Shown: positions 1 through 33,296 of the stretch, piece after piece
How the letters are laid out: the number at the start of each line of letters is the position of its first letter
Numbering within the stretch: the first letter of the stretch is position 1
DNA from: Scytonema tolypothrichoides VB-61278
GTDB taxonomy: Bacteria > Cyanobacteriota > Cyanobacteriia > Cyanobacteriales > Nostocaceae
DNA: 33,296 bases
Reading direction: 5' to 3'
Assembly: GCF_000828085.3 (NCBI RefSeq)
Contig: NZ_JXCA02000002.1
Coordinates: 37,320 to 70,615, forward strand
The notes under the pieces: generated by a model
Database searches by the model: none
What the model was told of the DNA's origin: nothing
Seen by the model: only the letters and a program-made list of their open reading frames with translations
Translations under genes and position numbers: made by a program

Positions 1-495
1 GCTAAGGCTAAGGGAAACCCTCCCGCAGCACTCGTCTCACCGTTCACGTTTGCTCGCTTCCTTCAAGATTGTTTTCGGTTGTCAGTCACCCTTCGGGTTC
101 GCAGTCGCTACAACGGGGGGAACCCCCGCAACGCGCTGCGAACCGCTTCGCTAAAACTGGTTTGAAATGAGATTTCGCTACATTATCTGTAGATATGCTC
201 AAATTCTCAATCAGATTGTTACTTGACTACTTAAAGTATAGATAAATACTTATATTTGGCTGAATCATCCCGCATTTATGCAACGCCCATTTTGCTTATG
301 TCGTTGGTTTTACATGAAATTTACCAAAATGATGCACATATCTTGGTCAAAAAGAAGCATAGACTAGATATGATCATGGGTGTGTCAAGGGTTTTTAGTG
401 CAAGATTTTACGAGCTAAGGTTGTTTAGCTGTTGAGAATCCCGTTGCCTTTGGAAATGAGATTCTCAAAGTCCTACAAATTCCGAAATCACTAAC
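1..495. other. Intergenic region with a GC-rich dispersed repeat at 1-175
   Basis: No gene is supported here. Positions 1-175 are GC-rich and contain short complementary runs (for example the GGGG/CCCC block around 113-128) in the style of the extragenic repeats seen again near 27960-28140 and inside the WD40 pseudogene. Positions 175-495 are AT-rich leader for the glycosyltransferase that starts at 496; I see no convincing promoter or ribosome binding site. Confidence 0.5.
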
Positions 496-1614
496 ATGAG
501 CGTCTTGAAATACCACATAGCTTTATGCCCTTCATGTGACCTAGAAGCGATAGCCCAAAATGCCCAAGCAGGAAAAAATCCCCGGCATGCAATCTGCGAT
601 CTGAGTCAACTTTTGGGAGCAACGATTCATCAACCAGCAGGCGAACTCGTGCTGCCCATAGATAAAATACGTGCAAAGATTATTGGTCATCCTGAACACT
701 GGGCTTTAGCGCGCAAGTTATCCTTCGAGCTTCAAGAAAATGATATCATATATTGCACTGGTGAACACATTGGCTTTCCGATTGCCGCACTTTGCGCTGC
801 AAAACAGAAGCGATCAAAAATTATTGTTCTTGTGAACAATATTAACCGACCACGAGGTTATTTAGCGTTGAAGCTGTTTGGGCTAGCAAACCGGATTGAT
901 TTATTTGTAACAACCACCACCACTCAAGCTGAATTCCTTCGTCACTATCTGCGCTTAAGTGAAAACCAAGTTTATCTACTTCCTTCACTACCTATAGATA
1001 CATCCTTCTTCACACCGGGACCGACTTCACCAAACAAGTCGCGTCCAATTATTAGTAGTGGAGGTTTGGAGAAACGGGACTATAGAACTCTGGCTCATGC
1101 TACTCAAGATTTGGATGTGGATGTGAAGATTTGCGCTTTTTCGCGTAACACAACTGCACGAAGACGGACATTTCCAAAAGTCATACCAAGTAATATGTCG
1201 TTTCGCTTCTACGAGTGGTGTGAGTTATTACAACTTTACCGCGATTCCGACATAGTTGTCTTAAGTCTTTTTGAAAATAATTACCAAGCTGGACTCACCA
1301 CTTTGTTTGAAGCTATGGCTTGTCGGCGACCTGTAATAATCACTCGCTCGCCAGGAATGATTAGTGAACTGATTGACTCAGGTATTATCACTGGTGTCAA
1401 TCCCTGTGACCCCGTCGGGTTGAAGCAAGCAATCCAAGACCTTTTAAACGATTCTCAAAAAGCTGAAATTCTGGCTCACAGAGGTTATGAACTGATGCAC
1501 AACCAACACAATCATGAAAAGTATGTTCAACTTTTGGGGACAAAATTTCTTTCCACATTTGGAGGCAGAAAAAACTTGTCAGCTTCGTTCAAGGAAGTTC
1601 AAAATTCCAAATGA
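496..1614 (+). CDS. Glycosyltransferase, GT4-like (group 1)
   Basis: A 372-residue protein whose C-terminal half carries the GT4 nucleotide-sugar binding pattern: residues about 263-285 read as a strand, then NNYQAGLTTLFEAMACRRPVI, which corresponds to the family's E-x7-E region (here the first acidic position is replaced by Q-A-G). The N-terminal half resembles the acceptor-binding Rossmann domain. Members transfer sugars to lipids or polysaccharide intermediates in the cytoplasm or at the inner membrane face. No signal peptide or membrane segment is visible. It stands alone, with about 350 bases before the next gene, so the acceptor cannot be inferred. The ATG at 496 is the first in-frame start but lacks a clear ribosome binding site. 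Confidence 0.8.
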   Translation: MSVLKYHIALCPSCDLEAIAQNAQAGKNPRHAICDLSQLLGATIHQPAGELVLPIDKIRAKIIGHPEHWALARKLSFELQENDIIYCTGEHIGFPIAALCAAKQKRSKIIVLVNNINRPRGYLALKLFGLANRIDLFVTTTTTQAEFLRHYLRLSENQVYLLPSLPIDTSFFTPGPTSPNKSRPIISSGGLEKRDYRTLAHATQDLDVDVKICAFSRNTTARRRTFPKVIPSNMSFRFYEWCELLQLYRDSDIVVLSLFENNYQAGLTTLFEAMACRRPVIITRSPGMISELIDSGIITGVNPCDPVGLKQAIQDLLNDSQKAEILAHRGYELMHNQHNHEKYVQLLGTKFLSTFGGRKNLSASFKEVQNSK

Positions 1615-1971
1615 TGAATTCCAAATGATCAATCCAAAAGACCCCTGCACTAAAAGACTTTAGCTATTAGCCATAGGTTAGAAACCTATGGGGGTTATTA
1701 GCACCGAGTGCAAGGTATCGGTTCATCGGATTCAAATTATTTTGTTTCATCTGTTGCATCAAGTCATTTGAAGTCTGATCGCTGGCTGACGGCGATCACA
1801 ACTTCGGTGTCTTGTCCAAACTTCTTGACAGAGCTTTGACGCAATCTGCAGAACCGCTATGCGTCTCTGGGCTTTGTGCTGAAATCTTTGTAAAAATTGT
1901 TCTTTAGATGTATATTAAGACTAAGGAAAATAAGATGCGTAAAATTACTTAATTGTAAATTTTAATTAACC
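1615..1971. other. Intergenic region with a small hairpin
   Basis: No gene seen. A hairpin with perfect 9-bp arms CCATAGGTT (1671-1679) and AACCTATGG (1683-1691) and a 3-base loop lies 57 bases after the glycosyltransferase stop; there is no T-run after it, so it is more likely a dispersed repeat than a rho-independent terminator. The region just before 1972 is AT-rich and may hold the promoter of the next gene. Confidence 0.45.
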
Positions 1972-3555
1972 GTGGAACAACTACTGGAAGCTTTAGGACG
2001 AATTCTCCAAGACAAGCCCCTTGGTTCCATTCAGCGGTTTGTACTTCATCAATCATGGCTAGGAAAAACTTACAGTGAAATGGCGAAAGGCTCAGGCTAC
2101 GGTAGCGACTACATTAAGGAAGTTGGCTCGCAGTTGTGGCAAGACCTTTCAGAAGCACTTGGCGAAAGGGTAACCAAAAAAAATCTCCATCTAGTTTTGA
2201 GTAGATTCCACCAAGATAAGATTGTTCAGCACAACGAGCAGCCCTTCGACTACGCTACTTCGGCTTATCTCGACTCCGCTCGATACAAGTCGCTCAGTAC
2301 AAGTCAGGGTAAACCCCAACAAGAGTTTCAAGCACACTTTGGTGGACAAAAAAGTTCTCTAGATTTAGTCACAGTGACGAAGCCAGACTTTCCAGGTGAT
2401 CCTCTACCACTGGCTTCTCCTTTCTACGTCAATCGCCCTCCACTTGAAGAAGTTGCTTGTGCAGAAATCATGCAACCAGGTTGCTTGCTTCGTATCAAAG
2501 CACCCAGAAAGATGGGAAAAAGTTCGCTCCTGAACAGAATGATTTTTCACGCTCAGGTACAGGGTTATAAAACCGTTTCTTTAGATTTCCAGGAAGCTGA
2601 TGAAGCCGTTTTTGCATCGATAGAGAAGTTTTTGCGTTGGTTCTGCATCAATGTCAGCAGACAGCTGAACCTGCCCCCCAATCTGGATGATTTTTGGGAT
2701 GCAGAGATGGGCAGCAAGGTGAGCTGCAAAATCTATTTCGAGGGGTATGTGCTGCAATCTATTGAGAATAATGCAGTCGTCTTGGCTTTGAATGAAGTCA
2801 ATCGGGTTTTTGAACATCCCAAAATTGCCCAAGACTTCTTGCCAATGCTGCGATTTTGGCACGAGGTGGCAAAACAAGATAGTATCTGGCAAAAATTGCG
2901 TTTAGTGGTGGTTCACAGCACAGAAATCTATATTCCGCTCAAGCTTAATCAATCTCCTTTCAATGTTGGGCTGACAGTCTCACTACCACCATTTACTCTC
3001 AAGCAAGTACAGCATTTAGCACAATGCTATGGAATAAATTGGGCAGCAAACGAGCAAGGGGCAAAACGCCTGACACCGTTACAAACAATGATGGGAGGGC
3101 ATCCCTATCTAGTGAGTCTTGCGCTTTATCATATGTGTCAGGAAGAGGTGACGCTGGAAGAGTTATTACAAACAGCTCACACACTCGGTGGAATTTATAG
3201 TCAACATCTCAGAGAACTTTTAACCATACTCCAAGCTGATCCACAACTGATGTCGGCTATGGAACAGGTTGTGATAGCTAATGAGAGAATGCAGTTCGAT
3301 GCGATCCTCCCTCTGGGAGGATCGCTTTGCGCCATCGCTGCTTACAAGCTAGAAAGCATGGGTTTGGTTCAACTAGATGGTAATCAAGCAAAACCAAGTT
3401 GCGAGTTGTATCGTCTTTTCTTTAGCCAACAGCTTGGAAAGCAAAATAGCGCTAGGAATAGTTTGAAGTCGTTGAAGGAAGAACAACGAAAATCCGGCGT
3501 TGCTGAACCAAAATATGAATTAACTCACATCTTGCACCAACAAAAATTGATGTAA
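1972..3555 (+). CDS. vMAP/AAA-like domain protein (AAA_35 type)
   Basis: A 527-residue protein starting at GTG. Residues 1-75 match the helix-turn-helix-like N-terminal domain common in cyanobacterial vWA-MoxR-associated proteins (motif around SYGSDYIKEVGSQLWQDLSE). Residues from about 140 form an AAA-like P-loop ATPase: the Walker A-like APRKMGKSSLL lies near residue 177. The Walker B-like strand near residue 265 reads VVLALNEVNRVF, where the family usually has aspartates (LDEVDR). Such proteins are thought to act in signalling or conflict systems, but no partner gene is adjacent. Two stretches look inserted: a repeat-like linker (nt 2242-2304) and a 30-bp palindromic in-frame segment at 3301-3330. 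Family assignment is firm, function is not known. Confidence 0.82.
   Translation: MEQLLEALGRILQDKPLGSIQRFVLHQSWLGKTYSEMAKGSGYGSDYIKEVGSQLWQDLSEALGERVTKKNLHLVLSRFHQDKIVQHNEQPFDYATSAYLDSARYKSLSTSQGKPQQEFQAHFGGQKSSLDLVTVTKPDFPGDPLPLASPFYVNRPPLEEVACAEIMQPGCLLRIKAPRKMGKSSLLNRMIFHAQVQGYKTVSLDFQEADEAVFASIEKFLRWFCINVSRQLNLPPNLDDFWDAEMGSKVSCKIYFEGYVLQSIENNAVVLALNEVNRVFEHPKIAQDFLPMLRFWHEVAKQDSIWQKLRLVVVHSTEIYIPLKLNQSPFNVGLTVSLPPFTLKQVQHLAQCYGINWAANEQGAKRLTPLQTMMGGHPYLVSLALYHMCQEEVTLEELLQTAHTLGGIYSQHLRELLTILQADPQLMSAMEQVVIANERMQFDAILPLGGSLCAIAAYKLESMGLVQLDGNQAKPSCELYRLFFSQQLGKQNSARNSLKSLKEEQRKSGVAEPKYELTHILHQQKLM
3301..3330. repeat. 30-bp palindromic in-frame insert in the AAA-like gene
   Basis: GCGATCCTCCC (3301-3311) and GGGAGGATCGC (3315-3325) are perfect 11-bp inverted arms around a TCT loop, followed by TTTGC. 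It adds ten codons (ILPLGGSLCA preceded by Ala) between a Phe-Asp and an Ala-Ile-Ala-Ala-Tyr-Lys run that would otherwise read through as a normal family C-terminal helix. The surrounding frame is kept on both sides. Confidence 0.7.
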
Positions 3556-3678
3556 TTGTATTACTCAGTATTCAAATAAAACCCTTGATTTGGCGATAAA
3601 AGTCAATAAAAACTAGATAGCTTTATCGCGCATATTTTTATATTGTCTGGGTTTATACGGAGATGCGCAAGATCTGAG

Positions 3679-3912
3679 TTAAGCGATCGCCGCAAGCCTG
3701 CGGGCGCATAGCGCCTGCAGCGCCACTGCTCCATACTTCAGATAATGTATTACCAACCGAATTGAACACTTAAGCATTTCTTCTGATTTAGAGTAACAAA
3801 AAGTTTTACGATGTAGTCGAGCGAGATAATGTCTTAAACGGCTGTTTTCTCCTTCAACCCAAGTCAAGTACGTTTTACTAACGATGTGGTCTTCATTGCT
3901 AATAAAACACTG
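3679..3912 (-). pseudogene. IS1-family transposase C-terminal fragment
   Basis: The minus strand, entering around 3912, encodes a run with SNEDHIVSKTYLTWVEGEN then SRLRHYLARLHRKTFCYSKS, which is the C-terminal part of cyanobacterial IS1-type InsB-like transposases. The upstream two thirds are missing: the frame runs directly into the 3' end of the transposase gene that stops at 3899. The last codons before the stop (3679) run through a GCGATCGC-rich repeat, so the natural end is probably altered as well. This is a remnant with no expected activity. Confidence 0.8.
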
Positions 3913-5043
3913 ATGGAGTTGAAATCCTCGCTAAAATTCCTCCCATAGCTTGTGCAACTCTACCGGGTGTTAATTTAGTAATTGGTTTTTGCCACGGAAC
4001 CGGGTACAGGTTGACGATATCACGGGCAAGCCACAACTCCCAACTCATTAGAGGCATTAAATCACTCCATCGGTCGCATTGTTCTGGAGTTGAGAGCTTG
4101 GGAACAGTCCAATGTAACCGTTGTTTTGCAAATCGATACCAATGATCGACTGCAAATCTTCGCAAGTAGAGTTTCCAAGTTTCAGATAACGGTGGCATTT
4201 CGTGTCCGACAAACGCCAACCACATTGGTGTTGCTCCTGGTAAGGAGCCATCGGAATTCAGGCGTTCAACAAGTATTATCGACATTGAATAACTTGGAGC
4301 TTTACGAAAATGCTTTTTATGCCAAACTCGAATTCGTGCCCTTCCAATTTGGGTATCTTCTTCCTCAATGATTTGTGTGGGTTCTCCCCAAGTACTTGAA
4401 TCATTCAGTATAAAATTACTACCGTGAACTCGCGGCTTTCCCCGACCTGAATATTCTGGTGGTTCCCCCCACAAGCATAAGTTTGAACGTAATCGCATGA
4501 GTTTATCCGCGTTGATACCCGCAGTTTTGATAACAAATGGCGCACACCCGTACTCGATATCCCACAATGTTAACGGTCGAGATGGTAAGTTTTGACACAC
4601 TTGTCGTAGTTGCCACACAGCTTTATCAATTGGATTTTCCCAACTCGTAATTCGCTCATTTCTTAACGGTAACGCCCAACTTCCCTCTGTTTGAGGTACC
4701 CAAGCAATTGTGCTGTATCCATACCCTGATGTCACTGGACGACCTCCAAACCCACCTTGGGTATAATGCTCGTAAGTTCGTTCTTTGAGAGTTTTAGCAT
4801 CAGGTCTCGACCATGCAGTGTGGTCACCTGCAAGGATGATACGCCCTTGTTTCGGTATTTGTTCAATGTAAAGTCGCATCAACTTGTTTCGCTGCGGTCT
4901 GGTATCTTGTATCGCCTCGTAAATGCTTGACCATTTACGTTGAAAGACAGGACAAAGTGATAGGTCTGCCAAACTATAGGCGTTGCGTGTCAAAAGCACC
5001 GCATCCATTAGTTCAAATGTTGCATCTTTTGCCTTGCATAAAA

Positions 5044-5054
5044 GATTGTACGCC
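5044..5054. repeat. Target-site duplication, left copy (11 bp)
   Basis: GATTGTACGCC directly before the left inverted end of the IS4-family element; the identical 11 bases follow the right end at 6935-6945. Length fits IS4-family insertions (10-13 bp). Confidence 0.9.
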
Positions 5055-5813
5055 GAATGGCACTAAGAAAAGCAGAAAGCTATACGAGGTAAGGATTCCA
5101 ACTTTTAATCAATGAGTAGTGATTGGGGGGGAGCAACGCAACTTTGTGAGATGACCTCATAATCAAGTGCGATCGCTACCGCATCAGACACAGCGAAATG
5201 GATGGAGATCCTGATGCACGGGTTGTCGAAAAATTCTTTAGGTAGGAAAAGCTTACTCATTCATGAAATACTTTCTTTGAGACGAGCAAGCATACTTTAC
5301 CGATACTACTATGACAAATCGTGTGATAATCCTCAAGGATAAATTTAATCAAAGTTTAGGATTACCTTTTAAAGAACTGTTACCATCGTCTGTAATTGGG
5401 CAAGCACTCAAAGAGCTAAAAATTAAATACAAGCAGCGATTATTTGACCCATTCGTAACGTTATGGGCATTTTTATCTCAGGTTTTAGATACTGATAAGA
5501 GTTGTCATAACGCCGTGAGTAAAATAATTGCGTATTTAGCAGGTCAAGGGGTAGAACTTCCATCAACTGATACAAGCGGCTATTGCCAAGCGTTTGGCAA
5601 GGATACCAGAAAAGCTGTTAGAAAAACTTTTTGGTAAGGCTGCACAAAATTTAGAAGAGAAAGTGACAACAGAATATTTATGGTGTGGTCGAAATGTCAA
5701 GGTCATAGATGGATCAACAGTATCAATGCCTGACACTGTAGAGAACCAGAAAGCATATCCTCAGCCCAAGACTCAAAAGCCGGGATGTGGATTTCCAATT
5801 GCAAAAATCGGTG

Positions 5814-5924
5814 ACGCATTGGGACAAAGAAATGGGGCAAGCCTTATTACTACGACACATCGAGGAGACAACACAGATCAACAAAACAAAGGCTTGCCCC
5901 ATTTCTCCAGTTATTCCCCCGGTG
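5814..5924. repeat. Palindromic in-frame insert, copy 1 (111 bp)
   Basis: Inserted between AAAATCGGTG and TGATATTTAG of the transposase, with the short sequence CGGTG present on both sides. It begins ACGCATTGGGAC and has perfect 18-bp inverted arms at 5828-5845 and 5889-5906 around a 43-base loop. The length is 37 codons and it is open in the transposase frame, adding residues DALGQRNGASLITTT and onward to SSYSPG. No gene of its own is visible. Confidence 0.8.
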
Positions 5925-5948
5925 TGATATTTAGTTTAGCGACGGGTG

Positions 5949-6056
5949 ACGCATTGTCCCCTAGAAATTGGTCAGCCTTTGTTTTGTTGATTTGTGGGTG
6001 CAGACGGGTACTCGTTGTAATAAGGCTGACCAATTTCTTCGTGTTAGACCCTCGTG
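5949..6056. repeat. Palindromic in-frame insert, copy 2 (108 bp)
   Basis: Inserted 25 bases after copy 1, after GCGACGGGTG, and ending with CTCGTG before CAGCTGTTGC. It starts with the same ACGCATTG and has perfect 17-bp arms at 5963-5979 and 6022-6038 around a 42-base loop. The loop is a diverged reverse complement of the copy 1 loop (shared AAATCAACAAAACA-type run and ATTAC end). Length is 36 codons, open in the host frame. Confidence 0.8.
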
Positions 6057-6934
6057 CAGCTGTTGCTTTAGTTATCGACGTTTTGAACACTCATGATATT
6101 CAACTCGCACGCGTTTACTCTATCAGTTTCTTAATCCTTTAGATATTCTTTTAGGGGATAGAGCTTTTTGCGCTTATGCCGATATGGTTGCTATAAAAAA
6201 CATCAATTGTGATGCCGTCTTCCGTAAGCATCAAGCTCGAAAAACGTCCATGCATAAAGGAAAAATTGTTGGAGACTGTGACAAGTTGGTAACTTGGTAT
6301 AAACCGAAAAAATGCCCACTAGGATTAAGTGAATTAGAATTTGCTGCACTGCCTCCTACTTTAATTGTACGAGAAATTTACTACTACATCTTCATTGCTG
6401 GTTTTCGCACAGAAAGAGTCAGTTTAATCACTACTCTATTAGATACAACAACTTATTCTACCCTAGAAATTGTTAGGCTTTACGGTAAACGTTGGGATGT
6501 TGAATTAGATTTCAGACATCTTAAAACTACCTTAGGCATGGATGTTTTACGATGTAAAACACCTTCTATGGTACGCAAAGAAATTTATGTTTATTTACTT
6601 GCCTACAATCTGCTTCGTAGCTTGATGTGGTCGGCTGGTACTACTTACGGTACTCCTCCGTTAAGTTTATCGCTCCAAGGCACTCGCCATCATTTAAATA
6701 ACTTTATTCCCGAATTGCTAGCCGCAACTTCAAAGCAACGTTACCTAATTTATCGCACTTTACTCAAAGTTATTGTTCACAAAGCAGTTCTCCATCGCCC
6801 TGCTAGAAGTGAAGCACGAGTTCGTAAACGTCGTCCTAAAGCTTACCCGTTGATGACCAAACCCCGTCAGGAATTACGCAAGCAATTGCAAACTGCTTAA
6901 ACCACAAGTGTTTCGGCTTTTCTTAGTGCCATTC

Positions 6935-6945
6935 GATTGTACGCC
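6935..6945. repeat. Target-site duplication, right copy (11 bp)
   Basis: GATTGTACGCC, identical to 5044-5054, immediately after the right inverted end of the IS4-family element. Confidence 0.9.
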
Positions 6946-7074
6946 GCTTGACGAAAGTCTTTAAGTTGGGTAAGAAAATCCATAACAACGGTTGTTGAGA
7001 GTGGGTAACGCTTCTCTCATCTTCCGTTACTGGGAGTCTGCCTCAAATACAGGCTCCTTTTCTTTTTCGATTAC

Positions 7075-7145
7075 TAGACCTCTGCGAAAATGGCTATGAA
7101 ACCTTTACGGCGCTTGCACTAAAAATCGATTTTCAAAGAGGTCTA
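7075..7145. repeat. MITE-like short inverted-repeat element
   Basis: TAGACCTCTGCGAAAAT at the left and ATTTTCAAAGAGGTCTA at the right are inverted copies with two or three mismatches around about 35 bases of non-coding sequence. A TA dinucleotide sits at each end, as left by IS630/Tc1-type or IS5-type movement. No transposase is inside, so it would depend on one elsewhere. Confidence 0.6.
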
Positions 7146-8078
7146 CTGATGTGCAGTCTTTGAAATCAATTTTTTTGAGCCAGTTGCAGCGCAGCGGTGA
7201 CTGCTCGCTTTATATGCTTGGGGATACACCCAAAATCTTTGTAGCGACCGGTCAGCAACTGGCATCGGGGGGAGTCCTGAGGGGGCGCGTTAGCCCCCTC
7301 GCGCAACTTGGACTCACACGAAAAGTCTTTGAGTGTGCGATGTTACACAGCGCCTGCCCCCAAGGCGATAAGCCAGAGGCTTGACGCTCCGCGTATCGCA
7401 ATTCCTTGAAGTTGAACCAATTCGGCACGCCCCATAGCCCATCTTAGCTTTCACAACAAGTATGCCTTTTTTTGTACAATGCCACTCACTTTCTTTACCC
7501 CCTTCCCAAGGTGGTCATTTGTCTCCTACGTTGGCACTTATCCCTGTGCATCAACCCTAGACTGGACTTCATTTTTTTATACCTGTACATTCGTCCTGGC
7601 TTTTAGTGCATTTGAATTCAAGAGCCTGCGATCGCCTGCCTTAGTCTAAACTCCAGTCCTAATGACTAATGACTAAGGACTGCCTTCACTAGTTAACTTT
7701 ATTTATACCGATCTACTTACAACTTTCTATTTCACACCTTCACTAGAGCGATATCTTGAGCCATCAGGCATAATCGCACCTTCTATGAAAGCACCACTCA
7801 GTTCCGAAAGACTCACTTTAGCACCTTTGTCGCCAAACAAAAGAAAAGCAGTTTAGCTAACTTGCTTTGTGGTGGAATTAATATCAAAAAAGCCATATTT
7901 TGTGCTAACACAAACTTGTCTAACTTCATTGGCATTTATTCCTCTTTTGTTCCAATAAATTTTTGTTTTCAGTCAATTTTGAGCCAACAAGCAGGGGATA
8001 ACGTTAATAATACCTTGACTGAAAGTATTCCTTTGCTGAGAGCCAATGCCTAACTATACTTTTTGCCAGTAAACAAAA
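7145..8078. other. Long gene-poor stretch with repeats and remnants
   Basis: About 930 bases without an intact gene. It contains a strong GC hairpin, GAGGGGGC/GCCCCCTC (7279-7286 and 7293-7300), a heptamer run TAATGACTAATGACTAAGGAC near 7660-7680, and a pentapeptide-protein remnant on the minus strand (separate entry). A 77-codon plus-strand frame at 7151 spans the hairpin and resembles no family I know, so I do not call it a gene. Confidence 0.4.
7727..7857 (-). pseudogene. Pentapeptide-repeat protein C-terminal remnant
   Basis: The minus strand reads GAKVSLSELSGAFIEGAIM then PDGSRYRSSEGVK and a stop at 7727. The A/S-x-L-x-x spacing followed by an IMPDG tail is the usual end of cyanobacterial pentapeptide-repeat proteins. 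Upstream the frame meets a stop within about 15 codons, so the repeat-rich body is missing. Probably a gene fragment left by rearrangement in this insertion-rich area. Confidence 0.5.
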
Positions 8079-8109
8079 AGCTCTCTTGCTATTGACGAAC
8101 AAGAGAGCT
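8071..8109 (-). terminator. Rho-independent terminator of the O-methyltransferase gene
   Basis: On the minus strand a perfect 10-bp stem CAAGAGAGCT (arms 8100-8109 and 8079-8088) with an 11-base loop is followed directly by TTTTGTTT. It lies about 130 bases past the stop at 8239, in the right orientation for that gene. Confidence 0.7.
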
Positions 8110-8238
8110 ACAGTGTGGTGTGAGGAGCAAACTGAATGTTTGCTTATATAAGTGTAGCAAACCAGATATGAAGTTTTGGTGATCAAGATCTTAAAATTAC
8201 CGTAATTTGACGCAATTGCCGTCCAGACAGTCTATGAA

Positions 8239-8904
8239 CTAACGAAGCTTGAGCGCCAATGTTAAGCCATCTGCAATTGGCAACATGCTTATCGCAATGC
8301 GTGAATCATGATGCAGTTTCTGATTAAAAGCGCGTATATTGTTGGTTATTTTATCTTGCTCTTGGGGTTGTGCAACTCGTCCTGACTGGAACACATTATC
8401 AACTGCAATCAACCCACCTGGACGTACAAGTTGTAGAGTTCGCTCGTAGTAGTTATCGTAGTTGTTTTTATCTGCATCAATGAAGGCAAAATCAAAGGTG
8501 CCTGCTTCTCCTGCTGCAATCAAGCTATCTAGAGTTTGCAGGGCTGGGGCTATATGTAGTTCAATTTTGTCTGCCACGCCTGCTTTTAGCCAATAACGAC
8601 GGGCGATCGCCGTATACTCCTCACTGACATCACAAGCAACAACCTTACCCTCTGCTGGCAATGCCAATGCTACTACCAGGGAACTATAACCTGTAAAAAC
8701 ACCTATATCTAAAGTTTTTTTTGCTCCCATCAACTGTACCAGCAGTGCCATAAATTGGCCTTGTTCTGGAGCAATCTGCATTCTGTTCATTGGATGCTGT
8801 GCTGTTTCCTGCCTCAATTGTGCTAACACTTCTGGCTCTCGCAATGAGACTGAGTGCAAGTAGTCATAAAGATTTTTTTCGAGTCCTAAGGTTTTATTTG
8901 CCAT
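8239..8904 (-). CDS. Class I SAM-dependent O-methyltransferase (CCoAOMT-like)
   Basis: A 221-residue protein of full length for the family. SAM-binding motif I is LDIGVFTGYSSLVVALAL near residue 80, followed by the acidic VVACDVSEE. The metal-binding motif FDFAFIDADKNNYDNYYE (near residue 137) and LIAVDNV (near 165) supply the Asp, Asp and Asn ligands of divalent-metal-dependent catechol O-methyltransferases. It should methylate a catechol-like hydroxyl of a small molecule in the cytoplasm; the substrate is unknown. It is a single-gene unit with its own downstream terminator and is divergent from the phosphoribulokinase paralogue. Confidence 0.88.
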   Translation of the reverse strand: MANKTLGLEKNLYDYLHSVSLREPEVLAQLRQETAQHPMNRMQIAPEQGQFMALLVQLMGAKKTLDIGVFTGYSSLVVALALPAEGKVVACDVSEEYTAIARRYWLKAGVADKIELHIAPALQTLDSLIAAGEAGTFDFAFIDADKNNYDNYYERTLQLVRPGGLIAVDNVFQSGRVAQPQEQDKITNNIRAFNQKLHHDSRIAISMLPIADGLTLALKLR

Positions 8905-9365
8905 GTCCTGCTGAAGCTGGCTAATTACAACTATCTCATTGTATTTTTATTATTGTATGAGCATCAGTAACTCTCTGTTTTTTTCATCTTGAAAACAGAA
9001 ACGTCTTACTATCTTTTTATACATTAAGTCAAAAGTTTGGCTGTTTTCGCCACTCAAAAAGCTATCAAAAAAGTAATATTTAACACACATCTTAATTATG
9101 GGATAGTTTACAGTATTTTCTGGGTTGTGTGAAAAAGTGTGTTCGTAAACATCGTAGAGTGTTTATGAAAGTATTTGTTTATTTACAAAAATCAACGCAC
9201 ATATTTATTAAAGATAAAAACTTTGATTTTTAATGTTCATGTCAAAAATTCATAACTTAAAAGCAAAAATTTTCTTCTGAAGCAGTATTCTATTTTTTTA
9301 GAAAAATAGTAAAATAACATACAATCTTAAATGAAAGTTTACTGTATTTTCTGAAAGGGGGAGTT
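8905..9365. other. AT-rich divergent intergenic region
   Basis: 461 bases between the divergent O-methyltransferase and phosphoribulokinase-like genes. Strongly AT-rich with A and T runs and no coding potential. The right end holds an NtcA-type promoter pattern (separate entry). No other recognisable site. Confidence 0.5.
9309..9350 (+). promoter_or_regulatory. Candidate NtcA-activated promoter
   Basis: GTA (9309-9311), eight bases, TAC (9320-9322), then 22 bases, then TATTTT (9345-9350). This matches the class II NtcA arrangement GTAN8TAC-N22-TAN3T. The predicted transcript start (near 9357) would leave a leader of only about 9 bases before ATG 9366, containing part of GGGGGAG, which is short and slightly weakens the call. 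The AT-rich background also raises chance matches. Confidence 0.45.
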
Positions 9366-10304
9366 ATGAGCCGTCCTATAATTCTTGGTATTGTTGGCGA
9401 CAGCGCTGCTGGGAAAACAACACTGACTAAAGGGATTGCTCAGGTTCTAGGACCGGAGAATGTTACGGTTATTTGTACAGATGATTATCACAAGTACGAC
9501 CGTAAGCAACGTGCCGAGATTGGTATCACTGCTCTTCATCCTGATTGCAACTATCTCGATATTATGCAGCAACACCTGTCGCAACTTAGGATAGGACAGC
9601 CAATTCTCAAGCCTGTATACAGCCACAAAACTGGTACTTTTGAGCCACCAGTTTATATAAAACCAAGTAAATTTGTGATTGTGGAGGGATTACTGGGTTA
9701 TTCTACCCGTGGTGCCTGTGAATCCTACGATGTGAAAGTTTATCTTGCTCCCCCTGAATCTGTGCGTGCTCAGTGGAAAGTCAAGCGGGATACGCAAAAA
9801 CGAGGGTATACAGAAGAACAAGTGCTTGAGGAACTTAGAAAACGTGAACCAGATTCTGAGCAATTTATCCGTCCACAACGCCAATGGTCAGATATTGTGG
9901 TGAGTTTTTACCCTCCAAATGACGAATTGGAGCAAACCAATGGACACTTAAATGTACGTCTGGTGCTTCGTCCGACAATTCCTCATCCAGATTTTAGCCA
10001 GATTATCAACTACGGCGATGGCAGTTTTGAGTCAGCAATCCGCTTGGGATTAGACAGGGATATGGGCAAACCAGTTGATGTTCTAGAAGTAGATGGTCAT
10101 GCCACTTTGGAACAGGTCAATAAGCTAGAACATATTCTTTGTGCTGATATGCCTTATCTCAAGAATATATGCGATCGCGAAGGAAACCCAGAATTAGGCA
10201 AAGTCGCTGGTACAACAGGCGAAACCATCCAGAGTTACCCCCTTGCCCTCACCCAACTCTTAATTACATACCATATGCTCAAGGCAACACAAATATATCA
10301 GTAA
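9366..10304 (+). CDS. Phosphoribulokinase-family protein, non-canonical paralogue
   Basis: A 312-residue P-loop kinase clearly related to phosphoribulokinase: Walker A GDSAAGKTT (residues 11-19), VICTDDYHKYDRKQR (34-48) with the catalytic Asp region, PVYSHKTGTFEPP, and IVEGLLGY for Walker B. Canonical cyanobacterial PRK has GDSGCGKS with the redox cysteine in the loop; here that position is alanine (residue 15), while the partner near residue 37 (VIC) is kept. The protein is also shorter than the usual 330 or so residues. It may phosphorylate ribulose 5-phosphate or a related sugar or nucleoside without thioredoxin/CP12 control. GGGGGAG lies just before the ATG. Main Calvin-cycle prk is probably elsewhere. 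Confidence 0.85.
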   Translation: MSRPIILGIVGDSAAGKTTLTKGIAQVLGPENVTVICTDDYHKYDRKQRAEIGITALHPDCNYLDIMQQHLSQLRIGQPILKPVYSHKTGTFEPPVYIKPSKFVIVEGLLGYSTRGACESYDVKVYLAPPESVRAQWKVKRDTQKRGYTEEQVLEELRKREPDSEQFIRPQRQWSDIVVSFYPPNDELEQTNGHLNVRLVLRPTIPHPDFSQIINYGDGSFESAIRLGLDRDMGKPVDVLEVDGHATLEQVNKLEHILCADMPYLKNICDREGNPELGKVAGTTGETIQSYPLALTQLLITYHMLKATQIYQ

Positions 10305-10408
10305 AAACCAGTAGAAAAAGCCAAAAAAGACCTAAAAATTAAATATTTTGTCAAATATCTAGATGTTTTCAGAATAACAGGGGATAACTAGGAATAAGTC
10401 TACATATC

Positions 10409-11164
10409 ATGATTTTTCCTCTGTATTCGCCTATGACTTATAGCCTCAGAATTGCCGATATACCTGTAAGTGAGCGTCCGCGTGAACGGCTGTTAACACA
10501 TGGTCCTAAAATTTTAGCTACAGCCGAGTTAATAGCAATTCTGCTAGGTACTGGTCAAGGACACGGAAAACTTTCTGCCGTGGGTCTAGGACAATATATT
10601 TTACAGCAACTGAGCAAACATCAGCGAGACCCTTTGGCAGTTCTGCGAGATGTCAGCGCCGCCGAGTTAATGCAAATTCCTGGTGTTGGTCCAGCAAAAG
10701 CGACGACTATCTTAGCGGCGATAGAATTAGGGAAACGAGCCTTTCAATCGCGTCCAGGAGAACGCACATTAATTGATAGTCCCGCAGCTGCGGCGGCTGC
10801 TCTCAGTCAAGACTTGATGTGGCAAAATCAGGAAAGGTTTGCGGTGTTATTGTTGGATGTGAAGAATCGCCTGCTTGGAACGCAAGTGATTACTATTGGT
10901 ACAGCAACGGAAACCTTGGCTCCTCCTCGGGAAATTTTCCGTGAAGTTATTCGTCAAGGAGCAACACGGGTTATAGTGGCACATAATCATCCTTCCGGAA
11001 ATGTGGAACCGAGTCAAGAAGATATTGAATTGACGCGACAGTTGTTAATGGGAGGACAATTTTTAGCCATTCCTGTTTTAGATCATCTGATTTTAGGCGA
11101 TGGTAATCATCAAAGTTTACGAGAAATTACAACATTGTGGGAGGATTGTCCGCAGGGAGATTAG
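10409..11164 (+). CDS. radC: RadC-like JAB/MPN domain protein
   Basis: A 251-residue protein with the RadC layout: an N-terminal UPF0758 region ([15 protein letters not shown]), a helix-hairpin-helix ([22 protein letters not shown], near residues 88-109) and a C-terminal JAB metalloprotease-like domain with the metal motif [18 protein letters not shown] (near residue 190). The family was named for DNA repair but its reaction is unproven. The start could be 10409 or the ATG at 10433, whose product [11 protein letters not shown] matches the usual N-terminus better; I keep the longer frame with that caveat. A dispersed inverted repeat with ACCGCAGAT/ATCTGTGGT ends lies just downstream (11200-11265). 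Confidence 0.88.
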
Positions 11165-11297
11165 ATTTTTTCTAAAAATTGGGTTTACGATTATTTGGAA
11201 CCGCAGATGGACGCAGATAAATACAGATAATTTATCTGTGTGCATTTTTGTTTATCTGTGGTTTCATAATTCGATAAAAATTATCAATTAAGCTAAC

Positions 11298-12134
11298 GTG
11301 ATTTACTTTTTAGTTGTTAATTACTATTCCACAAATCTCATTAGTAAACTGATGACTACTCTACCAAGTTATCAAAATCATGATTATAAAGTCGTCATCA
11401 TTAATAATTCTCCTGATGACAATTCTATCTATCATCTAAAAAGTGACTCGGTACTCATTTTTAATGCTGAAACTAATCTTGGTTTTGGTGGTGGTTGCAA
11501 TTTAGGAATGACATGGATTTATACCCAAGATGCTCACGGACTTGTCTGGATAATTAATCCTGATGCTTATTTTTTAGAAAATTTTCTGGAAAAAGTTAGG
11601 TTATTTTTTGAGGCTCATCCCAAAATTTCTATTCTCGGTACAATTGTTCATACTACGACAGGTGAAGTTTGGTTTGCAGGTGGTCGCTTTCTTCCCTCAA
11701 CAGGAGCAATTCTCACTCAAGATTTGTTAACGAATACAGATACAGATTATGTTGCTTGTGATTGGATTACAGGTTGTAGCTTGATCGTTAATCTTCGGAA
11801 TTTTGATGATTGTCCTCAGTTTGATCCTGCTTATTTCCTCTACTATGAAGATTTTGACTTTTGCCGACGTTATGCCAATCAGGGACATTTGATTGCGGTG
11901 ACTAAGCAGTTTGGTGTCATACATCAGCCCTCTTCAATTACAAATAAGTATGTTTTTCGGAAAATAAAAAATAGTACTTATGGTTATTTGTTATCTTTAG
12001 ATAGATATACAAATCAATGGATTGTCAATATCAGGTTACTTCGCTTGATTTCTCATGCTCTGCTTTTAATGTTTGTCAAACCTCAAATAGCATTTGGAAA
12101 ATTTGTGGGCGTGTTCATGTATTGGAGGCGTTAA
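11298..12134 (+). CDS. Glycosyltransferase family 2 (rhamnosyltransferase-like)
   Basis: A 278-residue GT2 protein beginning at GTG. The N-terminus IYFLVVNYYSTNLISKLM is the first nucleotide-binding strand; NLGFGGGCNLGM (near residue 60) and VWIINPDAYFLENF, with the NPD acidic metal-binding motif (near 85-90), are typical of the WcaE/RfbF rhamnosyltransferase-like branch, as is FLYYEDFDFCRRYANQGH (near 182-199) with the catalytic acidic residues. It likely adds a sugar to an envelope or exopolysaccharide precursor at the cytoplasmic side. The second glycosyltransferase at 12868 points the same way, suggesting a small polysaccharide cluster. GC-rich hairpins begin immediately after its stop. 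Confidence 0.85.
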   Translation: MIYFLVVNYYSTNLISKLMTTLPSYQNHDYKVVIINNSPDDNSIYHLKSDSVLIFNAETNLGFGGGCNLGMTWIYTQDAHGLVWIINPDAYFLENFLEKVRLFFEAHPKISILGTIVHTTTGEVWFAGGRFLPSTGAILTQDLLTNTDTDYVACDWITGCSLIVNLRNFDDCPQFDPAYFLYYEDFDFCRRYANQGHLIAVTKQFGVIHQPSSITNKYVFRKIKNSTYGYLLSLDRYTNQWIVNIRLLRLISHALLLMFVKPQIAFGKFVGVFMYWRR

Positions 12135-12230
12135 GCGAACGCTCATGCTGAGCGCCTTTGGCGCTTAGCTCTACCGTTTGCGCAGCGCCCCTTTTAGGGG
12201 CTAGGTAATCGCTTCCTTCAAACTTTCTCT
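12135..12230. repeat. GC-rich hairpin repeat cluster
   Basis: Starts at the stop codon of the GT2 gene. It contains AGCGCC-TTT-GGCGCT (12151-12165), GCGTTAAGC/GCTGAGCGCC complementary pieces and CCCC-TTTTA-GGGG. Similar in style to dispersed GC-rich repeats elsewhere in the window; it may also help end transcription but has no T-run. Confidence 0.55.
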
Positions 12231-12284
12231 CTAATGCTAGGCTAAGGTCATAGCGTAAAATTCAAAAATCCACAGAGTCGTGTT

Positions 12285-12875
12285 ATGGTTGTACAAATTT
12301 CACCCCGTCTTTACTCGATAGAGGAGTATTTTGCACTTGAAGAAGCCACCAATTACCGCACTGAATACCGTGATGGAGAAATTGTTCCCATGACAGGTAG
12401 TTCGATTAATCATAATCAAATCGTTGTTAATTTAATAGTGACTCTTGCCCTTAGCCTTACACTCAAAGAGCAAAATTACCACATTTATGCTAATGATCTA
12501 GGCTTGTGGATTCCTCGTTATCGCCAATACGTCTATCCAGATGTCTTAATTATTAAAGGTGAACCTATTTTTGAGGAAGGACGTACTGACACTATACTTA
12601 ATCCCTGTATTATCTTTGAAGTTTTCTCTAAGTCTAGCAGTAGCCGAGATAGGGGTGATAAATTCACATACTATCGTTCTATTCCTCAATTTCAAGAATA
12701 CATTCTCATTAACCAATATCAAATCCATATTGAGCAATTTAGTAAAACCCTAGAGAGTAACTGGCTATTTAGCGAGTCTGATGCTGATGATGGAGTTTTG
12801 ACTTTAAATTCGGCTAACTGCCAAATCTCACACCGTCAGATTTATGAGCGGGTTAAGTTTGATATAAATGAGTAA
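12285..12875 (+). CDS. Uma2-family (DUF820) restriction-endonuclease-fold protein
   Basis: A 196-residue protein with the full Uma2 pattern: YSIEEYFALEEATNYRTEYRDGEIV near the N-terminus with MTGSSINHNQIVVNL, then YVYPDVLIIKGEP (acidic position) and IIFEVFSKSSSSRDRGDKF (E-x-K-like nuclease core), then YRSIPQFQEYILIN. These are PD-(D/E)xK-fold proteins, very numerous in cyanobacteria and of unknown biological role. Its last eight bases overlap the start of the next gene, so the two are probably co-transcribed, though a functional link is not implied. Confidence 0.9.
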   Translation: MVVQISPRLYSIEEYFALEEATNYRTEYRDGEIVPMTGSSINHNQIVVNLIVTLALSLTLKEQNYHIYANDLGLWIPRYRQYVYPDVLIIKGEPIFEEGRTDTILNPCIIFEVFSKSSSSRDRGDKFTYYRSIPQFQEYILINQYQIHIEQFSKTLESNWLFSESDADDGVLTLNSANCQISHRQIYERVKFDINE

Positions 12876-13965
12876 TATATTATTTAACCTATCTATTGTT
12901 TTTTCTCAACCTACAGGCATAAGCAACTATGCCAAAAATCTTTTTCCTTATTTAAAAACTCTTAACCCCACTCTCTTAACTGCTCAAAGCTATCCCGAGT
13001 TTAACTGTTATTCTATACCAAATAAGCTGACTCCTGCTCAAGGAACAAAAGGACATTTTAATCGTCTTATCTGGACACAATTTCAACTGCCGAAAATCTA
13101 TAGAAAGCTAAAATCCCAACTTATTTTTTCTCCAATTCCAGAAGCGCCCCTTTATGCCGATTGTCGTTTGATCGTGATGGTTCACGATTTGATACCGTTG
13201 CGCTTTCCCAAACTTTTGTCACCACTCACACAATACTCGCGCTTGTATGTTCCTCAAGTTCTCACTCAAGCGCAACATATTATCTGCAACTCTCACGCTA
13301 CAGCAAAAGATATCATCGACTTCTATCACATCAGCGCCAGCAAAATCACTCCTATTCCCCTTGCACACGACGCCAATCATTTTCGCCCAATTTATTTAGA
13401 TAGTGATGGACAAGATACTCGCCTCACGAAATCTCCATACTTCCTTTATATTGGACGACACGATCCCTATAAGAACCTGCACAGACTTATCAGCGCCTTT
13501 GCAGGATTATCTCACAATGGAGATTATGAACTGTGGTTAGCAGGACCACAAGATAAACGCTTTACTCCTATATTGCAAACGCAAGTTCAGGAATTCGGGA
13601 TAACTGATAAAGTGAAATTCCTCAACTATGTTCCTTACAGCGAATTACCTAAAATTATTAGTGATGCGATCGCCCTCGTCTTCCCCAGTCTTTGGGAGGG
13701 TTTTGGTTTCCCAGTTCTAGAAGCAATGGCTTGCGGTACTCCCGTGATCACCTCCAACCTCTCGTCTTTACCAGAAGTTGCTGGCGACGCTGCTATTCTC
13801 ATCAATCCTTACAACGTTGACGAGATGACTCAAGCGATGCAAACAATTGCAACTGATTCAGGATTGCGTCAACATCTCTCGACTCAAAGTATCAACAGGG
13901 CAAGTCAATTTAGTTGGGAAAAAACAGGACTCGCTACTGTAGAAGTTTTATCACGCTACTTATGA
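12868..13965 (+). CDS. Glycosyltransferase, GT4 (mannosyltransferase-like)
   Basis: A 365-residue GT4 protein. N-terminal domain carries [15 protein letters not shown] (near residue 108), typical of this branch. The C-terminal nucleotide-sugar domain has [18 protein letters not shown] (near 191) and [19 protein letters not shown] (near 272-290), containing the E-x7-E motif, then [19 protein letters not shown]. It should transfer hexose to an envelope polysaccharide or lipid intermediate. ATG 12868 overlaps the Uma2 stop (ATGAGTAA), an arrangement typical of translational coupling. With the GT2 gene upstream it suggests local surface-glycan function. Confidence 0.9.
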
Positions 13966-14019
13966 ACTACCCCGCCGCAGAAACACGGGGGTGTAGGGGT
14001 GAGTCAATTTTGGATTTTG

Positions 14020-14093
14020 GATCTTAACTTATGGATTGACCCCATGCTCCGAAAGTGGGGGCTGAAATTAAAATTTTTGGATCTTAACTTATG
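14020..14093. repeat. Duplicated 20-odd-bp motif and small hairpin
   Basis: The run TTTTGGATCTTAACTTATG occurs at about 14019-14035 and again at 14074-14093, where the second copy is cut by the IS701-like insertion and resumes as TTATGGATT after it. Between them CCCC-atgctccgaaagt-GGGG forms a small stem. Looks like a local duplication older than the insertion. Confidence 0.55.
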
Positions 14094-15384
14094 CAGGACT
14101 TACGCAACTGGCACAACGTAAGCGCTATCTATAGTACAGAAGTATTAATAAGTGGAATGCACCAAGAGGCTTCTGGAGGAGATTTTATTGCTTTACTGAG
14201 CCATGCGATCGCCTAAATACATAACTAGCAACTTGGATTACTAGTGAAGCACTTTTCAAATTTTTATGAGAAAATTTAGAGACTGTAGCTCAAATAAATA
14301 CTGTCATTTATGAAATTTACTAAACTTAACTATTGTCAGTATTTGTTAAGTAGTCAAATTAATTATACTCTCACAAATTTGGCAGATCATCTAGAACAGA
14401 TTAGCCATGATAAAATTAACCGCTATCTCAAAAATGAAAAGCGCTCCACCACGTCTACTTTGGGATAATGTCAAAAACGTCATCGAAAGAAATGATAACT
14501 CGTATATTGTATTTGATGACACAGTACTTAATAAACGACATGCCACAGAAATAGAGACAAGTAAACGGCAATATAGTGGTAACGAACATGGTGTCATCCA
14601 AGGAATTGGGTTAATAAACTGTATATATGTCAATCATGAAATTGGAAAGTTTTGGGTAGTGGACTATCGTATTTATGACCCAGACACAGATGGGAAAACA
14701 AAGATAGACCATGTGACTGAAATGTTACAAAATCTTGTCTACCATAAGGTTTTACCATTTCAAGCCGTCTTGATGGACACTTGGTATGCAACAAATAAAT
14801 TGATGTTATATATTGATAGTTTAGGAAAATATTATTATTGTCCTCTGAAACGTAATCGGCTTGTTGATGATACGGCAAGTAAAGAAGATTATAAAAGAAT
14901 CGAATTGTTATCTTGGGATGAGAAAGAGTTAAAATCTGGTAAAATAATTAAAATAAAAAAGTTTCCAGGCGCTAAAAAAGTGAAACTGTTCCGGGTGACT
15001 GTCTCTACCGACAGAACGGATTTTATCGCGACAAACGATTTATCTCAAGATTCTACGAACGTTGTGCAAGAAGTGTGTAAGGTTCGATGGAAGGTTGAGG
15101 AGTTTCATAGAGAATTAAAACAATTGACTGGTATTGAATCTTGTCAATGTCGCAAAGGTCGTATTCAAAGAAACCATATTGCCTGCGCTATTTTAGTCTG
15201 GCTTACACTCAAAAATTTAGCTTATCAAAGTCGCCAAACAATTTATCAAATTAAACATGGATTATTGTCCAATTATTTAGTTCAGCAACTAAAACGCCCG
15301 AATGTTCCTATGTTTATGGTTTAGTTGTTAGCCAGTCGGCGTGACACAGTCACACCTTTGCTTGTGCCAGTTGCGTAAGTCCTG
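14094..15384 (+). mobile_element. IS701-like insertion sequence (1291 bp)
   Basis: Perfect 23-bp inverted ends beginning CAGGACTTACGCAACTGG lie at 14094-14116 and 15362-15384. TTATG occurs immediately outside both ends (14089-14093 and 15385-15389), a 5-bp target duplication. One DDE transposase gene is carried on the plus strand and is frameshifted. The perfect ends and duplication point to a recent insertion. Confidence 0.9.
14310..15324 (+). pseudogene. IS701-like transposase with a 5' frameshift
   Basis: ATG 14310 opens a frame giving MKFTKLNYCQYLLSSQINY and LADHLEQISHDKINRYLKNEK, the usual N-terminus of this transposase group, but it stops at 14466-14468. The rest is in the +1 frame from about 14445: PPRLLWDNVKNVIER, then YIVFDDTVLNKRHATEIE (first Asp), AVLMDTWYATNKLM (second Asp) and VRWKVEEFHRELKQLTGIE (Glu), ending MFMV at 15324. 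One extra base (or two missing) between AATGAAAAG and CCACGTCTA explains it. There is no A6G-type slippery run with known use in this group, so I treat it as a mutation. Translation from ATG 14407 would give a product without the N-terminal domain. Confidence 0.82.
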
Positions 15385-15860
15385 TTATGGATTTATTCCA
15401 CGAATAAATTCGGGGGCAACAGACCAGTTTAAATTTTAAATTTTGAATCTTCAAGTCCATTATTTAAAATTTAAAATCTAAAATTTGGTGATTTTGAGCG
15501 TAGTTTTTTTGACATAACTTAATCAAGTGTTTAATATCCGCATTGAGTCCCGATGGTCGAGCGATCGCCATAGCTAATAGTGACAATAGTGTTAGGATAT
15601 GGCATCAAGGTCGCCATATACCACAGATTATTAAAGGACATCAAGCCGAAGTATGGGAAGTCGCATTTAGTGCCGACAGTCGGCTGGTTGCCTCAGCCAG
15701 TAACGATGGTACTGTTAAGCTGTGGACACTGAAGGGTAAGTTGCTCAGAACCCTTGTCGGACATTCGGCAGCAGTATGGATAGTTGCCTTTAGTCCTGAC
15801 GGTAAAATGGTGGCTTCTGGAAGCGGTGACAATACCGTTAAGTTGTGGAGACTTGACGGT

Positions 15861-16013
15861 GAGCCAGCGCTGCGGGAGGGTTTCCAACGCCAGAACAAGC
15901 GTGAGGGAGACCCTCATCAAGTACTGGCTCCTCGTGCCGGGGATGGCGAACCCCGTTCGCGTAGCGTGCCTGTTCGGCCTCAAGCCGTGGCGTTTGCCAT
16001 AGGGCATAGGGGT
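15861..16013. repeat. 153-bp GC-rich in-frame insert in the WD40 pseudogene
   Basis: Separates RLDG from QLLRTFKGH, which are contiguous in ordinary blades. GGT stands at both edges (15858-15860 and 16011-16013). It is exactly 51 codons, open in the host frame, and markedly GC-richer than the flanks. It contains small inverted pairs such as GAGCCAG/CTGGCTC and GAGGG-AGA-CCCTC, and its style matches the extragenic GC-rich repeats at 1-175 and 27970-28130. Confidence 0.7.
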
Positions 16014-16131
16014 CAGCTGCTAAGAACATTCAAAGGTCACACAGCTGCTATTTGGGGGGTGGCGTTTAGTCCCGACAGCAAAATACTTGCTTCTGGGAGT
16101 GGAGATCGTACTGTCAAACTTTGGAAGCTTG

Positions 16132-16158
16132 TTCGCAAAGCGTCTGTGCAGGAGTTTG
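16132..16158. repeat. Short in-frame insert in the last WD40 linker
   Basis: The expected LWKLDGTELTTL is instead LWKL-VRKASVQEF-GTELTTL; the extra 24-27 bases (TTCGCAAAGCGTCTGTGCAG) resemble a short repeat type common between genes in Nostocales. Frame is kept. Confidence 0.5.
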
Positions 16159-16399
16159 GTACAGAACTAACAACCCTCAGAGGACATACCGCAGCGATTA
16201 GGGAAATTGCCATCAGCCGCGATGGGACAATGCTTGTCTGGTGGCGGTGATGACAATACGCTCATTCTGTGGAATTTGCCGCGAATTCTCAACCTAGATG
16301 CACTGGCTTATGGTTGCGCTTTTGTGAGGGATTATTTGAAAACTAATATAGCAGTGGAAGAGGGCGATCGCTTTATCTGCAAATGATACTTGATATTTC

Positions 16400-18169
16400 C
16401 TATGGTGTTCCCACTGCACCCGAGTAAACCAAACCGCGTTGCATATCCATTGTTAAAATCGTACCATCCCGAATCACTTGAGTTGCCTTTTTCACACCGA
16501 CGATCACTGGCACACCAAGACGTAAGCCAATCACAGCCGCGTGACTATTAAGACTTTCTTCTTCAGTAATAATACCGCCAGCCTTGCGAATTGCCTCAAC
16601 AAAATCAGCACTTGTACCTGAGGCTACCAAAATATCTCCGTAATTAAAGTTACTAGCATCCATGCCAGTGTACACGACGCGTGCGCGACCACTCACAGAA
16701 CCTTGTCCCAGTCCAATTCCCTGACCGAGTACCGCCGTCACAACTTCAACTTTAATCAAATCTGTTGATCCGGAAATCCCTTGGAGAGTCCCAGCAGTCA
16801 TCACGACCAAATCCCCCTGAGACAAGAGTTCTCTTTCTTGGGCGACGTTAATAGCGGCTTGGAATGTCTGACCAGTGGAAGGAAGTTCTAACATCAACAA
16901 CGGCTTGACTCCCCACACAAGTTGTAACTGTCGTGCGACATTCACATGAGGTGTTACTGCTAGAATAGGTGTTTTGGGACGAAATTTGGAGACGTTGCGT
17001 GCTGTTGCTCCTGATTGCGTTAAGGTCATAATCGCTGCAGCTCCTAGCTGTTCTGCAATTTGACCGACAGCTTGACTGATGGCGTTAGGAATGGAATGTT
17101 TGGTGTCTCTCGCCTGGCTGGCGTTTGTGTTCAGCCACACCTCTTGTTCCATACGTTCGGCAATACGTGCCATTGTTGCTACAGCTTCCACCGGAAATTT
17201 ACCGACAGCAGTTTCATTCGAGAGCATCACCGCATCTGTACCGTCTAAAATCGCATTTGCAACATCGGACACTTCCGCACGAGTTGGACGGGGGTTGTTA
17301 ACCATGCTGTCTAACATCTGGGTGGCGGTGATGATGGGAATTCCCAAGCGGTTGGCGGTTGCAATCAGTCGCTTTTGTAGAACTGGAACATCCTCTGCTG
17401 GTAATTCTACGCCCAAGTCACCTCTTGCGACCATAACGCCATCGCACAAACTCAGAACAGCTTCCATTTGTTCTATCGCTTCGTGCTTCTCAATTTTGGC
17501 AATAACTGGTACTCGTTTACCCGTACTGGAAATGAGTTCTTTAATTTCTATCATGTCTTGGGGGTTGCGGACAAAGGAAAGTGCGACCCAGTCCACACCC
17601 TGATCCAGACCGAACATGAGATCTTCCCGGTCTTTTTCGGTCATTGCTTTCACAGATAGATAAACTCCGGGAAAGTTCACCCCTTTATTGTTTGAAAGTA
17701 CCCCTCCTACAGTCACGCGACAGTGTAAGTCTCCTTTGTCGCGGTTAATCTCCTCTACGACCATTTCTACACGTCCATCATCAAGGAGAATTCTTGCTCC
17801 TGCGGGGACTTCTTCTGCTAAATAATCGTACGTGACGCAGCTAATATCTTGTGTACCAACAACAGGACGATTGGTTAAGGTGAAGCGATCGCCCTTTGCC
17901 ACGACTATAGATCCGTTTTCAAACTTTCCCAAGCGAATTTTGGGTCCTTGCAAGTCTTGAAGGATAGCTACCGGTTGATTTAGTTCAAAGGCGGTTTGCC
18001 GAATCAGGCGAATATTACGCTGATGGTCGGCATGGGAACCGTGAGAGAAGTTTAGCCGCAGTGTTGTTGCACCAGCTTCAATCAAAGCTTTGAGCGTTTC
18101 TGGGCTGCTGGTTGCAGGACCAATTGTAGCGACAATTTTTGTTCGGCGTACAGAATCTTTTAATTGCAT
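16400..18169 (-). CDS. pyk: Pyruvate kinase with C-terminal PEP-utiliser domain
   Basis: A 589-residue pyruvate kinase, converting PEP and ADP to pyruvate and ATP at the end of glycolysis. Start MQLKDSVRRTKIVATIGPATSS and LRLNFSHG are the first catalytic blocks; PVIAKIEKHEAIEQME (near residue 218) is the active-site signature with the catalytic Lys, followed by GVMVARGDLGVELP and TQMLDSM. Residues about 500-585 form the extra mobile domain found in many bacterial long forms, with GGIITEEESLNSHAAVIG keeping the His of the PEP-utiliser motif. Family-typical length is 590 for this cyanobacterial type. Monocistronic by spacing. Confidence 0.96.
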   Translation of the reverse strand: MQLKDSVRRTKIVATIGPATSSPETLKALIEAGATTLRLNFSHGSHADHQRNIRLIRQTAFELNQPVAILQDLQGPKIRLGKFENGSIVVAKGDRFTLTNRPVVGTQDISCVTYDYLAEEVPAGARILLDDGRVEMVVEEINRDKGDLHCRVTVGGVLSNNKGVNFPGVYLSVKAMTEKDREDLMFGLDQGVDWVALSFVRNPQDMIEIKELISSTGKRVPVIAKIEKHEAIEQMEAVLSLCDGVMVARGDLGVELPAEDVPVLQKRLIATANRLGIPIITATQMLDSMVNNPRPTRAEVSDVANAILDGTDAVMLSNETAVGKFPVEAVATMARIAERMEQEVWLNTNASQARDTKHSIPNAISQAVGQIAEQLGAAAIMTLTQSGATARNVSKFRPKTPILAVTPHVNVARQLQLVWGVKPLLMLELPSTGQTFQAAINVAQERELLSQGDLVVMTAGTLQGISGSTDLIKVEVVTAVLGQGIGLGQGSVSGRARVVYTGMDASNFNYGDILVASGTSADFVEAIRKAGGIITEEESLNSHAAVIGLRLGVPVIVGVKKATQVIRDGTILTMDMQRGLVYSGAVGTP

Positions 18170-18614
18170 AAAAACTAAATCGAGGGAGCTACTCTGGGAA
18201 TTATCCTAAATCAGGGAGCACCTGTTGTCTGTTGTTGCTGAGTCAATCACCAAAGCTGGGTAGATGAGTAAGGTTATGGGGAAGTGAGGTCATCAGAAAG
18301 TTAAAAAACTTATTCCTCTTGTTGCCTTGGCGACAGATACTTTACTTAACGCTTAACCCCTACACACAAGTGTCTTCCCCTTGTCTTTTTGTTTCCTTGT
18401 CCCCTTATCCGCTTATTCTATTGAGCCACTCAGCACAATTGGGGAGGATGTTGAAATCATACCGCTATTGTGCGGCTGATTTGTAAAGAAGTAGATAAAT
18501 CTTGTGACACACAAGTTTATTATCCGTCATTTTGCATTGCAAAACTTCACTTTCTTTATAGAAAAGTGGCATTATCTAAATACTATCTCTCGTTAAAGCA
18601 AAAAGGAGTCCATA
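18170..18614. other. Divergent intergenic region upstream of pyk and crtR
   Basis: 445 bases between divergent genes, so it should hold both promoters. Seen: TTTTGCATTGCAAAA (18529-18543), a near-perfect palindrome; AT-rich sequence before crtR; a good AAGGAG ribosome binding site at 18602-18607. A 70-codon plus-strand frame from 18470 runs into the crtR start in another phase and is not supported as a gene. Confidence 0.45.
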
Positions 18615-19517
18615 ATGCTGATGTCGGAGGCAAAGAAGCCACTGACAATCCCGCCAAAGGAATTTTTAGCGCCTCCGGGTGATTTTAATCCGACGCTGCT
18701 GATGTTTTTAGCAGCTGTGGCAATTCTTGTATTATCTAATTTTGGTTACTGGGTTTGGCAATGGCCACACTGGTTATGTTTTGCTGCAAATACTCTTGCT
18801 TTGCACATTGCAGGAACGGTGATTCACGACGCCTGCCATCAATCTGCTCATCGTAACCGAGTCCTAAACGCCATGTTAGGACATGGCAGTGCCTTGATGC
18901 TAGCTTTTGCTTTTCCCGTATTTACACGGGTACATTTGCAGCATCATGGACATGTGAACCATCCCGAAGACGACCCAGATCATTATGTTTCAACGGGTGG
19001 TCCACTTTGGCTGATTGCGGTTCGCTTTCTATACCACGAAGTATTTTTCTTTAAACGGCAACTTTGGCGTAAATATGAGCTACTGGAATGGTTTATCAGC
19101 CGCTTGATTGTGATTTCAATCGTTTATATCTCGGTTCAGTATCACTTTTTAGGTTACATTCTCAATTTTTGGTTCATTCCAGCGTTTGTCGTAGGGATAG
19201 CACTGGGTTTATTTTTTGATTATTTTCCGCATCGTCCTTTTGTGGAACGCGATCGCTGGAAAAATGCTCGCGTCTATCCCCATCCAATTCTGAATCTCCT
19301 CATTATGGGTCAGAATTATCATTTAATTCATCATTTGTGGCCTTCCATTCCCTGGTATAATTACCAGCCCACATATTATCTCATGAAGCCTCTTTTAGAT
19401 CAAAAAGGCTGCTATCAATCTATAGGTCTTCTGCAAAAGAAAGACTTTTTTGAATTTGTTTATGACATTTTTTTAGGAATTCGGTTTCATCACCACAAAT
19501 CAACTAAAAATGACTAG
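18615..19517 (+). CDS. crtR: Beta-carotene hydroxylase, CrtR type
   Basis: A 300-residue membrane di-iron hydroxylase that adds hydroxyl groups to the ionone rings of carotenoids, giving zeaxanthin and related xanthophylls in the thylakoid or cytoplasmic membrane. Three histidine clusters are in place: HDACHQSAH (near residue 75), HLQHHGHVNH (near 110) and NYHLIHHLWP (near 236), plus FFDYFPHRPF. At least four hydrophobic segments lie between them. AAGGAG seven bases before the first ATG supports the start at 18615 over the in-frame ATG at 18621. Length and motifs are standard for the cyanobacterial CrtR group rather than the bacterial CrtZ group. Confidence 0.95.
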   Translation: MLMSEAKKPLTIPPKEFLAPPGDFNPTLLMFLAAVAILVLSNFGYWVWQWPHWLCFAANTLALHIAGTVIHDACHQSAHRNRVLNAMLGHGSALMLAFAFPVFTRVHLQHHGHVNHPEDDPDHYVSTGGPLWLIAVRFLYHEVFFFKRQLWRKYELLEWFISRLIVISIVYISVQYHFLGYILNFWFIPAFVVGIALGLFFDYFPHRPFVERDRWKNARVYPHPILNLLIMGQNYHLIHHLWPSIPWYNYQPTYYLMKPLLDQKGCYQSIGLLQKKDFFEFVYDIFLGIRFHHHKSTKND

Positions 19518-19563
19518 GGAACTCTTAACAGGGAACTCTTAACAGGGAACTCTTAACAGGGAA
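19518..19563. repeat. 14-bp tandem repeat, three copies
   Basis: GGGAACTCTTAACA repeated three times without change, beginning right at the crtR stop codon, then a partial copy (GGGAA). A short tandem repeat of the sort scattered through cyanobacterial intergenic DNA. A related degenerate run (TTCTGAGTTCTGAATT) follows at 19700-19742. Confidence 0.85.
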
Positions 19564-19761
19564 GTAGCTCAACCTAAAAAAACTTAAAATAGAAATTCTG
19601 CGATTGCTGAGTCCCAAAGGGAGACCTTGCGCGTAGGAAACAGCCGCACGCCTCACGGCTAAAGCTTCCGGCGTGCAGGCATAAAGCCATTTTTACGAAT
19701 GATTCTGAGTTCTGAATTTTGAATTCTGAGTTCTGAATTCTGCTGTATAACCTCGCGTTGA

Positions 19762-21009
19762 TTAACGCAAACCCTCTGGTGGTTCAGATGAAGAATTTTG
19801 AATTTGAGGAATAGGACTAATGACTTGCACAGACCAGTAGCTGAAAACTATGAAAATCAGACTAGATACTACGCCCAACATTAAGCCAGTGAGTAAAGTC
19901 AGTATTCCAGGAGAAATAGAAATAGTCTGGTCATTATTTTCTAGTCTGGAAGTAGGGGCTAACTCCTGTGTTGGTGTGTAGAGTTTGTTCAGTAACTCCA
20001 CTATCTCTAGTTCTGAAATATTGCTTGTTTGGTTGTTAAGAAGTGGTGCTGATGGGTTGTTTCCAAAAACTTGTTTAACATTCTGCTCAGGTAAGGAGTT
20101 TTGATGGTCAAATGTAACGTTTTGTGGTATTATACTTGAAACCCACTCTTGTGTTAACGTGTAAAGATCAGTGAGTGGCGCAAGCGCTTCTAATGCTTCT
20201 TTTGCCGAGTTATATCGGTCTTGAAAGTGGTAACACACCATCTTATTGAGTATAAAAGCTAGCTCATCATTAACCTGAGCTAACTCTTGCCAAAGAATCT
20301 CGTTTGTATTCCGGTCTTCTGGTAATTGTGTCGGATGCACTCCTGTTAGTGCTTGAATGGCAATCATACCTAGGGCATAAATATCACTATTAGGACGTGG
20401 TTTGCCTCGTTGTTGCTCATGAGGCATATAGCCAGGCGTACCGATCGCAATGGTTGTATATTCAAGAGGAATGAAATTTGAAGTTTTTGCTTGATTTAGA
20501 ATCAATTGATTCCAAATTGGCTTGACAGCACCAAAATCAATCAGGACTAACCGCTTGTCTTGCTTTCGTCTAAGAATATTACTGGGCTTGACATCTCTGT
20601 GGATCAGTCCGTAGCTGTGGACAAAATCCAGGATGCTCAAGACCTCGTATAGTAGTTGAAAAACCTTGCTTTGGGACCAGCAATCACCAGGCGACAATTC
20701 TGCAGTCAGAGGATGCCCTTCAATGAACTGTTGCACCAAGTAAAACTCGAGATTGTCTTCAAAATGAGCTAAAAGATGAGGAACCAGGTCATAGTTGTCC
20801 AGTTTTTTCAGGGCTTCTACTTCTCGGGTAAATAGCCGCCTGCGTATTTCCACTGGTATAGGACATTTACTGCTAGGTAAAAAATGTTTGACGACACAGG
20901 TGGGATGATCCGGGAGGTGGGTATCTTGAACCAAGTAGGTTTGACCGAATAGACTCTGACCTAAAACTTGAACAACCTGGTAACGCTCCCCTTGTAACTT
21001 GGTTAACAT
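19762..21009 (-). CDS. Serine/threonine protein kinase with C-terminal membrane anchor
   Basis: A 415-residue Hanks-type kinase. Kinase domain spans about residues 10-275: a relaxed glycine loop VLGQSLFGQTYLV, the VAIK-like Lys in TCVVKHFL, the catalytic loop YGLIHRDVKPSNIL, LIDFGAVK (DFG) and GTPGYMPHEQ with SDIYALGMIAIQALTG. After a low-complexity linker a single hydrophobic helix (residues about 368-395, GILTLLTGLMLGVVSSLIF) should anchor it with the kinase in the cytoplasm and only a short tail outside. No sensor domain is present. Signal and targets unknown. Monocistronic. Confidence 0.93.
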   Translation of the reverse strand: MLTKLQGERYQVVQVLGQSLFGQTYLVQDTHLPDHPTCVVKHFLPSSKCPIPVEIRRRLFTREVEALKKLDNYDLVPHLLAHFEDNLEFYLVQQFIEGHPLTAELSPGDCWSQSKVFQLLYEVLSILDFVHSYGLIHRDVKPSNILRRKQDKRLVLIDFGAVKPIWNQLILNQAKTSNFIPLEYTTIAIGTPGYMPHEQQRGKPRPNSDIYALGMIAIQALTGVHPTQLPEDRNTNEILWQELAQVNDELAFILNKMVCYHFQDRYNSAKEALEALAPLTDLYTLTQEWVSSIIPQNVTFDHQNSLPEQNVKQVFGNNPSAPLLNNQTSNISELEIVELLNKLYTPTQELAPTSRLENNDQTISISPGILTLLTGLMLGVVSSLIFIVFSYWSVQVISPIPQIQNSSSEPPEGLR

Positions 21010-21614
21010 GTTACGACATACCTGACGGTTGCATTAACTCATTCTAGCTTGAAAATGGGTGTGGGGGTGTAGGGGAAAGACATTTTTATAGCAACGTTTG
21101 TGAGATTTTCTCAGCAATAACTGACTTGAAAATAGAAATCAGAACTCATAAAACCTTTTTTTGTATGAATATATACATTTTGCTTATGGCTACTTCAAAA
21201 ATCTTTGTGAGCAAAATTACAACCGTATTGTCTTCATACGTATTACCTTACCTCACCCTCCGGTGGGGGGTAAGGTTGGGAAACGCACTTTCTACTAAAA
21301 TATACTTTTTACCAAGTCAGCTTTACCTAAATTCCAAAACCCGTATTTAAACTTCACAAACAGTACATCTAGTAGTTGCTAGTAGTTTAGTGCTGCTAAA
21401 CAAGTGCCGACAAAAGCACAAATCAACATGAAGGTTATCCAATGCTCTCCAAATTGTTTGTAATTCTTAAAAATAAGGGTCGAGAACAGACTTTTACTGA
21501 CCAATCTGGGGCAAAAAGGAAGGAAGAAATTGAGCAGGCTGTGTTGATTTTTGTTCGTTACACCTGCTTAACTATAGCGAATATGCATAATGCCAGAAAT
21601 TGTCAAATGTCACT
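21010..21614. other. Intergenic region with one hairpin
   Basis: 605 bases without a supported gene. A stem CCTTACC (21246-21252)/GGTAAGG (21269-21275) with a GC-rich interior is a common dispersed phrase (a similar one begins near 27950). Several short frames here have no recognisable content or ribosome binding sites. Confidence 0.45.
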
Positions 21615-21995
21615 CTACAAAAGTTGGGGCACACTCCAATCAGGACGCAACTGTGCTGCGTGACGCAAATAGGTATGGTAGATTGGGGTGGAGACCGGGA
21701 GATAGGCGTGAACTAAAAACCGGATGCAACGTTTTAAGCTGCCATCAACTTCCATTTCCTGTACATCTAACATAGGTACACTGTCCCAGTAGGGGCGTGA
21801 ACGTGCAATTGCTGCAGGGAAAGTAGCATTTAAGTCGTGTGTTACGGAAAAAGTCACACTAATGATATCTGTTGGATGCAATTGATTCCGTTTTTCTAGT
21901 TCATCCAGTAATTCCATTACTGCTTCTCGCATTGCTTCAACCGTATTTTCTGGTACAGTCGTTGCTCCGCGAATAGCCCGCATTCGCCACTCCAC
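21615..21995 (-). CDS. aroH: Chorismate mutase, AroH type
   Basis: A 126-residue AroH-class chorismate mutase, rearranging chorismate to prephenate for phenylalanine and tyrosine synthesis. RAIRGATTV at the N-terminus carries the first catalytic Arg; SVTFSVTHDLNATFPAAIAR, PMLDVQEMEVDGSLKRCIRFLVHAY give the remaining Glu and Arg positions. Length fits the trimeric B. subtilis-type enzyme. The start is GTG at 21995, supported by AAGGAGG eight bases upstream; the in-frame ATG at 21983 is less well placed. It lies 66 bases after the peptidase gene on the same strand and may share its transcript. Confidence 0.94.
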   Translation of the reverse strand: MEWRMRAIRGATTVPENTVEAMREAVMELLDELEKRNQLHPTDIISVTFSVTHDLNATFPAAIARSRPYWDSVPMLDVQEMEVDGSLKRCIRFLVHAYLPVSTPIYHTYLRHAAQLRPDWSVPQLL

Positions 21996-22061
21996 TCAAA
22001 AATCCTCCTTATTATGAATGGTCATTCGTCAAACGACCAATAACAAAAAACAAATCACGAT

Positions 22062-22883
22062 TTATGGTCTATACAACCATAAGGGTAAACCACTAGTAGA
22101 CACCTCGAATTCGACCCAACCGAGACCAGCCGCAAATCCTGAAGAAGCTTGACGACTTCCTGGCAAAATGCGACTCAACAGAGGTTTGGGTTCTTCAAAG
22201 GTGTAAACGGGAGCTTTTTCAGGGTCAAGGCCAGCCAGTTCCGCAGCCCAACGCCGAGCATCTTCCTCCGTTCCCAGACGATCTACGATACCTAACTCTA
22301 AGGCTTGCTGTCCAGTGAAAATTCGACCATCTGCGAAACTTCTTACAGTTTCTACCGCCAAGGAACGCGCGTCAGCTACTGTCTGAACAAACTGCTGGTA
22401 ACTTGTGTCAATTAATTCTTGCAAAATGCTTTGTTCCGGTTCTGTCAGTTCCCGATCAAACGCCAAAATGTCTTTGTAAGGACCAGACTTTATAACTTTA
22501 AAGGAAACACCTACTTTTTGCAACAGACGTTCCAAGTTATTACCACGCAAAATAACACCAATACTACCTGTAATCGTACCTGGGTTAGCCATGACATGTT
22601 GCGCTCCCATGCCTACGTAGACTCCACCAGAAGCAGAAATGTTACCAAAGCTAGCAACAATTTTTACTTTTTCGCGCAACCGCTTCAAAGCACTGTAGAT
22701 TTCTTGAGAATCTCCGACTGTCCCACCAGGACTGTCTATCCGTAGCAGTAATGCCGGAAATTTTCTTTCTTCTAAAGTTTTTAGCGCCTCTAGTACTCGC
22801 TTGCGAGTCGCACCGGCAATGGCACCTGTTATTTCAATACGAGCAATTTGTTTACGAAAATTGGGCTTAAAAGGCCAAACCAT
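22062..22883 (-). CDS. sppA: Signal peptide peptidase, SppA type
   Basis: A 273-residue S49-family peptidase of the short form. IARIEITGAIAG and LLLRIDSPGGTVGDSQEIY lead to the nucleophile region ASFGNISASGGVYVGMGA (the Ser in ASGG, near residue 90), TGSIGVI, and the general-base Lys in VIKSGPYKDILAF (near 135). There is no clear N-terminal membrane helix, only a basic start, so it may be soluble or peripheral. It is expected to degrade cleaved signal peptides; in cyanobacteria SppA homologues also take part in phycobilisome or light-stress turnover, which I do not infer here. AGGAGG stands about 14 bases before the ATG, rather far. Confidence 0.93.
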   Translation of the reverse strand: MVWPFKPNFRKQIARIEITGAIAGATRKRVLEALKTLEERKFPALLLRIDSPGGTVGDSQEIYSALKRLREKVKIVASFGNISASGGVYVGMGAQHVMANPGTITGSIGVILRGNNLERLLQKVGVSFKVIKSGPYKDILAFDRELTEPEQSILQELIDTSYQQFVQTVADARSLAVETVRSFADGRIFTGQQALELGIVDRLGTEEDARRWAAELAGLDPEKAPVYTFEEPKPLLSRILPGSRQASSGFAAGLGWVEFEVSTSGLPLWLYRP

Positions 22884-23438
22884 GAGCAGTAAAAAAACCT
22901 CCTAACAAACTTAATCATAAAACGTTAAGCGCTCAAACCACTTGCTTTCCCTATGTTAAGAAAAACGAGGAACTGTTGCGCCTCTTAAAAAATTAATAAA
23001 AATTTAAGAATTTATGTAGCTCGTGACCTGCTATGATACTTATATAAAGATAAAAAATGTAAAAAATACTTCAAGGAAAAAAATAGCATAAGTATTTTTT
23101 TCCTTGAATGTGAAGCATAAGCCTATATATTCAAGCAAAGTAACATAGTAGAGCGCACTGTCAATAGAGTAAATCGCTAGATTTTTTGTAGCCTGACTGA
23201 ACCATAGTGCCACCCAAAATAAGATTCCAGCATTTTGAACACATAGTCATGAAATGTTGTACTTAGAATACTATGTACATGTTTCACTGTTGCGGCATTC
23301 AATGCAAAGCGTGGATGATTAGTGTTAATTGTGAGCAAGGTAGCACTACCAGCCCTTTAATGATTGAGAAGTTTAATTTTTAATCCATCAACATAGAGAA
23401 CAAAATATAAATATCGATCTGAGTAGAACCGAATCTAT
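22884..23438. other. AT-rich intergenic region with a large palindrome
   Basis: 555 bases with no supported gene. The only notable structure is the perfect palindrome at 23070-23108 (separate entry). Confidence 0.5.
23070..23108. repeat. Perfect 16-bp inverted repeat
   Basis: TTCAAGGAAAAAAATA (23070-23085) and TATTTTTTTCCTTGAA (23093-23108) around a 7-base loop GCATAAG. T7 and A7 runs lie inside the stem, so transcripts from either direction would fold with a U-rich arm. It may act as a bidirectional transcription end or be a mobile repeat. Confidence 0.75.
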
Positions 23439-23741
23439 TTATCGTAATATTTGGTACCGATAATAAGCATAAGTGTCAAATAGCGCTCCCACAAAGCTGC
23501 AAGTTGAACAAATAACGAATAACCCTCCAACAGGAGTGCCACTGCCAAATACGGAGAGAAAATCCGTAATCAGACTAGAAACAACTTCTGTAACTTCTTG
23601 TAAGCCAGGAATATAGCCAGCAAGGGATAAGGCGAATAATACGCCACCAAACAAAAACATGGGAGCGACGAAGCTAAAAATAATCGATAGCAGCAGTGAT
23701 CGCAGAAAGTTCATCATCACAGTCATTTGGAAAAACTCCAT
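23439..23741 (-). CDS. Small hypothetical membrane protein
   Basis: A 100-residue protein I do not recognise. It has two hydrophobic segments, residues about 10-40 (LRSLLLSIIFSFVAPMFLFG) and about 70-88 (TPVGGLFVICSTCSFVGALF), joined by an amphipathic stretch with VTEVVSSLITDFLSVFG. Ends in YAYYRYQILR. Likely a double-spanning membrane protein. Start could be 23741, or the Met codons five to nine residues later; none has a clear ribosome binding site. Coding status rests on its hydrophobic pattern and isolation from other frames. Confidence 0.6.
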   Translation of the reverse strand: MEFFQMTVMMNFLRSLLLSIIFSFVAPMFLFGGVLFALSLAGYIPGLQEVTEVVSSLITDFLSVFGSGTPVGGLFVICSTCSFVGALFDTYAYYRYQILR

Positions 23742-24175
23742 AACTTTACAAGGCAGACAAGTTTTGTCTGGTCAGTTCTCACCTTCTACAATAAGCGCGA
23801 TCGCCCTGCCTCAGACGATAGTTCAAAAATCTTAAGTTTTTATTAAAGTATATACACAATCTCCTTAGGATATGTTGCTAAATGCAAACAGAGTTTGACA
23901 CAACCCAAACCTGGAAAAATCAACCTCTAAGCATGTCGTTGCAGCTTTTGTTCCAGTGACAGCGCTGCGTGGCTTCAGCTTAAATTTCTGAGATTTGCTT
24001 TAAACTAAGTTAATCTTTCACCCGAAAGTAGAGGATTGGGGAATTCGGGGAGTAAGGGAGCACCCGAGCAGGGGAGAATAGTTTTTGACTCTTGACTAAT
24101 GACTAATGACCAATGACTAATAACTAGCTTTGGAATTCGCTATGATGGCGGCAGTTAGAGAGTTGAGCTTCAACA
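23742..24175. other. Divergent intergenic region with heptamer repeats
   Basis: 434 bases. From about 24086 to 24127 a degenerate heptamer array (TGACTAA units) is present. A GCGATCGC site lies at 23798. No gene seen. Confidence 0.5.
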
Positions 24176-24973
24176 TTGAGTGAAACTACATCCAAATCTA
24201 GTTTAGGAGTATGGAGCCAGCGATTGCTGGCGGCAGTTTTGTTGGGTGGACAAGTCTTAGTTCACCTGCTAGGAGGGAGAATCCATCGGCGCAATACTTT
24301 AGAGCAAATGGCGGCAGTTGGTCCAGATTCGGTGTTTATTGCCCTAGTAACGGCTATTTTTGTTGGCGCAGTATTCACGATTCAAGTGGCGCGGGAGTTT
24401 ATTAACTTTGGCGCGGGAAGCACCGTTGGCGGAGTGCTGGCGGTAGCGCTTACACGCGAACTCTCGCCTGTTTTGACAGCAGTGATTTTAGCCGGACGCG
24501 TTGGTTCGGCATTTGCAGCAGAAATCGGCACAATGCGAGTTACGGAACAAATTGATGCCCTTTTAATGTTAAAAACCGATCCAATTGATTACTTGGTTAT
24601 CCCTCGCGTACTTGCATGCTGCTTAATGTTACCAATCTTAACGCTCTTATCTCTAGTAACAGGTATGTTTGGGGGATTAATCATTGCAACAAACATATAT
24701 AATCTGTCGGAGAGTGTGTTTCTAGACTCAGCCCGCAACTTTCTTGGCATTTGGGACATTGCGAGCGCCATGATTAAGGCGTGTTGCTTTGGAATTTTAA
24801 TAGCCATTATTGGGTGCAGTTGGGGTTTAACGACAACGGGAGGAGCAAAAGGAGTTGGACAATCTACCACAACTGCTGTTGTCACTGCCTTATTGATTAT
24901 ATTTATAAGCAATTTCTTTCTTTCTTGGGTTATGTTCCAAGGGACTGGTAGTTCATCATTGCAAGGGTTCTAG
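24176..24973 (+). CDS. MlaE/YrbE-family ABC transporter permease
   Basis: A 265-residue permease of the MlaE family, the membrane part of ABC systems that move phospholipids or other lipids between the inner and outer membranes. EQMAAVGPDSVFIALVTAIFVG, ALTRELSPVLTAVILAGRVGSAFAAEIGTMRVTEQIDAL and DPIDYLVIPRVLA are the conserved family core, with five or so membrane segments. The start is TTG at 24176, giving MSETTSKSSLG as in related proteins; no good ribosome binding site is visible. The ATPase and MCE-domain partners are not adjacent, so the complex must be assembled from genes elsewhere, as is common in cyanobacteria. Confidence 0.93.
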   Translation: MSETTSKSSLGVWSQRLLAAVLLGGQVLVHLLGGRIHRRNTLEQMAAVGPDSVFIALVTAIFVGAVFTIQVAREFINFGAGSTVGGVLAVALTRELSPVLTAVILAGRVGSAFAAEIGTMRVTEQIDALLMLKTDPIDYLVIPRVLACCLMLPILTLLSLVTGMFGGLIIATNIYNLSESVFLDSARNFLGIWDIASAMIKACCFGILIAIIGCSWGLTTTGGAKGVGQSTTTAVVTALLIIFISNFFLSWVMFQGTGSSSLQGF

Positions 24974-24980
24974 ACGATTA

Positions 24981-25090
24981 ACAGTTACCAGTTACCAGTT
25001 ATCAGTTACCAAGTTAAGGGAGGTTAAGAAATCGCTGACTCTGTTAAGAGTTCACAGTTCAGAGTTAAGAGTTAAGAGTTAAGAGTTCCC
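24981..25090. repeat. Short tandem heptamer repeats
   Basis: CAGTTAC-type heptamers at 24981-25010 and GTTAAGA-type heptamers at about 25043-25087, in the gap after the MlaE-type permease. Characteristic of cyanobacterial intergenic DNA. Confidence 0.8.
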
Positions 25091-25181
25091 TGATGACTGA
25101 TTGAAGTGACATTTCTTAGTCCCTAGTCTATACACTAACTCCTAGAATAGAAATAATGTTTACTCACACCAAGCAGGAGTT

Positions 25182-25577
25182 TTGACTGTGACGACTTCAT
25201 ATACGTCTAACCCGCCATCTACCACCGTCGAGCTCAAGCCTAGTTACAATATACCTTTGGTGTTAGTGGTTGCAGCAATCCCAATGCTGATTGTGCAACC
25301 GAGTGTGGGAGGCTTGATGGGTCTTTTTGGCTTGTTTCTCATGTTTCAAGCTGTCACACTGCGTCTATTATTTACTCCGACCGATTTGGATATTTACACA
25401 GGTGAAAAATTAATTCGGCGCTTTCCCTACCGGGAATGGCAAAATTGGCGCATATTCTGGAATCGGGTTCCGATTCTGTTTTACTTTAAAGAAATTAAAA
25501 GTATTCACTTTCTACCGATTTTATTTGATCCTAATACTCTCAAAACTTGCTTAGAAGAACGCTGTCCGCGCATTTAG
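25182..25577 (+). CDS. DUF3119 family protein
   Basis: A protein of about 130 residues matching the DUF3119 family of cyanobacteria and plastids: two adjacent hydrophobic segments (residues about 24-62, NIPLVLVVAAIPMLIV and GLMGLFGLFLMFQAVTL), then a soluble part with FTPTDLDIYTGEKLIRRFPY and EWQNWRIFWNRVPILFYF. This resembles a membrane-anchored PH-like fold. The frame opens at TTG 25182, but AGGAG at 25175-25179 is only two bases from it and eight from GTG 25188, so the real start is more likely 25188. Function unknown; it lies in a loose block with MlaE, DUF3086 and PlsY genes. Confidence 0.88.
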   Translation: MTVTTSYTSNPPSTTVELKPSYNIPLVLVVAAIPMLIVQPSVGGLMGLFGLFLMFQAVTLRLLFTPTDLDIYTGEKLIRRFPYREWQNWRIFWNRVPILFYFKEIKSIHFLPILFDPNTLKTCLEERCPRI

Positions 25578-25700
25578 TTCCAAGCGCTGAGTGCAAATGA
25601 CTCAAAACTGAGCACTCATTACTTAGGACGATTTTGGACTTAAGACTTTGATAGCAAGTAAATTATATATTGCTGAAAGCTATTTATTCGCGTCATAGGA

Positions 25701-27008
25701 ATGACACTGTTGTTTATGAACCCAGAGGAATTTCAAACACCACAACCTACTGATGAGTCGTTGAACCACAAAGAACAACTCAAAGTTAAACAACCAGAAA
25801 ACTCTAAAGTTGAGTCAGTGGTGGAAATAGCAGCGCAAAACTCTAAAGTTGACACACAAAATGAGCCGCCGTCGTCTTCTGCTGTGTCTGATTCAGACGC
25901 AGCAGAACAAAATCTTATAGATGAGTTAACACCAGAGTCAACTGTCGAGGTTGTGACGCTTTTAGAAGACGAAATTACCGCGCTGGGATCAGATGTAGAA
26001 TCAGAATCACAAAATCATCGTCAACAAGAGGAACTCGCACAACAAGTTGCACAGTTGCAAAGCCAAAAAGAAGCGCTGAAAGAAGAAATAGCAAACCTGC
26101 AAGCCTCTTACAAAACTCTTTACAGCCAGTTGGGCGAAACTCAAATGACGATGACACAACTGGTGCAAGAGGCGCTTTCTGGGCTAGAACAACGTAAAGC
26201 CGCGCTGCAAATTAGTGTAGAACAGTTAGAACGCCGTCAAGAACGCATTCGCAATGAGATGCGAACCACTTTTGCAGGTACTTCTCAAGACTTAGCGATT
26301 CGGGTGCAAGGTTTTAAAGACTATCTCACAGGGAGTTTACAAGATTTGGCAGCAGCAGCAGAACAGTTGCAACTCGTGCCAAAACCGAAACCAGAACCAG
26401 AAAAGCTAGAGGTTAAAGAGGTTAAGGAAGCCCAAGCGCAAAGCGCAACACCACAATTTGCTCAACAGCAGTTCCAAGATACAACAAAACAAGTCCGCCG
26501 TTTGATTGACCAGTATCGTACCAAACCAGATTACTATGGTCCACCTTGGCAACTGCGCCGCACCTTTGAACCAGTGCATGCAGAACGAGTTTCTAACTGG
26601 TTTTTTAGCCAAGGAGGACGAGGTGCTTTGCGGACGACGGGCAGTCGGTTGCAGAATATTCTTATTGCCTCAGCAATCATTTCGATATTACACCAATTGT
26701 ATGGCGATCGCCTCCGATCTCTGGTATTAGCCAATACACCAGAACGTTTGGGTGAATGGCGACGAGGTTTGCAGGACTGCCTAGGAATAGGTCGTCCAGA
26801 TTTTGGACCAGACAGAGGTATGGTATTATTTGAGACTGCAGAAGCCTTAGCACAAAAAGCAGACCGACTCGTAAAAGCCAATCAAATACCTTTGATTTTG
26901 ATTGATGATTCTGAAGAGCAAATTAGTTTGGCACTCTTGCAGTTTCCTCTGTGGTTAGCTTTTGCTCCGGATCCCAAAATGATGAGAAATTATGATGATG
27001 ACTATTAA
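25701..27008 (+). CDS. DUF3086 family protein
   Basis: A 435-residue protein. Residues 1-110 are acidic and low-complexity; residues about 105-230 form a long coiled coil (QQEELAQQVAQLQSQKEAL onward); from about 255 the conserved DUF3086 domain begins with QVRRLIDQYRTKPDYYGPPW and RVSNWFFSQGGRGALRTTGS, ending FPLWLAFAPDPKMMRNYDDD. No signal peptide or membrane segment. The family is found almost only in cyanobacteria and its function is unknown. Start could be 25701 or the ATG at 25716 (MNPEEFQTPQ). The gene precedes plsY closely (79 bases, filled with heptamer repeats), an order seen in many cyanobacteria. Confidence 0.9.
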   Translation: MTLLFMNPEEFQTPQPTDESLNHKEQLKVKQPENSKVESVVEIAAQNSKVDTQNEPPSSSAVSDSDAAEQNLIDELTPESTVEVVTLLEDEITALGSDVESESQNHRQQEELAQQVAQLQSQKEALKEEIANLQASYKTLYSQLGETQMTMTQLVQEALSGLEQRKAALQISVEQLERRQERIRNEMRTTFAGTSQDLAIRVQGFKDYLTGSLQDLAAAAEQLQLVPKPKPEPEKLEVKEVKEAQAQSATPQFAQQQFQDTTKQVRRLIDQYRTKPDYYGPPWQLRRTFEPVHAERVSNWFFSQGGRGALRTTGSRLQNILIASAIISILHQLYGDRLRSLVLANTPERLGEWRRGLQDCLGIGRPDFGPDRGMVLFETAEALAQKADRLVKANQIPLILIDDSEEQISLALLQFPLWLAFAPDPKMMRNYDDDY

Positions 27009-27042
27009 TTAGTCATTAGTCATTAGTCATTGGTCATTAGTA
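27007..27042. repeat. Heptamer tandem repeat (TTAGTCA)
   Basis: Four to five copies of TTAGTCA with one variant (TTGGTCA), placed between the DUF3086 stop and plsY. Confidence 0.85.
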
Positions 27043-27087
27043 ACAAAGCACAAAAGACAAAAAACTCATAACTCATAATTTTTAGAT

Positions 27088-27780
27088 ATGGCTATTTGGT
27101 TAAGTTTGTGCGGAGCAGTTTTGGTGTTAGCTTATTTAGTGGGTTCTACACCCACTGGATACACTGTAGCTAAGCGATTGAAAGGTATTGATCTAAGGGA
27201 AGTTGGTTCCGGTTCAACCGGGGCAACTAATGTGCTGAGAACTCTGGGAAAAGGACCAGGGGCTTTTGTTTTAGTGATAGATTGCTTGAAGGGAGTGTTG
27301 GCGATCGCCCTAGTTTACTGGTTGTTCAACTTTGCTCCCAGTCAAAATCTTATTCCTCCAGAAGTGAATCCACAATTGTGGGAACCTTGGATGGTGATTT
27401 TATCTGGGTTGGCTGCCATTCTTGGACATAGTAAATCGATTTTTCTGGGTTTTGCTGGTGGTAAATCTGTTGCGACTGGTTTAGGTATTTTACTGGCGAT
27501 GAATTGGCAGGTTGGTTTAGCGACCTTTGGCGTATTTGCTATTGTCGTGGCGATATCGCGGATTGTCTCTTTGAGTTCGATTGCTGGAGCTGTTGGCGTT
27601 TCTCTTTTTATGGTACTTCTGCATCAACCTTTAGCTTACATCCTCTTTGGTGCTGTTGCTGGTTTGTATGTCATTTGGCGACACAGTAGCAATATTGGGC
27701 GTATAGTTGCAGGCACTGAACCAAAATTAGGGCAGAACTTACAGTTGGAAGCGGCAGAAAGTGTAAATTCAGTAAGTTAA
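27088..27780 (+). CDS. plsY: Acyl-phosphate:glycerol-3-phosphate acyltransferase PlsY
   Basis: A 230-residue integral membrane acyltransferase that starts phospholipid synthesis by moving an acyl group from acyl-phosphate to glycerol 3-phosphate. All three cytosolic motifs are present: REVGSGSTGATNVLRTLGKG (motif 1, near residues 37-56), GHSKSIFLGFAGGKSVATGLG (motif 2, near 113-133) and RHSSNIGRIVAGTEPKLG (motif 3, near 199-216). Hydrophobic segments between them fit the usual seven-helix layout. The protein is slightly longer than the bacterial average because of an extended loop near residues 80-100 (NFAPSQNLIPPEVNPQLWEP). Confidence 0.95.
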   Translation: MAIWLSLCGAVLVLAYLVGSTPTGYTVAKRLKGIDLREVGSGSTGATNVLRTLGKGPGAFVLVIDCLKGVLAIALVYWLFNFAPSQNLIPPEVNPQLWEPWMVILSGLAAILGHSKSIFLGFAGGKSVATGLGILLAMNWQVGLATFGVFAIVVAISRIVSLSSIAGAVGVSLFMVLLHQPLAYILFGAVAGLYVIWRHSSNIGRIVAGTEPKLGQNLQLEAAESVNSVS

Positions 27781-28212
27781 AAGTTTTGTGTGACTCCTTG
27801 CGCGGAATTTGCTCATTCAGAGTTTAAAATTCAAAATTATTTTTTGGAACTTTGAATGAGCGAATGAACGAATTTGAGCGTCAGCAAGTTGTTAACAGTT
27901 ATCAGTTATCATATCATGTCGGCTTAATTACTTATAATTCCTGCTTGACCTCACCCCAACCCTCTCCTTATTAAGGAGAGCCAGTGCGTTGCGGAGAGCA
28001 GCGCCTTGCGGGGGTTCCCGAGGCAGTGCGGTCTTGGGGTTCCCCCAAGTGGATCACCTGCCGTCCCGTTGTGGCGACTGCGGAGGGTTCCCCCCGTTGT
28101 AGCATCTGGCGTGAGGGTGCCGTAGGCGGGTGAGGTTCCTCGTTTTTATAAGTGTTTACCCGGACATGATATCAGTTATCAGTTTCACTGTTCACTGTTC
28201 ACTGATTTAAGT
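27781..28212. other. Intergenic region with a large GC-rich repeat
   Basis: 432 bases with no gene. 27950-28135 is a GC-rich repeat with CTCTCCTTATTAAGGAGAG near its left end and blocks such as GCGCCTTGCGGGGGTTCCC and GTTCCCCCCGTTGTAGC, related in style to 1-175 (CTACAACGGGGGGAACCC in reverse sense). Heptamer runs (CAGTTAT, GTTCACT) flank it at 27893-27910 and 28170-28203. Confidence 0.6.
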
Positions 28213-29085
28213 TTAGCTTTTTAAAAAACCAACCAGATTTTGTAAAAACGAAGCACTTACATTAGGCGTTTGTAAGGGTTTGGATTTTTTGAATCCAGAA
28301 ACAAAGGAATTGTCCGAGTTAGAATTCATGGGATAGTTTTCCAGACTCAGCGTAGACTCTACCAACGAAACTTCTTCTACCAAACCCACAAGCATTAGCC
28401 GGAAAGCAGCTTGCTGAACTATAATTATTGGTTGGTTGAGTTTATGTGCGATCGCACTTAAAGAAACACTACCATCAGCAAATTCCCACACTTGCCACTC
28501 TAATGTATTCAAGTGGATCTGGGGTTTGTCATTAGTTTTACTCTTAATTCCAGAACTCACATCCGGGAGTACCTCAGCTAGCACTTTCCAGTTTTTTAAG
28601 CCTCTGACAGCCATCAGAGCCACTTCTAGTGTTCTCAAGCTGAGTCCTGTCATCTCCTGCAAAGGTAAATCAGCCTTAGTATCTAGTTTAAAAACTCCCT
28701 TTTGGATTTCAAATAGCTCTCGAACCTGGTGTAATTGGCTGGCGAATAATAAATTTAGCTGTTCAGTACTTAATACTCCTTGAGTTTTTAATAATAATCC
28801 AAGCGGTAGTGCTGCTGGTGTTTGAGTCCAAACTTGTTCAATGGTTTGCTGGTTTACCCAGCCCCGTTGTGTCATATTGTAAGTTAAACCCTGACCGTTT
28901 AAGTTATTGGCTGCAGCAACAACACAGCCTAGCCGAAACCAAATGTAGTAGTAATGGGATTTAGAACCTGGGGTATGAAGGTCTGGTAAAGTACAAACCG
29001 TTAAACAACCGGATTTTCGCCCTTGATCAATCAGTTGAAACAATTCAGCCAAGGAAAAATCCGTAAAAGAACTAGATATACTCAT
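28213..29085 (-). CDS. DUF4388 (PATAN) domain protein
   Basis: A 290-residue soluble protein. The N-terminal FSLAELFQLIDQGRKSGCLTV and YYYIWFRLGCVVAAANN are the DUF4388/PATAN signature, a domain found with response regulators and gliding or twitching control in cyanobacteria. The middle (residues 60-160) has helical repeats LGLLLKTQGVLSTEQLNLLF and LFEIQKGVFKL, typical of the family. A winged-helix-like stretch near 200-235 (LEWQVWEFADGSVSLSAIA) follows. It lacks a receiver domain and lies apart from any two-component gene. Role inferred only as protein-protein signalling. Confidence 0.87.
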   Translation of the reverse strand: MSISSSFTDFSLAELFQLIDQGRKSGCLTVCTLPDLHTPGSKSHYYYIWFRLGCVVAAANNLNGQGLTYNMTQRGWVNQQTIEQVWTQTPAALPLGLLLKTQGVLSTEQLNLLFASQLHQVRELFEIQKGVFKLDTKADLPLQEMTGLSLRTLEVALMAVRGLKNWKVLAEVLPDVSSGIKSKTNDKPQIHLNTLEWQVWEFADGSVSLSAIAHKLNQPIIIVQQAAFRLMLVGLVEEVSLVESTLSLENYPMNSNSDNSFVSGFKKSKPLQTPNVSASFLQNLVGFLKS

Positions 29086-29435
29086 CCGTGCAAGAACTAT
29101 AAAAGAGTTAACTCATACAAACTCGCGCCCTGATATCTTTTTTAGCAACTATGTTTGATACTTGCTTTGATGAAAGAACTTAAGATAGTTCTACCTGTAA
29201 AACGATGGAGTTTCAAGAGTCCATTGCAGTCAAAAATGACTCTTGACAAATTACGACCATAATGAACAGTCTTACAACTCAAATCGAATTGTTATATATA
29301 AATTTTATAATAACAAACAATTTGGGCTAAAGATTTAATGGCTTGATATCTAAGTGAACTTTAATGAAAGAATAGCAATACAATTTTTGATTTAATGAGT
29401 TATGACTCAATTGAAAACTTATATAGCAAAATCAT
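29086..29435. other. Divergent AT-rich intergenic region
   Basis: 350 bases between divergent genes; should hold both promoters. No clear site, repeat or RNA gene recognised. Confidence 0.4.
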
Positions 29436-30212
29436 GTGAAAATGTATGTTATGAATAGAATTTGGAGTTTTTGCTTGATTTTTGTATTCCTGCTATTTCA
29501 TGCTGAGGCTCAAGCAGGAGAGTTATCTGAACGTTTGGCACATTTTCCTGAATGGGAAAAATTAACTTCCGTGCGACCTGCAGTGGGAGATTTAGTTTAT
29601 CCTAACTGGATGATGGGTTCTTGGCAAGTGAAAAGTACGCTGATAGATTTGGTTGCACCCTTAGCACCTGATATCGTCACACCAGGATTTGAGGGTAATC
29701 GTCAATATCTGAATCAACCTGTCAGTTTTGACGTGCGATTTGTTCGGGAAACAACGCCTCATTCTGGATCGAAAATCATCCCTCGAACAAGCAGCAAATC
29801 AGCAGTCGTGGCGGATAGAGCTTTTAATGGTTTGAATTTAGCACGGTCGTATTTAGGCGACATGGTGTTATCAGTCAAAGTCGATCCAAATTCTCCCAAT
29901 CGTCAGATTACATTTTTACGTGGTGAGCGTCAACTTGTTTCTATTGTTACAGCACGTGCGACAGAAACAACACCAGATGGCAAATTTCTGACAACAGAAG
30001 TGTTTCAACAACTCTTTAAAGGTGGTGGGCGTCCTTATTTCAACACTGTAGAATCTACGACTGCATATCGAAAACTTGATCAATCAAATCCTGCCATAGA
30101 GGCAGATCAAATCACAGCTGTTTATTTGTCGCCTCAAGATCCAAATTACTTTGCCGCCGCTTCTCGACCAATTGCACTCTATCGCTATCGCTTGGAATTT
30201 TTCGCTCAATAG
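29436..30212 (+). CDS. Exported DUF6816-like protein
   Basis: A 258-residue protein with an N-terminal signal peptide: MNRIWSFCLIFVFLLFHAEAQAG, with cleavage likely after AQA. The mature part has LVYPNWMMGSWQVKSTLIDL, GFEGNRQYLNQPVSFDVRFV, and YLSPQDPNYFAAASRPIALYRY at the C-terminus, which I associate with the DUF6816 family of cyanobacteria and plastids, with moderate certainty. The W-M-x-G-x-W-x-V pattern suggests a lipocalin-like beta barrel. Expected in the periplasm or thylakoid lumen. The frame opens at GTG 29436; ATG 29442 or 29451 are equally possible starts. Confidence 0.75.
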   Translation: MKMYVMNRIWSFCLIFVFLLFHAEAQAGELSERLAHFPEWEKLTSVRPAVGDLVYPNWMMGSWQVKSTLIDLVAPLAPDIVTPGFEGNRQYLNQPVSFDVRFVRETTPHSGSKIIPRTSSKSAVVADRAFNGLNLARSYLGDMVLSVKVDPNSPNRQITFLRGERQLVSIVTARATETTPDGKFLTTEVFQQLFKGGGRPYFNTVESTTAYRKLDQSNPAIEADQITAVYLSPQDPNYFAAASRPIALYRYRLEFFAQ

Positions 30213-30365
30213 TCACGGATGAAGAAATACAGGGAATAGGGAATAGGGAACAGAAAGCAGGAGGAAAGAATTAGAGATGAATCATTTGTATCAGGCCTGA
30301 TCGTGAAATCGTATAACTCCTGGCAACTCAACTCTTTCTAAAGGATGATTTAGCATTCTTAACTA

Positions 30366-30394
30366 TTGACTGCTGTGTAGCATAAATGTAGTAT
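30366..30394 (+). promoter_or_regulatory. Sigma70-type promoter of the ABC exporter gene
   Basis: TTGACT (30366-30371), 17 bases, TAGTAT (30389-30394), about 45 bases before the ABC gene start. Good match to both boxes with optimal spacing; no activator site recognised. Confidence 0.55.
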
Positions 30395-30432
30395 AAAAAT
30401 TCCAGGAGTTATAGACTAGCGCTCCAAGGGCA

Positions 30433-32262
30433 GTGTGCATCATGGCAAATTTTCGAGATCTTCTTAACTATTTCCGTCCCTACTGGTCGCTAGGTATTTT
30501 CAGTATCGCAGCAACCAGCATTTACGAGGTTATTGATTTGGTTGTTCCTTATGGGATTGGGCAAATTTTAAACGTTATGTCTAATCAACCATTGGACAAA
30601 CCAGTTCAAGGAGCGATCGCTACAATTTCAAACCTAACCAATAACCCAGTCAATAAACCTCTGGAGTTGGGCGTATTGCTGAGTTTTATTTTTATTGTCA
30701 CCGTGTTGAAAGCACCAACTCAGCCTTGGCTAACGACTTGGTTTCACTGGGATATAACTTTAAAGGCACGTCGCGACCAAAACCAAAAAGCGATTGAGAA
30801 AATTCTTACTCTACCCCTAGAATTCTATGACGAAAACAACCCCGGACGCATTGCCGGACGAGTCGCAAGAGGTGTCTCCAACTACACCTGGAGTTATCCT
30901 GAAATAGCTGGACAGTTGATTCCCAAACTGTTCCGCGTATTGGGAATTTTTGTGTTCATCTGGTTTGTTGATTGGCGAGTTGCGGTTCTCTATCTCATTT
31001 CCTTTGTCATTATCCTAAGCTTTACCTTAAGAAAATTGCAGCAATTGATTTGGCGCGAAAACCGCTTGGATAAATACATGGAAGATACCGAAAGCCGGAC
31101 TTCCGAAATCATCACCAACATCAAAACAGTCAAAGCATTTGCTACCGAAGCAAAAGAACTACAACGACAAAAACGACGCTTGAATCGTGAACTGAGGGTG
31201 ACTGAAACTCGTATCCACAAAGGTTATGTGAAGCTCAATACCTGGCAAAAAACTATGATTCAGTTTTGTGTTTTTACAGTGCTAGGTTTGACGTTGGTGG
31301 AGACATTAAAAGGTCAAATTTCCCTTGGTCACTTTGTTATGACTTTAACTCTTTCCAGCATGGCTTATGCTGAGTTGGAACCTATCAGCGTCCTAGCGGA
31401 GGTTTTTGCCCGTCGCTATCCTTCAATGGTGCGGTTTCACGAGTTCCTCAAACTCCCAATCAGAGTCGATGGAGTTGGGCTTTTAGAAGAGCGAAACATT
31501 GCAAATAATCCTTACCAATTTACAGGGAAAGTCGAGTTTTCACACGTTGGTTTTGGATATGAAGCCGAACGTCCAGTTTTGGAAGATATCAATCTTTTGA
31601 TAGAGCCATATCAAACAGTAGCATTAGTCGGTCGTTCTGGTTCTGGTAAGTCTACCTTAGTGAAGCTGCTTTTGCGCTACTTTGAACCTCAACAAGGTCA
31701 AATTCTGATTGACGGTCAAGATATTCGCAGCCTTGATATCGGAAACTATAGACGAAGATTGGCTATAGTTCACCAAGAAGTCGATGTTTTCAACGGAACC
31801 TTGCTGGATAATCTCAGATATGGCAAGCCTGATGCCACTTTTGAGCAGGTTAAAGAAGCCTGTAGAATCTCCAAACTAGATGAAGTCATACAGCAGCTAC
31901 CTCAAGGCTATTACACAGTAGTCGGTGAAAGAGGTATGAGGTTGTCTGGTGGACAAAGACAACGCTTAGGAATAGCTAGGGCATTGGTTGTGGAACCAGA
32001 CGTGCTGATTTTTGACGAAGCGACTTCCAGCTTAGACTACGAGTCAGAGCGTTCTATTCAGCTAGCAATGCGCTCAATTCTGGGAACCCGTACTACAATT
32101 ATCATTGCCCACCGTCTGAGTACAGTACGGGAAGCAGATAAAATTGTGGTTCTGGATAAGGGCAGGATTGTAGAAATAGGTAGCCACGATCAACTCTTGC
32201 GCCACGAAGGAATTTACCGCCGCTTGCACTCACTGCAACAAACAGGTGAACTCGTAAGCTAG
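30433..32262 (+). CDS. ABC exporter, fused permease and ATPase
   Basis: A 609-residue half-transporter of the MsbA/MDR type. Residues 1-330 are the membrane domain with about six segments, starting MANFRDLLNYFRPYW; residues about 370-600 are the ATPase: Walker A LVGRSGSGKSTLVKLLL, Q-loop VHQEVDVF, signature LSGGQRQRLGIARAL, Walker B LIFDEATSSLDYESE and H-loop IIAHRLST. It acts as a homodimer or with a paralogue, probably exporting lipid, peptide or polysaccharide; the substrate cannot be told. The frame opens at GTG 30433, but ATG 30442 is the more usual start and has AAGGG eleven bases upstream. Confidence 0.93.
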   Translation: MCIMANFRDLLNYFRPYWSLGIFSIAATSIYEVIDLVVPYGIGQILNVMSNQPLDKPVQGAIATISNLTNNPVNKPLELGVLLSFIFIVTVLKAPTQPWLTTWFHWDITLKARRDQNQKAIEKILTLPLEFYDENNPGRIAGRVARGVSNYTWSYPEIAGQLIPKLFRVLGIFVFIWFVDWRVAVLYLISFVIILSFTLRKLQQLIWRENRLDKYMEDTESRTSEIITNIKTVKAFATEAKELQRQKRRLNRELRVTETRIHKGYVKLNTWQKTMIQFCVFTVLGLTLVETLKGQISLGHFVMTLTLSSMAYAELEPISVLAEVFARRYPSMVRFHEFLKLPIRVDGVGLLEERNIANNPYQFTGKVEFSHVGFGYEAERPVLEDINLLIEPYQTVALVGRSGSGKSTLVKLLLRYFEPQQGQILIDGQDIRSLDIGNYRRRLAIVHQEVDVFNGTLLDNLRYGKPDATFEQVKEACRISKLDEVIQQLPQGYYTVVGERGMRLSGGQRQRLGIARALVVEPDVLIFDEATSSLDYESERSIQLAMRSILGTRTTIIIAHRLSTVREADKIVVLDKGRIVEIGSHDQLLRHEGIYRRLHSLQQTGELVS

Positions 32263-32400
32263 GCTTAGGAACGTACAGGTTGTGGGGTATGGGATGGCTT
32301 AACTTTGTAAATGACCTGTCACCTGTGCCCTGTGACTTTTTTTCAAAAACAGCTTGCAATTTCAAAGTATTGTGATAATATTAGTAATCGTGGACAACAT

Positions 32401-32483
32401 GGGTCGATGTCCGAGTGGCTAAAGGAGGCGGACTGTAAATCCGCTGGCTAACGCCTACGCTAGTTCGAATCTAGCTCGGCCCA
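32401..32483 (+). tRNA. trnY: tRNA-Tyr (GTA)
   Basis: Acceptor GGGTCGA pairs with TCGGCCC; anticodon loop CTGTAAA with GTA at 32435-32437; TTCGAAT T-loop; long variable arm (GCTAACGCCTACGC) as expected for a class II tyrosine tRNA. CCA is not encoded. Confidence 0.95.
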
Positions 32484-32597
32484 TCTCAAATCTCAGTATT
32501 GTGTGTTGAGTGCTGAGTATTGAGTCAGCAAATAGTTAACTAAAAAAAGCTAACTAATCTGTGAGTAGTCAATACTCAATTTTCCAAACTAAACATT

Positions 32598-32669
32598 GCC
32601 CGTGTGGCTCAGTGGTAGAGCACACCCTTGGTAAGGGTGAGGTCACGAGTTCAATCCTCGTCACGGGCT
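32598..32669 (+). tRNA. trnT: tRNA-Thr (GGT)
   Basis: Acceptor GCCCGTG pairs with CACGGGC; anticodon stem ACCCT/AGGGT with loop TGGTA region and GGT at 32630-32632; TTCAATC T-loop. CCA not encoded. It follows tRNA-Tyr by 114 bases, a common cyanobacterial pairing. Confidence 0.95.
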
Positions 32670-33015
32670 TTCGATAAAACCAACTCCTTTAGAAGCAATT
32701 GTGTTGTTTGCCAAGCTTTGGTAAGCAAGAGTGGCTATTTAGGGCAATGTTCTGTGGTGTACCCCAATAGCACGCATGGAGAACGCGGCTAGAGATATAC
32801 TGACAAAACATTGAACAGGAGCAAAAAGCATCAATTATGGGTAAACTCACATCTTGCACCTGGAAAAAGAGATGTCAAAACCACAACTACGTGCGAGAGG
32901 AATTAATCGCTCGATATCAAGTAAAAGAAAAGACACAACTATTTGAGGAAAAAATGTTTCTCTTGCTATTTGGGCTGCCTCTCCCCAATCAGGCGGTAAT
33001 GGTAATATCGATTAC
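32670..33015. other. Region after the tRNAs, possible small gene remnant
   Basis: No supported intact gene. A 60-codon plus-strand frame (32837-33019) has no recognisable content. In another phase from ATG 32872 the sequence reads MSKPQLRARGINRSISSKR, meets one TGA at about 32943, then continues GKNVSLAIWAASPQSGGNG and NIDYLNVCYR before a stop, which looks more protein-like and may be a broken gene. Confidence 0.35.
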
Positions 33016-33296
33016 CTAAATGTTTGCTACAGATAGTGCCTCTAGAATAAACTGCCATCCAGTCACAGAATGAATAGTTTCTGGAGTTAACTTATTCAGT
33101 TCTTTTGAGAGCTTATCTCTTAATTCATCCAAACAAATTATCAAACAGTTTCCATTTAAGTCTCTTTTTCAATTCTTTCCACAATCGTTCAATTGGGTTA
33201 ACTTGGGGACTATAGGGTGGTTGAAAGAGTAAAACTATATTCTCCGGTATAACTAAATCTAAGCTTTGATGTAAACCGCCGTTGTCTAACTGAATT
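33016..33296 (-). pseudogene. IS630-family transposase C-terminal part, frameshifted, running off the window
   Basis: Reading from the window edge on the minus strand: QLDNGGLHQSLDLVIPENI and LLFQPPYSPQVNPIERLWKEL, the second Asp and the Glu region of IS630/Tc1-type transposases, then KKRLKWKLFDNL. The frame hits a stop at 33125-33127, but the alternative phase continues DELRDKLSKELNKLTPETIH and VTGWQFILEALSVANI to a stop at 33016. One shift near 33128-33140 therefore breaks it. The 5' part lies beyond the window. Confidence 0.82.

Follow-up and report, generated by a model that had tools for sequence, protein, structure and literature searches.

We asked what the two palindromic segments are that interrupt an IS4-type transposase in the 33,296-nucleotide stretch of Scytonema tolypothrichoides VB-61278 analysed here (the window), and what their stop-free reading frame means. 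The host, at 5311..6900 on the plus strand, was classed from the ORF map, Pfam and an empty sister copy (L055) as an IS4-type (DDE_Tnp_1) transposase pseudogene. In the ORF map its coding pieces are the plus-strand ORFs 5311-5637, 5594-6142 and 6184-6900, and a Pfam search of these pieces placed PF01609 on 6184-6897 (E 4e-12). A repeat search together with L055 located insert 1, a 111-bp element of type B, at 5812..5922 and insert 2, a 108-bp element of type A (TG class), at 5947..6054, both on the plus strand; the 24 bp of transposase that separate them (5923..5946, plus strand) are contiguous with both flanks in L055. An earlier note on this DNA, written from its letters alone, had described two inserts of about 110 bp, 24 bases apart, at 5814-6056. 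Junction sliding covers the difference in coordinates: flank and element share bases, and the junctions can be moved by up to 5 bases for insert 1 and up to 3 bases for insert 2. L055, a sister transposase from another Brasilonema species, aligns with the window transposase in two stretches (85% and 82% identical) and contains neither insert, so that the comparison of related IS4 copies proposed in the earlier note found both sites empty. Across the two sites its sequence runs AAAATAGGT^GTGATATTTAGTTTAGTAACTGGT^GCGGCT, where ^ marks the insertion points. Both window insertions are located at GGTG, and they have in common the edge GGTGACGCATTG, which begins at 5810 and 5945.

Each insert consists of a left foot, a stem-loop and a right foot (TGACGCATTGGGACAAAG and CCAGTTATTCCCCCGG being the feet of insert 1, TGACGCATTGTCCCCTA and TTCGTGTTAGACCCTCG those of insert 2), and the loop of insert 2 is reversed relative to that of insert 1. 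The perfect stems of 17-18 bp that had been noticed at first reading were recovered: the arms of insert 1 are 18 bp long (5828..5845 and 5889..5906, plus strand), those of insert 2 are 17 bp long (5963..5979 and 6022..6038, plus strand), and in both cases the 3' arm is 100% complementary to the 5' arm. Both inserts are free of stops in the local frame (ORF 5594-6142), in which insert 1 with the flanking glycine codon reads G-DALGQRNGASLITTTHRGDNTDQQNKGLPHFSSYSPG. The transposase itself is broken twice, at ~5590, where L055 has no break, and at ~6100-6140, where L055 has the same one. The host is a pseudogene, and because of this the in-frame state of the window inserts, correctly described in the earlier note, is no evidence of tolerance at this site. 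The shared frame break is identical in the window (~6097-6142) and in L055 (~1416-1459), with two reading frames that overlap by roughly 45 nt, and it could represent programmed frameshifting instead of decay.

Are the inserts members of a repeat family? In their own genome (7.9 Mb) a BLAST search with both inserts gave 62 matches, some of which are one palindrome read on both strands; this is far beyond chance. The covariance-model search suggested in the earlier note, with a model built from 16 copies, a threshold of E <= 0.01 and 150 candidates scored per genome, gave 393 matches, partly double-counted from the two strands, and reached all seven Brasilonema genomes (78, 43, 23, 24, 69, 123 and 33 matches). 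An order-wide covariance search found matches in the own genome alone among 243, with just 16 candidates scored per genome; this result is not evidence of absence and was replaced by a family-wide DNA search. Here insert 2 (E <= 1e-6, four candidates scored per genome) matched 13 of 217 genomes of the GTDB family, namely seven Brasilonema and six others, in 6 of 56 genera. A longer query with a looser limit matched 11 of 40 genomes, including two genera (G009, G023) with weak matches only. Pattern matches were present in Brasilonema bromeliae, B. sp. UFV-L1, B. angustatum and Scytonema hyalinum. Plasmids of Brasilonema octagenarum UFV-E1 and Scytonema sp. NIES-4073 carry related stretches; searching plasmids at the peptide level found nothing. 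Matches to the 20-base left foot of type B also turned up in L104, L112, L114 and L117, on contigs labelled Selenomonadales, Proteobacteria and Cytophagales; with the rest of the element outside the view, these foot matches may be due to chance.

From the fetched loci other than L054-L102 we extracted 112 distinct copies free of N, 90 of type A and 22 of type B. Typical copies are 108-111 bp long and begin TGACGCATTG. In type A this is followed by TCCCCTA and the right end is CGTGTWAGACCCC(C)G, while type B continues with GGACAAAG and ends in CCAGTCATTCCCCCGG; type A falls into the subclasses TG, TC and CG by its first bases. A third right end, CCAGWCGGAACCCCG, occurs in L278, L294, L296 and L298, where the stem-loop is of the usual kind and the left foot resembles that of type B, and the ends and hairpins appear to have been exchanged as modules. 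The two conserved feet are unpaired, and left and right foot are not inverted repeats of each other. Between them stands a perfect stem. An unbroken run of 17 or 18 pairs was counted in 73 of 78 copies of type A and in 16 of 19 of type B, and 92 copies contain 58 different 5' arms. The covariation that the earlier note had read from two stems was upheld in an alignment of 16 copies: both partners have changed in 9 of the 15 stem pairs, pairing holds in 95% of cells, and none of 500 shuffles reached the covariation score. Its further claim, selection for a folded hairpin, stands less firmly: pairing this complete does not require selection on an RNA, since it could equally come from copying directed by the hairpin (quasipalindrome correction) or from a role of the hairpin during transposition. 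The loop occurs in both orientations relative to the feet (forward/reverse: TG 16/12, CG 12/15, TC 14/3, B 3/14). In L126 and L137, which occupy the same site in homologous genes of two genomes (IS630-type transposases by eye), the stem is identical and the loop is reversed.

Several type B copies (L277, L282, L293, L302) are shortened or truncated; L277 has 57 bp in all and keeps the feet and the stem base without the loop. The loop of a type B copy in L035 (416-707) is interrupted by a second small palindrome, which has the ends CTCGACTTTATCC and GGATAAAGTCGAG and CTAAT on both sides and is apparently a different MITE.

Occupied and empty versions of the same site could be compared in many cases. 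Clean junctions against an empty homolog were obtained at thirteen sites: the two in the window and L012, L017, L018, L024, L109, L113, L116, L120, L129, L184 and L195. Agreement was less exact for L010, L016, L019 and L025 and poor for L013; the CG-class sites L140, L156, L157 and L188 were off by one or two bases with the boundary used, and the L031 junction was imprecise. For L143, L173 and L205 (3 of 15 sites) no spanning empty copy was present among the fetched loci. The many copies, together with the 13 occupied/empty sites, bear out the mobile palindrome family proposed in the earlier note, and neither ordinary conserved IS4 protein at the two sites nor a lack of other copies, the two outcomes named there as fatal to the proposal, was found. 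We conclude, with a probability of about 0.78, that the window inserts are two copies of a non-autonomous mobile palindrome of ~108-111 bp that occurs in Brasilonema and some related genera and keeps the reading frame of a gene that it enters in an open phase. Feet and hairpin would be recognised by a trans-acting enzyme that cuts where foot meets target; such in-phase copies would lengthen the protein by 36-37 residues, and copies that break needed genes would be lost.

We then asked whether the in-frame state also holds in genes other than the window transposase. In our test the element was removed, the site had to lie within an ORF reaching at least 60 codons to either side, and the frame was scored again with the element present. 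All seven type B cases were open by this test, and the type A host-ORF rows, with CG-class boundaries corrected, comprised 11 open, 6 with a stop and 5 with a frameshift (n=22). A census of type B with its left-end pattern (one mismatch) gave 35 left ends in six of seven genomes and 30 loci; five of the 35 had no locus, and two of those were viewed through L025 and L035. Among the 32 left ends examined, 21 were accompanied by a type B right end and 11 had none in range. For eleven type B copies a host ORF extends at least 40 codons to either side; 10 of these ORFs are open and one is broken, the broken host (L279) being a transposase by eye. The antisense ORF rows L279 minus, L286 plus and L301 minus all contain stops and were left out of the host count. 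The hosts above Pfam cut-off include an MMR_HSR1 GTPase, an RRXRR/HNH (IscB-like) protein, nSTAND1 with CHAT, DUF3987, OprB with SLH, HATPase_c and ABC_tran (insert near the N terminus). guided_TnpB scored above cut-off for the L133 host and below it for the L116 host, and the L113 host matched actin-like ALP_N below cut-off. The broken type A hosts are mostly transposase-like by eye. The in-frame state is thus real outside the window transposase, and the behaviour that the earlier note had likened to that of Rickettsia palindromic elements recurs in otherwise intact genes, as in 10 of the 11 type B ORFs. Copies in or beside TnpB- or IscB-like genes, judged partly by eye, are L017/L286, L105, L116, L133, L140, L156, L170, L195, L205, L212, L225 and L232.

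The GTPase is the strongest single in-frame case. In the window's genome (L304) it has 556 residues including a 37-residue insert, and an empty ortholog from another Brasilonema species is otherwise 99% identical. Of 24 genomes searched, 23 contain a match that is at least 60% identical along almost its full length (none in G006; the G013 match contains a stop). In the own genome two halves match at 99% within one open frame, while the other 22 matches are unsplit. The insert begins about a dozen residues past the P-loop GKT and ahead of the GTT motif, a region that we take to be switch I. The nearest NCBIfam model, below its cut-off, is the slr1306 family.

How much of this frame-keeping is chance? 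For a window null, type B copies were placed at the GG^TRA sites of 22 window ORFs, and the probability of an open frame was 0.38 (0.45 for copies of length 3n), compared with 0.10-0.16 for the type A classes. The type B value is this high because forward phase 2, in which the target forms the glycine codon GGT, takes the largest share of GG^TRA placements (551 of 1463 site-element combinations) and is also the open phase (in 16 of 19 type B copies). Against 0.38 the observed 10 of 11 gives p = 4e-4 (1e-3 with a same-site pair counted once), and against 0.45 it gives p = 2e-3 (5e-3). The type A count of 11 of 22, in which the rows L131, L159 and L184 minus strand were kept although by eye they look like non-genes, gives p = 2.6e-4, or 4.5e-5 with 19 rows. 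With a null drawn from the 11 host ORFs and their nine distinct elements, P(open) rose to 0.61 and the type B p-value to 0.035 (0.053 with the same-site pair counted once); this null is inflated, being drawn solely from host-resident elements with the real sites among its placements. The type B excess over the host-gene null is marginal. Landing in frame is thus largely intrinsic to the type B element and its target, with selection possibly on top; frame-keeping is partly built in, GG^TRA falling most often on the glycine codon GGT in a stop-free phase.

These numbers also allow for a purely neutral mobile repeat, whose in-frame copies are the survivors of selection on the genes and carry no coding adaptation; we give this reading somewhat less than an even chance. 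It accords with the broken half of the type A host-ORF rows, with the marginal type B excess (p 0.035-0.053) and with the presence of several dispensable IS genes among the hosts. It accounts less well for the openness of the commonest phase in type B and for the lengths, which are a multiple of three in 56 of 97 copies up to 121 bp (53 of 92 distinct sequences), although this is partly due to shared descent. A bolder extension of the mobile-palindrome reading, which we hold only tentatively and think rather doubtful, is that target choice and coding frame are matched, so that type B decorates working proteins by the design of its sequence and not only through survival, homes to the same sites in diverged paralogs and flips its loop. 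In the phase in which it enters glycine codons, most type B copies read as a clean linker that starts with DALGQ and ends with SPG, and L126 and L137 provide the loop flip at one site.

Do the copies spread by free transposition, or mainly within gene families by homing or gene conversion? We consider the predominance of the latter possible, though on balance improbable. In its favour, of 428 host codons aligned between the TnpB-like paralogs L105 and L116 of one genome, 199 differ (139 synonymously and 60 not), yet both paralogs carry an identical 111-bp element at the same site. In L133 and L140, which differ in 137 of 453 host codons, the element is likewise identical and one flank matches perfectly for 275 bp, the trace expected of a conversion tract. 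Such same-site copies arise by conversion or homing, and the L105/L116 data fit either. Against a general role of this route, only five same-site pairs (L161/L172 and L159/L160, the latter within another short repeat, also among them) occur among the copies compared, and one element sequence recurs in unrelated genes: L113, in the actin-like ORF of another species, is 98% identical to window insert 1. The closest other copy of insert 1 that we saw, G001:C33, is 98% identical over 115 bp.

The junctions themselves bear on how the mobile palindrome moves. The type B target is GG^TRA (21 copies: G at -1 in 100%, G at -2 in 86%, T at +1 in 100% and A at +3 in 76%, with mostly G or A at +2). In type A the first two bases of the element equal those of the right flank in 44 of 90 copies (TG/TG 30, TC/TC 14), and CG-class elements are followed by a CC flank in 17. 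Junctions can be slid by 3-5 bases in 22 of 22 type B copies and by at least 2 bases in 32 of 36 TG and 15 of 17 TC copies; in the CG class 13 of 33 copies allow no sliding. A general target duplication of more than 2-3 bp is excluded, and one of 2-3 bp looks the same as a match between element end and target, because element and flanks share bases. At L018 the element begins with TG, the flank is TC and the empty site is TC in three relatives, which speaks for end-target matching over duplication. On the opposite strand many sites have the form '..TCA ^ CGGGGTC ... GCGTCA ^', presumably reminiscent of IS200/IS605 elements.

A MITE moved in trans by a DDE transposase with a 2-3 bp target duplication is an alternative to be weighed, and we regard it as unlikely. 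Size and palindromic shape are usual for MITEs, all 22 type B junctions fit a shared GT or longer, and 32 of 36 TG-class and 15 of 17 TC-class copies fit at least 2 shared bp. The feet, however, are not inverted repeats of each other, L120 allows one shared base only, 13 of 33 CG copies allow none with the boundaries used here, and for type A the left TG, right TC and empty-site TC of L018 do not agree with a duplication. Single-strand transposition of the IS200/IS605-REP kind would be our first guess, from the resemblance of the target to the element's own end. As the identity of the mobiliser, IS200/IS605-type transposition in trans is a guess with the odds well against it, weakened because all 22 type B copies fit a short target duplication of 2-3 bp.

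Y1 transposases occur in all seven Brasilonema genomes (48 matches). A Y1 transposase with the same ends was not present in the 30 of the 48 loci inspected, none of which was flanked by element ends. The elements near Y1 genes in L212, L222, L225 and L232 resemble insertions between or inside IS605 genes. No long autonomous version was seen among 133 left ends in 320 fetched loci: 108 were paired with a right end within 345 bp, 22 were alone and 3 lay near the end of the locus, and farther right ends, at 359-669 bp, occurred only in L175 and L290.

It is very improbable that the hairpin acts as an intron-like or bypass element, cut out of the message or passed over by the ribosome. Mitochondrial byp elements are likewise hairpins inside genes, but here a stop-free reading in frame would not be needed, and no Rfam 15 family reached its gathering score over the window inserts or in 15 loci. 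On the window Rfam found two tRNAs only, outside the inserts; in the 15 loci a relaxed threshold gave 19 matches, the best with E 0.0018 and all below gathering scores. The HEARO/IscB guide RNA, considered as a candidate, had no Rfam match. That the segments are ordinary conserved parts of an IS4 transposase, as their local frame might suggest, is refuted by L055, which lacks both, and by related sequences in unrelated genes, and has next to no probability left.

Finally, we asked how the cyanobacterial palindrome compares with known systems. Nezha, MITEb and MITEe, compared by description only, are like it small non-autonomous repeats of filamentous cyanobacteria, as are the small dispersed repeats of Nostoc. 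Classical MITE terminal inverted repeats were not seen in our elements: the feet are not complementary over their length and the long pairing is in the inner stem. In the parts of the literature consulted, MITEb and MITEe (Anabaena PCC 7120) are named among MITEs with ORFs (PMC10969869) and Nezha is listed among TIR-type MITEs (PMC3733652). Rickettsia palindromic elements (RPEs) are described as 105-146 bp long, with a long stem-loop, inserted in frame in unrelated protein genes and adding a peptide (PMC2229807, PMC10969869); a table in PMC2229807 gives them a 12-bp terminal inverted repeat and lists their target duplication as unknown. RPEs and the Wolbachia coding palindromes resemble the present family as palindromes of 100-150 bp with many copies, in frame in unrelated intact genes. 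Our element differs from RPEs in being cyanobacterial, in its dissimilar feet, in the several kinds of end on one hairpin type and in the two orientations of its loop. By analogy it appears to work like an RPE, and we set it beside RPEs by behaviour and not by sequence, without filing it as one. ERIC, Correia/NEMIS and YPAL elements, according to the sections of PMC2229807 at hand, measure 100-200 bp and form stem-loops, and their open frames become part of genes (for ERIC, Correia and YPAL also in PMC10969869); all have target duplications, and ERIC and Correia have inverted repeats with TA ends (PMC2229807). In contrast, our element has feet that do not form an inverted repeat, and a general duplication could not exceed 2-3 bp.

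The likeness to REPs and REPINs (GTAG, CGTC) lies in an unpaired tag beside a palindrome and in some copies inside ORFs. As far as described in the portion of PMC3733652 consulted, REPs are 20-40 bp long and some are located within ORFs; the CGTC families have stems of 8-9 bp and no known dedicated transposase. That portion reports no CGTC repeats from cyanobacteria; GTAG REPs are present in Anabaena and Nostoc. With 108-111 bp and a stem of 17-18 bp our element has neither the size nor the short stem of a REP, and its left end, which on the opposite strand ends in GCGTCA, does so ~16 nt from the stem. Among the top-ranked open-licence papers on Brasilonema and Scytonema repeats, in-frame palindromes, small dispersed repeats and MITEs, none mentions this family in its title or in the first lines of its abstract.

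In-frame mobile palindromes have been described before, in Rickettsia, Wolbachia, some other MITEs and some REPs, as the consulted parts of three papers state (PMC2229807, PMC10969869, PMC3733652). What we report is a seemingly separate family in free-living filamentous cyanobacteria, distinguished by exact occupied/empty pairs between close species and by exchangeable ends on one hairpin type, with one copy just behind the P-loop of a conserved GTPase. It makes testable the tolerance of added peptides in working proteins, frame-keeping as a property of the element, and the enzyme that moves palindromes without a known transposase; effects on single proteins are directly measurable because close empty orthologs exist. 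A minor observation concerns a neighbouring transposase of the window (3899-5008, minus strand), which belongs to the NF041680 family: its look-alikes (by eye) elsewhere in the genus carry type A copies, in frame in L120, with a frameshift in L136 and with stops in L010.
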